Shown here one piece after another: positions 1 through 64,000 of a stretch of DNA of 64,000 bases. Source of the stretch: Diphasiastrum complanatum (lineage: Eukaryota; Streptophyta; Lycopodiopsida; Lycopodiales; Lycopodiaceae); assembly GCA_029204225.1 (NCBI GenBank), contig CM055100.1:51831260-51895259 (forward strand). The letters are read 5' to 3'. The position numbers and the translations under genes were made by a program. The notes under the pieces are model-generated. The model had not been told where the DNA came from and made no database searches. It saw nothing but the letters and a program-made list of their open reading frames with translations. Position 1 is the first letter of the stretch; every line of letters starts with the position of its first letter.

Positions 1-2940
1 GTGAATTTCAAAACATTTTCAAAAATCTGTTCTTCATTTGCGTGAGGATGTTTTATGACAAAACCAATCATGTCCTTTTGCAACACAATAGATGGCACTT
101 TTGTTGTGATCAGAATCGCTTGTCTAATTTGGTACATGACAAGCAAATATGGAGGGAATAATGTAAATGGTGAGAATAGAGTGGCAACTCTCATTTTTAT
201 GTAATCTATGTAACGTATTTTGCCATCTTAATATCCATGCCCAAATGGAAACAAGAATGGAAAGATTACACTATCTAAAGTGATAAACAATTTTTCGTCA
301 GTTATTACTGGCAAGCCGGATATGTTAGTTTTGAATATCAAGGTCTCATTTCTTTCATGCGATGAATTCCTTAATTGTAAATTTGAATATGTATATATGT
401 CATTTTTTTGAATATCATGTGTTCTGCTCAAGGCGTTATGTCCTTTAGCAATATGTACACTCGTTCGAATGGATCACTTTGCATGTTTCGAAATCTGTCC
501 ATTTATGTGTCCAACATTTTTTCGATTGATGCTAGTGATACAAATGGCAAGCTCTGAGTCTGGAAGCCATATTCATAATATCGGATTATGCAAAACATTG
601 TGCTCTAAAACATTTCGTATCTCTTCATGTCATGAACCTTATCGTTTCTGCTCAAATTGCAAGCGATAAGACTATCAAACAATGGTCTCTTTTCAATGTG
701 CCCTACACAAACGAGTTAACACGTCGTGTGACATCTATCGAAACATCTAAGACCGACAACAATTGTAGGTTCGATACATGTATTTTTAGAATGGATTGTA
801 TATATGCAGGAGAAAAAAAAAACTATGTATTTTATTCTATCTGGATAAGCCTTACATAAAAGCCATGTATGCCAACTCATTTGTTTATCATCTGCATATG
901 TATACTCCACATAAATGTGTTGGCTATTGTATGTGGTGGGATAGCTCGACCCATATTCTTAGCTTTCATGTCTTTTGGCTTTTGGCTAAAAACATATAAA
1001 AAAATAGCAAACCTATTTACAAGGAAAATATAATAGTTTATGAGCTAGCAAATTGAAAAATTATCGACTATAAAACATTGATTGTACAATACATCTATTA
1101 GCATCAATTTAATAAAGCAAGTTCTATAACATCACATTTTTCAATACTATTAGCATTTGTTAGAAAAAGTTAGCAGCTGAAGTGCTATTTTTCTAATCAA
1201 CTACGATATGGTGGAACGAGAGGCGATGATTTCCCTATGAAGATTATAAAGTGGGAGATCCACGGGCCTCTCAAATCTATGATGCTATATAACATTTAAA
1301 TTGGCTAGTTGTACACAAGATTTTAGTTTGTATCTCTACAAGTTGTTGAAGCACGTGAATTTTTACAATTGAGTGATGATAGATAGTTAAAAAACAAGAT
1401 AGGCAAGTAAAGATGGACCAGGGGAAAAAAAAAAAAAAAAAAAAAAAAAAAAAGCCCACTATTTAGGTAAATCCTATTTTTTGTTTTTTTGGGGTCTTTT
1501 TGGACGTGTTTTTATTTTATTATGAGAATTCCATTTCAGGTAAGCAATTGTTAGGAAAAGTCAGTTGTTAGAGAGCCATCTTTTTGATCGAATATAAGAT
1601 GGCAAAAGAAGAGGCGGCGATTTTCCTCTCAAATTTATTAAATAGGAGATTCGCCTCTCTCCCAAACGATAATGAAATATGAAGAATGAAATAGCAAATG
1701 CGATTTGCCAAATGCCATGAAAAATTTCATATATTGTACAAAGCTCTCTTAATGTGCACCTTGCCAATGGTTTTTTATTCATTATTTTTGGAAATGACCA
1801 TTCTTACATAGGTATAGTATCTCGATATATTTATGTGATCTATGTAGGTGGAGTGGCTCGTTGGCAAGACAAATAAGGATGAGATTGCATAAAGTATATG
1901 TGAAAGATGAAAAGACACATTTGCAAGCCATCGCTTGATAACCTGCAGGCCTGCTTTGCAGGCAACTTGTATTATCTCCTATGCGTGTTCATTCTTATCT
2001 CTTTTGTGTTTTCATTGAAGCAGTGTGTTCAGTAATTGCTATGGAAACACTTGATTTCATGCCAAAGCTATAAAATCTTTTGCAAGTACTTAAGTTCAAG
2101 CCAAACAATAGTAAAGTACAAGAAGAAAACTTGTGAAAAACACGTTATCAAAAAACATCAACTGACCTGTAAAAACACGTGTGAATTTTTGTTTCCTGAT
2201 GAAATTGCTAGACCACGAAAGGAAAAGGCCACATAAAAAGCAACGCAATTGCTATAGAATTCTTGTTCAATGATTTGTTGCCTTACAATTTGTTTGCAAA
2301 GATACACCATGAAGTGGAATCAATACAACTAGTTTATATTAGAGTCTTTCACAAATTTGTTGTTTAAACACACACGTGTATTTCCCTCCTGAAAACCAAT
2401 ACCTTCAAAACACAAAAAAAACAACACAAGCATTCAAATTGCAAAACACCATGATCTGGCAATTTCATATTGCATTGCAAACATTCTTTTTACTAGGGTC
2501 GAAAAGAACAAAAGTATAGAAAGAAACTCAATAGTCTTTTGCTATGTAGGTAGGGCATTTTACATTATCAAATTGATTGCCTACTGCTTGCTTAGAATAT
2601 AAATGAAAAACATTTGAAAATTATTAATCAAATGAGGAGAAGGTGTGGCAAGACGATTGGATCAGACATTATGGACACTACTTTTGGATGTTTAGGGTCA
2701 TAGATTCGTAGCCATACATGACAACCTCGTCAAAGATGAATAAATAAGTTTTTGTCGATTATTTCTCGACTACCCCACAACAATACTACCTTTTCGTAGT
2801 TTCAAAAAACTATGATGCTATTAAAGAGGCAGGTTATTATGCAGGTGAAGGAGATCATTCAATATCTATCTCTATAGGCAAGTGCCGAAAATAGGCTAGA
2901 AACGACACCAACATCGAGGGGCATAGTCCACACATTGTCA
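1..2940. other. AT-rich spacer without a recognisable gene
   Basis: Only short open frames occur on either strand and none shows a recognisable motif, codon pattern or splice structure. The stretch holds a 29-base poly(A) run and otherwise unstructured AT-rich sequence. I see nothing else in it. Confidence 0.6.
1425..1453. repeat. poly(A) tract, 29 A
   Basis: An uninterrupted run of A follows GGGG. It could be the tail of an old retroposed sequence or plain homopolymer slippage; no LINE or SINE body was recognised to its left. Confidence 0.9.
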
Positions 2941-2996
2941 TAGCTTCACCTCCAATGGAATTCAATCATAGCTTCACCTCCAATGGAATTCAAATT
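2941..2996. repeat. 28-bp tandem duplication within the HSP90 relic
   Basis: A 28-base unit beginning TAGCTTCACC is present twice in direct tandem with no mismatch seen. It falls at the downstream edge of the HSP90-like fragment, where the reading frame breaks, so it is probably one of the lesions of the pseudogene. Confidence 0.85.
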
Positions 2997-3290
2997 GCCA
3001 CCTTTACACACTTCAACTGAAAGTGTCGTTATCCCAAGGATTTTGATATTCAGATCATCTTTTGTCATACCAATGCCTCGATCGCTAATTGTAAAGATCC
3101 GTTTTTCTCTGTCTAGTTTTATCTTAAAGTCAATTCCCCTTCTCCAAGAATAGCCTTATCAGTAAGAGATAAGAAATGTATCTTATCTAGAACATCTGAT
3201 GCATTGGAAATAAGTTCTGGAATAAAATTGTCCTTGTTGTTGTATAAAGAGTTCATGATGATATCCATCAACCACGACACATTCGCCTAG
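2970..3290 (-). pseudogene. HSP90 family (GRP94/endoplasmin-like) ATPase-domain fragment
   Basis: Reading the minus strand gives a series of segments typical of the N-terminal GHKL ATPase domain of HSP90 chaperones. In order they are [43 protein letters not shown], then after a frame change KLDREKRIFTISDRGIGMTK and finally GGNLNSIG. The ELISNASD segment carries the nucleotide-binding Asn helix and DRGIG is the DxGxG motif of the ATP pocket. The [14 protein letters not shown] stretch resembles the endoplasmic-reticulum paralogue more than cytosolic HSP90. About 100 of roughly 800 residues remain, with a frameshift, replaced residues and a 28-bp duplication at the downstream edge. No middle or C-terminal domain was found. 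It is a dead fragment, either a decayed gene copy or a captured piece. Confidence 0.78.
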
Positions 3291-4079
3291 AACCAAAGTT
3301 TGATCTTCGCATGGGGCCTGAGTCATCTACAGAGCTCCTCGTCAATCCAAATTCATCGTTACATGCAGCCATCCATATATACATCATGTGCCTCCATCGA
3401 GAATAATTCATAAGTGCTCTTGAAACTCACTACCCCTGCAACCACCTAAGGAAGTACACAAGACTAGCGAAATCTTCCTTCAATGTCCTGTACATCCAGA
3501 ATTTGCAAGAACATGAAGTGCTCTCACAACACAGATCACAGACACCCCTTCGATCCTCAACTTGTGTAGATCCTCTATAGTCATTGCCTTTTGCAACAAT
3601 CACTTGCTTCGTGACGTTGCCTTCCAAGCTCCTCTTACTTTGTCCTTCAAGCAAATGCTCGCTTGGATTTTGGCGACAAAAACCCTCGTAATTAATTTCC
3701 ACTTTATTATATTTAAATCTACCTCCTCTTTTTACTTTCAAACCATCCTTCCCCTTCAATTTCTTTTTCATACCCACCTTTACTTATTTTAACCCCCCCG
3801 CCCCGCAAAAGATTAATTCAAAGGGAAACCGCCATTTTCGTTGTCGTTGTTATCAAAGGTTGAACTTGTTAAAGTTTAGACAGTACTCCTTCGTCAAACT
3901 TTATTAGTACTGCTCAAGTGTTCCCTCATGTAACGTGCCCAAGCGTTTGCAGATTGATTTATCTCCCATCACCTTCGGGAGTGCTTTTTGTCATATAATT
4001 CATAAGCCAATTAACCCAATCTACAGTAGTATCCACTGTACTATTTAATAAATAGGAAGATTCCTACTTTATTTTCAAC
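3291..4079. other. spacer, no supported gene
   Basis: A 115-codon minus-strand open frame lies at 3430-3777. It is Lys/Arg-rich at its start and has a Cys-rich end (CDLCCESTSCSC), but it has no recognisable domain and no neighbouring support. A short C-rich run lies near 3795. I do not call a gene here. Confidence 0.5.
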
Positions 4080-4870
4080 GCTGAAGTACAAATGTTACCT
4101 ACAGGTTCAACTAAATAGATGCACTTATACCTCCCTCTTAACATTCTTATGTAGCAATTTTGTAGTTTCTTCTCACTGTTGTTCGCACAGTTTCGAGCTC
4201 TTATCTACAGCCTCAACTTCAGATATTATTGCTTGCCCCATTTGGGTTTGTTGTTTAACTGTCAAATTGAATGAATTGTTGATATTGTGCTTAAACTCTT
4301 CTATATTTTTATTTGTGGCTGGTTAAATTCTATTCCAAATATAATTTTCTCATTTCTAAGGAGTTACCTCATTCTAATCAATAAGCATTTGATATACAAT
4401 TCAAACATTTGGTCTGATCCTAACATGTCCTTTATAAAGTCATCATGAACTGTATAATAAAGCACATGTTCGGGATGACCCATCCACGACCATTTTTCAA
4501 TGCCAACGAGCCGCAATAAAACCATCTACTGCATGAATTTAGTGCACGTTGCATAATTCACCTTCAAAGATCTCTTCCAGGGAGGCAACACCTGGAAGAG
4601 ACGAAATAAATGATGGAATTTGAAGAGATGGAACTTGATTTCTCTGCTTCATTTCCCTTGGAGCACCAACAGATGCTTCTCTAGTGCCAGACTCTATAGC
4701 AATACTCACAGAAATGGAACCATGTGTGCCTTTCTTGCCCAATAGGTCGTCTTCCCGACTAGGAATCAATCTTACGCTTGCGCTTGAGCTACCTGCTGCC
4801 TGCAGCGTGGACGCCAATCCAGCCAGATGCCCAAGTGTTCCAGCCTTGAAGCTACAACTTTACCCTCGCT
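4080..4870 (-). pseudogene. coding-like remnant of unknown origin
   Basis: The minus strand contains an open stretch at 4539-4817 rich in Ser, Gly and Glu. About 200 bases further on is a second stretch (about 4130-4330) that reads like a helical segment, with NIEEFKHNINNSFN, QAIISEVEAVDK and EETTKLLHKN in one frame and a single stop between them. The Glu/Lys/Asn composition and spacing of hydrophobic residues suggest a former coiled coil. I do not recognise the family. Stops and frame breaks make it non-functional if it was ever coding. Chance open reading is a fair alternative. Confidence 0.3.
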
Positions 4871-7140
4871 GAGCAATCTCTTACATGCTTATAGCTAACA
4901 GAGTAATTTTACATTATAGTTGTTGATGTTATAAGGGAATAACAGCTAATGTCTCATCTGCGGGTGACATGTTAAACAACTTTATTACAAGAGTACGCTC
5001 CACATGCAGGCCAACCAAAGCAACTTCATGTTCCATCGTCAGCAGGTATACACATGTTGGTAATTTATTTCATAGCACGAAGCACTTGCTCTATGACTTT
5101 TTCCTTTTTGTTGAACTGCAAGCCAGTCTAACGTAAGTGCTTGTGATGGAACTCTAGACACAGGTGTCGAGCAGAGCTCTCAAACCTCTAAACAACCTAA
5201 TTCATCCAATTCTTCACCTAAGCATTCTCGGAGTTCAACCGTTTTAGGTTCACATGCTATTTCGCTCTACCTACTACTAGGCCCACTGTAACACTACAGA
5301 GCTGAAATTCTACTTTTGCACTGGAAGGAGTGTTTTGTGATCAGGATAAGCTTGATCCTACCTCTGGACCAGATGTACTTGGACACAAGCTGGATCTTAT
5401 GCTGTTTCAGAAACCTTGTCCAACCAACAATAGCTAGTATTGTTAATTCTACAAAATTTTCTATAAAGAAACCTCGCTACAAAATCAATATGCAAACAAG
5501 TGATGATTTCATGGCAGAAGAAATCACATGACAACCACACATACAGATGCTGCGTCTTTCTTCCAATCTTGATAAAAACTGAGAAAACTTTATCGACATG
5601 GACGCGGCTTTTGTGTTGAATTTCAATCTTAAACTAAATTCTCTTGAAATATGCAACCTCTATGAATTTTCAAATCAGAATCCTACTCTGACTAGCCTTT
5701 ACAAACAGACATGCAGCTCCTCTATTACCGAATTTAGCTCCGGTTGAAACCACTTTCCTGCTAAGTTTCAACATATTCATATTTCACTTATAATCTTCAT
5801 GTAGCGGCCCCTTTTTAGCAGAGATGAATTCAGAAGATGTTTTCAGTATCAGTCCAAATGTAGCACGTGTATATATTTTCCAAAAAGATCCAGCCTCCCC
5901 TGATAAAAATGCCTAATACCGATTCTAGAAAGCGAAGCAAAAATCAACACTATTTTGATCTAAATCAGAGTCTAAAAGTTCTATTTTCTCAAAAGATATA
6001 TAGCCAATTATATATTGCAAAAAAGGAATAGTAGCCATGCTCGATGCTTGCTTTCCCTCACTCACTCTCTTCTCTCACGTCTCTCTCTCACGCACCCAGC
6101 ATACACAGCATCATCTTGAGTCACTCTCTTCTCTCACGCCTCTCTCAAGCACCCCACACAGCATCATCTGGCATCGCTTGCTAAAGAAGAGGTTTGTTGA
6201 GGGAGAAGAATGGAGAGATTGAGGGAGAAGAATGGAGAGAGAGAGAGATAGAGAGATTTTCCATATCTTGTACACCAACGTTTCGATCAATCTACGTTGG
6301 AGATGCTGATTGACTCATTTTAACAACAATTGCAGTCTACATATTGCTGAATCAAGCTCAAGATAATAACAAAATAGATATATTGTTCACCTGTCACTAA
6401 ATTCGTGTTGAAGACTTTCACCGATCTTGCAGTAAGTGAATTGGCGTTGAAGGTCTTCTCTCTTGCAGCAAGTGAAAGTGAGTTCAGAAAATGTCTGTTA
6501 ATCCCAAAACATATCAGCACCTTAGAAACGCTCATATAGCAGACCAAGAATCGGTCATGCAATTGCTTATGAATCTTTATCGATTGATTGCACATCTGAC
6601 CATCGATTGACTGCACATCCGTCACAATATGCCACATGCCTAGTCCCTGACCATCGATTGACTACATATCTGAGGTTAGGTTCACAGAATGCCACATGGC
6701 TAGTCTCTTTGAGCAAAGAGCTTAAAGTTGCCATAGGACAAAATTGAAAAGCTTAAAAATGGAACTGATAAAAAAAGGTTTCCCAAACATAACATTGGGT
6801 CCGTGACAGAGTTTTAGGCAAACTCAATTAGAGCACCAAATTCAATAAAAAGTTAAAACTAATAACAACGGCTTTACAACGGTCAAAACCCACCACCACA
6901 TCGCAAGCAAATGCTTGAATCAATGAATCACTTGCCACACCAAATAATAATAAGACATAGATAGATATACCCCAAACTTCAAAGCTACTATGTATAATAA
7001 TAATAAGGCTTAGAAAACTGAATTTGCCAGGACCTATCCTGGATGAACACGTTGCAAAGAGGGAAGCTTCCTGTTTGTTGACCACCTTATAACTTACCAT
7101 CAAATAAAAGGAGAAGGCCACCAAATAAAAGGACTTTCTG
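4871..7140. other. spacer with short duplications, no gene seen
   Basis: No convincing coding segment is present. At 6,050-6,190 a CT-rich unit ending in CAGCATCATCT occurs twice. At 6,190-6,260 GA-rich units (GAGGGAGAAGAATGGAGAGA) are tandemly repeated. At 6,575-6,690 a unit containing ATCGATTGACT recurs two to three times together with a doubled ATGCCACATG segment. These are simple local duplications. Confidence 0.55.
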
Positions 7141-7190
7141 CTGCCTTATCTGCAAAAGAAAGGCCCCACCATGCCACAATTTTTCTTTCC

Positions 7191-7200
7191 TATAAAAAGA
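7191..7200 (+). promoter_or_regulatory. TATA box upstream of the 7.8 kb ORF
   Basis: TATAAAAAGA stands in an otherwise C/T-rich stretch, and a pyrimidine-rich leader (CTCCCTCCCTTCTTCC) follows about 35 bases downstream, where a transcription start would be expected. The first long open frame on this strand begins about 630 bases further on, so a long or spliced 5' leader is implied. Possible splice sites are a GTAAAT near 7,467 and a TTTTGCAG near 7,599. Confidence 0.5.
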
Positions 7201-7827
7201 AAAAGCCCTTTCAATGCTGACAGTAGTAAGTGTTCTCCCTCCCTTCTTCCTTGGAGCTACGCTCGCCTTTTCTCTTGAAGATTTTTGGAGCTTCTCATCG
7301 ATCACGCTTTCTGATCTCGCGCCTAGTTGCGTCTGTTCGAGGGCTTGAGTTTGATGTATTTTGTGTGGATGGAAGCTTTCTTTTCAGAGCACTGAATCCC
7401 CTTTTTCTGTAATAAACTACGACTTGGTTTGGATTTTTGATCGCATGCTCCAAAGTTGGAAACCGTAAATTGATGTATCAGCATTGATGCGCTTGGCTAG
7501 GTTTGCAGTGGATCTCCTTCGGCTGATATTGATCTTCTGTAAAGTTTAAGTTGCGGATGATTGCATCACTACAAAGCCGTGTAATATGCTGTTTTGCAGG
7601 TAACTGCGCAATTTCCGTCTGTCGCCGTGTATCGTGGGGCTTTATTTCAACTTTCGCTAGTTTCGCAAGCAAGGAACGTCAAAGCCGCATATCTGCTTGG
7701 TAGCACATGTCTTATTGGTTGCCATACTTTCATACTCGAATCTTTGAAGCGATATTTTCTTGCTGCCTTTTAACAACCTGCAAAGAAATTTCCTCTTTTT
7801 ACAAGTTTTGTAGAGGGATACAAATCC

Positions 7828-8385
7828 ATGAGTTCTTTAAGGGCCGACTTAGTAATGAACAGGGTAGATCCTGTTCGTGCTTATTCAAGCCAGAGTAATC
7901 AATCTTGTAATGCTAAGCGTGCCAGCTTGGTTCAGTGTAATCGAATCACTAATGATTTGAAAAACGGAGAATCACAGAAGAGACTAAAATCAGACCATGA
8001 TGTGATGAGAATGATAAAAAACAGCGATCAATCTACTTGGTGGACTTCTTTATTTCACTTCGCTCCTCAAGATTGGTCTACAGCTCTTGGCGAGAAGACG
8101 ACTTCAGCAGATGCCTCCTGCGTTTCTCAAGCTTGGTCGTCAACAAATGCCTCCGGTCCCGAAGGTCTCCATATGCATGTCAAAGGAGCAAATGGAAACG
8201 AAAACTTCCCCGAAAACACAAAAGAGGTCCTTAACAACAAGATCCACAAATCCAGTTTGAAGGTTGGAAACTTTACTGCCGACAAGGCTCGCATGCTGAG
8301 GCAGGAGCTTCGTCGTTTCGACTCATGGCACGACACCATGTACCATTCTGCCATAGCCTCTCGGCTTGCATCAGGAGATCGCTAA
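7828..8385 (+). CDS. hypothetical 185-residue protein
   Basis: This is an uninterrupted 185-codon frame starting MSSLRADLVMNRVDPVRAYS and ending ASRLASGDR. I do not recognise the family. It is hydrophilic, with no signal peptide or membrane segment. The centre has a Trp-rich patch (STWWTSLFHFAPQDWSTAL, about residues 69-87). The C-terminal part (KARMLRQELRRFDSWHDTMYHSAIASRL, residues about 153-181) looks like an amphipathic helix rich in Arg, His and Trp. A TATA box and pyrimidine-rich leader lie upstream. The 3' flank carries TGTAA-type elements usual near plant polyadenylation sites. Unlike its surroundings it carries no retroelement signature. The start chosen is the first ATG in frame. 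It is plausibly a real small plant gene, possibly with a 5' intron, but expression evidence is lacking. Confidence 0.5.
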   Translation: MSSLRADLVMNRVDPVRAYSSQSNQSCNAKRASLVQCNRITNDLKNGESQKRLKSDHDVMRMIKNSDQSTWWTSLFHFAPQDWSTALGEKTTSADASCVSQAWSSTNASGPEGLHMHVKGANGNENFPENTKEVLNNKIHKSSLKVGNFTADKARMLRQELRRFDSWHDTMYHSAIASRLASGDR

Positions 8386-8720
8386 ACCTTGTTACAGCTT
8401 TCAGGACATGATCTTGTTGTATTAAAAACAGATGATCTGTAAATACTTTTGGGACATGATCTGTAAATGCTGTAAAGACAGATGATCTTGTGTACAGAAA
8501 CAGAGGTTGATGCATCTCCTCCTATCTAGTATTTATGCAAGGTACACACGACGATCAAGATGCTTTTCTTGGCTTCCTTTCTCCATTGCACCATGAATTT
8601 GTATGATCTTGGTGCATGCAAGGGTTTAGCCTGATATTGTACATATTCTATTCCATTAATCTGTAATATGCACATAATTTGCATGCCTTGATTATCAGTG
8701 CCCAGATTTAATATTTCCAT
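8386..8720 (+). other. putative 3' untranslated region with short repeats
   Basis: The words ACATGATCT and AGATGATCT, some followed by GTAAAT, recur four times within about 100 bases after the stop codon. UGUAA-like far-upstream polyadenylation elements are present. No AATAAA was found. Confidence 0.35.
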
Positions 8721-8873
8721 TGCAATTCTTCAGGCTATGGAATTGTGACCTTTTGTTGGCATTAAAAAGACACTCTTTGTCAGCCCATGTAAAGTCAAGT
8801 CTTCTAGTCTTTGGTATTGTCATCAAAACTCACTCTTTACCTATATGATGCCAAATAATATTATGAATCAAGT

Positions 8874-9004
8874 AATGGTTGTTTGTCGTGTCGGCGCCGA
8901 TGTTAAGGATTATAATGGCAAGTCTTCTCGTCTAGGTGCTACCGTGGCTTAATGAGACGACTTGCCATTATATCCTTACCATGATGGGCTGACAAATAGC
9001 CATT
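8874..9004. repeat. foldback element (MITE-like or MIRNA-like hairpin)
   Basis: The left arm (about 8874-8933) and right arm (about 8955-9004) are imperfect reverse complements that pair over roughly 50 bases. The best pairing is in the block reading ATAATGGCAAGTC on the left and GACTTGCCATTAT on the right; the extreme ends (AATGG / CCATT) also match. The loop is about 20 bases. A partly deleted third copy of the arm, in direct orientation to the complement of the right arm, occurs at about 8778-8812. The shape fits a small inverted-repeat transposon or a young MIRNA locus derived from one. Confidence 0.65.
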
Positions 9005-11459
9005 ATCATTATAGCACATAATGTGTGTCACAAAAATTTGAAAAAGGTTATGGACACAACTATAATCAGGCACTATCCGCGACTCCATCGGTGAAGCTTA
9101 ACGTATTATCAAAATTCCACCCATGAGGACTTTCTAACTTGAGGGCTGAAACTTACACCCCATCAAATCTGCAGAAAAAAATGATGTTATAATTGTTATG
9201 CCCTAGGTAGTGGTGGTCTATCCAATCTCAATCTGAGAGTGTTTGATTTATGTAAGATTCGAGTAGGCACACATTATAGAACCTATCCATCATGGAGGTG
9301 ACATAAAGGGATCCAACCAGACCATTTATCGTATTTGGAGCCTTGGGAGGGGTGAGAGACACTTGGGTTACATCTAGTGACTGTATGCTATCAAACTAAT
9401 CATACAAGTATGATATTTACAATACCTTGAAGTTCAGTCTTTAGGTGGTATCGGAAATGCTAACCATTATGCCACAGTTCGAAGACATCTAAGTTTGAAA
9501 ATAGCTAGGTACCTTGCATCCAATTTTAGATAATTACATTTTTTATTCAAGAAATTTGTGGCAATGCCTTTGTGTATACCACAATGTTATTGTTATTATG
9601 GTCTTTATGCTTAAAAGAACAAACATACCATGAATCAATCCATGGCTTTTATGGCCATATGAGCTTTAGAAGTCCATGGTCTTTATAGCGTTACACAATA
9701 GGAGAACTAGTTGGAAAATGTTTTATGAAAGTTCTCACAGCCTTTTACGCACAATAAATATGTGTGGTGGGCATTATGGATTTTCGAGCCCCTACACTTT
9801 AGCTAATGCCCCCTCGGAGAGGTTTTAAAACTCATAGTGCTTCCAACCAGGCCTATGAGCATGCAAACAAACCCATGGTAGTTAGTAGCAAGTCTTGCTA
9901 ATCTTTATCTCAATATGATTTTGCAGAACCACTCTGATTCTATTGATTTTATGTTGAGAAATACTATCTTATCCCTTGATATGGTATATCTACACTTTCT
10001 TCATATAAAATCTACTAAAAGTCTTAAATCTGGTTTCTTTTTTATGTACTTTAGTGTCACCTCACACACATTGCAATTGTAGCATTTAGAAGAGGACAAT
10101 CTTTTGTTGAATCATCTACTTCGCCCTCCAAACATTATGGCATTGTTACATAATATGATAGTCCTTTAATACGGATTTTGGGTTGCTTGATTGGCCCAAG
10201 AACTTTTCATACACCAAATGGACAATTTGTCAAGAGCTAAATCTCACTTTTCGCTTCTTCTGAGGGTGTTTTTCTTATCTCCATAGCTTCCACCGCTGCA
10301 AGCGCTTTTCTAGAAATTTGGGTTCTTGTTGCCTCTATACTCTAGCACATTCTTCTTGATTCAAAGCTCATATCGAAACATGTAATCTTCCTTTTTAGCA
10401 ACATCTTCGTGCTATCAGAGATGTCCTTCTTTCTCTTGTGCGAGCTTCTTTGCCTCCTATTGAAACTTTGTTCAATCATCAACTGGCACATTGAAAAATA
10501 TCTCATAGACTAGTTCCATTCTCACACTTTCATGCAACTTCTCAACGATTCAAACTAGCACTCATCTTCCTTCATGTGTAAAGCTTAAGTGAAGGTGCAT
10601 GGCTTGTTGCGCGGCCTTGTTGTTCCACTTTTGTATCTTCATTCATAATTGTTTGTTACAAATCTTCAATTTGGAGTGGGGCTTTCTCGTCTGGTGTTGC
10701 AGGTTTGACAAAATGTTCATGTGGCCACCCTCTTGACTCTCTCGGTACACATCTTATCTAATATCCCTTCTTTTATTAAAAATAATGGGAAAACCCATGA
10801 TCATACAAGAAGATTAAAATATTTAAAATAATACCGTAGAACGGCAAAAATGAATTAAGCTACCAATAGCTAAGTAAAAATTTAAAATAGTGAGCTAATT
10901 ACTCAAAACCAACTGCCTGATGTAATCACTAACTAAAATAGATCCAGTAATAGGTAAAGCCACTCCTGCAAACTAAGTCTGTTGAAGAATTGAAAGCGCC
11001 TATGAATGTTGTAATGCAATAGAAATACGCTGACGGTAGAAAGAAACAATGACGGATGGTAAGGTAATGTTTGTCCTTTTGGCGTTTCACCATAAGCTCC
11101 GCACATAACAATTTACATCTTATGTGGTAACCACCCTTTCGTGGAGATCTCATTGCAACACATGACATTCACGACGTACTTGTATCAATACTCATGTATT
11201 CAGCTTTCATGTTGATTGGGAGCAATTACACATTTTACATGTGTCTGATTCATAGTCTGTTGTGGCCTTGTTCTTCCACATAAAGGGGTTTTCACTCTTG
11301 GGGATGTTGTCATTGCTGTTTAATTTATATAGATATCAAGGACTCATGGTTAACACCAAAATAAATTCCAACCTAATCAAATCGACAACAAGTATGTAAT
11401 TGGTAACTGTGATTAGTGGCCTTTTAAATGTTGTCCTCATCACTGCCATCCATCAATAA
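9005..11459. other. spacer, no gene seen
   Basis: Only short open frames are present. Around 9435-9490 the minus strand contains a sequence reminiscent of a tRNA A box (TGGCATAATGGTTAGC) without a convincing B box. Nothing else could be assigned. Confidence 0.5.
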
Positions 11460-12240
11460 AAATAAAGTACCAATAATTCAATTATCAAGATTCTTCTAGT
11501 CCCAGACTGTTTCCAACAATCACTAGAGAGTTAGTCTTAATTTTAGATGGTTCCAATTCTATTACATATTCAGAATTTTTCTAGCAAAAATCTATGCGAC
11601 AGACCGATTCTTTGAAAAAACCGGTTCCTATCACTTCATCCCCCCCTTTTGAAAAAATAATATAATTTCAATAAAATAAACTTCAGGAGACCATACATAA
11701 TATATCCAAACTCCATAAAAAGTCAGTAATAAGTGTTCAAATTATCCCAACTAATTGTAGGCTAACAACTTATTACATATTAGGACTTTTCCATAGACTA
11801 TAAGATTATTTTAACATGAGTGACCAAAATATCATTTCTCAATAATTCAGTTATTAAATACAGATAGAAATTCGGGTTAAGAAGATTTGAATTCCATGAA
11901 TTCAATCATTTCTTAATTGAATTCCGATTTCAAGCTACATCACATTTGAATAAATAGTATTTTGAAATAGAACATTTGAATAAATAGTATTTTGAAATAG
12001 ACAAAATTTCAAGAATATAGATCTCATACCAAAATTAATTATATCAATTATGCCTAATCGTCTTGTATTTGAGAAATTACTAAAATGCAAGGGTTCAAGT
12101 AAATGATAATTAGCTTCTAAGAGCTTCCAAATTTTATAAATAGTGAGATACCATTTGGGATCCGAATCAAAATCTCATAATTTCACAAAATACCCATAAA
12201 GATGACCAACGGTTTCCAATATTAGCTTTATCCTAGAAGT
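11460..12240. repeat. diverged non-coding repeat, copy 1 (second copy near 28.5-29.2 kb)
   Basis: Collinear blocks are shared with about 28,500-29,215. An AGTCAGTAATAAGTG block is followed by a CTTATTACA block, and about 360 bases later by GAGATACC..TTGGGATC and an AAAATACCC block. Order and spacing agree in both places, so these are homologous remnants, probably non-coding parts of one retroelement family. A perfect 30-bp tandem duplication (units ending TATTTTGAAATAG) lies at 11,943-12,000. Confidence 0.55.
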
Positions 12241-12480
12241 ACATGCTAACCTGTTAGAGTTTTTATTTAATTCTATTTTTAAGGGAAACCTTTTTGTCAG
12301 AATTACAATTCTTGTTTATTTGGATACTCGACCAGTCATTTGCGTTTTTAGAAGTTTTTTACTTTACTCTGTACATGCAATACGTGTCAGTGTCATCTTT
12401 ACGACATAGTAAATAGCGAGTCAGGACACACGTGTACTAATGGGGTCCGACATGCCATGCAGTGAAACCCCCAAAAACTG

Positions 12481-12481
<1 letters not shown>

Positions 12482-12553
<72 letters not shown>

Positions 12554-12562
12554 TGTGTGTGT
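12482..12562. repeat. (TG)n microsatellite with (TGCG)n interruption
   Basis: About 27 TG units are followed by five GTGC-type units and then TG again. It sits within a probable LTR remnant that ends at 12,708. Confidence 0.95.
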
Positions 12563-12721
12563 ATCGTGTTTTTCAATCTCATAGTTAATATAGTTCACAG
12601 AGTGCTTATTGGATTGGTGTGTGCTCTCTACTTCCAACTATTGTGTTAATTCGATTGATGCTAAGCCTGTGAGTTAACTAATGTATACTACACGACATAT
12701 CCTTGACATGGTATCAATGCC
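12563..12721 (+). mobile_element. LTR end plus primer-binding site remnant
   Basis: The segment ends in GACA at 12,708 and is followed at once by TGGTATCAATGCC (12,709-12,721). That resembles the usual plant primer-binding site complementary to the 3' end of initiator tRNA-Met (TGGTATCAGAGCC). The same LTR-end/PBS arrangement (GACA then TGGTATCAAAGCC) occurs at 33,201-33,217 in front of a Copia gag. No matching gag was found downstream here, so this is a truncated plus-strand element. Confidence 0.5.
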
Positions 12722-13044
12722 CTAGTGCAGGGCATTTTGTCGGGAGTCAAATTTTGGGAGAATTCAAAGAACCATTTCATGCAAGGTATTAAATCAATTC
12801 CAAAAGTCCCCTATTATGTGATAAGGATTTCAGTCTGTGTAGAGAACTTGCCTATGTTGAGTATGTTGGAATCTTTGGTGTGTTTGATATTGTTGTTTAT
12901 GGTTAGAGAATAGAGACGTTGTAATGAGAGAAACACATTCTGATTCTCTCTCTTTATTCGATCAGTGAGCAATATTCTTGCTGTGATCTCACTATTTGGA
13001 ATGTCCTATTCTCTAAAAGATTCACGATATACCTAGATAGAGTC

Positions 13045-13720
13045 GAACTCTTAATTGTAGCTATTGTTGCTAGTTAAGATCTATCCTCTTCTAAGGTGTA
13101 GTCAGACACTGTTGATTTAGTTATGATGTGCCATTATTCAGAAAAACAAATAACACCTTATCTTACAGAGACATTCAACAAACATAATGTACTCAAGGAT
13201 TATGTGTCATAGACAAGAGATAAGAAAAACATCTATTCAATTACAATGATTCCTTGAGCATTGTTTGGCATACCGCACAACACTTTACCGTGAGAGAAAC
13301 TTTGTCTCTTACAAATAGAATTGATGAGTACTAGCAAATACTTCTATCTATCTCTCTCCGTGTCTGACCTTAGAGGTTTGATTGACTCAAACTAGTGGAC
13401 GACTTTTCATCCTCACATTCAACACTCAATCACTCAGACTTGTCTATTTGTCACCTCTCTGTATATGTCGTTCTTCCATTCATCCTCCATATATACGTGC
13501 TAAACCTACTATGTCACGGTATTTAGGTTGTTGTCAGCTTTGCCCGTGGTGTCAGTCTGTTCTGCTGGTACTTTGTTGGTCGTGGGTCGTAAGACGCACC
13601 GATTTCAGGGTCGTCTTTGTAACCGTAGTTGAGGCTATTACGGTTGGACTTTGGTTGTCGGTCGTGGACCGCAGGAGTTCAATTGCGCTTTCCTACGGAT
13701 GTCTTTGTTTTTTTACTCGA
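13045..13720. repeat. 0.7-kb direct repeat, left copy (LTR-like)
   Basis: This is clearly homologous, in the same orientation, to 16,868-17,590. The shared start is GAACTCTTAA, the shared middle includes AAGATCTATCCTCTTCTAAG, and the shared end includes GTGGACCGCAGGAGTT. The pair flanks a minus-strand Copia core and is best read as its LTRs. However, the inner edges abut gag and reverse-transcriptase sequence directly, and no TG...CA ends, primer-binding site or polypurine tract are visible, so the boundaries are uncertain. Confidence 0.6.
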
Positions 13721-13949
13721 TAATTGTTTGTTTCCTACTGATCCAAAGAACAGTGGCATTTGCTGCTATGGTGCATCCTCCTGAAACGCTCTTGGATTCG
13801 TCCTTTATAGATGCCTAGCTCGCATCACTATAGGATTTCATCTGAAATCTTGCATCTTGAGAGAAACAAAGACCGTAGTCCTTTGTCTATTTCAGGTATT
13901 GCAAAATCTCTTTTGTAAATTTCCAGTGTGTGGGTCCTAGGTTAATGTT

Positions 13950-16865
13950 GAACTAGCTCATTGTGAATACTGTGTAAGCAATGTATGGTCGTGTGTTATC
14001 TGCCAAATACATTAATGAGCCAATAAATCTTGTATAAGGCTTTTGCAGCATAGCTTCTCGATCTGCATCGTTTCGGGGACAGTCTTCATTAGTCAACATT
14101 GTGCTAGGAACCATTGGGGTATTCACTCCCTTGCAATCTATCATTTGGAAATCATCGATTATCTTGTGGATGTATCTTGACTAGTGTAGAAATAATTCCC
14201 ATGTTCAAGTCCTCTTTCAATCTGTAAACCTAGGTAGCATCTTGCTTCACCTAGATCTAATATCTTAAAGTGTTTTGAGATGTCCTCTTTCACAGAACGT
14301 TGCTCCTTGACAGAATCAATGTGTCATCGACGTAGACTCCAATGATAATAATTTTACCATCTATCATTTTCACATAGACGTTGGAATCAGCTCCTAAAGG
14401 CTGGAAGCCCAATGATCTAAGTGCGTGATCCTTGTTCGTAAACCATTGCCTGGTAGACTATTTTAGTCCATAGATGCTCTTACGCATCTTGCAAGCATAG
14501 CTAAGAAATGTCTTGCAGCTAAAGCCTAGCGGTTGGTCCATATAGATTTCTTCCTTCAGATCTCCATGTAGAAATGATGCCTTCTCATCTACGATATGGA
14601 TTTTGAGACTGTAGGCTGCTGCATATGCGAACAATATGCGTAGCAAATTATGCTTGACTATGGGAGAAAAGGTATCAGTGTAGTCGACACCATACTTTTG
14701 TGAGAAACCCTTGGAAACTAGTCTGGCCTTGTATTTTGATACATTGCCATCCGGCCCATATTCCACACATCATTATGTTTCATGGAGGTCATTTCGTCTT
14801 CCATGGCCTTAATCCAATTTTCTTTCTCTGGACTGTTGACAGCTTTTTCATATGTCTGGGGTTCACCGTCGAATCCGTAGAACTCTTCTTGAGTTGAAAT
14901 TGAACTGTCTGCTGATATATACCTGATAGGTTGCATTCTCTCTCTGCTGGATCTCCTTGGAGGTGGTTCAAGTGCGGCAATTGCCTTGCCTCTGTCCCTT
15001 CTGCTGACAGCAGACTTCTCATGCGTCGCTGATGTTCTGGGTATAAGCTGCACGTCGGGCTATTTGTCATTTGAATTGTCACTAAGTCCGTCTAGAATTC
15101 GAACATCTTCTTCTTGATTCTTAGGATTGGCTCCCTCTATCAATGTCGGTAGGTTGTAGTATTGCTTCCCAAAAATTTCATAACTAACTGGATCTTCATA
15201 AGCCATTGTTCTTGTTTCATCGAACTTCACATCTCTGATGATTTTAATTTGATTAGACTCTGGCAGATAGATCATGTAGTATGATGAGTGTGTATCGAAT
15301 CCTACAAATCGACCTTTTCGTCCAGCTTCTTACGGATCTTGTCATGAATGTATGCAGATGCTATACAAGCGAAGATGTGCACATGAGCTAAATTAGGCTT
15401 GTTGCCCCACCACACCTCATGTGGCATAGTGTGAGGAATGTCTGATTTGTCTGTCCTGTTCTACAGGTAAGTGGCCGCAGCTACTGCTTCCGCCCAAGTG
15501 ATCTTGATGTCTTTGAATAGGCCATCATGCACCTTGCTGCTTCCATGAGAGTTTTGTTCTGCCTTAGCTACACCATTGTGTTGTGGTGTATAGGCTACAG
15601 TCTTCCTGTGAAGGATACCATGACTGCTGCATAAATCAACAAATGGCTGGAGATGTATTCTCCACCTTTGTCAGTTCGAATCTGTTTGAATTTTTTTTTC
15701 AGTCCACTTCTCAGCCAATCTACATATTCTGAAAACTTATCAAGAGCTTTAGACTTGTTGTGGACAAAGTATACGATGACAAACTTACTGACGATGAAGG
15801 TGATGTAGTATCGTGAGCCTCCCACATAGAGCATGTCGAAAGGTCCACAGATGTCGGAGTGTATCAGTTCTAGGAGCTCTGTTGCTCTGAATGAATCCCT
15901 GGTGAAGTGTGTTTGTGACATCTTGCCTTTGTTGCATGCATCACAGGGTGTCAAATTTGCATTTTTGATGCTTACTCATGTGAATGTGCCATTATGACTT
16001 GCTTTGTATAGCGGCATTGGGTTCATATGACATAGTCTCTTATGGCACAAGAAGTTCATTGACTCATGGGCTTGATGAGCTTGCTCTGTCGGTAGTCGTT
16101 CCTTCAGATGATATAGTTGCCTCTACGTCTGCCTTGTGTAACGAGAGTACTGGTGCTGGCATCAGTCACATTGCATGTTTCATATATGAACGTCACACGG
16201 ATCCCGACATCTGCTATCTTTGCTACAGATAGAAGATCCTTTTGCAAAGTGGGTACATACAGGACATCATCAAGTCTTCTGTCTCTGTTGTCTCTGCCAT
16301 AATGCGCCAATCCGCTCACTTGATGTTGCGATCCATCTCCTAGTATCTGGATGAATCTGTTTGCCGAAAGTCAACTATCATGTGTCTTGTTGTCACAAAA
16401 TGTGACGTGGCACCCAAATCAAAAACAACTTCTTGAATGTTCGCTTGCAATGTAGCACACACATCTGTGCATAAGTAAGCAAATCGATTATTGTTTGCTC
16501 TCAGCTATCCTCGAGGATTCTGACTTTTCTACATATGACGAGCTATTGGAGGGCTCCTTCCTGCTTAGTGTCTTCTTGTTTCTTGGGTTCTGATAGCAGT
16601 CTATTGCTGCATGACCCTTTTTGTAACAATGCACACATTGGATGCTTGGATTTAACCAACATGTGTCGACGGTATGTCCGTCGCACTCGCGTCTACATCT
16701 AGCACAAGATTTCTTTTCACCACCCTGCGGTCTGTGCTGAGTAGGTGCCTTCAATCTTCCTTCTTTCTTTGCTTCTCTCTACTGGTTGTGATTTTATCTT
16801 TGAAATGACTCCCTCTTAGGATGAGGCTTCTTCTTGCATTGATCGGGCTTGATCAGATTCTTTGA
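13950..16865 (-). mobile_element. Copia retrotransposon core A (gag C-terminus to RT), decayed
   Basis: The minus strand gives, from right to left, the following Copia domains. A gag tail with two zinc knuckles (about 16,600-16,710) has CX2CX6HX4C and then CVHCYKKGHAAIDC. A protease remnant near 16,410 reads FDLGATSHF, with Leu in place of the Ser of DSG. The pre-integrase segment DVLYVPTLQKDLLSVAKI follows, then integrase (15,595-15,954) with HSDICGPF and RTDKGGEYIS. Reverse transcriptase (13,950-15,050) has VSKYKARLVSKGFSQ, SIYGLK and YVDD near 14,320. Stops and frameshifts separate these pieces. The N-terminal gag and most of RNase H are missing, so the element is dead. The double zinc knuckle links it to the plus-strand copies at 33.7 and 37.5 kb. 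Confidence 0.88.
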
Positions 16866-16867
16866 AC

Positions 16868-17590
16868 TCTTAACTATAGTTATTGCTGCTACTTAAGATC
16901 TATCCTCTTCTAAGGTGTAGTCAGACACTGCTGATTTAGTTATGATGAGTCTTTAGGCAAAAAAACAAATAATAGCTGATCTTACAGGAACATTCAACAA
17001 ACACAATGTACTCAAGGATTATGTGTCATAGACAAGTGATAAGAAAAACATCTATTCAATTACAGTGATTTCTTGAGCGTTGTTTGGCATACCGCACAAC
17101 GCGTTACCGCGAGAGAAACTATGTCTCTTACGAATACAATTGATGAGTAGTGCTTATTAGCAAATACTTTTATCTATATCTCTCTGTGTCTGACCTTAGA
17201 GGTTTGATTGACTCAGCTCGTCTCACTTACTAGTGGACGGCTTTTCATCCTCACATTCAACACTCAATCACTCAAACTTGTCCTTATGTCACCTCTATGT
17301 ATATCTTGTTCTTCCATTGATCCGCCATATATGATCAGAGGAAGGAGGTGGTCGTTAATGTAAATGAATGATTAGAAAAATTGCTAAGCCTACTATGTCG
17401 CGGCATTTAGTTTGCCATCAGCTTCGCATGTGGTGTTAGTCCGTTCTGCTGGTACTTCATTGATCGTGGGTTGTAAAGATGCGCTGATTTCATGGTCGCC
17501 TTTGTAACCATAGTTGAGGCCATTACGGTTGGACTTTGGTCGTCACTCGTGGACCGCAGGAGTTGACTTGCAATTTCCTACAGATGTCTT
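16868..17590. repeat. 0.7-kb direct repeat, right copy (LTR-like)
   Basis: This is the partner of 13,045-13,720, with many substitutions and a roughly 45-base insertion near 17,330-17,375. The inner edge runs straight into gag coding sequence of the minus-strand Copia core, with no primer-binding site between, pointing to a deletion of the gag start. Similarity to the left copy fades after about 17,600, and 17,600-17,857 shows nothing I recognise. Confidence 0.6.
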
Positions 17591-17857
17591 TATTTGTCTA
17601 CTCAAAGTTGCAGTTTGCGGTTTATTGCGATTTGCGGTCTGTGGGACTTCATCGTCATTCGTATATGTCGCAACGCGGTGGTAGTAGCGGATTGTGGTTT
17701 GCGGTTCATAAGCTAACGATGCTTTGTGGGCGGAAACCTCAAGTTTCTTCAGAGTATTGGTGCTCGAGAAATAATCCACCGAAAATTGTTAGTTTCACCT
17801 ACGGAAAGTCGGATCATCTGCTTTTAGGACATGATTTGGCCATTATGAGTTTTTAGT

Positions 17858-18557
17858 TGTTAAAAATACAGCAAAAAGACTCTAATAAACCTTTGAAATA
17901 ATGGAGGAAGCACCTTGATGGATCCAATTGAGATCCTATAGCAAAAACACCAACCAATTTAGTGTTTCCTAACTTCACCTTGGCTTGAACTCCACTTGAA
18001 GGCTCAAATTCATGCAATATCCTTCACACGTGTGAAAGTCCAAACTACCACAGGCAAAGTACAGTACCTGAACTTCCAAATCAATCTCACATCTGCAAAG
18101 TACTCAACAAAAATAGCAAATATCAAGCATGTAGATTGCCAACAACATTGGTAGATTGAAAACCAAATTTTTACCCATCATTTGATGGAGAAACCATCAC
18201 ATATTTATACATTAGTAACTCGGATCTGAGCATTTTAGGGCTTCTCTATACTTTTCATAACCCAACCCTAACATCCAACCTAATAGATCATTGGATCCAC
18301 CCTAATTAGGGTCCTTGATATCGAGATCCAAAAACAATGAAAAACATGCTATTTTTGGGTCCTATTATTTCTCTCTTACCTATCTAAGCACTTTTTGTCC
18401 TTATTTCAAAGGTGCCTTTACAATTTAGGATGTAGAATAAGACTTTAGAAAAACATCCTATCTTATTTGGCACGTGTGGCATCTATTTACATGGCCATCT
18501 TGCCAATTACAATGCATGTGACCAAAATTGGTCCAAACTAGCTTGTGAATTTTAACA
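17858..18557 (-). mobile_element. Copia 3' LTR (700 bp)
   Basis: The segment has terminal inverted repeats TGTTAAAA at the left and TTTTAACA at the right, the TG...CA form of an LTR. Directly to its right, on the minus strand, is the purine stretch GTCAGGAGGAG, a good polypurine tract. It is the 3' LTR of the minus-strand element whose RNase H remnant follows. No second copy was found in the window. Confidence 0.75.
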
Positions 18558-19255
18558 CTCCTCCTGACAACTATTTTGGATCTAACATAGATCTACTAAT
18601 CACTCCAAGAGAGGTTCTTAACTTTACAAATGTTGCTCTTTGAAGAGGTTTAGTGAGTGCATCAGCCACACATTCACTACCTGATACATGTTCCAAAGAG
18701 ACCTCCTTTGCTTGAACCTTTTCCCTCACAAAGTGATGACAAATCTATGTGTTTGGATCTTGCATGGAAGATTGGATTTGATGGAAGATGTTGAGTTAAA
18801 ATTTTGTCATTATGGATGATTGGTACATCCTTTGGATCCATAATCTCTAGCTCCACCAATAATCTCTTGATCCAAAGCACTTCCTTGGTTGTTGTAGTAG
18901 GTGCCTTGTACTCAGCCTCGATTGAAGAGAGTGAGATTGTTTCTTGTTTCTTTGATAGCCAAGAAACTACTCCATCACCTATGAAGGTTGCATATGCACT
19001 TGTTGATCTTCTATCTCTCTTGTCACCTGCAAAATCTAAATAACTATAGGCATGCAAGGAAATTACATCTCCTCCATAGAGAATACCAAAATCTAGTGTA
19101 CCCGAGATGTACCAATCTCTCTATCTCATCATCTACAATCTTATCCACATGTGTGAATAGCATCTTGACATGTGGGAGCATTTACTCATTCACATGGAAG
19201 TGCAATCTATTTACAAAAAGTTTGACCAAAATGACTTTTTTCTAGATTCTACTTA
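18558..19255 (-). pseudogene. Copia RNase H remnant
   Basis: The minus-strand frame 18,677-19,057 reads through typical Copia RNase H motifs: DRRSTSAYATFIG, VSWLSKKQETISLSS, EAEYKA and FHARSKHIDL. Its relatives are the RNase H regions at 47,041-47,820 and 26,129-26,365. A degraded tail continues to the LTR. Reverse transcriptase is absent, so the element is cut off at about 19.25 kb. From 19,256 to 19,834 the sequence is unassigned and separates this piece from the next Copia relic. Confidence 0.82.
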
Positions 19256-19834
19256 AAGGTCAATTTCACACAATAAACCGAATGCTCCATAAATGGCAAA
19301 TAGAAAAGAGCGTAGAAGGTTGTCCTTAGTTCATTCATTGAACATGGAACTAAAATTATGTGTATAGATATAGCTTTTAAATGCCACAGAGATAGTCACA
19401 CCCTGCTTCTACTTCTTGAAAAATAGAATCGACTCTCCAAAGAAGAGAGGAACATCATATCAAAGAAGAGAGGAACAACAGATCAAATGGCTAGCAAACT
19501 ATTGCGTTAGTTCAAACCAGCCACAAAAATAGCTCTTTTGTTCTTCTGTTGTAAGAACAGAGGATTACGTGAAGATATGGCATTTGCTGGGCCACAAAAA
19601 CTAGGCATTTCTGCTCCTCCTTCCTGTAGACAAAGAGATAAACGAATGACAAAAAAGAAGAGCGTAGGCTCTGCTATATGTGTTTTTTTGAGGAAGCAAG
19701 CATACTCTTGTAAGATATCAAATGTCGTGTCTGGTTTGATGTCCAATAGTTTGCTGCCACGTAGAAAGATTATTATTAAGATTGCCAAGTGAATGAATAC
19801 AAGAGAGGAGAGGAAAACTTGTCTTTGCTAGCTG

Positions 19835-22800
19835 AATGCCACTCTGACTGTCACTATGTATAGTTGTGGGATTCTCCTATTTCATGCCAAGTTCTCCCAA
19901 GATTTTCCTCAACCATATAGCTTCATGTGCTGCACTACACATTGCCTTATACTCTGCTTCTGTGGTGGATAAAGCAACTGTACTTTGCTTTTTACTAGAC
20001 TAGGAAAAGCAACTGCCACAAAGCTGGAATACATACCCTATGGTGGATCTATGATCATCATAGTCACCTCCCCAATCCGCATCCACATAGCCACATAACT
20101 TAGGTAAACCCTCATGCTTCCTGTAAACCAAACCATAATCGAAAGTGTCTTTGACATATCACAAAATGTGTTTGGCTGCCTTCCAATGTGTTTCCGTAGG
20201 TGCTACCATAAACTGACTTACAATACCAATAGCATAGCATATATATGGTCTAGTTGTGGTAAGGTAAATCAAGCTCCCTACTAACTTAACTACCTATACA
20301 ACGTAGCATCAAATGGCTGTGACTCATGAAGCTTAGAAAGCTTTTGACCTGGTTCAATAGGAGTGTCCACTGGCTTGCAATCCTACAACCTGAACCTGTG
20401 CAGCAACTCTCTAACATACTTCACCTGTGTTAGACCCACTTCGTGTCCTTTGTGCCACACCTCCACTCCAAGGCAATAATGCATTAGGCTGAGATCTGTC
20501 ATCTCGAATTGTTCCATGAGGTCTTTCTTGATCATGTCTATCATCTCTTGATTATTTCCCGTGATAATCAAGTCAGCAACATAAAGAGCAATCAAAGCAA
20601 CCATACCGTCAAAGCACAAGACATATAGATTTGGATCAAGATGTGTTCTCACCATCCTCTTAGAACGAAAGTAGGCATCAATTCAACTGTACCATGCACG
20701 TGGTGCCTGTTTAAGACCATAAAGTGCTATCTTTAAGCAACATACTTTATTCTCCTGTCCTTTCATTACAAAGCCTTCAAGTTGATCCATGAACACCTCT
20801 TCTTCTAACTCACCATATAGAAAAGCAGATTTCACATCCATCTGATGCAAAGGCCAACCAAAATGTGAAGCTAAAGCAACAAGTAGACGTAGAGTATTCC
20901 ACTTACATACTGGCGCAAAGGTCTCCTGATAGTCGATCCCTTTACTTTGTGCATACCCTTTGATCACCAATCTAGCCTTGTGCTTTGCTATACTTCCATC
21001 TGCAAGGTACTTAGTCTTGTATACCCATTTACAACCAATGGGTTTCTTGCCAATAGGTGGTTCCACTAAGTCCCATGTGCTATGCTTAGCAATCGACTCC
21101 ATCTCCTCTCCCATGGCCTTGACCCAAATGTTATCATCCTTCGCTTCAACATAAGTCGAAGGTTCTTTGCTTTGAATAATGCTAGATAAGAGAGCATAAT
21201 TTGCTTCGTACCTTTCAGGTTGTGTCTTCTCTCTTGCTGGTCTTTGTAGCTCTCCCTGGCTAGATGATCATGGAAAGTAATCCATGTCGTGGCTCTCCAA
21301 CAACTCTCAAACCACTTAGGGAGCTTCTTGTCTGGTGATCGGCTTCCTGGTGAAAATGTATCCCATGGTACATCTTTCTCCTTGCGTTTGTCACCTGAAA
21401 CTTCAATCCTCCTTGCACCAGAACATTTATCTCTACCTCTCCAACTTTTCTCTTGAGATTGAGTAGTAGTATCTTGAGGTGTATCCTCGTGTCCATCACT
21501 AGGAAAGTCAATAAATGGATCATCATCAGGAGGTATCCTCACTATACCATCTTTCCCACTAGATGTGTCCATCTTCTCAGCATCCTCATCTTCATACATC
21601 TTAGATTCATCAAAGATAACATCAAGGCTGACATGTATTTTGTTCTCCACTGGATCAAAACATCTATGGCCCTTCACACAATCATCATATCCTAGGAATA
21701 TACACTTGATAGCTTTCACATCAAGCTTACGTCTCTCTTCCTTAGGAATGTGTACAAAGGCTTTACATCCAAAGATTTGCAAATGATTTACCTTTGGCTT
21801 CTTCTTTGTGAATGCCTCCTCAGGTGTTATCTTTGGTATGGAAATGGTAGGAGAGCCTATTTTGAAGATAGACTATCGTACTGCATGCTTCTGACCAAAG
21901 AATCTTTTGGTAGTTTCATCTCAGCTAGCATAGATCTGGCACTTTCCACAATCGTACGATTCTTGTGCTTAGCTACATCATTGAGTGCAGGATTACGAGC
22001 TTGCGTAAATTGTCTTTTGTCATTGAACTGTAGACTTATACTCACCTCCACTATCTGATCTTAGAACTTTGATCTTACTGCCTGTCTAATTTTTGACCAA
22101 TGCTTTGAAGGTCTTGAAATTGTCAAATGCATCCAATTTTTTCTTCAAAAAGTAAATCCACATCTTACGTGACATATCATCAATAAAGGTCATGAAATAG
22201 AAGGCTTTACCTATGGACATAGTCCTCATAGGCCCGCATAAATCTATGTGGATCAAATCCAAGATGTTCTTTGCCCTTGCAACATCACCTTTATTCAACT
22301 TCTCTCGATGCTGCTTCCCATACACACATGATTCGCACATCGACTTCAAGTGGTCTTCTATCATAGGCAATCCTCTCACCATTTCCAGTTTTCTCATAAA
22401 ACGGAGGCTTCCTAAGTTCAAATGACCAAGCCTATTATGCCACAGTTCAGTTTGCGATGGAATGGACAAGATAAGTTTATGTTGCCCCTTGATTGTAGCA
22501 TTCAACCTGTACAATTTAGTGTTGGGCTCCCTTATACCATTCGCAATGACTTTGAACTTTTGGGTCACATCATTCACAAAGCAACGATCATGGGCAAATT
22601 CTACTTTCAATTTTTGATCAATAATGACACCAACAGAAAGTAGATTTTTTTTCAACCCTGGTACGTAAAGTACCTCCCTGATCATCCTGCTTTTGCCATC
22701 AAGTAGTTGGATTGAAACGGTGCCTATCCCTTAATCTTGCATACATCACCACTTGCTTGTGAAACGGACGTTCCATTATCCAACACTCTCAAGCTACTGA

Positions 22801-23745
22801 ACCAATCCTTGTTACCTGTCATGTGTCTTGTGGCTCCTGAGTCAATGTACCACACTTGATCATCTTGATTAGATGACAATGTTGATATGAAGATGCTAGA
22901 GTCTTCAATCTCACCCTCATCGACAAGGTTACCTGCTTGCTTTGGTTTTCCCTTGCCTGATTCTGCTAGGAGTTTTCAACATTCACTCTTCCAATGGCCC
23001 TTTTTACCGCAACGGAAGCATTTGTCATTCTTCTTGGTCTTGCTAGAAGATCCTTCATCCTCCTGAGTCTTGGTGAATTGCTGCTTAGACTTCTTCTTGC
23101 CCTTGCCCTTGCCTTGTTTTTGGCGTGTCGCAAGTGCTTGATCATCATTGTTTTGACATCTAGCTTTCACCCTTTTTTGTCGTTGCTCTTCTTGCATCAA
23201 GATTCCTATGAGCTCGTCAAAGGTTGACAATCTTTCTCTTGATGCTATTCTGCTCACAAACATTTGATAGGGTTCTGAATGCATTGTGCACTAGCTCCAC
23301 ATCATGTATGCGCTCACCAATAGAATGCAATTCATCCCTCATTGTCTTGATTCTGGTCATATAAGTCTGAATATGCTCTCCTTGCTCCATGCGGGCACTA
23401 TTTTGTTTTGACTTGAGAAACATCGTTCTTAATAGATTTGATGTCTCGAATGCTCCTTTAGCACATCCCATGTCTGTTTGGGTGTAACAACATCACAAAT
23501 GTGGGTAATGATGTGATCATTCACTGACAAGTTGATGAAGGTCAAAGCTTTCCTCACCTTCTTATCGAACACTTTGATGTCCACTGCATTTGATGGTCTT
23601 CTCTCATCACCTGTAACGACATCCCACATGTCCTTCTCCATCAGTATGTTTTCCATTTTGAATTTCCACAGTGCATAGTTGGAAATCCCATCCAATTTGC
23701 TACTTTCACTCAAAATGGACCCATGTTTGCCATCCCAAAACTGCC
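19835..23745 (-). mobile_element. Copia (Tnt1-like) retrotransposon relic B, nearly full coding length
   Basis: Domains on the minus strand run from right to left. Gag starts with LDGISNYALWKFKMENIL near 23,700 and has the zinc knuckle CFRCGKKGHWKSEC near 22,990. Protease WYIDSGATRHMTG lies near 22,840. The pre-integrase segment LWHNRLGHLNLGSL is followed by integrase (IDLCGPM). Further on is KCIFLGYD (about 21,700). Reverse transcriptase (20,383-21,114) has GCKWVYKTKYLADGS, HKARLVIKGYAQSKGIDYQE, DVKSAFLYGELEEEVFM and LYGLKQAPRAWYS. RNase H motifs STTEAEYKAMCSA lie near 19,950. The catalytic YVDD box reads YVAD (about 20,570), removing an essential Asp. Several frameshifts and stops split the frame, and RNase H stops abruptly near 19,830. 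No LTRs or primer-binding site were found at either end. Confidence 0.9.
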
Positions 23746-24590
23746 TGAAACTTCAACTATAGGCTATAAACTGTGTGTCGAGGCCAATTGCGATGTCATA
23801 AGGTAGAAATAATGACCTGCTATTTTTTCCTCACCAGGCCACCCACTACTTTTCTGCCAAATTGAAAGCCAAATTGGCGTCGCCTTCCGAAATGCACTTT
23901 GTCACCAACTTCCAACTACGTGCCCAATGGAATGGTGAAATCACTTTGGGCGCACTCCGAACACTTTCTCCACTGCAATCACTCTATTTTACGGTACTGT
24001 ACTTATAGGTACAGTCCGGGTGCCCTTCGTTTGGAGGTTATAGCCTTTTGTTTGGGTCAAACCGGCTAAAGGACCCAAAAATAAGGATTTTTCTAGTTTT
24101 TGAATCGTTTCTTCAAAATGAAGAAACTCTACCCTTCAGTGAACTTGGACCCAACTCTCACTTCAAACTAAAAATTTTTAATGAAATTGCATGGCCAGAT
24201 GCACAGCTAAGGCACCTAACTGCAGCCCTTTGCTGCTTGCAAAATGCTTTCCTACAACTCAAGAACCACGACTTTTTGCCACAAAACCCTAGCCTTAAGG
24301 TAAAAGAGATTGTTGAGCTTTGCTCAAACTTTTTCGGAGGTGACTCTTGCAGCTGCACACCTCCTTGAGGTCACCCTACTGTAAGCAAACTTTTGCTTCA
24401 GACCGTTCGTCAAACGGTGTCCATTTGGATGCACACCGATTGCAAACACCAAGCAGCCTCCCTACCCAATTTACCTAGCATCTCAATCATTGAGCTGCAC
24501 CTTTCTTTCGGTCTAGACAGAATTTCACAACATGTCCAAACATTGGTCCTTCTAGCCTTTTTTTGGGACAAATGTTTATTTTGTCAAAAC
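23746..24590. other. spacer next to Copia relic B, possibly LTR-derived
   Basis: This should contain the 5' LTR of the minus-strand element if it were complete, but no CTCTGATACCA-type primer-binding site or repeat of another LTR was found. No gene is evident. Confidence 0.4.
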
Positions 24591-25371
24591 TCAGATGCAG
24601 CTTGATCCAGTGCGTCGAAATACTTGGATTTTTTATTCCCATGAACTCTTTTCTTTCTTTTCTTCTGGCTGGGTTCGGATGATCCTGATGGATCAGCCCG
24701 TAATTGCTTCCTAGATGCCACCACTGTGAAATCATACGCTTTCACGACTCGTATGACGTCATCGAAAGTCTGAAGCACATTACGCTTGCACTCATTCTGA
24801 TAATCTGTGGGAAGACCTACGATAAACTGTCACAGTGGCAGTTTTGCATTGAATGAGGGAACTTTATTCCATAAATCCATAAAATTTTGCAGGTACGAGT
24901 CCAAATTTTGAGTACCCATTTTGTAGTTAGAAATCTTTGGTAGAAATTTGAGTCTTCTACAACCACAAATGACTTTCTGAACACTTCCATAAAGTCATCC
25001 CATGTGGTAGGTTTTGGTTGCAGATCATGCCACCACGACGAACCTTTCCCACGGAAGAACAAAATAACACTCTCAATTTTTTTTTCTTCAAAAATTCCAT
25101 GTAGATTAAAATAACTGGTACACTTGGTTAACCATCTACAACTTCGGATTTTTTCTCATTCTTCTGCCCCGAAAACTGTTCAGACTGAAAACCCAAATTC
25201 GATGCGGATAAAGTTTTCACTTAATTCAATAGTACTTCCATTTGTTGATCCCTTAAATTGTTCCTGTTGTTTATTTCATTAAGCACTTGGCTTGATGACT
25301 GGAAAATTTGCAGGTAGGTAGGCATTGGCACCTAACCATCGAGAGCTGCATTTGCATTATTATCTGCCATA
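24590..25371 (-). pseudogene. Ty3/Gypsy-type gag fragment
   Basis: The minus strand begins near 25,370 with MADNNANAAL. It continues through a decayed frame to FRGKGSSWWHDLQPKPTTWD (about 25,000-25,060), the Trp-rich signature of the retrotransposon gag capsid family, then VFRKSF, and a last part (24,584-24,778) with FDDVIRVVKAYDF and the basic cluster KKRKKR. Frameshifts separate the segments and no zinc knuckle or protease follows. It is an isolated gag relic, not part of the adjacent Copia element. Confidence 0.72.
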
Positions 25372-25840
25372 TTGATTTCTTGACAAGCAAAATTAGCTTA
25401 ATTAGTCGGGATCCAATCATCAGCTAATAAGTAAAAAGTTCAGAATCTTCATAACTGACCGATATTACTCAGCAAGGTCTTTCACTCATTTAAACAAATT
25501 TTGCAAAATCAATATCAGACTAATTCAAAAAACAACAACTTTTAGGACCAACCCTAAAAATTTATGAAAGAACTGGGATTTTCAAAATCTGTTTGAAATG
25601 GACCAACTATGAAAATCGATTAAGAAGATTGATTTTTTCGATTTGTAGGTACTGTCACAAGTCAAAACCATTTTGAAACATCTTCCATGCATCTAACTTG
25701 ACATGCACTGACTTTTTCGAAAAAACAATTTTTTTTTCGCAAATAGCCTAGTTACTAGGAAATCTGCTTTTTGATCTAGAATTTTCAAAAATAGCTACAT
25801 GCAAGAAATCTATTGATCAATCCACTGATTATGCATGCAA

Positions 25841-26075
25841 CATGCATCCAAGCATGCATACAGGTCTATCCATACATTTCCATACACAGACAAGCACTAT
25901 ACTGAATTACAAGCATGCATGCATTAGAACATTTCCAAAATTTTGCAGATTTTGGAACATGCATCCAAGCATGCATACAGGACTATCCATACATTTCCAT
26001 CCACAACATGCATGCATCAGAACTTGCCAAACTTCAGACGACCATAACTTTTTCTACAGGACACCAAATTGGTCG
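25841..26075. repeat. tandem duplication, 117-bp period, rich in GCATGC palindromes
   Basis: A block starting CATGCATCCAAGCATGCATA occurs at 25,841 and again at 25,958 in the same orientation, followed by shared sequence (CTATCCATACATTTCCA). The flank from about 26,015 (CAGAACTTGCCAAACTTCAG.. and ACAGGACACCAAA) is also found, diverged, at about 30,990-31,090, so both belong to one dispersed repeat. Confidence 0.75.
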
Positions 26076-26128
26076 TGATGCATCCATCTTGCAATTCTAT
26101 TGGACCCTTCTTGAAGATTTCTCAATTC

Positions 26129-26385
26129 CTATTCGACCCCTTGATCAAAGCCAACACTTTGACTTGATCTATGTTTGATGAAGCAACTCTTGAGTAGAGG
26201 CTTGGTGAGTAGATCGGCAATACAAGATGATGAATCAATATGCTCCAAATGGATCCCTCCTCTAATAAGCTTCTCTCTCACAAAGTGGTGTGCCATTTCT
26301 ATATGCTTGCTTCTTGCATGAAAAAATTGGATTATTTGCAAGTGCTTGGGCCGACATATTATCACAATATAGCAATGGTAGCTCC
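26129..26385 (-). pseudogene. Copia RNase H C-terminal scrap
   Basis: The frame reads FFHARSKHIEMAHHFVREKL, then LEHIDSSSCIADLLTKPLLKS, the conserved end of Copia RNase H. It is very close to 47,060-47,280 of the nested element at 46.4-51.0 kb. The piece ends exactly where a plus-strand LTR begins (26,386), so an insertion or recombination joined them. Confidence 0.8.
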
Positions 26386-26913
26386 TGTTATGTCCATGGT
26401 AGTAAGTAGGATTCAGTATACTCTCTTGGATACATGATACTCCAGTAAATCAAGTTGTTAGTTATGCCACGTCATATTGGATGTGACCCGAAAGTAACTA
26501 ATATCCTTGTGAGGCCCAGAACACACTAAATGGAGATTAGACAAGGTATGAGACAGTGTATGCATGTGTAGAGTTAGCAATAGCAATTCTATGAATAGGT
26601 GGTCCATGCATAGGACTCTATTCTAGGTGAATCTATGTATAGGGAACTTAGGGCTATGCATGGCTACGTGCCCATGATGTTTTTGGCTCTATATGTTGAG
26701 GCCAAACTCGTCCTACTCCTCACTGTGATCATTGATTCATTGCCAGGGTTTCACTCTACATTCATGCCTCTTGTTCCTTGGCTTGGGGGTGAAGCTCCTA
26801 GAGTTGATTGGTTGCTTCTACTTGGTTGGGTGGTTGCTCCATAGTGTGTTATCCATTGTGTGTTATCTTGTAGGCAGAATCTTAGGGAGCTTCCCTTATA
26901 GTGGTATCAGAGC
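26386..26913 (+). mobile_element. LTR with primer-binding site (TGTTATGTCC family)
   Basis: The LTR starts TGTTATGTCCATG, the same start as at 32,286 and similar to 53,262. It ends before TGGTATCAGAGC (26,902-26,913), a good match to the initiator tRNA-Met primer-binding site. Internal blocks (ATGGTTGGGTGG-type and GGCTTGGGGGTGAAGCTCC) recur in 53,540-53,640. This is a 5' LTR on the plus strand; no gag is recognisable downstream. The LTR copies at 32.3 and 53.3 kb are preceded by polypurine tracts. Confidence 0.68.
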
Positions 26914-29900
26914 AAGGCTTACGAAGATTGGAGAACATGGAGAAGGGCTAGCTTTCGTCGAAATTTTTTATGGATCCCTAGGAATTCTCTTCCAAGGTGG
27001 ATAGCAAGGGTGCAAGTGGGTGTACTATACTAGTTTCAATTTGCATGTTGCTAAGATCCATTACTCTTGGGATTCTTTGTGGTTTTATGGAGAATTGTCC
27101 TTGAAGGCCAATTTGTGATGCTTTTTTGGAGCTTTTTCTTGTGTAGATCAAATCTTTGAGAATTTTCCAGCAAGTGTACTTTCGTTTTAGGGTTCATGAA
27201 TGTTGAAATTAATGATGCATGCCGGTTCTCTCCAATGATTTATGATTATAGGCTATGTTTTGGTCAAAATTGCTTGGTTTTTCGTGCTTTTTGGCACAAA
27301 ATAGATAGTAAGAACCAAAATACAACAAGATCAGATCAATTAGATGGTTGTAATTCTATAAATTGGTTTGCATGTGTTAGAGAAAGAGTTGTATGTCATG
27401 AATTTCCACTTTATGGCGATGAAAAAACCGGAAAATAGCCAAAAATCATCATTAGATTCAAGTTCTATAAGCAACTGGTAATTAAAGACTGAACGCATAC
27501 CAAAATGACAATCATCTTCAACCACAAAAACTTTAGATTACAATCCAGAATCACATCTAGATGCCCAAAGTCCTGTTGAATATCAATTCAGTTATTATTC
27601 TTGGATTCATTATGATTCGTTATCCATTTGAGCTCTCTGGAATACAATCACTAATGAGCTAAGTCTATTCCTTATCTAAGGAATACTCTATCCCAAGAAT
27701 ACTATATATCCAATGCACACAATTTTAACTGATGAACCGAAATTATTCACTAATAATGCATCTTACAAGCAATATAATTCAAAAACCACCAGTTTCTGGT
27801 GAATCCACATCACACTGATCGTTTTACCAATTAACTTCATCCTAGAGTAATCCACTACTCGAGCTAATTGCCGATGATTCAAAAATCTCAAATGTCCAGG
27901 TGAAGAATTCAATTATACTAGTATAACACCACATTTAGATCCTTACCCAAATCATTTATAAGTTAATCCATAAATCTTCTATACAAAGATTTGTTAACTC
28001 TGCAAGTATCTGTCAAAACAATTCTTGATCATATGTTCATGTTCACCAACTAGGTTAAGTGCACCAGATAACCTTAGTAACTCGGATTACACAGTAGATT
28101 CATACAAGATTAATCGTGCACATATGAGAATAATCTCACTATGACCCAGTACCTAAACACATTTTTATTTGGCAGATTCCTCTTGAACCCACATATGTCA
28201 CTCACATATCTCACTGAGATCTTGTAACTCAGCTACAAAACATTTTCCATTTCTCATGAGTAAATAACATGTCCGGCAAATCTCTGAGATGAATAAAATT
28301 CACACTCAGTAGTTTTTCAATCCCACTTACTTCTAATTACATAATTTCTCCCACCGTTTAACTCCTCTCTGGTCCTAGTACTTAAACTAAGATTAGGTTC
28401 ATCCAATATAGAACCCTCAGTCTTAAATTCTAATCAAACTTACTTCTATTCCAATCAAAATGGAATTAGTAACCTTTGACCTTTTACTGTACTACTTATA
28501 GGTAATGATTCAAATTCCAAACTTGTTCCAGTTCCAGATTGTCCACACAATCCCTTGAGAATTTCTCATATTCGAAAAGTTCCAATTAGGCATTTTACTC
28601 AGAATCTATCCAAAATTTCTTTCAGATCCAATCTCATTTCTATAAACTAGTTGGTGTTCTTCCGAAAGCTATGCAACCAACAGATTTCCAAATAGAATTT
28701 TATTCCACCACTTCACCCCTCCTTTTAAAGAAATTATAAATTTTCATAAAAGCTAACTGATGATATATGAAAATATCTAAATCCTAGAAAAGTCAGTAAT
28801 AAGTGCTTCCACTAAAGGATTCACCTTATTACACACATGACTTCTCCTTCAAATATTTCCAATCTGAATGATAGAAACTCCTATTCCATTGAAATCCATT
28901 TATGCATCAGAGATATTCTAAGTTTAAAATATTGAAACATTTTAACTTTAAAATTTATCTAAATTTCAAGTCTATTCACACAAGTAGTAGTTTATATAAC
29001 ATAACAGCCTTTCAAAAGAATAACTTCATGCTAGAAAGAATTCATATAAACTAGTCTCATGTGTTATATTCGAGAAATTACTAAGAAGTAAATAATTAAT
29101 TAAGAAAGCGAGAAATAGATTTGAGGGCCTCTGATTTTGTAAATAATGAGATACCACATTGGGATCTAGATTAAACCTCAAAATTTCCCAAAATACCCCA
29201 CATTTGATCGAATGGTTTTCTTTTTTCCATATTGCGACCAGGTACTAAACATGCCATCAATCATTAGATCTTTATTGTCCTAGAATTTCCTTTCCAAAAT
29301 TACTGACGTCCCATACCATCAGCTTTTCTTTCCAAAAAACCCTTAACCGCCTTATCTGATATTCTAGAGATCCACCGATCAACTAGTTGTCCTGTAATCA
29401 CTATAGGAAATTATCTCTTGTTCCCAAACACTAGAGAATCCATTTATTTGGATGATTAGCATGCCTATCAGATGGATACCCAAAATTCACATCTGATTAT
29501 GTGACTTAACAGAAGAATTAACATGGTTCAATATTACATCCTGATCCTTTCTGGTTAACGATAGGCTTCAAACCCCTATTGATGCATCAAATCTAGGGAC
29601 AGCTTCAGTCAACTAACAGATCCAATGTAATCCACGTATCAGATTCCACTTCTAAACATCACAATTGACATCCAAAACTGCGGATAACTCAATGGTTACA
29701 AAGATATCAGTTACGAATTCAACTGAATGAATTCTAACCAGAAAATTAATCAGTACTAAGTAACTATTTACAGGGATTACCAAAATCCCTCTAATGTCCA
29801 CTCTTCTTCCCTCCTTAGAATTTTCAGTTCCTTGAAAATCTTTCAGCTAAGGTATCAAGAAGACGTAACGACATTAGTAAATATTTCAAAATTAATTATT

Positions 29901-31780
29901 GTAGGAAAACGTCCAAAACAATTTTATTTCTGTCCTATACCTGGGCTGAATATAATTCACCATAGGATTTTACTGGAAATGAAATCCATTATGTAATTTC
30001 TATTATTACAAATTCTCCAATAAAATTGGACTGTTTTTTCTTTTTACTGACTGGTTTGGCATTACTCAATCAATATTGACAAAACCTATCCAAACATAGA
30101 ATATGAAATTACATAAATGAAAATTCCACCAATAGGATTTTAGTAATTCTTGAACCGTATTCTGTCATATTTACTGACTAGATAAAAATTACTATTGCCA
30201 CTCATCCAATCTGGTCATTTCATATTGTTAGACAATGTCAATTCAAATTTAACAAGTATCTTGCACAAACGTTCACTTGACTGATTTCTAGCGATCAACA
30301 TCGACTAGAAAACTACCAGACAAGTAACTGAATTCAAATTTTACCCAATAAAAATTTCAACAAAAAGAAAAACAATTCAAATTTTAACTTTCAATCTGGG
30401 AGTTCCCAACTCCAAAGTTAAAAACTGACAGCACAGTCAAAACTGTCGGTAATTCATTGTGGTTTCTTATGTCAATTTTAACTTATCTATTATTGAGAAA
30501 TAATTTAGACTTAGTGAAAACACTGTGATCAATTTTGACTGATAAACTCAGTTTAATCAATTTACTAATCTAAACTGATTCCATAGATAACGAAAAAATG
30601 ACCAAAATTTTGATTTTTTTTTGTTGGAAAACTCAATTTTTGTTTAATTTTACGTAATTTAAAAATTCTGACGAAAATATTGTTAGTACAAAAGGCAATT
30701 GAAGTCGAAAGAATCAAAACAATGTCCAATTCCTAATGTTACTAACCCAATGTCAAATTGGCATGCAAAAACGCACTACATCAGTCATAAATGTCATTAC
30801 GGAATTCTTTTACGTAAACTTCAATCTTACGAAATTTGTTAGCCATTAACACTGATTTGTGACCCAACTGTCAGAGCACATACGTATGACCACTCAAATC
30901 GATTGTAAATCCCTCATGCATGTCAGAATCACTCTGAGAATTAGCATGCAACTTAACCATGCAAGCACTGTACTACAAATTAGGAAAATGACTGGCTTGC
31001 AATCAGAACAATTCAAAATTTTGCCAATTTTACTCACAAAACTGCAAAACTTCAAATGATCATAACTTTGGCTACAGGACACCAAAATGAGTGTTGTAAA
31101 GCTCAGTACAAAGGGAGACCAAGTGAACAAGATGCTTGTCATGTCAGCCTGCCACCTAGGCTTCACATGTGCGAGATTAGAGCTGTCAGAAAATTGTAGT
31201 AGGGCACACTTCCACAAGAAGGAATCATGCAAAAACGTTCAAACACCCATCCTAGTCCAAAATTGATGCTACCAACAGTCTTAAACAATCAATAAAAATA
31301 GCTTCAAACTTGATGGAGATGGTGCATAAGCCACCGGCCATCAATTCACAGGTTTGATAGCTTGTTGGGAAGGTAAAAAGGAATGCTAATCATGCTGTAA
31401 TAAATTCCAGAATGATCTCCTTATGGATTTGGAGAGATCCATCCCCCAAAAATCACCAAAAATGGTCATTTTTTGAACTTTTTTGACTTCTTACAAGCTC
31501 AATTCTTGGAATTCTTGGTTCTAAATTTAGGGAAAGCGTCAAAAGACTTTGGTTCAACTCTTTACAATCTCTACATGGTGTTTTACAGCCACCTACTATC
31601 CAACTTTATGAAAAAACAATATTCTACTACAGTTTATGGTCTGCAGATGCTTGAGTACAGTTCTTCATTTGAATTGAATCTCTAGTTATCTTAGGAGACA
31701 AACAAGTTTATTAAGATGAATAAATGTTATTTTTCTTCCATTTGGTGCTGAAAACAGGAGCATTTAACTCAAAAGAGTAT
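26914..31780. other. 4.9-kb AT-rich stretch without genes
   Basis: Neither strand has a frame longer than about 115 codons and none resembles a known protein. It follows an LTR/PBS and precedes the 3' end module of the same LTR family, so it may be the eroded interior of that element. The part at 28,500-29,215 is homologous to 11,460-12,240, and 30,914-31,090 to 25,900-26,075. Confidence 0.5.
28500..29215. repeat. diverged non-coding repeat, copy 2 (partner of 11.5-12.2 kb)
   Basis: Shared collinear blocks are AGTCAGTAATAAGTG, CTTATTACA, GAGATACC..TTGGGATC and AAAATACCC. The region is AT-rich and non-coding in both copies. Confidence 0.55.
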
Positions 31781-31789
31781 TTGAGATAC

Positions 31790-32359
31790 TCAGAGTTGAG
31801 TTTTAATCATTCTATATCTTAATGATTCTCCTAGATATTCTAGTTGAATGAATTATCATATCTTAGAATTGGATTCTAAGGATATTTGTACTTGAAAGCT
31901 TATGAATTATTTGTCAGAGTTGTGGATAATTTCAGACTGTAATTATAATGATTTTTTTATTTTTTTAATTTTAATCTCTTAAGTTAGGTTATTTCACCCA
32001 GTGTTTCATGTAAATATTTTACATGAAGGTGATGTTACTAACTTATGGTGAATATAACCCAGTTGGAAAAATTTATCGCTTAGTGTACTTTTTCAAACCT
32101 GAGTTGTACTTCAGTGCAGAGATTATCACTTGAAAATAGGATTATCTCTGACTACCTGTTTGAAGTGAAAGTTTAACTAAGGATAATGATTTTTTAGGTT
32201 GATATTTAAAATTAAAAGAACTGTTCCTATTATTTTTTCCTGTTTAGAGAGTTTCTAAGGATAGAAACAGTTTAAGAAGGAAGAATGTTATGTCCATGTG
32301 GCCACTAAGTAGAATTCAGTATACTCCTAGTCTTGGATACACGGTACTCCAGTAAATCA
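31790..32359 (+). mobile_element. Gypsy-type 3' end: non-coding module, polypurine tract and LTR start
   Basis: About 500 bases are homologous to 52,785-53,264, ending in a purine tract (AAGAAGGAAGAA) directly before the LTR start TGTTATGTCC at 32,286. The module includes nested inverted repeats at 31,979-32,046 that are kept in the second copy. The LTR matches the one at 26,386 only to about 32,359, where a Copia LTR takes over, so the element was interrupted there. No protein-coding part is attached. Confidence 0.65.
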
Positions 32360-33204
32360 AGCACTTTTGAATCTTGATCGTGATTTAATATGTGGTCAAG
32401 CACAATACTCGTTTTCACAAACAAAAGTCTTTATTTATGTCGTCTATGAGGACGATTGTTTATACAATAAATTTTTTTTATTGATCTTCTGATTTCAAAC
32501 ACTGTGCGACAGATCCACACAGTGCATTGGCGTGAGAGAAATATAATTCTCTCACGAATATTGTCTCGCTTACTAGAGGACTTCTGGATCTGTTGATCCG
32601 CTTACAAAATTGTCTCGCTCACAAGCGGACATGTATTTTGTATATTTTTGTCTTACAGTATTTGCATCAAACAGAAAATATATAGTTCGTGAACTTTTTC
32701 GTGTCACGTCGTGTAACTTCTAGATCACAAAGATTAAACATCTACAACTAATCACGAATTACAAGAGTGGCTGATTAGCCAGTTCTAAAGTACTTCTGTT
32801 GATGTCATGATATTTGATCAAATACTTCTATCCCTTGGTACTTGGCTGATCTTCTTGGTCATTCATGGAGCAAGAATAATTTGTGTTGGAAACAATTTCG
32901 TGTCATGTGTCACGAAATTGTTCACAAACAATTGTGCGTGAAAGCGACGCCAACGAGCAGAACACGGCGAAAGAGCAGAGTGTCAGGCCACCAAAGAGCG
33001 AGACATTGATCATCTTGCTCCAAAAATTTAATCTAATAATACAGTTGCTCTCTCTTGTCCGTCTCCTTGTATTCCGTTGTCTTGATTGCTAGAAAGATTT
33101 CTGTTTTGTGATCTTTAGTCACGTGTCTAGGATCTTGCAAGCTTGCGCATAAAGAAAATTCAGAAGAAACAAATTTGTTCATGAAACAAAATTCATTCGC
33201 GACA
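32360..33204 (+). mobile_element. Copia 5' LTR of element E
   Basis: The segment lies between the broken LTR of another family and the primer-binding site at 33,205, and ends GACA. It contains a perfect inverted repeat around GTGAGAGAA..TTCTCTCAC (near 32,530) and resembles, loosely, the 0.7 kb repeats flanking the Copia core at 13-17 kb. The left boundary is inferred from where similarity to the 26.4 kb LTR stops. Confidence 0.6.
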
Positions 33205-33217
33205 TGGTATCAAAGCC
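33205..33217 (+). other. primer-binding site of Copia element E
   Basis: TGGTATCAAAGCC directly follows the LTR end and differs by one base from the common initiator tRNA-Met site TGGTATCAGAGCC. Confidence 0.75.
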
Positions 33218-33269
33218 AACAGGTTATCACTACTAATATCTGAACAATGATTTTCTAGACAACACAATA

Positions 33270-34915
33270 TGGCTGCAATGATCCAGACAAGAATAGCAAT
33301 CAGTCTTGATGGCGCAAACTACAGGATATGAAAATTCAAAATCAAAACACTTCTGAAGGGTGAAGGCATTTGGTCGGTGACCGAACTCTCAGAGGTGTAG
33401 CCTTCAGAGGGAGACCCAAGGAGAGCTGAATGGATCAGAAAGGATGAGGTTGCAATGGCGATCATCATTTTGTCCATCAACGAAGATCTACTCATGTAGA
33501 TTGAAAACTGTGAAAGCAGCCATGTAGCATGGAAAAGATTAAAAACAGAAGTAAGAAGTGAGGACTACAGCTTCAGTGATGCATCTTCACAATCAGCTGC
33601 AATCCATACAATGGGATGGCAACCAATTGGACCAGCATGTTGAGAAGATCAAAACGATCTTCGCTCAACTCACTGCATCAGGACAGGAGCACTAGGTCCC
33701 AACACCACAACAGTTGATGTACTTCATGAAGTCTCTACCTATGTCCTATCAACCGTTGAGAATGCTCATATGGAGTCTACCAAATGTGACATTCGACGAA
33801 GCAATCAGTCTTGTCGCTGCTGAGAGACAAATGAGGGACGAAGGAGAAGGAAGCAATGATCAAGGGAAAGCTCTATTCACAAAAGGAAAGAAGAAGAACA
33901 AGAACAAACCCAGATTCGCCAAGACAAAGTCCTCAAATCAACAATCTTCTTCTTGTGATCATTGTCACAAACCAGGCCATATAGCCAACAAATGCTGGTT
34001 CAATCCAGCAATACCTTGCATGCACTGCAAGAAGAAGGGCACTTTGCATACGATCGTAGATTCAACCCAAAAAGAAAGAACAAAGCTGAGAGAGCAAATA
34101 TTGCAGAGTCATCCAAAGATGTAGATAGAGGTGATGAAGCCTTCACAATACTTGATGAAGCTTCAACGAGCTACACTGAACAAGACTACGATGTAGTCAT
34201 TGATTTAGGAGCAACATCACACATCACCTGCAACAAAAATATTTAGCGACTTCAGAGAACTCGAAAACAACAGAGCAGTGATTCTAGGTGATGGGAGCAG
34301 ACACGATGTCAAGGGCATCGGGACTCTACAACTACGAACATTGTCAAGTCAAGTAGAGTTGCCAGGAGCACTCTACGTGCCTTCACTGAGAAAATATCTA
34401 CTATCAGTCTCTAAGATGGCAGATCTTGGAATTCAAATTTTATTCGATAGCAATAAATGCCGCATGATCGAGAAAACAACAAACAAATTGCTGACGGTTG
34501 GATGTAGAGAAGGAAATCTCTACCAAGCCAAGATAATTAGCAATTCTGATAACATATTAAATGCATCAGAGAATGAAGATCAGCTCTGGCACAAGAGAAT
34601 GTATCATCTAAACATAAGGAGCCCCTGTACGACATGTGCAAGAAAGACGTAGTCACAGGTCTGAGGATATCAAAAAAAAAAGAAAGGCAAACAACATCGG
34701 AATCCATTCACACATGAGGGAAGAAGAGCCAAAGAAGTTCTTGAGCTCATCCACTCAGATGTCTGTGGACCGATGAAAGTGGATTCGCTCTCAGAATCGA
34801 GGTATTTCCTGATGTTCATAGATGATTATAGCCGGATGACTACGATCTACTACATAAAGGAAAAATTTGAAGTGTTTGACTCTTTCAAGAAGTTCGTGGC
34901 ATTTGCAGAGTGACA
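33270..34915 (+). mobile_element. Copia element E: gag, protease and start of integrase, truncated
   Basis: Translation begins at MAAMIQTRIAISLDGANY (33,270), the typical gag start, with several stops before a 136-codon frame at 33,714. Zinc knuckles are CDHCHKPGHIANKC and, after a frameshift, CMHCKKKGHF. Protease reads VVIDLGATSHITC (about 34,195), where Leu replaces the Ser of DSG. The pre-integrase part (34,278-34,652) has ALYVPSLRKYLLSVSKMADLG, and integrase begins with LIHSDVCGPM and FLMFIDDYSRMTTIYY (about 34,740-34,850). All sequence after about 34,915, including most of integrase, RT and RNase H, is absent; a GC-rich leader to a (CT)n tract follows. It shares the double-knuckle gag with elements at 16.6 and 37.8 kb. 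Confidence 0.86.
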
Positions 34916-34994
34916 CACCTCAAAAAATATTTAGATCATCAGATCTGGCACGCCCCTCCACTTGCCCTAACCCCCCATCTCCCGCACTTACCAC

Positions 34995-35145
<151 letters not shown>

Positions 35146-35163
35146 ATTCTATTCTATTCTATC

Positions 35164-35985
35164 TCTCCTCCCGTACCTGCGTTCTCCTCCTCAGTGCCCG
35201 CGCCCACAGCTACGGCCCAAAACATTCTTTTTTTTATGACATTGTTTCTTTTTATGAAAGTATAAAAAAAAAAAACTTATACGACTATGTCGAGCACATT
35301 TTTTGTTAAAATAATCGTTAAAAAAATTAATTAACATTAAACTTTAATTTTTTTCATGACTTTTTTAAAGGGCAAACGTTTCAAGTATCTCAAAAAAAAA
35401 TTACAATCCAATTTACATTTGTTAAGGTCCCTTTTTTTTAGTTTATTTCATTACAATTTACTCTCCGTTGTGTATTTTTTATATCCATATCTTTTTTGTT
35501 TGACGTCGGAATTCAGTACTGCAAAAATGAAAAGTGCACAGTTTGCCGAGCTGAGTACAATAACTGTATTGCCGTAATCATTATTTTAGTTTTATTTTTT
35601 GTTTCCCACCCCCCCACCCCTTTCCTAAGTACATTTACATTTTATATACAATTTTTTTTGAAAATTTGTATCTTCTTCGTTTGATCTCGGATTGCGACGC
35701 AGTAAAAAGCAAAAGTGATTATTATGTCAAGCTTGACATGATAGCAGTGGTATAAAAGCCAGAACCGATCAATGAAACAAATTTGTCATTTTGCCAAAAG
35801 CTAGTGTTGTTTCCTAAATCTTGCAAATTACATTCTTCGAGGACTCAGAATATTGAGACAGCGGAGAAGAAAAAATTTGTTACTAGCAAATTTGTGATTT
35901 TACTAGTGAAATTTGTAATTGTTCCAAATTCTTTTCACTTCATTCAATTTTGTAGACCCATAAGCCACACACTGCCTTCACTATA
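35164..35985. other. spacer rich in T runs
   Basis: Many poly(T) and poly(A) runs and a C-rich run near 35,610 are present. No coding evidence was found. It leads into a Gypsy-type gag and could hold part of that element's leader. Confidence 0.4.
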
Positions 35986-35989
35986 CCAT

Positions 35990-37275
35990 GGACATTGACA
36001 ATGAATATATGTTTGATTATGAAGATCAACGGGATGGAAATGATTATGAGTATGATAATCAAAGTGACTGGTGTGATGATGGCGGTAATGATTGTCACCA
36101 AGATGAGGAGGAATATGTTTGTGAACTATAAAATCAGGAATATCAGCTTGATGATGCAAACGAATATAACGATGGCCCAGATGAAACTGAGTATAACATT
36201 GTTAATTATGAAAGTCATAATCACTTTGAATGGCAACATGAGGACCAATATGAGCCTGCAGGTCAACCAAATGATATCCCTGAAAGTTGTGATTATGATG
36301 AAGAAGATCCAATGGTTCACAACGTGTACAACAAAATATTACATTGTCAAGAGACAGAATTGCATCCCAATCACTACATCGGTGAGGTTGGAGACTACAA
36401 TGATGATAAGAAGTTGGTTCTGAACAATACGAAGTTGAAGAAGATAATTTTGAATACCAATCTTCTCTTTGTACAATGGCATTCAACGGTACATCCATGC
36501 AAACAGAAGATGCTTCCGTTATGGCTTTTAAACCAATTATTGGAATTATTGGGTTACAAACAAGATGCAATACTAGTTGTGGGAGCATAGCGATCATTCC
36601 TAGTTCTTGTTACAATGGTGTGAGCAGTTCATCAGAGACAACTCAATGTCAACGAATCAATATTCAACGAAATCTTGATGATGTTCCTTTTGAGAACATA
36701 CGAACCTTTGATAGAGAAATGAGTTCTTTACATATCAACAACTGGTTATCTATCGTGGATGAAAACCTTCGGCTACATTCAATCTTTGAAAAGGGAAAAA
36801 TTACAACGACAATATCTTATTTTTGAGGAAAAGCCTATCATTGGTGGCAAGGGGTATTACATCATCCAGAGTATGAACCGAAGTCATGGGATGATTTCAA
36901 AGAGTTTTGTGCAAAAAATATGATAGATTATTATATGGACTCTTGGTATACGCTAGAACAAACTGGTTCAGTGAAGGTGTATAATACGAGATTCCGTCTG
37001 GTAGCATCTAAACAGAGGTGTCTTGATAAAGAGTTATCCATCCAACACTACCTACATGGTCTTCAAGATCACATTCGTCAACATTTGGTTAAAGTCACTT
37101 CAAGTGAATCCAACTTTGACAGATGTAATGCAAAAGGCACTGATTCAAGCTCTAAGGATGAGACAACAAAAGATGCAACTGCGGATCAAATTGGAGTCTC
37201 AACAAAAAGAAATTCCTACATCAGTGTGGTTGGGTACCACCTTAGCAAAGTCTTAGCATTTCCAAACAGTGGCTA
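35990..37275 (+). pseudogene. Ty3/Gypsy-type gag with acidic, Tyr-rich N-terminus
   Basis: From ATG 35,990 the frame reads MDIDNEYMFDYEDQRDGNDY and continues for about 150 residues dominated by Asp, Glu, Tyr and Asn, with one stop (near 36,129). After a frame change, DDVPFENIRTFDREMSSLHI begins the capsid part. One more stop precedes GKAYHWWQGV.. and YEPKSWDDFKEFC, the Trp-rich gag signature, followed by EQTGSVKVYNTRFRLVA and IQHYLHGLQDHIRQ. The frame ends at a basic stretch. No zinc knuckle, protease or pol follows: at about 37.3 kb the sequence changes and a Copia piece begins near 37.49 kb. The acidic Tyr-rich head is unusual for plant gag. Confidence 0.65.
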
Positions 37276-37485
37276 GTTGGATACCGCCTTAGCCACACTA
37301 TTTTATTCCAAGCACCAATTGGGAAGCCTTGCTTCTCCTTCTGTTCATGTTTTTGTATCACAAATTTTTAAGCTTTTTAGATCTTAGAAGGTGGGTGGAC
37401 AATCGATATACCACTATACTATGCACTAACCTCTTCTTTAGACCTAGCCACTTAGCAGAGTAGAAATACTTTCAACAACAATGAT

Positions 37486-38500
37486 ATGGACAAGCATGCT
37501 GAGAAGATGAAGACCATCTTCGATCAACTAGCAACTGTAAAGCTGAATCATGTTATTCCACCAGAGCAACAGTTCACACATTTTATAAGGACTCCACCAT
37601 CATTCTACTATAGTCTGAGGTCAATACGCATGAAGAAGCCTAATATGACATTCAGCGATGTTGTTAAAGTTGTGGCAGATGAAGTCATCATGAGAGACCA
37701 AATTGATTCTCAAGAAAGCCAAGATGAAGCATCTTTTATCAAAAAAAAAAGAAGAAAGAGAGAGCCTGGAGGCCAAGCTCATCTTCAACAAAAAATGAAC
37801 ATAGCTCAAGGCCGCTTGTGGTATGCAAGTACTGCAAGAAGAAAGGACACTTGGAGAAGGTTGTTGAGAAAATCCCAACAACATCTGCATTCATTGCAAG
37901 AAGAAAGGACACTCAACATTTAATTGTTGGTGCAATTCCAATAGCAAAAACAAAGACAAGGCCCATACTGCAGAATCTTTCAATCAACAAGAAGAGCCAT
38001 AGCAAGCAATGGCAGCAATGGATGTGTCCAATGCACGTTCAGATTTGAAGATTATCATAGACTATGGGGCCACGTTGCACATCACATGCAAGAAGAAGCT
38101 CCTGAAGGACTATAAGACTTCCAATGAAAAAAGAGAAGTCATTATTGGTGATAACAGCAAACACCATGTCATGGGGACTAGAACTCTACTTCTTAAGACT
38201 GTTTTCGGTTACAAGGATCTAGAGGGAGTCCTGTACATTTTCACATTGAAGAGTGATCTCATATCTCTCTCTTTTTGTTGAAAAGATGACAGATATGGGA
38301 TTGAATGTCACTTTCAATAGTGACGAATGTCAAATAAAGGACTGTGGATCTGACCAGATTTTTGTGACAGCTGAAAGAAAGGGCAACTTGTATCATACAA
38401 GTATCCTGAATCCTGGGACCAAATTTTTGTGACTTCAAAAGAAGAAGACAAGAACAAATTATGGCATAAAAAGATGTGCATGAAAAAACATGGTATTTCT
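37486..38500 (+). pseudogene. Copia gag-protease fragment
   Basis: The gag tail (37,486-37,923) contains LRSIRMKKPNMTFSDVVKVV and a Lys/Arg-rich linker. Two zinc knuckles lie in different frames (VCKYCKKKGHLEKV and CIHCKKKGHSTFNC). Protease (38,009-38,281) reads IIIDYGATLHITC, with Tyr replacing the Ser of DSG, then EGVLYIFTLKSDLIS. The following 200 bases still resemble pre-integrase sequence. LTR and RT are missing. The double knuckle and protease place it in the same lineage as the 33.3 kb element. Confidence 0.82.
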
Positions 38501-39461
38501 ACCCACAAAGCGCTTTTAGCTTGTAAGTTCATACCTACAGAAATACATAGGATTTTTACATAGGTAGCAGTCGAAGTCATCGACTCAGACAAAGTCCCTG
38601 ATGCCAACGAGTTGCCAAGGCACCAATCTAAATCCAAGTCATCGACGACACCGAAGTGGCCGAAGTCCCTGAAGACAACAAAGGCAGCAACGGGAAATCA
38701 AGGCACAAGAGACCAAAGTCCCTGACGAGACCGAAGTGCCCCCGATGCCAACAAAGTCCCCGAAGAGGACTCAACCCCAGCTATGAGCAAAGCCAAAAGT
38801 CGAGCCAGACACGTCGGATGTCAAGTACGTCATCAGAGCTTGACGAGCATGACAATTTGAATGTCACAACTCAACTGTTGAAGCCCTGTAGTGAAGCGGT
38901 GTAACAAGAAATAGCTAGTTGTGTTTTTAGGTTAAACTATCTTGTAATGCTTAACTAATTCATTCTTGTAATCAGACCAAGCATGCTATATGTAATGGAG
39001 ATGAAATACAGAAAAAGTGTCCTGAACGCAACACTCAGTGAGGTGCGTGTCAAGGAAGAAAACAGTTCTAGCAGTAGCTAGTTCAATTTGTGATAAGAAA
39101 ACACCTCTCTCACGCCGATGTGCTGATCTGGAAAACAGACAATGCTCAAAAAGAAATTTCTAATGTATACTCCATTTTGATAATACAGATGAGTTACAAT
39201 TTTTGCTCAATGTATGCAATCTTTGAATGCTTTGTGTTGCTTATTCAGTTCAATGGTAAATATACTATTCATATCTTAGCATCAGATTAGCAGTAGCTAT
39301 CTGTAGCTTGGAGGATCTCTGATTGTGGAATGAAATAGTAGCTTTGTCCGACAGATCGGCTCCATCTAGGCTCATATCGGTGAATCTCGACCAGCTCCAA
39401 CTTCGAGGTAATCGAAGTCTCCGACGTCCTCAACAAAGGCTAGTCACTGGCTCACCATTAG
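38501..39461. other. GC-richer segment and probable Copia LTR
   Basis: Around 38,580-38,830 there is a Pro/Lys/Ser-rich repetitive coding-like stretch with repeated AAGTCCC and GACGA words. The part from about 38,900 to 39,461 precedes a primer-binding site and is therefore probably a plus-strand LTR. Its start was not determined and no second copy was seen. Confidence 0.4.
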
Positions 39462-39784
39462 TGGTATCAGAACCAGCAACTCCGACAACTCACACCATCA
39501 GTGATATCAGAGCCACAAGGCTTAATCAGAAACCCTCGTCACTGAGACTATGGCTTCTATACACAACATTCAATCAAAGGTCTGCATAGTGCTTGAAGCA
39601 AATGGGTCAAATTTCTTGGCCTAGAAAGTAAATACTTCACTCGTACTTAGAGGAGAAGCATTATGGCCATGGGTTGACAGCACCGAAGAGATGCCATCCA
39701 GCACAGACAAGGACCTTCGAGAGTGGAAGGAGAAGAGCGACCTATTGGAATGGAAAAATGAGTGCCATCTCCCAATTTGAATCA
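39462..39784 (+). pseudogene. Copia 5' end: primer-binding site and gag N-terminus
   Basis: TGGTATCAGAACC (about 39,462) is a primer-binding site. Some 75 bases later ATG 39,550 starts MASIHNIQSKVCIVLEANGSNF, one stop, then TSLVLRGEALWPWVDS, which follows the usual Copia gag pattern (substrate-like start, ..W.). The frame is lost near 39,780 and the element ends. A second, similar TGATATCAGAGCC occurs near 39,495. Confidence 0.6.
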
Positions 39785-39900
39785 AGCAGACAAGCATGGA
39801 GATTGGATTGATCGTATAGAGTATATAATATAATCAAAGATGAGTATTCTGTTTCGCTTCAAAAAATCTGTTCATATTACTGTGATGCATATGATCTCTA

Positions 39901-42370
39901 TTGTTTTTTCTGACGACGACATTGTATCATCTACATGTGGATATCCCTATTCATTTAGCACCTTTGCAGAGAAGAGGAGGCAAAGGAATTCGAATATTCG
40001 CTGATGATTGTTCTCGTTATAGGGCGGAAGGAAAGAGGAACTTGGATTTGTGGACAGATGGAACATTATATCCACAAGATCCAAGCACTTTGACACATCC
40101 CACATTCTCCTCAATAACTCATTTAGTTACATGGATATGCAATGGGCATACTAGATTACTAGGATATTATGAGAGATTGTAGAACCATGGAAAACAACTT
40201 TATATGAATAAAATTCACATTCTAGAAGGTGAGTTAACATGGATATCCTCTTATTGTCAGAATAGAGATTGTCTTCTCCAAAAGACGTTAGAGAAAAATG
40301 AATAGCTTAAAAGAAATAATGAATCATTATAGAAGATAACAATCTATATCAAATCAGAACTAGAGCAAATGCAATCAATCTTACAATCTATTCAAATTGA
40401 GAACTTACAATCACTGAAGGATGTGGAATTGGCTAAGAAGAAGGCTGGTAGTAAGAAGCGAAAGCGACAAAGTTGCAAGGATATTCAAACGCTTTCAAAA
40501 GGAGGTTTCAGCTATGGTGATATTCTGCTAACTATCTGTTTTTTTGCAGATCTGCATTAGTAGCTCCTCAGAATACTAAGGACAATGCTTTACTAGGAAT
40601 GTCATTGGGCTCAATATTGATAGGCAAATCCACTGAGTGTATTTAGATAAGACTATAGTTCAAGGTGGTTGTGATTTTGCAGGATTAGCAGGGAAGCATA
40701 TGCAACAATATTTAAACTAATTAGAGAAGCTTTTAAGCAAGTTCAAATTAGAAAAGTCCCAATTTCTAGGACATATCACTCGAAGCAAGAGAGATATACA
40801 TTAAACATAGGTATGCATAAGATCATCAAAACTCCATTTCATATTGAGGAGGTGTATGAAACTGATGGAGGATCAATATCCTTTAATTCATCAAACAACT
40901 TATTTGTTGATCTAAATTACGTGCTGAGATACATCGTCACATTCTATGATATAACCTTTGAAAAGGTGAATGGCAATTTAATCATAGTACTTAAGTTAGA
41001 TGAGTCAGAAATTGTGAAAGGGCAGAAGATGGTGAGGGTTAGTACAACTCTCATGAATGGTGCACTATCACAAACATAGGACCAAGAAGATCTCAGATTC
41101 AGTGTCCAGTCAGAAAATGATATATGGTGGTTGGCAATGTTTCAAGTAACTAGCCTCATTATTACATTAGATTCATTGAATAGTATTAATTTTTTGTAAA
41201 CTAAGTTTGATTAGTTCTTTGACATGTGCTAAAGGAGGATCACAATATATTATCATGGATATTCTCAAGGACATCTTATCCTAGGATCATCAAGGACCAT
41301 ATGGATGGAGGACTTCTCAATGTTCCAAGAGTTGGAGACTTCAAGGTTGAATGGCACTTAGCAGGTGATTTGAAAAAACATTGAAATGCTTGTATAATTT
41401 CTCTCATGGTGCTATATCTAAACACCCTTGTTTATACTGCATGAAAATGGCAAAAGATGTTACTAGGAGTACAGGAATTACTAGAGAATATGCAGATCCA
41501 AACTGGAAGCCTATGCTACCTATCCCCTGGAAAAATGTGCATGTTTGCACTCTTCATGCAAAAGTTAGATTAATAGAAAAGATCATTTATCTTCATATAG
41601 TTTTTGCTTGGAATAGTAAGCCAACATCATCTGCAAAGGAAGCTATCTCTCGTTCATAAGAAGTTTTAAAAAATATGCCAAGTAAGCCAAGCATAAGAAG
41701 AGCAAATGCACGTCGATTCCTATCAAATCATACTGGTAAGGCTTCTAATATTCAACACTCAGTCTGGACAGATATAATTGCTGCCACTCAGGACTTCAAG
41801 AAGAGTGGCAAAACTAGAGTACTAAAAGTTGATGTATGGAAGAAGCTTGATAGTATGATTGCTATTCTAAGAAAAGATAAATACTCTGATATTGATAAGA
41901 AGTTGTACAAAGGACTTGTGTCAAATTTGTTGATGCAGTATCAAAAGCATGGGGAGAAGATCACATCACTCATTACATGGGTAGTATAAATTCTTTGAGA
42001 TGCTTTCAATTTTCCATATATATTGAGATCCAAACATAAGATTGACATTATTGTTTTGACATCTACAACACATACTAAGAGATCATATATCATTTTTTGC
42101 AAACACATATGAAACTCTGAGTGTCTGGTCATCACAAGGGATGGAGAAGTCACATTGGCAAGCAAGGGCAACATTTCCTTGAAATACACAACATGGAGGA
42201 ACCAATGAAAAACGAAACTACATTTGCCAATTGTTTTAATGGTTCTATCGTAGAGTTCAGATTCGACATATAACAAAGTCCACACAATACAACAAGTTTA
42301 GAAAAGCATGCAAGTTCATACAAGAAGAGAAAATTAGATGATTGATGAGTAGAAGCTAACAAAGACATTC
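39901..42370 (+). pseudogene. decayed transposase-like protein of an unidentified element
   Basis: A chain of plus-strand frames appears to come from one protein. First is a basic N-terminal domain (FADDCSRYRAEGKRNLDLWTDG, 39,990-40,060). Next is a coiled-coil-like stretch (40,200-40,430) ending in the nuclear-type cluster KKKAGSKKRKRQ. A probable intron with GTGATATT...TTTTTTTGCAG (about 40,517-40,549) follows. Then come FNSSNNLFVDLNYVLRY and LKLDESEIVKGQKMVRVS (40,860-41,030), HPCLYCMKMAKDV followed by VHVCTLHAKVRLIEKI (41,410-41,590), an intact 105-codon segment (41,675-41,989) and QGMEKSHWQARATFLKY then HGG and WFYRRVQIRH (about 42,130-42,260). The order Asp-containing strand, CxxC, HxC..LHA and a late HGG/RRxQxRH block recalls eukaryotic DDE-type transposases, but I cannot name the superfamily. 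Several stops and frameshifts make this copy inactive. Confidence 0.45.
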
Positions 42371-42492
42371 AGTCATCATTGTCATAAAATCATGACATGT
42401 TCAGAATTGCTTGCAAATTCATGGAACAAGAGAGAGAAAAAATACTCAATGTAAATGTATTGATTGTATTATAACAAAATACATAGTGTTGA

Positions 42493-44010
42493 CTATTCAT
42501 CATCAACTTTTGTATTAGCTTGTATGGCTGTATTGTCATGAAGAAATTCTCTGCCTGAGTATGCATCTAATAGATGTGCATTATCCTTATTTTCACTAAG
42601 TTCAATATAAGTAGAGTACAATGAATAATGGGAGCTCCTTAAAGGAACATTCCCATCAGTAAAAGCTAGAATGTTCAAAACATAAGATCTTTTGACGAAA
42701 ATGATCTTATTTGTCTTAACAAATTTATGTCCTCCTAGATAAAAAGATAAAGCTTTAAGTGCCATTATCAGAGTCTCCCCAACTGGGCTCAGCTTCGAAT
42801 GAGCAATACAGATCTTATTCTTCAGAAAATGCCTAAGATAGTGGCCAAGTCCACTATCCCTCTGGAATGAGGATGCATGTTGTCTGTAACCACCTCGTCT
42901 CGTAGCAAAGTCACCAATTATGAGAGCATCCTACAATAAAAAATAAGTTAACAAAAAAACATTTAGCAGTTAACAACATTCTAATGTAAGGAAGTTTAAA
43001 CACTTACACATTCTTCATCATCAGCACCAACCAGATCTGGATGATCAATATTATGACCGCCTACAGAAGAATAATCATCTGTGAAATGCAATAATGATGG
43101 ACGAGAGAAGCCCATATGGGATTGAAATGCAGTGAATTCTTCATCAGATGGTATGCTTTGTCCATGCTCAACAAAATCTGATAAAGCTCTCTTCAAGCAT
43201 TCTTCACCGGTCATAAGTCCATCCTCATCATCATAATCAATTCTAGCAACAAGGTCATTTGTTTCAAAATCTACAAAGTCAGAGAATTCAAAAATTGTGC
43301 TGAATAATAAACATAACACCTCATCCTCACGATAGTCAAAAAAAATGACACAAATCAACTGTAGTAATATATACATCGTCATTTATATAATACACTGCCA
43401 AATTAAAAAGACATTTAGATTCGTCTATAGAGATCGATTCATCAACAGTAATATTCTAGCCAATGAATGAATCCCGAAGCACATCAGTATTTACATCAAA
43501 AAAATCACTATCCTTATCAAGGGTGTTGATAAGGAAGTGACTAATATCCTTAAAGGATGATTGAACTGAGGATGATACAATATGAGGATCAGAAGGAGAA
43601 ACTTCCTCATCATCGGGAATCTGAACTAATAGAAAAAGTACGAAACCAGTCTGATATTCAACAAATCGACATTTTTTGTTGCAGTGAGGACACATTGAAG
43701 TGCTTTTAAATAGATCAAACAATCTAGTGAACATTCTACCTAGTCTGTATCTCAAAAGTGGGAAGAAATGGATAAGATCATTATAATGCATGTAGGAGAG
43801 TGAACCTATGGAGATAACAAGTATACTGAGTATATCCCTAAATCTAACATAATGATTATAAAATACTTATGAATTGGGTTGCGCAGTCTTGAAAACATGT
43901 AAATATGGGAAACATAGGTTGTGGAAGTAGTCTAGGTTGTCACTTATTCCAAATTCAGTAAAAAATACACTTAGGCCAAAATCTAGGGTAGATCCTGAGG
44001 ATGAGGCCAT
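42493..44010 (-). CDS. unknown spliced gene, convergent to the transposase-like unit; upstream part damaged
   Basis: I do not recognise the family. The last exon (42,493 to about 42,931) follows TTATTGTAG and reads DALIIGDFATRRGGYRQHAS through MALKALSFYLGGHKF to the stop. The preceding exon ends GADDEEC at a GTAAGT donor (about 43,009), and both sides join in phase 0. That exon (42,996-43,382) is acidic (YDDEDGLMTGEECL). Further upstream a frame change at a run of A (about 43,340) and one stop (43,456) separate it from a segment with a possible zinc site (MCPHCNKKCRF, about 43,690). A start at 44,010 (MASSSGSTLDFG) may open the gene. Without lesions it would be about 480 residues. The 3' end faces the 3' end of the plus-strand unit about 120 bases away, which suggests one two-gene element. 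A decayed host gene is the alternative. Confidence 0.45.
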
Positions 44011-44124
44011 GGTACTAGGGCAGATACCACTCCTGTGCACAAGGGAAGCAATACGAAACAAAAAAAATTGTAAAGAACACGCACAAGAGGCATATGTACG
44101 GCAGATAGCACCGGGATATCGCAC

Positions 44125-46398
44125 TTGTGTGCAGGTAAAGATCAAGTAACAACAGACAACACAAAGTGCACACACAAGAAGTCATATGGACACTTTGTGG
44201 TGATGATCTCCACACAACCCAACCTCACTCTTCAAAAGGTGATTGGTCACCTACTTCAAGAAGAAATGCGGAGAAAGTCTCGCAGCATGTCTATCAAAGA
44301 CAAATCCATGGCTCTACACACCAATAAGAAAGACTACTCCAAGGGCAAAAATGAAGTGCAACAGCAACAACAAAAGCCTCATACTCAAGGTGAGAATAGT
44401 GGATCACGAAAGAAGCTTTTCTACAGATATTGCAAGAGAGCCAATCACGACATCAAGGAGTGTCGTATCCGGATCTACAACGAGGGAAAAAGCAACAACA
44501 ACAACAACCAGACTCCTCCAACACGGCATAATTCAAGGAGCAAGATCAATTCATCTTCGAGCACCATACGCGTGGAAGGCAAAGGGACAGTTAAGATCAC
44601 ATTCAACAACGATCTATCTATTTATGTTCCCAATGTCCTTCACGTTTCTCAACTATCAAAGACCTGTTATCAGTCTCTAAGATAACTGATGAGGGCTACA
44701 TTGTTACTTTCTCATCTGAGTAGTGTACAATATTCGAGGAAAATACTACTCTGACTACATGCACTAGAGTCAAAAATCTTTACGTACTCTCTAATTCAGT
44801 TGCATTAGCTAGTATCTCTAATGAAAATGTAAACGATAATGCTATTATGTGGCATAATCGATTTGGACACGTGAATACAAGATCACTTTCCTATATGCGC
44901 TGTAATAACTTAGTTGATGGATTGTATTTCCCTTCTTCATAAGATAGGAAATCTTTCTTTTGTGAATCATGCGTCTATGGCAAACACTCTAGAAGCAAGT
45001 TTCCTAAATCACATTCCATCAAAACAAAGCATGTATTGAATCTTGTACATAGCAATCTTTGTGGTCCAATGCCAACTCCGATCTTGGGAGATGCAATCTA
45101 TTTTATCACTTTCATAGATGATTATTCTAGATGGTCTACAGTCATGCTCATTAAGCACAAATGTAAAGCCTTTTAATGCTTCAAGAGATTCAAGACCATG
45201 GCTGAGACACAAACGTCTACAAAAGTGAAGACACTCCGAACTGATGGTGGCAACGAATACCTCTCTAACGAGATGTCCGACTACGTGGCTGAACATGGTA
45301 ATAGAAGACAATTCACCACTTCCTATTCACCTCAACAAAACGTGATTGTAGAAAGGAAGAATCAAACTCTTCTCAACTCAACCAGATCCATGCTACATCA
45401 AGCACACCTACCTACGAAGGTTTGGGCATAAGCTACTGCCACAACTTGTTACGTGCAAAATAGATCCAACATCAAAGTCATCAACAACAAAACTCCTTAT
45501 GAAGTTTGGCATGGACACAAGCCTAGTGTCAACCATTTAAAAATATTTGGTTGTAAATGTTTTGTTTACATTCCTAAACAGCTTAGGAAGAAGCTGGATC
45601 ATAGGACAAATAAATGTACTTTCATTGGCTATCCAGATGAACATAAAGCTTATAAAGTTTATGATCCATCCACTAATGTAGTATTTGTCTCTAGGGATGT
45701 AATATTTCAAGATAATACATACTATGATTTCAAACAAACATCGATAAACGATGCTATGTCATTTCATCCTATTTTACGTAGCATGGATTCTTCTAACGTT
45801 GATGTCCCTTCTACAGAGCCTGTAGCTACAACTATAGAAGCCGAGCAACCGACAGTACCTGTCATCAGACCAGACCAAGCTAGCTCGAACAGATCTGGAG
45901 AAATTCAAGAAGAATCATCATCTCATCCTGGTCAACCAAACGTCGCAGATCCTCACAGACTCGGACAGTTCCTGAGAGTTATACACCTCAATCATTTTGG
46001 ACTTCATCAAAAAACCAGAGAGCCTAGCCAAAGCAATTAAATATAAGGATGTTGTGAAGTGGCAAGAAGCTATGGAAAGCGAGTACAACTCACTTTTGAC
46101 GAACCAGACCTGGAAACTGGTCGACTTCCCCACTCACAAGAGAGTTATCGACAACAAGTGGATCTTCAAGAAGAAGATTAACTCTGATGGTTGCATTGCT
46201 AAATGGAAAGCACGGCTGGTGGCTAAAGGATTCAATCAAGTCCAAGGAGTGAATTATCAAGAAAATTTCAGTCCTGTTGTCAAGATGCAGTCAATCAGGA
46301 CTTTGATTGCATTAGCAGCCGCAGAAGACCTCGAAATGCACCAAATGGATGTCAAGACAACATTTCTCAATGGGAACGTCAAAGAGGAGTGGTATACT
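44125..46398 (+). mobile_element. Copia element C, left half (gag to RT N-terminus)
   Basis: The gag tail (44,215-44,550) has LTLQKVIGHLLQEEMRRK and a zinc-knuckle relic FYRYCKRANHDIKEC in which the first Cys is Tyr. Pre-integrase (MWHNRFGHVNTRSL) and FFCESCVYGKHSRSKF give the HHCC site. Integrase (about 45,000-45,430) reads LVHSNLCGPM, where Asn replaces the first catalytic Asp, RTDGGNEYLS with the second Asp, and VERKNQTLL with the Glu. The C-terminal part (45,453-45,770) has YEVWHGHKPSVNHLKIFGC and FIGYPDEHKAYKVYDP. Reverse transcriptase (45,997-46,398) has KWIFKKKINSDG, KARLVAKGFNQVQGVNYQE and DVKTTFLNGNVKEE. It is broken at 46,398 by the insertion of element D and continues at 51,007. 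Scattered stops make it inactive. The gag start and 5' LTR were not found. Confidence 0.9.
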
Positions 46399-47011
46399 TG
46401 TTGAATTCACACGTGTGGGATGCCCTACACATGTACTTTTGATCTCCTAAGCCCAATAATACCATAAAGATCAAACTAGCATTGATTGACAACAGGAAAG
46501 CTGATCATACAAGAAATATTATTGTGTTACAAGCAAGATCTATCAACAAAATATGAAACTAAGTACAATAAATGTCTCAACTCAACTAGAGAGAGAATAT
46601 GAATGTACAAACCCAAGTAGAGAGAGAGGGTACAAAGAGCTTAGTCTCCAAATTTGCATTACACACAAAAATCATCATCTTCTCAATGAGAGTACATCAC
46701 ATATATATAGATCCATGGACTCTCCTCCTACTTTGAGTTGAATTGGAGTTATGAATCCACCTCTCAAGCTATCTAGACTTATTCAAGCCACCTCAATATG
46801 TCTAATTGTGTCACCTAGTATTTTCATGCATTAAATGTGGCATGCAAAGTACAAATGACAATTCCTATGGTAGCTCGAGTTTCTACTTCTACCTACCTTG
46901 AATATTTTATTCTAAGACGAGTCTTTACTAAGCCAAAAGAGCTCAATTCATCTTTGGCATTTTTAGGACCCCTACTTACAACATTAGATAGATTTTTCCA
47001 ATATTTCAACA
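46399..47011 (-). repeat. 3' LTR of element D (613 bp)
   Basis: It begins TGTTGAATTC and ends TTCAACA, giving short terminal inverted repeats. By eye it differs from the partner at 50,392-51,006 by 12 substitutions and one 2-bp (AG) indel. It is the 3' LTR because coding runs on the minus strand and the polypurine tract lies at its right edge. Confidence 0.93.
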
Positions 47012-47025
47012 CTCCTCCAAAAAAA
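47012..47025 (-). other. polypurine tract of element D
   Basis: On the minus strand T7-GGAGGAG directly precedes the LTR start TGTTGAAATA. This is the expected primer for plus-strand DNA synthesis. Confidence 0.75.
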
Positions 47026-47040
47026 TGTATCTAATGTGGA

Positions 47041-49671
47041 TCAAGCATCGATTTTGAGATAAGACCAAGATTTAGATCTATGCTTTGAGAAAACACTTTT
47101 GCAAAGTGGCTTTGTGAGAAGATCAGCAATACATGAAGATGTGTTGACATGTTCCAAGTTGATTTCACCTCCAATGAGCTTTTCCCTTACAAAATGGTGT
47201 GCCACTTCTATATGCTTGCTTCTTGCATGAAAAATAGGACTGTTTGCAAGAGCTTGGGCCGATATGTTGTCACACTTGATCAAGGGAGGATCATCCTCTT
47301 TGATGCACTTTAGCTCCATGATTGACCTCTTGATCCAAAGCACCTCTTTAGTTGTTGTAGTGAGTGCTTTGTACTCGGTCTCACAAGAAGATAGGGATAT
47401 GGTATCTTGCTTCTTTGAAAGCCAAGACACAAGATTGCCTCCAAGAAAGATAGTATATGCATTAATGAACTTTCTATCCATTTTATCACTTGCAAAATTG
47501 AAATCCGAATAGCCAACAATGGTTAGATCTTCATTCTTGTACAATAAACCATAATCTTGAGTAGAAGATACATATCTTAGAACTCTCTTGGCCATCTTCC
47601 AATGTTGGATCTTAGGATCTTGCATAAATTGACTCAATTTGTGCACACAATAGCTCAAATTGGGTCTAGTGATAGTAAGCCAAATTAAGGAGCCTATAAG
47701 ACTCCCATAAAGTATGATGTCCTCAAAGGATCTTTCATCACCTTTAGTAGGGTCTTTTAAATGTTGCTCCATGGGAGTATCTGTGCCTTTACAATATGGT
47801 ACATTGAATTTTCTCAACATAGAAAAGACATATCTAGATTGACAAAAGCATACTCTTCATGAAAATCAATCTCAAGGCCTAAAATGTAATGAATCTCTCC
47901 TAGATCTTGCATTTTAAATTCTCCTCCTAATGCATCCTTAGTTTCTTGAACTAGCATCAAACAACTTCCACTAAGAATAATGTCATCTACATAGATTAGA
48001 AGAATGACAATATTACTACCATCAAACTTTAAGTACATAGAAGGATCATAGTCACTAAGCACAAATCCTAAAGAAAGTAGAAAGTTGTTGAGTCTTGAAT
48101 ACCATGATCTAGGTGCTTGCTTCAAGCCATAAAGACTTCTAAATAGCAAACACACCTTAGATTTATCCTTGATGAATCCTTGAGGTTGTTCCATGTATAT
48201 CTCCTCCTCAAGATAGCCATTCAAAAAAGTGTTGGAGACATCAAGTTGATACAATTTCCACTTAAAAAATAGACCATGGACACCATAGAACTATAGTTAG
48301 GATGCCCCAACCTTCTATGCCATAGTTCCTCCAAAGAAATATGAGAAGCAAAAGCACCATCACAAGAGTTAGCATACTCTTTGGGATCAAGCTTGTAGAT
48401 TCCACCATATCTAGACCCAAATGCAAGGATCTCATCATGCTTCTTGATTGTACATGTATCAAAATTGAAATTCACATCTAGTCCACTATCAAGCAATTGC
48501 CCAACACTAATAAGATTTTTTGTTAACTTAGGAACAAAAAGTACTTTAGATAGAGAAAGAACTTCTGATGATGAAAGCTTTAAGGGAATGGTCCCTATGT
48601 CTTCAATAGCACACTCATGATCATTTGCTGTGTAGATGGACTTCTTGGTTCCTTCATAAGGTGTCATGGATGAAAAAGAATGCTTGGAGCTACACATATG
48701 TGAGGAAGCTCCACTGTCGATGTACCACGAACCATCCTTCTTGAAAGGTGATGAAGAAAAATTTGAGACCATAAGAGATCTCTCTCCATCACTTGCATGA
48801 GCATCTTCCTTCTCTTTATTGGAAATGTTGGCTTGCTTGAATTGACTCTTCTTCTTGAAGCAATTGGTGGCATAATGCCTCTTCTTGCCACAAAAGAAAC
48901 ACTTGATGTTTTTCTTCTTCTTCTTGGATGTGAAAGCTTGAGAGGACTCATCCTCTTCTCCTTTCTCCTTGGAAATAAGATTGTTCTTGCTTGAAGAGGG
49001 TTGGTGTTGATTCTTACTTCTTGACTTGTGCTTGTCTTTGGTAAAGAGGGCTTTACCATCAATGTTGAGAGACAGTCTTTCCATTTTCAAGAGTTTATAC
49101 TCTTGTTTTGATTCTTCAGAAATGAGCACACTTTGGAGTGCTTCCAAACTTGGTAGCTCCTCCTTAATGGCATAACTCTGAACAAGGTTGTCATATTACT
49201 CCTTTAACCCATTAATTATGACTTGAACAAGTTCATTTTGGTTGATGGAGTCTCCTATGCATGACAATTCTCTATGAAGGTCTTTAACTCTCATTACATA
49301 AGTTGAAGCACTTTCATCACTTCTCTGTACACGTTGAAAATTTTGGTTTCTTAGTGTTAGAAGTCTAGAAGTATTATTTGCCTCATAGATGGACTTGAGA
49401 GTATCCCAAGCATCTTTGGCATTAGTACAAGCACCAATTTCTCTTAAGATGTCATTTGATACATTCATTTAATATAATGTAGAGCCATCCTAGCTCTCTT
49501 TTTGTACTTTGTAATTTCTTGAGGAATTTGTGGTTCTTCTTCAATACCAAGTACAATATACATCACATCTTGTAGAATTAAGACAGATTCCATCCTAACC
49601 TTCCAAATTGAGAAACTGGAGGTTGCCAATCGTTCACTTGCTTCTAATAGAAAGGCACCCATTGAAGCCAT
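47041..49671 (-). pseudogene. gag-pol coding region of element D (gag, PR, partial RT, RNase H)
   Basis: Gag starts at about 49,671 (MASMGAFLLEASERLATSSF), shifts frame at 49,466 and has one in-frame stop at 49,196. The zinc knuckle CFFCGKKRHYATNC lies near 48,900, protease WYIDSGASSHMC near 48,710 and pre-integrase LWHRRLGHPNYSSMVS near 48,300. At about 48,270 the sequence jumps from this segment straight to WKLYQLDVSNTFLNG of RT, so the whole integrase and the N-terminal part of RT are missing. RT continues with LYGLKQAPRSWYSRL and YVDDIILSG (47,990). After a frame change at 47,817, RNase H (47,041-47,820) has GSLIWLTITRPNLSY, VSWLSKKQDTISLSS, FHARSKHIEVAHHFVREKL and CIADLLTKPL. Sequence quality is far better than in the neighbouring relics. 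Confidence 0.9.
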
Positions 49672-50377
49672 AAAGAATGTTGGAAATAAAAAAAGATGGA
49701 TGAAAAAATTGCTTATCTTCTCACTATAGGAACCAATCAAGGGCAAAAAACCAAATCCTATGTAAGACTAAGCAAAAAACTGTGAAATAGATCTCACTAG
49801 TTTGACAATCTCTCTAAAACAAGATTTGAATAATCAAAAAAGATGAAGTATGGCAAAAGTTATGGTTCTCTGAATTTCACACGTGTGAAATACTCCAAAA
49901 ATGTCAAATTGACTCAAATACAATCTATTTGTATGAAACAATTTGCCTAGATCCTCTAAATTTTGCCTAAATCACATATAGATGAGATTGGTCAACTTCT
50001 GGGTGATTTTTGTGATCATTCAAGTCTAGGCGTCCTACCTACACCTATTCAAAAGGTTATAACTTTTGATTGGCTTATCCAACTGTCATGATTCAAATTG
50101 CATCAGATTCTACCATTTCTAGCTTTCTAGTGGGCCAAATTGCATAAATTTTGGATCTAAGGTGAGAGAGAACCACCAAACTGAAAATGGGCAGATTACA
50201 CACATGCCTACACCTGAAATTCTGTACAGTACATGATCTGGACCGATCAAAGTGGTATGAGACTCTAAATCACCAGAAAACTGCAAACTAGCTAGGAAGT
50301 AGAATCTAGACAATTTCTAGATTGAAATCTGATCAAATTTGCAAACTTTTGATTAGATTTGCTTGTAAATCTTAGGT

Positions 50378-50391
50378 AGGCTCTGATATCA
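50378..50391 (-). other. primer-binding site of element D
   Basis: On the minus strand TGATATCAGAGCCT directly follows the 5' LTR end (...TTCAACA). It differs by one base from the usual initiator tRNA-Met site TGGTATCAGAGCC. The region from here to the gag start (49,672-50,377) is an untranslated leader with no gene. Confidence 0.8.
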
Positions 50392-51006
50392 TGTTGAATT
50401 CACACGTGTGGGATGCCCTACACATGTACTTTTGATCTCCTAAGCCCAATAATACCATAAAGATCAAACTAGCATTGATTGACAATAGGAAAGCTGATCA
50501 TACAAGAAATATTATCGTGTTACAAGCAAGATGTATCAACAAAATATGAAACTATGTACAATAAATGCCTCAACTCGGCTAGAGAGAGAATATGAATGTA
50601 CAAACTCGAGTAGAGAGAGAGAGGGTACAAAGAGCTTAGTCTCCAAATTTGTATTACACACAAAAATCATCATCTTCTCAATGAGAGTACATCACACATA
50701 TATAGATCCATGGAATCTCCTCCTACTTTGAGTTGAATTGGAGTTATGAATCCACCTCTCAAGCTATCTAGACTTATTCAAGCCACCTCAATATGTCTAA
50801 TTGTGTCACCTAGTATTTTCATGCATTAAATGTGGCATGCAAAGTACAAATGACAATTCCTATGGTAGCTCGAGTTTCTACTTCTACCTACCTTGAATAT
50901 TTTATTCTAAGACGAGTCTTTACTAAGCCAAAAGAGCTCAATTCATCTTTGGCATTTTTAGGACCCCTACTTACAACATTAGATAGATTTTTCCAATATT
51001 TCAACA
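50392..51006 (-). repeat. 5' LTR of element D (615 bp)
   Basis: This is the partner of 46,399-47,011. The extra AG lies in a GA-rich run near 50,612. All differences from the partner seen by eye fall within the first 330 bases (plus-strand order); the remaining 280 bases are identical. Confidence 0.93.
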
Positions 51007-52200
51007 ATACCTTCCAATCAGAAGGATTCGAAGTCAAAGGCCAAGAGCACAAAGTGTGCAAGCTGCACAAAGCAATCTACGGTCTGAAACAGGCTACAAG
51101 AGCACGGTTTGATAGAATCAACTCTTATCTCATTCAATTGGGATCTGCAAACAATTCACTGACTGTAATGTTTATTCAAAGCATATAGCACCAATTCAGT
51201 TCACATAGCTCTTTACGTAGATGATGCATTTATTTTGTTTAACGACACTTCTCTTATGCACTCTATTAAGGAGTGATTTGTCAAAGGAATTTGACATGAT
51301 TGATTTAGGGAGCTGTCCATTCTTTGCTAGAATTCACATTACTAGAAATATGCCTCAGAAGAAAATCTATCTTAGCCATCAAGCATATCTAAAAGGCATT
51401 TTAGAAAAGTCTCATTATGTCTCAATGCAAACCAACTGATACTCCAATAGATCCAAGTATAGTATTTGGCTAAACCTACTTGTGCTAATTCTGTTAGTGA
51501 AGTTTTTCGACATAGCGAAGTACCCTTATCATTCACTAATTCATATCTTTGATATTGCAATGCTCTGTAGTAGAACCAAATTTAGCATACATTGTTAGCA
51601 CGTTAAGTCAATTCATGTCTAATCCTAGGATCTCTCATTGGAAAGCATTAAAGAGAGTGATGAGATATATTCAGAGACGTTTGGATCACATTTACGTTAT
51701 GATGGAAATGCTATCGACCCACTCGTCCTGTGAGGCTACTCCGACTCAGATTGAGGAGGAACAGTCTCTACCAGAAAATCTACCTCCGGATTTCGTTTCT
51801 ATCTAGCAGGGGGTCAAGGAAGCAAAAATCAGTTGCGCTTTCTTTGACCGAGGCAGAGTACATCGCAGTATGTCAAGCTTTAAAAGAAACTGTATGGATC
51901 AGGTTGTTACTTCACGACTTACATGACACTTAGTTCAATGCTACCACCAATATGTGTGACAAGCTGAGTTGTATTTCACTATCATTGAATCCCAGATTTC
52001 ATGGCAAATCCAAGCACATAGAAATCCAGTATCATTTCATTCGGGAGAAAGTTTTCTCAGGGCAAGTGATTCTTCAATACTGCTCCACAACAAAAATGGT
52101 CACAGATATCTTCACCGAAGCGCTTCCCAGGATCAAGCATCAAAAGTTCTTCAACATGTTGAACCTGACGAAGATACCAAGGCACCAACCGTGACCTTAA
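51007..52200 (+). mobile_element. Copia element C, right half (RT C-terminus and RNase H)
   Basis: It continues the RT frame of 46,398 with FQSEGFEVKGQEHKVCKLH, AIYGLKQATRARF and ALYVDDAFI (about 51,215). It then decays through stops to SHWKALKRVMRYIQRRLDH (51,640), SRKQKSVALSLTEAEYIAVC (51,820-51,890) and FHGKSKHIEIQYHFIREKVF with VTDIFTEALPRIKHQKF (51,990-52,160), which are the RNase H signatures. The purine tract AAGGGGGAT then leads into the 3' LTR. The catalytic YVDD is intact, unlike relic B. Confidence 0.88.
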
Positions 52201-52207
52201 GGGGGAT

Positions 52208-52780
52208 TGTTGGAAATTAAGCCCACAGTTGTCTCCTTGGTGAATGACTAATTTATATTTCATGATTCTTCCTGCACGTTTATTGATCATTGATCTAGGG
52301 TTGGGTGAAACCAACTTTGGTTCTACGTCTGCTCATCTGATACCTGCATGAATCACAACTTAAACAACCAAATTTATTTGAAGAACGTCTACAATGGGCT
52401 TCTGATTGATCTCAGTAAAGGGTAACCAATCCTATCATAATTTCAAGTTCAGATGTTAAGTTTAATAACTTGAAGTCATTGAAGATGACATCTTCAAGGA
52501 CTTCCACAAACTTGCATTTAGAACAAGTCTGCAGAAAAACTCTTGCCACTTTGTACAAAGCCAAATCCACATCAGATTCAGCTCCAGTGAAGCCTGTGAT
52601 AATTACTTCTCAGTAGTGCATCAATGGATAGATGACCCATAAATACACTAAGTGTCGGAACAATTTGCAGAAATAAACTATGTTTTCAACATGTTCGGCT
52701 TTTTCGCATTTCTCCGAAATGCGACACTTGCATAGTTCAAAAGTTTAACTTGTGCAGTTCGAAAGTTTAACTTTTTTTAA
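52208..52780 (+). mobile_element. probable 3' LTR of Copia element C (end undetermined)
   Basis: TGTTGGAAATTAAGCCC begins directly after the purine-rich AAGGGGGAT, a standard Copia 3' LTR start. No second copy was found upstream of 44 kb, so the right end cannot be fixed by comparison. By about 52,785 a different module homologous to 31,790-32,285 begins. Confidence 0.6.
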
Positions 52781-52784
52781 CACC

Positions 52785-53700
52785 TTTGGCCTCACTTAAT
52801 CTTAATGGATCTCCTAGATATTGTGGTAGGATAAACTATTATATCTTAGACTTTTGGATATTCTAAGAGGATTTGTACCAAGAAGCATTGATGAATTGTC
52901 TACAAGAGGTTGTGGATAGTTTCAAAGTGTAATTGTCAATTTATTCAATTTTGATCTTATAAGTTAGGTAATACTTCACCTTGTGTTTCATGTAAAGTTT
53001 TATACATGAAAGTGATGTCACTAACTTATAGAGAGTGAAACCCAGAAGGAAAATTTATCGCTAAGCATACTTTCCAAACTTGAGTTTCTACTCCAAGGCA
53101 GAAATAATCAATTGAAAGATTGTGCTATCTCTGAGTACTTGTTTGATATTTGAAGTCAAACTAAGAATAGTGATTTTCTAGACGAATGTTGAAAGTTAAA
53201 GAAGTAGTTCTTGTTTTTCCTTTCATGTTTTGAGGATAGAACTTGTTCAAAGAGGGAAGAATGTTACATCCATGTCTTGTATATAGTATTCCTAGACTTG
53301 GATACACAATATTCTAGTACTCAAGATTATTGGTTACGCCTTGTTATTTCGAACTAGGCCATAAATGTAATTAATACCCTCCTTGTGAGGATGTTGGGAC
53401 ATGTGGAGCTATTGCATGGGTTCGGATGACTATTGGCATAGTGTAGAGTGTTAATAGTAATGTACTGCATGTATGGGAATACTATGTGCCTGCATGGGCA
53501 CGTTCACAGGTCCTAATTCCATTCATGTTGTGAGATTCATTGCTAGGTTCCTCTCTCTACATCTGCATCCTATCCTCTGGCATGGGGGAGATGCTATTGG
53601 AGATTGATCAATAGCATATGCATGGTTGGGTGGTTTGTGGCTATATGCAACTGTTTTATTGCAACCAAGGAGAGAATTCATAGAGGACTGTACATTCCGA
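52785..53700 (+). mobile_element. Gypsy-type 3' module, polypurine tract and LTR, second copy
   Basis: The part 52,785-53,261 is homologous to 31,790-32,285, including nested inverted repeats at 52,958-53,030. The purine tract AGAGGGAAGAA precedes an LTR starting TGTTACATCC at 53,262. LTR blocks TTGGATACACA.. and GCATGGTTGGGTGG match the LTR at 26,386-26,900. No coding region is attached, so only the 3' end of the element remains here. Confidence 0.65.
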
Positions 53701-54250
53701 AGTGGTTCAAGTACATAAGCGAAGATTCATAAAACTAAGAGCTTTGTTGATAGTAGTAGCACGGGCTATACTATAGAAGCATGTCATCAAACAAGTATGT
53801 ACCATGCAAGCATCTATAGTATGTGTTTTTCAAAGTCAAAGGGTTGGACGTGAATAAGCAAAACATGTTCATTCACCAGCCATGGTTGAGCAAATATGAA
53901 ACATTTCATGTGATATGTATGTCAAGATCGATGCACTTGCAATGCAGAAAAAAGTAGAATTTAGAAAGTTTAGACAAATGGCACTATTTGAAGATGACGC
54001 TTCTTTTTTACCTCCAATTAGTCTTTTACAATAAGTTTGTAAGGCATTTGTGTCAGCCATGGCATTGAAAAACCATTTGTATTATGGTGAACATTTGTTG
54101 CTAAAAATAGCCTAGCATCACAAGGAACTAAGAAAAATCTTGTTGAATTTGGGTCGTTTTGGTAATTTGACAATTACAAAAAATATGGCATTCTTTATTA
54201 GATAGAGTAGAGATTGCCTTTATGCCAATTTGGTCTTCATTGTTTGAAAA
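53701..54250. other. spacer, no gene seen
   Basis: Short open frames only, without recognisable motifs. Confidence 0.5.
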
Positions 54251-54318
54251 TGACCAAGGGGGTCGATTGGTTATCTTGACATCCAAAATTTGTTTGGTCT
54301 CAAGTTTAAGCCTCCCTT
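54251..54318 (+). repeat. tRNA-like (SINE-like) sequence, copy 1
   Basis: GGTCGATTGGTTATC resembles an RNA polymerase III A box, and about 35 bases later CAAGTTTAAGCC resembles a decayed B box. The sequence is the inverted partner of 54,511-54,578. It lies in a wider inverted repeat and is probably the head of a tRNA-derived SINE. Confidence 0.45.
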
Positions 54319-54402
54319 TGGAGACCAAGAAACATCATTTGAAAATGTTGAAGTTAAAAGTTTTGGAAACATTGATTCTTTGTTAAATGATAAAAATCTT
54401 AA

Positions 54403-54472
54403 AACCTCATGTACTTTGTTTATCTTAAGACGTGAGAAACCTCATGTACTTTGTTTATCTTAAGACATGAGA
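54403..54472. repeat. 35-bp tandem duplication
   Basis: Two units starting AACCTCATGTACTTTG follow each other with one difference (ACGTGAG / ACATGAG). They lie between the two tRNA-like sequences. Confidence 0.85.
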
Positions 54473-54510
54473 AACAAAATAGTGTATTTGATAATGCTTC
54501 AAGGTTTTCA

Positions 54511-54578
54511 AGGAGAGGCTCGAACTTGAGACCAAAGAAACTTTGGATGTCAAGATAACCAATTGAGCCAACACCCTT
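54511..54578 (-). repeat. tRNA-like (SINE-like) sequence, copy 2
   Basis: On the minus strand TTGGCTCAATTGGTTATC matches a polymerase III A box and, about 33 bases downstream, CAAGTTCGAGCC matches a B box core. The box spacing is that of a tRNA. There is no clear acceptor stem, so it is not a functional tRNA gene; a tRNA-derived SINE head is more likely. Confidence 0.5.
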
Positions 54579-57190
54579 AACTTTGTATTTGATAATGAGA
54601 TTTACACCAAGTTAGACCATGAAACATAATTGGTCGCATCATTGTTTAATTAAGATTTTAGTGATGCAAGGGTTGCACACTATGAAATAGATAGCATGAT
54701 TTAAAGATATTAAGCACCTTAGTCAACTCTTGTAGAAATTATTCACATCTTACCACTAGACAAAGTTAAAGACAAAACTTATGCCATAAAGTACACAAGA
54801 ATGACACATCTAGTAACACTTATTGCCCATATTCTAAGCTTAACAATGTATTTCTTCATTCAAGGTTTGTACAAAACATTTGGAGGCTTCATTGTTGTGG
54901 GCTCTACTTCCTTGTACCATTACAATCTATTTATTGACTAAAAAAAATGTACATTATACTCCTAGATATTGGGTGGGGCCAAGGTAGCTCTCCACATTTA
55001 TTTAGTTTAGCTTTTCATGCAAAGAATTTCAATTTGCTTAGGGTGATTTCACACACACATGCCCTCCAAGGTTGAAGTTCCTATTTAGAATTATTGGCTT
55101 TCCATTTGCTCTTAACAAAATAGTTGTCCTCATCCACTTTCGCACATATTTTTTTATGTGGAATGCAAAATAACTTCTTGTGGCATGGACCATTGCTTCC
55201 CATCTCCACTTTTTTAGGGTCCCTATCTTTTGTCCTCTACTTGAAGGCCTAGTGCTCATCTTTACTTTCTATTTTGGAGTCATCTCTAGAAGCAAAATTT
55301 TCATGTGGACAATCGATCAAACATTGACATATAACACATGAAAATTTTGGCAAAACACCAATGATGAGATGCCAAATGGCACATCCACATTTTGGCAAAT
55401 TTGCATGCTCCATGTGGCAGCCCGTTGTTGGTTGTTTGCACTCATACTATGTTGAGAAAATAAAAGTAAAAAGAAAAGCGATTTTTTTTTAATTGCACTT
55501 GGTCAGAAGGCTTGAGGGCCTTGGGCCTTCTAACCTGCTCAGGCATTAACACCTCGAACTTGGTCCTTCCCCCACAAAAGATTTTCCTTTGAGACTAAGC
55601 TGAAGATTTCCACATGCAATTGAAAAATAAAACAACAATGGCAAAGAGAAGAGAAGAAAGGAAGTCTGTTTCTAAACGGGTTATAGAACAAGAATAACAA
55701 TGGCAAGAGAGTGTGCCCAAAGGTGGAGTTGGAGGAAGCAAATGTGAGAGGGTATTGTGTGATTCTAACTTCTAAGATATGTAAGTGAGATGTCAAAACA
55801 CCTTTATTTTGCAAATTGTTTTTATAGAAGAGAGTAAGATACACAACGTGCAAAAAAAAATTTGGGAGTGGGGGCTACGAGGGCATTATGCCCAAAGGCC
55901 AGCCGCCTGAGGGTGCATGCCCTTCCTTGGGCGGAAATGCCTAAGGAGGCGTGCTTAACTTTTTTTTTTTTGTTGCGTAAATTTTTTTTAACACACCTTC
56001 CAAGCAGAAGGTGCGTATAAAAAAAGGTAATTTTTTAACTTGCACATTCTAGTTATTTTGTCATAAATTGTTTCCTCCCAGTGTGGGAGACATCACCATT
56101 CTATTCATGAATAAGTTAAAAATGAAATTGTGGGATGCGGAAGGTGCATGTAAGAAAATTTACATGACCTTCTGTGCAACACTTGCATTAAGAAACAAAA
56201 AAGCCCATCCTGGGAAAAGGTAAGAGTCCATGTCAAATTCCAAGCCTGCTCAGAGGGTGACCTCCTCCCCTCAACAAATTTTCAGTTTCTAGTAAATAAA
56301 ATATTATAGTTTAATAACCCATATTTTTGCCTTTTTACAACCTCAGAACTAGCGCCTCTTCTTTTAACAAAAATAAATTTACACTGACCTTTTGGATGTC
56401 AAAAGGTCCATGTAAAAAAAATTTACTTAAAAAAAGTAAAAACAAAAATAACGACTGGGAAGGAAGCCTCGCAGGGGCATTCTGGAAGGGGACGCTTTTC
56501 ATATGGGGACTGCCCTCGAAGGGTGACCTTACCCCCTCGTGAAATCATTTTTTCCTTTTTTATGAATAAAAAAGAAACTCTTCATGTAAAGGACTGATAC
56601 CCAAAGAGTCCCGACGCCCATTCCAAGGCACTCGCACACATGGGAGGTATAGGACCAGTTGGATATTATATGGCTGCATGAAAACCAACATTGCTTATGG
56701 TATATATGTCACTCAGCCATGTGGCACTCCTAGAGCAGGGAACCGGGAGATGGTGCCCAGGAGTCGGGCGCCAGGAGCAAGTGGTGGGCTCAGGCCTGGA
56801 TCAGAGAGGGCCGTCGACGGGCTATTGGGGAGGGGCGGAGCCGCGGAGGGGGTGGGCATATAGTCTAGACGAATAGGCTTAAAGCAATAAAAAAATGGTT
56901 TAAAAAAATAAGAAGGATCACACAATTGATTCCTAGATAATTATCCAAATAGTAATTAATTATCCATATAATAATTAATTACTAAATAGTAAAGACCCAA
57001 CAAAAAACATTCTCATTGGATATTGAAACATCATGCCACGTGGCATAAATCTAATCGATCGTGACTTAATATATTCAGCGACGTTAAGCTCCATCCCCCG
57101 CGCGAAGGAGTTTGAACGTTTGAACTTTGAAGAGTGGACAGTACAGACCGTACATATTATACCGTACACCTACAACGACTGTTGTTACTT
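54579..57190. other. spacer with short foldback motifs, no gene seen
   Basis: No coding evidence was found. Between 55,860 and 56,540 GC-richer blocks alternate with T and A runs. Three short foldbacks built on AAGGT/ACCTT lie near 55,994-56,014, 56,139-56,176 and 56,384-56,412. Two related CCCTC-rich blocks occur near 56,245-56,275 and 56,510-56,540. Confidence 0.5.
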
Positions 57191-57196
57191 TTGTGT

Positions 57197-57470
57197 TATA
57201 AAATATGAATTCTATCATATTTTTCTCATTAATGCAATATCTCAAATATAAATAACATTAATAAAATGAGCCCCGATTATTTAATTGTTTTTATTATAGT
57301 TATGGCTGCTAATCGGTGTTGGGTCCCGTCCATACTCGCGCGCTCTCGGCTTCTGTCCGGGCTGCGTGCTCTCTCTCTCTCTCTCTCTCAGGCCTGAAAG
57401 AAACTGTGAGAGAGAGAGAAAAGACAGCGCGCGCCAGAGCAAGCGAGAGAGAGAGAGAATGTAGCTTAGT
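57197..57470 (+). promoter_or_regulatory. probable SCAR promoter and leader with TATA box and GAGA/CTCT tracts
   Basis: TATAAAAT at 57,197 is a candidate TATA box. At 57,369-57,390 a (CT)n run is followed by (GA)n runs at 57,405-57,420 and 57,445-57,458, forming a possible hairpin. Such GA/CT tracts are bound by plant BBR/BPC factors and are common in plant leaders. A donor-like GGTAAGATT (57,471) and acceptor-like TTGACAG and GACACAG near 58,072-58,101 suggest an intron in the 5' leader. All of this is inferred from position. Confidence 0.4.
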
Positions 57471-58123
57471 GGTAAGATTGAGGATTGCAGAGAGAGCTTG
57501 GAAATGGTTATTTGGAGCAGACACGGGAGCCTGAAGTAGTAGCCAGAGCGCAAGTGTTTTGAAGATGAGGGGAGTTGGAAAAGTACAGGTTCTACTGGAA
57601 CAAAAAATACTTCGCAAGAGACCGCGGCTGTCCGAAATGTTTACCACCGAGGAGCGACGGATTAGGAGCTATCTTATAATCGTTGTAATAACGTCATTCA
57701 GTAGTGAGAGCACACGTCGATTACCAAGACTGTTTGCCTAGATCAGTCAGTGCGGTTTGCTTATCATATGTAAAGGGATTTAGTAATGCCTGGGCGGTTC
57801 AACATATAGAAGAGCGTCTCAATTAGTCTGGAGGAAGACTGAATCGGCTATGTTCATGTTTAAAATAAGACGCTGGCTAGAGCCGAAATTTTCCTTGTTG
57901 CGGTAAGGGAGAATTTTTTAGTCAAGTGATGTGCTACCTGGTGAACTTTAACTAGTCTTTGCATCTCGCTGAACTTTAGAGCTCATACGATTCATGCTCT
58001 TGGCCAGTGGCATTCACATGAAAGCCCATACGTTGCTCTCTGTAACTCTTACCCAGGATATCATAGATTGACAGAAAGATTTGAAGATAGAATTTAGACA
58101 CAGGAGAGCTGAGCGGGGTAAGA

Positions 58124-61100
58124 ATGCCTTTGATACGTTATCATATCAAGAATGAGTGCACTAAGAGGAACCCGGAGCTTCAAGAAACTGCAGCAAAGGA
58201 TGATCCTGAGAGTATCTTTAGAAGTCTGGCAATGACAGGCTTGGTTAACATCGTTCGCCAGCTAGGCGATTTTGCAGAGTATGTTGACACCCTATTTTGT
58301 ATGCTTGCCATGCATTACATCATCTTAATCAGCCTGAACATATTTAACGTTGAACCTATGTAGGATAGTGCTGTACTCGTAGTTTTCTGCATAAGTTATC
58401 CTTTTTCTTTGTGAGTTTAGGCAGATAATTTCCTACATTCCTTGACATGAAAACGCCTGACAATCTGTCTAATGTCCTTGGTTTGTGCGTATATCGACCG
58501 ATGGTATAGCTTGACTGAACAGTGCGGTTAAATATTCTCTTCAATCGTTCTAGGTTTCTCTTTCAACCCTGCGTATCTTATATACTTATGAAATAGTTGG
58601 TTGTGAGGAAATTCAGTTTCTGGTGTGGGCTAGCACATCAGGTGAGTTCCCGATCATTATTACTTGGAAGCTGGCCCAGATACTCTGTTACTATGGATCA
58701 TTGTGCTTGCAATTTTTTGTATTGTTTCTATTAGATGGCACTAATATTAAGCTCCATAGACATAATCGATACGAGCAACTTGTCTTCGACAAGTAATGCG
58801 AGTCTCATTCTGAAGAGCTGAATAGCGATATGAGCTAGCCACTTAAACATGCTGAAAGGATATAAGCTCTGCTCAATTCAATCTTTCAGAGCTGCAGTTG
58901 GAAATCGTTCCGATAAAAACTTGTACAAGCTCATGTAAGAAGGTTTAGAACGATAATCCCGAAGATAAAACTTCAAGACTTTGAAGAGGCAATCTTCATT
59001 TGACAAGCATTGCTTTGAAAGGTTTCAGGACCATCTCTAAAAGCCAATTAGAAGGATAGATGAAACTTTGAGAACTTTCCAGCCAATGTGTTCACCTTGC
59101 TGAATTTAAGTTTATAATGATCGCCATTACTTAACTGATTTTCAGCACCAAGAATACATTCAAGTTGGCATTGTTCGGGTGGGTGTGAAGGCTACCCTTG
59201 GGCACATGCCCATGAAGGATTTGCCAAATTAAGCGCAAAATTGACCAAGACAGTTACGTATAGAAGTCAGAGAGGCTAGATGTCTATAAGAGTAACAGTT
59301 GTGTTGTGTTTAGTAGCTTTTGTTGCTATGGCTTTGGAAAAAAATCGAGAAAGTTGAACCAGGATGCTCTCAGTGAGCTACTTGATAGAGCTAGAAGGTA
59401 GCTTTCGGAGTTGCACAGTCAAAACTTGTGAGACCAAAAGGCGCACTAGCTTCCCCTTCCATATTTCTCAACCAATTAGAAACCTACATGCTACAGTTTT
59501 GGACCCTGGATTCAATGTCACGTCCAACAAATGAATGGATGTGTTTAGTCTATGCTTTAAAGAAAGCAGGAGACATTGGAAGTTTAACCTTGGAATTAAC
59601 TTCCATATCAAAGTTGGAGAATTTGTTAAAATGGCTTCGTCCTTATAATATCTTGATCTCTTTCACGTATGCCTGTAATTGCTTGTAACTGGGTTGAAGA
59701 GAGGAAACTTGTGCTGCAAGAAATAGCATTATCAGTTCCGAACAACCCTTGAATCCTGAAAAATTAGTTAGTGATTTTCACTGCAGTCTGTTCTCAGCAT
59801 TGACTCTGCCTGCCATGCACTTTTGATGCCGTTGAAATTTCTTCTCTAAATTGGAACAAGCTTACTTTGAGAATGGGTGGTTCACAACTTTCCGTGAAAA
59901 ACAGTCCTTGCTAGTTGATGAATTTCATTTACAAAATCTGCAATACTTAATGTTGTGGCTACTACTCTGTACCTGGAATAAGGTATTCATCACTTTTTGA
60001 TCTTGTCAGGCTTTCAGCAGAAATTTTTGGTTCTGTGCACAAAGAGATCATGGCTGTTTCTGCCAGAGGGTGTGCACTAGCCATCCGACTGCAAAATCTT
60101 GAGGTGGAGTTTCACAAAGTTGAAGCAGTGTCACTGTCCGAGTCAAATCAGCTTTTTTTTACATTTGCACCAGGTACTTTACGGTGTGCATCATGTCATG
60201 TTGCATATGGTCAGTGAGAAGATTGTGCAACATTGAAGATTTGGCTGCCATATACTTTTGTGAATAGGTTTTTCCACCAGCTCCTTGAAAGATAAGCCTA
60301 TCCTGACATGTCCTAACTTAGACAATTGAACCCACTGTTCATCCTATTCAGATGTGTGAGGAGGGAAGTACTATTCCAAGTAACTGAGATTCTTTTGGTT
60401 GACATCCAGGTACCAAATGGCATGCAAGTACTTTCAATGGTGAGAATCAACTGACCGGAGGAGACCTTCCCAAGTTCCTTTTGGATTCATATGAACAGTG
60501 CAAACAACTACCTCGTTTGTTCATGTTGGACAAGTATGGCACAATCTTCCTGCTTACTGTATGGAGTCTGGAAAGAGTATTTACAATGTGCTTGTATGTA
60601 TTGGAGTGTATGTATTCGTCATGTTATCATGGAAATTAGAGTCTTCCTGTTCCTTCATATTGGATTAACGGGTTGCCCTAATAACACTTCATCATAAGCC
60701 ATCCAAGAACTGGAATGCTCACGGAGGTATTTTTAATTATGCAGATTTGAAGCTGCTGGAGAAGGTGCTTGCTTAAGGAGATATTCAGATCCTTCATACT
60801 TCAAGATGCAATGGGAGAATTCTGAATCAAAGAAAGCCGAAAACAGTAAAAAAGAAAAGGTATTTGAAGTTATCCTAATGGTATTGGCTTCATTTACAAA
60901 GATTCCAGATCTTTTGCTATCTGATGTTCACTGAAAGTTTGAAAAGTTTGCTTTAACGTACCCCTTTTGGAATTCGCAGGATTTCCTCACTTTTTCATTG
61001 CCTAATAACCATACTCCTAGAAATTCCATCTCTTGTCTATCAGAAGATTTGCATACCAAACCCAAAAGTCCGATAAACTGGGCCCTTAAAAGATAATTAT

Positions 61101-63898
61101 AATCCATTCTAAGGCTATTGTGTAAGATGCATTGGATCATCAGTATTGTATGGCTAAACAAGGACAGCCTTGCAGTCACTCAAATCTGATTAATTGTCAC
61201 AAAGGAGTAAATTCTCACCATTTTCTTTTGTGTCAATGCTTCTTGTGGGGAACCATCCCACCCAGTAGAAAAGATTACAGGATTTTATATGTTCCTTGAA
61301 AGTAAGCATAATGACCAATGACATGTGATGTCTGTTTTGTAAGGGCGCTGCTATGATGTTGTAACATATGTTAATGAATTTGTGTTTTAAAAGAAGGGCA
61401 GGCGACGAAAGAAGGCTGATACTCATGAGTCCAAGCATGACAATGAGGTGAATTTGAGGTCTGTATATTCATCATGTGATGTTCTCCAGTGAAACATATT
61501 GTGCTGTATGTATGGCCCATAGGCTATTTGTTTAGGCTTGGTGAATGTCATTGCCGTCTTGAACTGAAGACATTGTTCATAAAATTGAAATACAAGTTTC
61601 AAATAATAAACTGGGAATTCTGTATATTCCCAGCCAAACATGCCTTATTGTGAGTCACGTCAATTTCACATCAAAAACACGATCAGATATTACATGAATG
61701 TGGCATTTGTGACTTTTGGCAGTGACAAAAACATAACTGCTGACTGCAGTGTGCAACGTTCATCGCTGAATTCAGACAGTCGGGAGTTGTCAGTAGGTAA
61801 TCATCATGGTTCAAATGAAAACATACATGGAAAAGAGGTGAAATGTGGTACTTCCTTTGCACATATTGCTGATGGTCTTCAGAAGATCTTGTTCAGTGGA
61901 GTTAAATATAGGCAATCTAATCATCTATGGGCCAATCAAACATACACCAAAGGACCAAGTCGAGCTTCATTGTCAGTGACAAGGGATGATCCTAAAGAAG
62001 TCACACCTAAAATATCTGGAAAATCTGAGGTCTTAATGAATACTGCAAACTCAGTTTCTAAAGTATTACCTGAAACTGATCCATCAGTGATGGAAGGTTC
62101 TGTTGACGACATCAATGACTTAGATCACTTTGTTGATGCAATGACAACAGTGGAGTCCGAAACTGAAGCAGATTCTGAACGGCGAACCAGACCTGAAAGT
62201 GAGTGTGATTGCATTTCAGAATGCATCGACAGGAATGAAGACTTGTCACAGAAAAGCTCTGAGAGGATTCCTGAAACCAAGAATCTGAAACAAAATGGCC
62301 TTTTGCAGAAGCAAACTGATAAGCCATTTTTAGGCAATTCTCCATGCCAATCAAATGTCGAATCTATTTTCCTAGCTACCTTAAAGATTGCAAGTGCAGC
62401 CAAAGATGGTAGAGTGCAGAGAACTGAAGCTGCTAGAACTACACCATCCTTATCGGATTCGGATTCCAGCAAAGTTCTGCAAAATGAACATAACGGCCTT
62501 TCAAATAGTGCAAGTGATCCTTTATCCATATCAGCACCTTTTTTAGAAACAAATCATAAGCAGCAAGAAGATCTTGTAGCACCTTCGAGGCAAAATGCGA
62601 GCACAGGAGACAAAAAAGGAGAGCTACCAGTAGATTTAGCACAATCTTTAGCGAAATCGAGTTCTGTGATCAATATACCTCATTCTTGCACAACAAGTCC
62701 TGTTACCTCATGTTTGTTTCCAAACTTGTCCAGATCTAGCTATATAAATTGCTCTTTTGGTGATGAATCTCCTGTTTCGAGCTTAAGTTCTTTAGGATCA
62801 TCGCCACATTCCCCAGTATTTAGTGCATTTCTGTCCCCAATGTCTCCTGTAAAAGCATCTCATGACATGTTACTTTTGCCTGAACTTCAGAGTATAAGTT
62901 TTCCTACAGTTTTGTTTAGCCCTAGCACTCTAACTGCTGGTCTATCAAAATCATCTCCATTACTGCCCGAAGAGATGCCTCCACCTCCTCCACTTCCTCC
63001 ATTGAGATGGAGAGTTCCGAGCCCACATAAAATATTATTACCGTCTTTAACTCGAACTGTTGATCTACAGCCATCTCCTCAACTACCCTCATCATTGACA
63101 AAACATCGAGTTCATCAAGACTTCTCTCGGTCCTTACGGCATTCAAACTACACTCAAATCAGGCAAGAAGAAAAGAAGCCTTCAATACAAGTGTCACTAA
63201 AAGAAAGCAACAATTATTTTGCAAGATCAATCTCGGGACATGACAAGGGCATGGTAAGAAAAGAACATTTGCATGTAGTCCAGCTTTGGTTGTGAAGCAT
63301 GCAATTTGTTTAAACTTTTGATAATAATCTCAGCACCAGTGAAAGGTAGACCGTAGAAGCAAGTGAAGAATTGTATCTTTGATTGTCTCCTCTTGATATT
63401 GTACTGCAATGGCCCAACCTGAACAGTGGCAATGCTTGCAGCTGAAGAAGGTTGCCTCAGTGGGTCGATCTCCAAAAGTACTACCTCTTGATAATCATCA
63501 ATTATTGCTTGAACAGATCAGAACTCGGGTAATTTCTACATTTCAAGTCTCTGTTTGCTTGAAAATCTTCTGCTAAACTACGTGCAAGTTCATTCTGGTA
63601 CTTAGCTCTCTGGAACTGTATTAACTGAACTTTGCTTGACAGTCCTACACTTTGCGGCAGACTAATTGTCAGAAAAAAGGAACTCCTCAGCAGACAACTA
63701 AACACATTAGCGTGGCTGCAATTTTTGAAAAAGCTAATGCTATACGGCAGGTACTGCAAGCCTGCATGGTTTCTTTGAGAATAGAACACATTGACATCTT
63801 AGGAACTGCTGGCCTTCTAACCTACTTTCTGGTCAATGCAGGCCTTTGCAGGAAGTGAAGATGACGATGATGATGCTGAATGGACAGATTCTAGCTAG
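58124..63898 (+). CDS. SCAR: SCAR/WAVE family protein, nine exons, 801 residues
   Basis: SCAR is the WAVE-complex subunit that activates ARP2/3 for actin branching. Exons join in frame at GT-AG sites: 58124-58278, 60010-60173, 60410-60533, 60745-60859, 61394-61458, 61723-63253, 63442-63528, 63643-63750 and 63842-63898. Residues 1-186 form the SCAR homology domain: MPLIRYHIKNE, DDPESIFRSLAMTGLVNIVRQLGDFAE, AEIFGSVHKEIMAVSARG, GGDLPKFLLDSYEQCKQLPRLFMLDK, GACLRRYSDPSYFK. A basic KGRRRKKAD segment follows, then a long Ser-rich middle with PPPPPLPPLRWR near residue 630. A WH2-like motif is rebuilt across exons 6 and 7 (GHDKGM/LKKV). The conserved tail follows: LLEQIRTR, VAAIFEKANAIRQ and the acidic end DDDDDAEWTDSS with its Trp, the ARP2/3-binding part. 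The start is the conserved MPL. The length equals that of short plant SCARs. The WH2 helix upstream of HDK is divergent. No stop or frameshift was seen. Confidence 0.93.
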
Positions 63899-64000
63899 TG
63901 TGTGATATCTTCTTTTCTAGAGTGTATCATCTTAGCAGCCTTCTTCAGATTCCCAAGAGAATTTTGCATGAGGGTGAAGTAACATTTTGAGATAAGTGTC
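63899..64000 (+). other. start of the SCAR 3' untranslated region
   Basis: The window ends about 100 bases after the SCAR stop codon. No polyadenylation signal is visible yet. Confidence 0.6.

Follow-up and report, generated by a model that had tools for sequence, protein, structure and literature searches.

Transposons are known to recruit enzymes and DNA-binding proteins as a defence against silencing, and V(D)J recombination arose from a RAG1-like transposase group. EnSpm/CACTA elements proper have CACTA-type ends, a duplication of about 3 bp and a CACTA transposase recognized by Pfam; Helitrons have no inverted repeats, insert between A and T and encode a Rep/helicase protein; and Spy elements have a fixed target, AAA/TTT. 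Together with Mirage, Chapaev, Transib, Plavaka, ESTA and Lanisha, EnSpm/CACTA forms the CMCT clade, which is described as sharing a D..C(2)C..H(3-4)H..E order, 5'-CA..TG-3' termini in most cases and a 2-5 bp target duplication (PMC12730594). Among DNA transposons carrying further genes, a hAT transposon of Pseudocercospora and its relatives has captured the host histone H3 (PMC6710886), and the Arabidopsis VANDAL elements code for VANC, an anti-silencing protein that brings about loss of DNA methylation (PMC5735166).

The window analyzed here is a stretch of 64,000 nt from Diphasiastrum complanatum (GCA_029204225.1, contig CM055100.1, 51,831,260-51,895,259 of the forward strand). Alignment to other copies spans exactly 39740-44179 (no strand assigned) and identifies this segment, sharp at both ends, as an internal piece of a DNA transposon that is present in many copies, the piece sitting within a Copia gag. 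We think it likely that this piece is a decayed remnant from the interior of a four-gene DNA transposon of the cut-and-paste type, with a RAG1/CMCT-related DDE transposase and an accessory H3-like histone. The open frames of 39801-44180 exceed chance, the longest being reached in 1 of 300 order-1 Markov controls and the second to sixth longest in none of them.

The fragment contains two genes. Gene 1, on the plus strand, comprises the following exons: X1 (39919..40503), with an N-terminal domain, a coiled coil, KKKAGSKKRKRQ and three stops, recovered by tblastn with the shared reading of the copies (88%); X3 (40551..41145), with the first catalytic Asp candidate (LKLDESEI); X4 (41226..41979), with the second Asp (HLAGDLK), a C(2)C (PCLYC) and LHA; and X5 (42069..42338), with an H(4)H (HILRDH), the catalytic Glu candidate (SSQGMEKSH), HGG, RRVQIRH and two stops. 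Gene 2, on the minus strand, has an open last exon (42496..42930, stop at 42493-42495) and one or more first exons (43008..44010) that begin MASSSGST, include CPHCNKKC and are broken by two stops and a frameshift. The original prediction had proposed, at 39901-44010, a DNA transposon in which an accessory gene faces one resembling a transposase; the unit is real, with the wider bounds given above, and all the plus-strand motifs it named are present, including the full Asp strand LKLDESEIVKG and the CxxC seen as PCLYC. Its spliced minus-strand gene is borne out by the intron borders GTAAGT...TTGTAG, and its tail-to-tail convergence holds, with a spacing of about 155 rather than about 120 bp between the coding end of gene 1 at 42338 and the gene 2 stop. 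The decay it saw on the plus strand is in part due to three deletions in the window copy, near 40506 and 40643 (X3) and 41669 (X4), of sequence kept by other copies. A reading of these gaps as lost introns was rejected, since the alignment shows coding sequence to be part of what was deleted.

Complete copies in the same genome measure 8.2-9.5 kb and are bounded by terminal inverted repeats of 31-35 bp with the termini CATTAG...CTAATG, found on both ends in six copies. They encode, in order, the transposase (+), gene 2 (-), an H3-like histone (+; gene 3) and gene 4 (-), which replaces the predicted two-gene layout. The window fragment has neither inverted repeat; it is short of about 350 bp on its left side and of about 3-4.4 kb on its right, where the histone gene and gene 4 would lie; because it is without the element ends, neither inverted repeats nor target duplications at its own borders stood clearly above shuffled controls. 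The same-genome comparison proposed with the prediction recovered copies co-linear across genes 1 and 2 (at least 139 matching pieces from the best 40 of 6685 candidates), and a first look gave about 1,500-1,700 candidate ends in the one genome, 40 of each being scored. Most fetched copies are broken; relatives of the gene 2 last exon occur in all 20 and gene 3 is seen in 15 of them. Two diverged lineages of the same genome, II and III, also keep the transposase, gene 2 and the H3-like gene together; their inverted repeats were not found in the stretches examined. No element of this kind was found in the literature searched, and no relatives turned up in the viral contigs scanned, in phages or in prokaryote genome contigs.

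The product of gene 1 is most likely a DDE enzyme of the RNase-H type, related to RAG1 and to transposases of the CMCT clade; the resemblance, at the sequence level, lies in motifs and their spacing, with whole-sequence similarity being weak. In our alignment A3 of gene 1, the second D and the E candidates occur in 6/6 rows and the first D in all four rows covering that position; the latter is also found in lineage II (60% identity). The cysteines of the C(2)C after the second D, C148 and C151, are invariant in the six aligned rows and lost in some single copies outside the alignment (L023, L024). The H(4)H follows between the second D and the E, which lies 20 residues further, as in RAG1. In lineages I and II, respectively, the D-C spacing is 20 and 20 (19 in RAG1), C-H is 203 and 209 (207) and H-E is 20 and 20 (20); the further C-C and H-H spacings compared are 3 and 5. 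Moreover, hhalign paired the H..H..E segment exactly with that of RAG1, scoring 29.8, while none of 100 shuffles exceeded 23.7 (E 0.0031 over 83 columns; probability 10% on hhalign's own scale), and when the end of X4 was searched together with X5, RAG1 chains came first of 177,635 PDB sequences, at E 0.66. That five spacings fall within 4 residues of those of RAG1 in two lineages about 42% alike, that shuffles and decoys score below the RAG1 match and that the termini are CA..TG all argue against gene 1 being a DDE transposase of some other, undescribed superfamily, or no transposase, with a convergent or chance likeness to RAG1. We consider this alternative unlikely, even though it can draw on the zero-base target duplication, on the weak scores to RAG1 and on the Pfam result, in which no transposase family matches gene 1 and cut-offs relaxed up to E 10 bring in unrelated weak families only. 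It can also point to the PDB profile searches: hmmsearch with the gene 1 profile did not list RAG1 and gave a higher-scoring match to Utp10 (E 3.2e-4), which covers the helical insert and which we take for chance. A separate PDB search with the lineage I gene 1 profile gave no match.

On the preferred RAG1/CMCT-related reading, the element departs from EnSpm/CACTA proper in its CATTAG ends, its 0-bp duplication and its lack of a Pfam-recognized transposase. It is like CMCT and RAG1 in the D..C(2)C..H(4)H..E order of its candidate residues, its CA..TG termini and near-RAG1 spacing, and unlike CMCT in its 0-bp rather than 2-5 bp duplication, its four genes including a histone and the lack of a clearly significant whole-domain match (PMC12730594). 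Lanisha may be its nearest named relative. The original prediction had assigned it to no named superfamily; there is indeed no clean fit, although gene 1 can now be placed near RAG1/CMCT by motif and spacing rather than by a strong whole-sequence match.

Gene 3, which the window does not contain, is H3-like by Pfam (E 5.5e-26 and 2.7e-24), with core histone scores of 86-92 bits in lineage I, 104 in lineage II and 44 in lineage III against a cut-off of 26.4, and its nearest PDB chains are H3. It is about 47% identical to host H3 versus 46% to Arabidopsis CENH3, and no host CENH3 was identified; a CENH3 origin, first suggested by eye, was upheld neither by these identities nor by the tree. Judged from the substitution ratios between subfamilies (dN/dS 0.20-0.24, 30 pairs), the gene is under purifying selection. 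Its divergence from host H3, these ratios and its presence beside the transposase and gene 2 in two further lineages speak against a passively captured host gene, amplified by the transposon without a role for it, which we hold to be improbable; such captures do exist, as in the hAT element of Dothideomycete fungi (PMC6710886), most of our fetched copies are broken, and dN/dS within subfamily A is 0.65. In the lineage I tail, lysine stands at the K4 place in 11 of 12 readable copies and D or E at the K9 place in 10, K being retained there in two; the single copy from lineage III retains K4-Q5-T6, with I at position 9. On the more doubtful reading set out below, chromatin built with such a tail could take the active mark yet not the silencing one. 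As an accessory protein, the histone could pair with host H4 and form variant nucleosomes on element DNA, and this packaging might either protect that DNA or keep silencing off.

In the Pseudocercospora hAT, too, an H3 sequence is carried by a DNA transposon and present in many copies; there, however, the published account describes a recent host-gene copy that is RIP-inactivated except for the original (PMC6710886), whereas the H3 described here is diverged, kept in three lineages and coupled to another transposase. As in VANDAL, a plant DNA transposon encodes a non-transposase protein; VANC counters silencing, and a similar effect is proposed for the element described here. Unlike VANC, its accessory protein is a histone, with a putative role (PMC5735166). 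The fungal Sly1-1 is a comparable CMC-type DNA transposon with a second gene lacking assigned function; it differs in having target duplications and divergent genes, and the portion of its description used here mentions no histone (PMC4592977).

Target duplications, which the check proposed with the prediction was to look for, are absent from 6/6 complete copies. One paralogous empty site, that of copy e22 and the only such confirmation, shows neither gain nor loss of a single base pair: of 41 matches to its joined flanks, 40 cross the junction without the element, and the best is continuous base for base. Once the flanks are joined, a Copia frame is also restored at e15 and at e22, and a repeat unit at e19 (frames read by eye). 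Ectopic exchange between copies can mix flanks, and the duplication could in principle have vanished through such later recombination or loss rather than being absent from the integration chemistry; we rate this as very improbable in view of the restored frames and repeat unit and of the intact e22 site, as exchange would not restore a continuous site. We propose instead that the gene 1 protein would pair both inverted repeats and join them to a target cut made without stagger, and that there is therefore no duplication. The border bases vary (T|C, A|C, C|A, T|T and G|G in five copies), with no sign of the fixed AAA/TTT target of Spy; together with the 31-35 bp repeats and the lack of a Rep/helicase Pfam match, this variation also separates the element from Helitrons. 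Spy, of the PHIS superfamily, shares inverted repeats without target duplication, going by its title as cited in PMC12730594. It is related to Harbinger/IS5, to whose type of transposase the element has no Pfam match. That genes 1 and 2 are host genes or retroelement pieces, as the surrounding Copia and Gypsy pieces (correctly described in the prediction) might suggest, can be dismissed: the many co-linear copies with inverted repeats contradict it, the element being multicopy rather than a single-copy host gene, and neither gene has a Pfam retroelement match. When single window pieces and read-through proteins were scanned, no Pfam hit of genes 1, 2 or 4 passed the cut-off.

More tentatively, and with considerable doubt, we suggest a superfamily-level transposon group that brings its own histone, in which a RAG1-type, zero-duplication transposase is combined with a dedicated H3 variant (lineages about 40-60% alike), giving nucleosomes that host silencing could not mark normally. 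If this function holds, having one of the core nucleosome proteins as a fixed member of a transposon gene set would be a new strategy, and the question of whether mobile elements can select their own chromatin would become open to testing. Zero-duplication integration by a RAG1-like transposase would also bear on the evolution of target-cut stagger in this group. Annotation might otherwise record the family as unknown repeats and spurious histone genes.

As to the window piece itself, the Copia element holding it continues rightward on the plus strand (44180..46401, repeated Copia from 44179 on), with gag_pre-integrs at 44724-44942 and RVT_2 from 45976 to 46401; at this right border, 38 of the 40 scored matches to 44030-44330 start at 44179. 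Since both ends are missing, the piece in its present form did not come in whole by transposing itself; a rearrangement or repair event within the Copia probably left it there. A mobile Copia carrying the fragment was also considered and rejected: of the 40 matches scored, the window aside, a single contig extends across the right junction, and this contig, 100% identical, is probably a duplicate of the window locus.

The original prediction placed two genes facing each other in this part of the window, and both are present in the sequence: a plus-strand transposase candidate (gene 1) and a minus-strand gene opposite it (gene 2). The longest open frame in 39801-44180 was matched by one of 300 order-1 Markov controls, and the second to sixth longest by none of the 300. 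A Pfam scan of both genes recovered no family above cut-off, and BLAST of the window against itself revealed no second copy of the two-gene region. The 1.74-Gb genome containing the window holds the repeated copies that had been anticipated: scoring the best 40 of 6685 candidates for the 4110-base query already produced 139 matching pieces, and at many places both genes recur in unchanged order at 84-92% identity. Alignment to these copies, 20 of which were retrieved for comparison, shows the window copy to be a fragment limited to 39740-44179, with other copies extending beyond both limits and keeping three stretches that it lacks. It includes neither end of the element and is flanked on both sides by Copia gag sequence (recognised by eye on the left). 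Among 40 scored genome matches to 44030-44330, 38 start at 44179, like Copia copies without the fragment, and, apart from the window itself, just one contig, 100% identical, crosses the junction there; as far as scored, the fragment represents a single event.

Three copies, extended to the right, proved to be 8165, 9530 and 9273 bp long; they have terminal inverted repeats of 31-35 bp, again as foreseen, that start CATTAGAGGAGTTCTC. Six more copies were extended: both ends were recovered in e18 and e19, only the left end within the stretch examined in e10, e12 and e16, and neither in e26; the sixth complete copy measures 9384 bp. The terminal stretches (201 and 250 bp) returned 1687 and 1557 first-look candidates, respectively, and the best 40 of each all matched when scored. 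The small contigs C2411, C1640, C2627 and C2710 repeat loci of chromosomes C9, C2 and C10 with the same match coordinates and near-equal identity; they are probably retained haplotype copies, and the genome counts are thus inflated.

To the right of the window copy's break point, and so absent from the window, complete copies carry a further plus-strand gene (gene 3), whose product of about 339 residues is assigned a histone fold by Pfam (e23, E 5.5e-26; e22, 2.7e-24) and has H3 as its best PDB chains (E near 3e-21). It was detected in 15 of the 20 retrieved copies; in L009, L011, L014, L024 and L028 it was not found and may be beyond the examined stretch or lost. In the genome, 150 of 7638 candidates were scored and all matched gene 3 at E <=1.3e-111, some stop-free and many with at least one internal stop, mostly TAG; 7 of 40 scored left ends are followed by one of these 150 in the same orientation, no more than 11 kb further on. 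H3 K4 and K9 are the positions of active and silencing marks, respectively. The tail is readable in 12 of 15 aligned copies of lineage I, the window fragment's family, the other three being frame-shifted in the alignment; 11 of the 12 have lysine at the K4 place, and at the K9 place nine have D, two have K and one has E. The copy of the diverged lineage III begins MAFMKQTTQI (K4-Q5-T6, with I at 9), and the histone of lineage II (d5) has a different N-terminus. One might guess that this tail lets the element evade silencing.

A genome search with the CENH3 fold returned canonical host H3 genes and a broad spread of H3-like frames. Three H3-like loci were retrieved, picked because their open frames are long (391, 412 and 330 aa), and in each of them an H3-like gene lies close to gene 2 and to diverged exons of gene 1. 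Lineage II is represented by d5 and d17, which share ~95% identity over stretches of 3.2 kb and 0.6 kb; its identity to lineage I is 38-60% in exon X4 and 48-51% in exon X5 of gene 1, 33-35% in gene 2 and 40-47% in H3. Its gene order differs from that of lineage I, the transposase and gene 2 being co-oriented and the histone opposite, and in d17 the histone shares a single frame with a gene 1-like N-terminal part. Lineage III was found in d7, adjoining a lineage I copy (X4 33-65%, X5 58%, gene 2 26-44%, H3 38%). The histones of both lineages score above the Pfam cut-off (7e-30 for d5, 3.3e-11 for lineage III). A frame like gene 4, the second minus-strand gene of complete copies, occurs in d5 at 33% identity and was seen in neither the d17 nor the d7 locus. 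Since gene 1 exons, gene 2 and the H3-like gene stay together in diverged lineages, the histone is an old companion of the element's transposase in the D. complanatum genome. A 12-row tree puts the element histones on one side with weak support (80/77). At L047 (C17) and L048 (C7), the histone fold is in the same open frame as an N-terminal part resembling gene 1 (frames of 391 and 412 aa); L048 has the look of an internal deletion, and L047 could be either that or a real fusion.

Subfamilies A and B of lineage I were compared (6 and 5 copies, 30 pairs) with and without masking of locally frame-shifted stretches; both values are reported because masking lowers dN somewhat. Between subfamilies, dN/dS of gene 3 is 0.20 masked and 0.24 unmasked (30 pairs), and 0.12 (masked) for the histone fold alone; it is 0.23-0.30 for gene 2, 0.32-0.67 for gene 1 exons and 0.37-0.43 for gene 4 (8-12 pairs). 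Within subfamilies the values are 0.65 for H3 and 0.93 for gene 1 in A, and 0.33 for H3 and 0.57 for gene 1 in B, in line with decay of the copies once inserted. Masked synonymous divergence between A and B (L010-L026 and their right-hand extensions) varies from gene to gene: it is ~0.11-0.16 for gene 1 exons and 0.13-0.15 for gene 4, compared with 0.30-0.39 for gene 2 and 0.65 for the histone gene. This unevenness suggests mosaic copies formed by exchange.

The expectation of target duplications did not hold: none of the six complete copies has a direct repeat at its borders. By eye, joining the flanks of e15 and of e22 gives a continuous Copia reading frame, and joining those of e19 restores a tandem-repeat unit. 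When the joined flanks were searched against the genome, 41 matches came back: 40 belong to other Copia copies and cross the e22 junction, and one covers part of the e15 right flank only; no spanning match for e15, e23, e18 or e19 was among the scored matches, which are dominated by the abundant e22 Copia. The best of the 40, once retrieved, proved continuous base for base across the junction, and therefore integration neither added nor lost target bases, at least at e22.

Gene 1, with four exons readable across copies, looks like a relative of a known group. Its C(2)C and H(4)H motifs and the CA..TG termini of the element agree with the CMCT clade (EnSpm/CACTA, Transib and Lanisha among others), which has C(2)C, H(3-4)H and, in most cases, CA..TG ends; the 2-5 bp target duplication of that clade was not found. 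Against RAG1, hhalign unaided found a single local match, the H..H..E segment (E 0.012; score 25.7 versus <=22.2 in 40 shuffles); with three lineages, E fell to 0.0031 and the score rose to 29.8, compared with 23.7 for the best of 100 shuffles, 16.8 reversed and 24.0 for the best of five decoys. Lineages I/II and RAG1 are alike in C-to-C (3), H-to-H (5) and H-to-E (20/20 versus 20) spacing, and close in D-to-C (20/20 versus 19) and C-to-H (203/209 versus 207) spacing, but differ in how far D lies from the LH motif (62/68 versus 87). In a plain search of 177,635 PDB sequences with the X4 end and X5, three RAG1 chains came top, at E of only 0.66-1.3. Counting against the likeness, a gene 1 profile search of PDB did not have RAG1 among its matches and returned Utp10 for the helical insert (E 3.2e-4), a hit that we regard as accidental similarity between helices.

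Lanisha was proposed in Repbase Reports 2020, as cited in PMC12730594, the sole transposon paper among those listed for that name in the open PMC literature. For a histone-carrying transposon, the same literature offers the capture of H3 by a fungal hAT, as described in PMC6710886, and nothing else to the point among the papers listed; a named Repbase entry may exist. The element is surprising for combining a standing histone gene, whose role is putative, with zero-base duplication.

Elsewhere in the window, the dinucleotide TC is perfectly repeated for 73.5 units at 34996-35142. The direct repeats 46399-47011 and 50392-51006, 97.7% identical in the BLAST of the window against itself, probably represent the LTR pair of a younger retroelement that lies nested on the right side of the Copia. 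The plus-strand open frames 61610-63292 (561 aa) and 7774-8382 (203 aa) have no Pfam match and look like host-gene exons, the former resembling by eye a plant SCAR/WAVE protein; the window may therefore lie in long introns.
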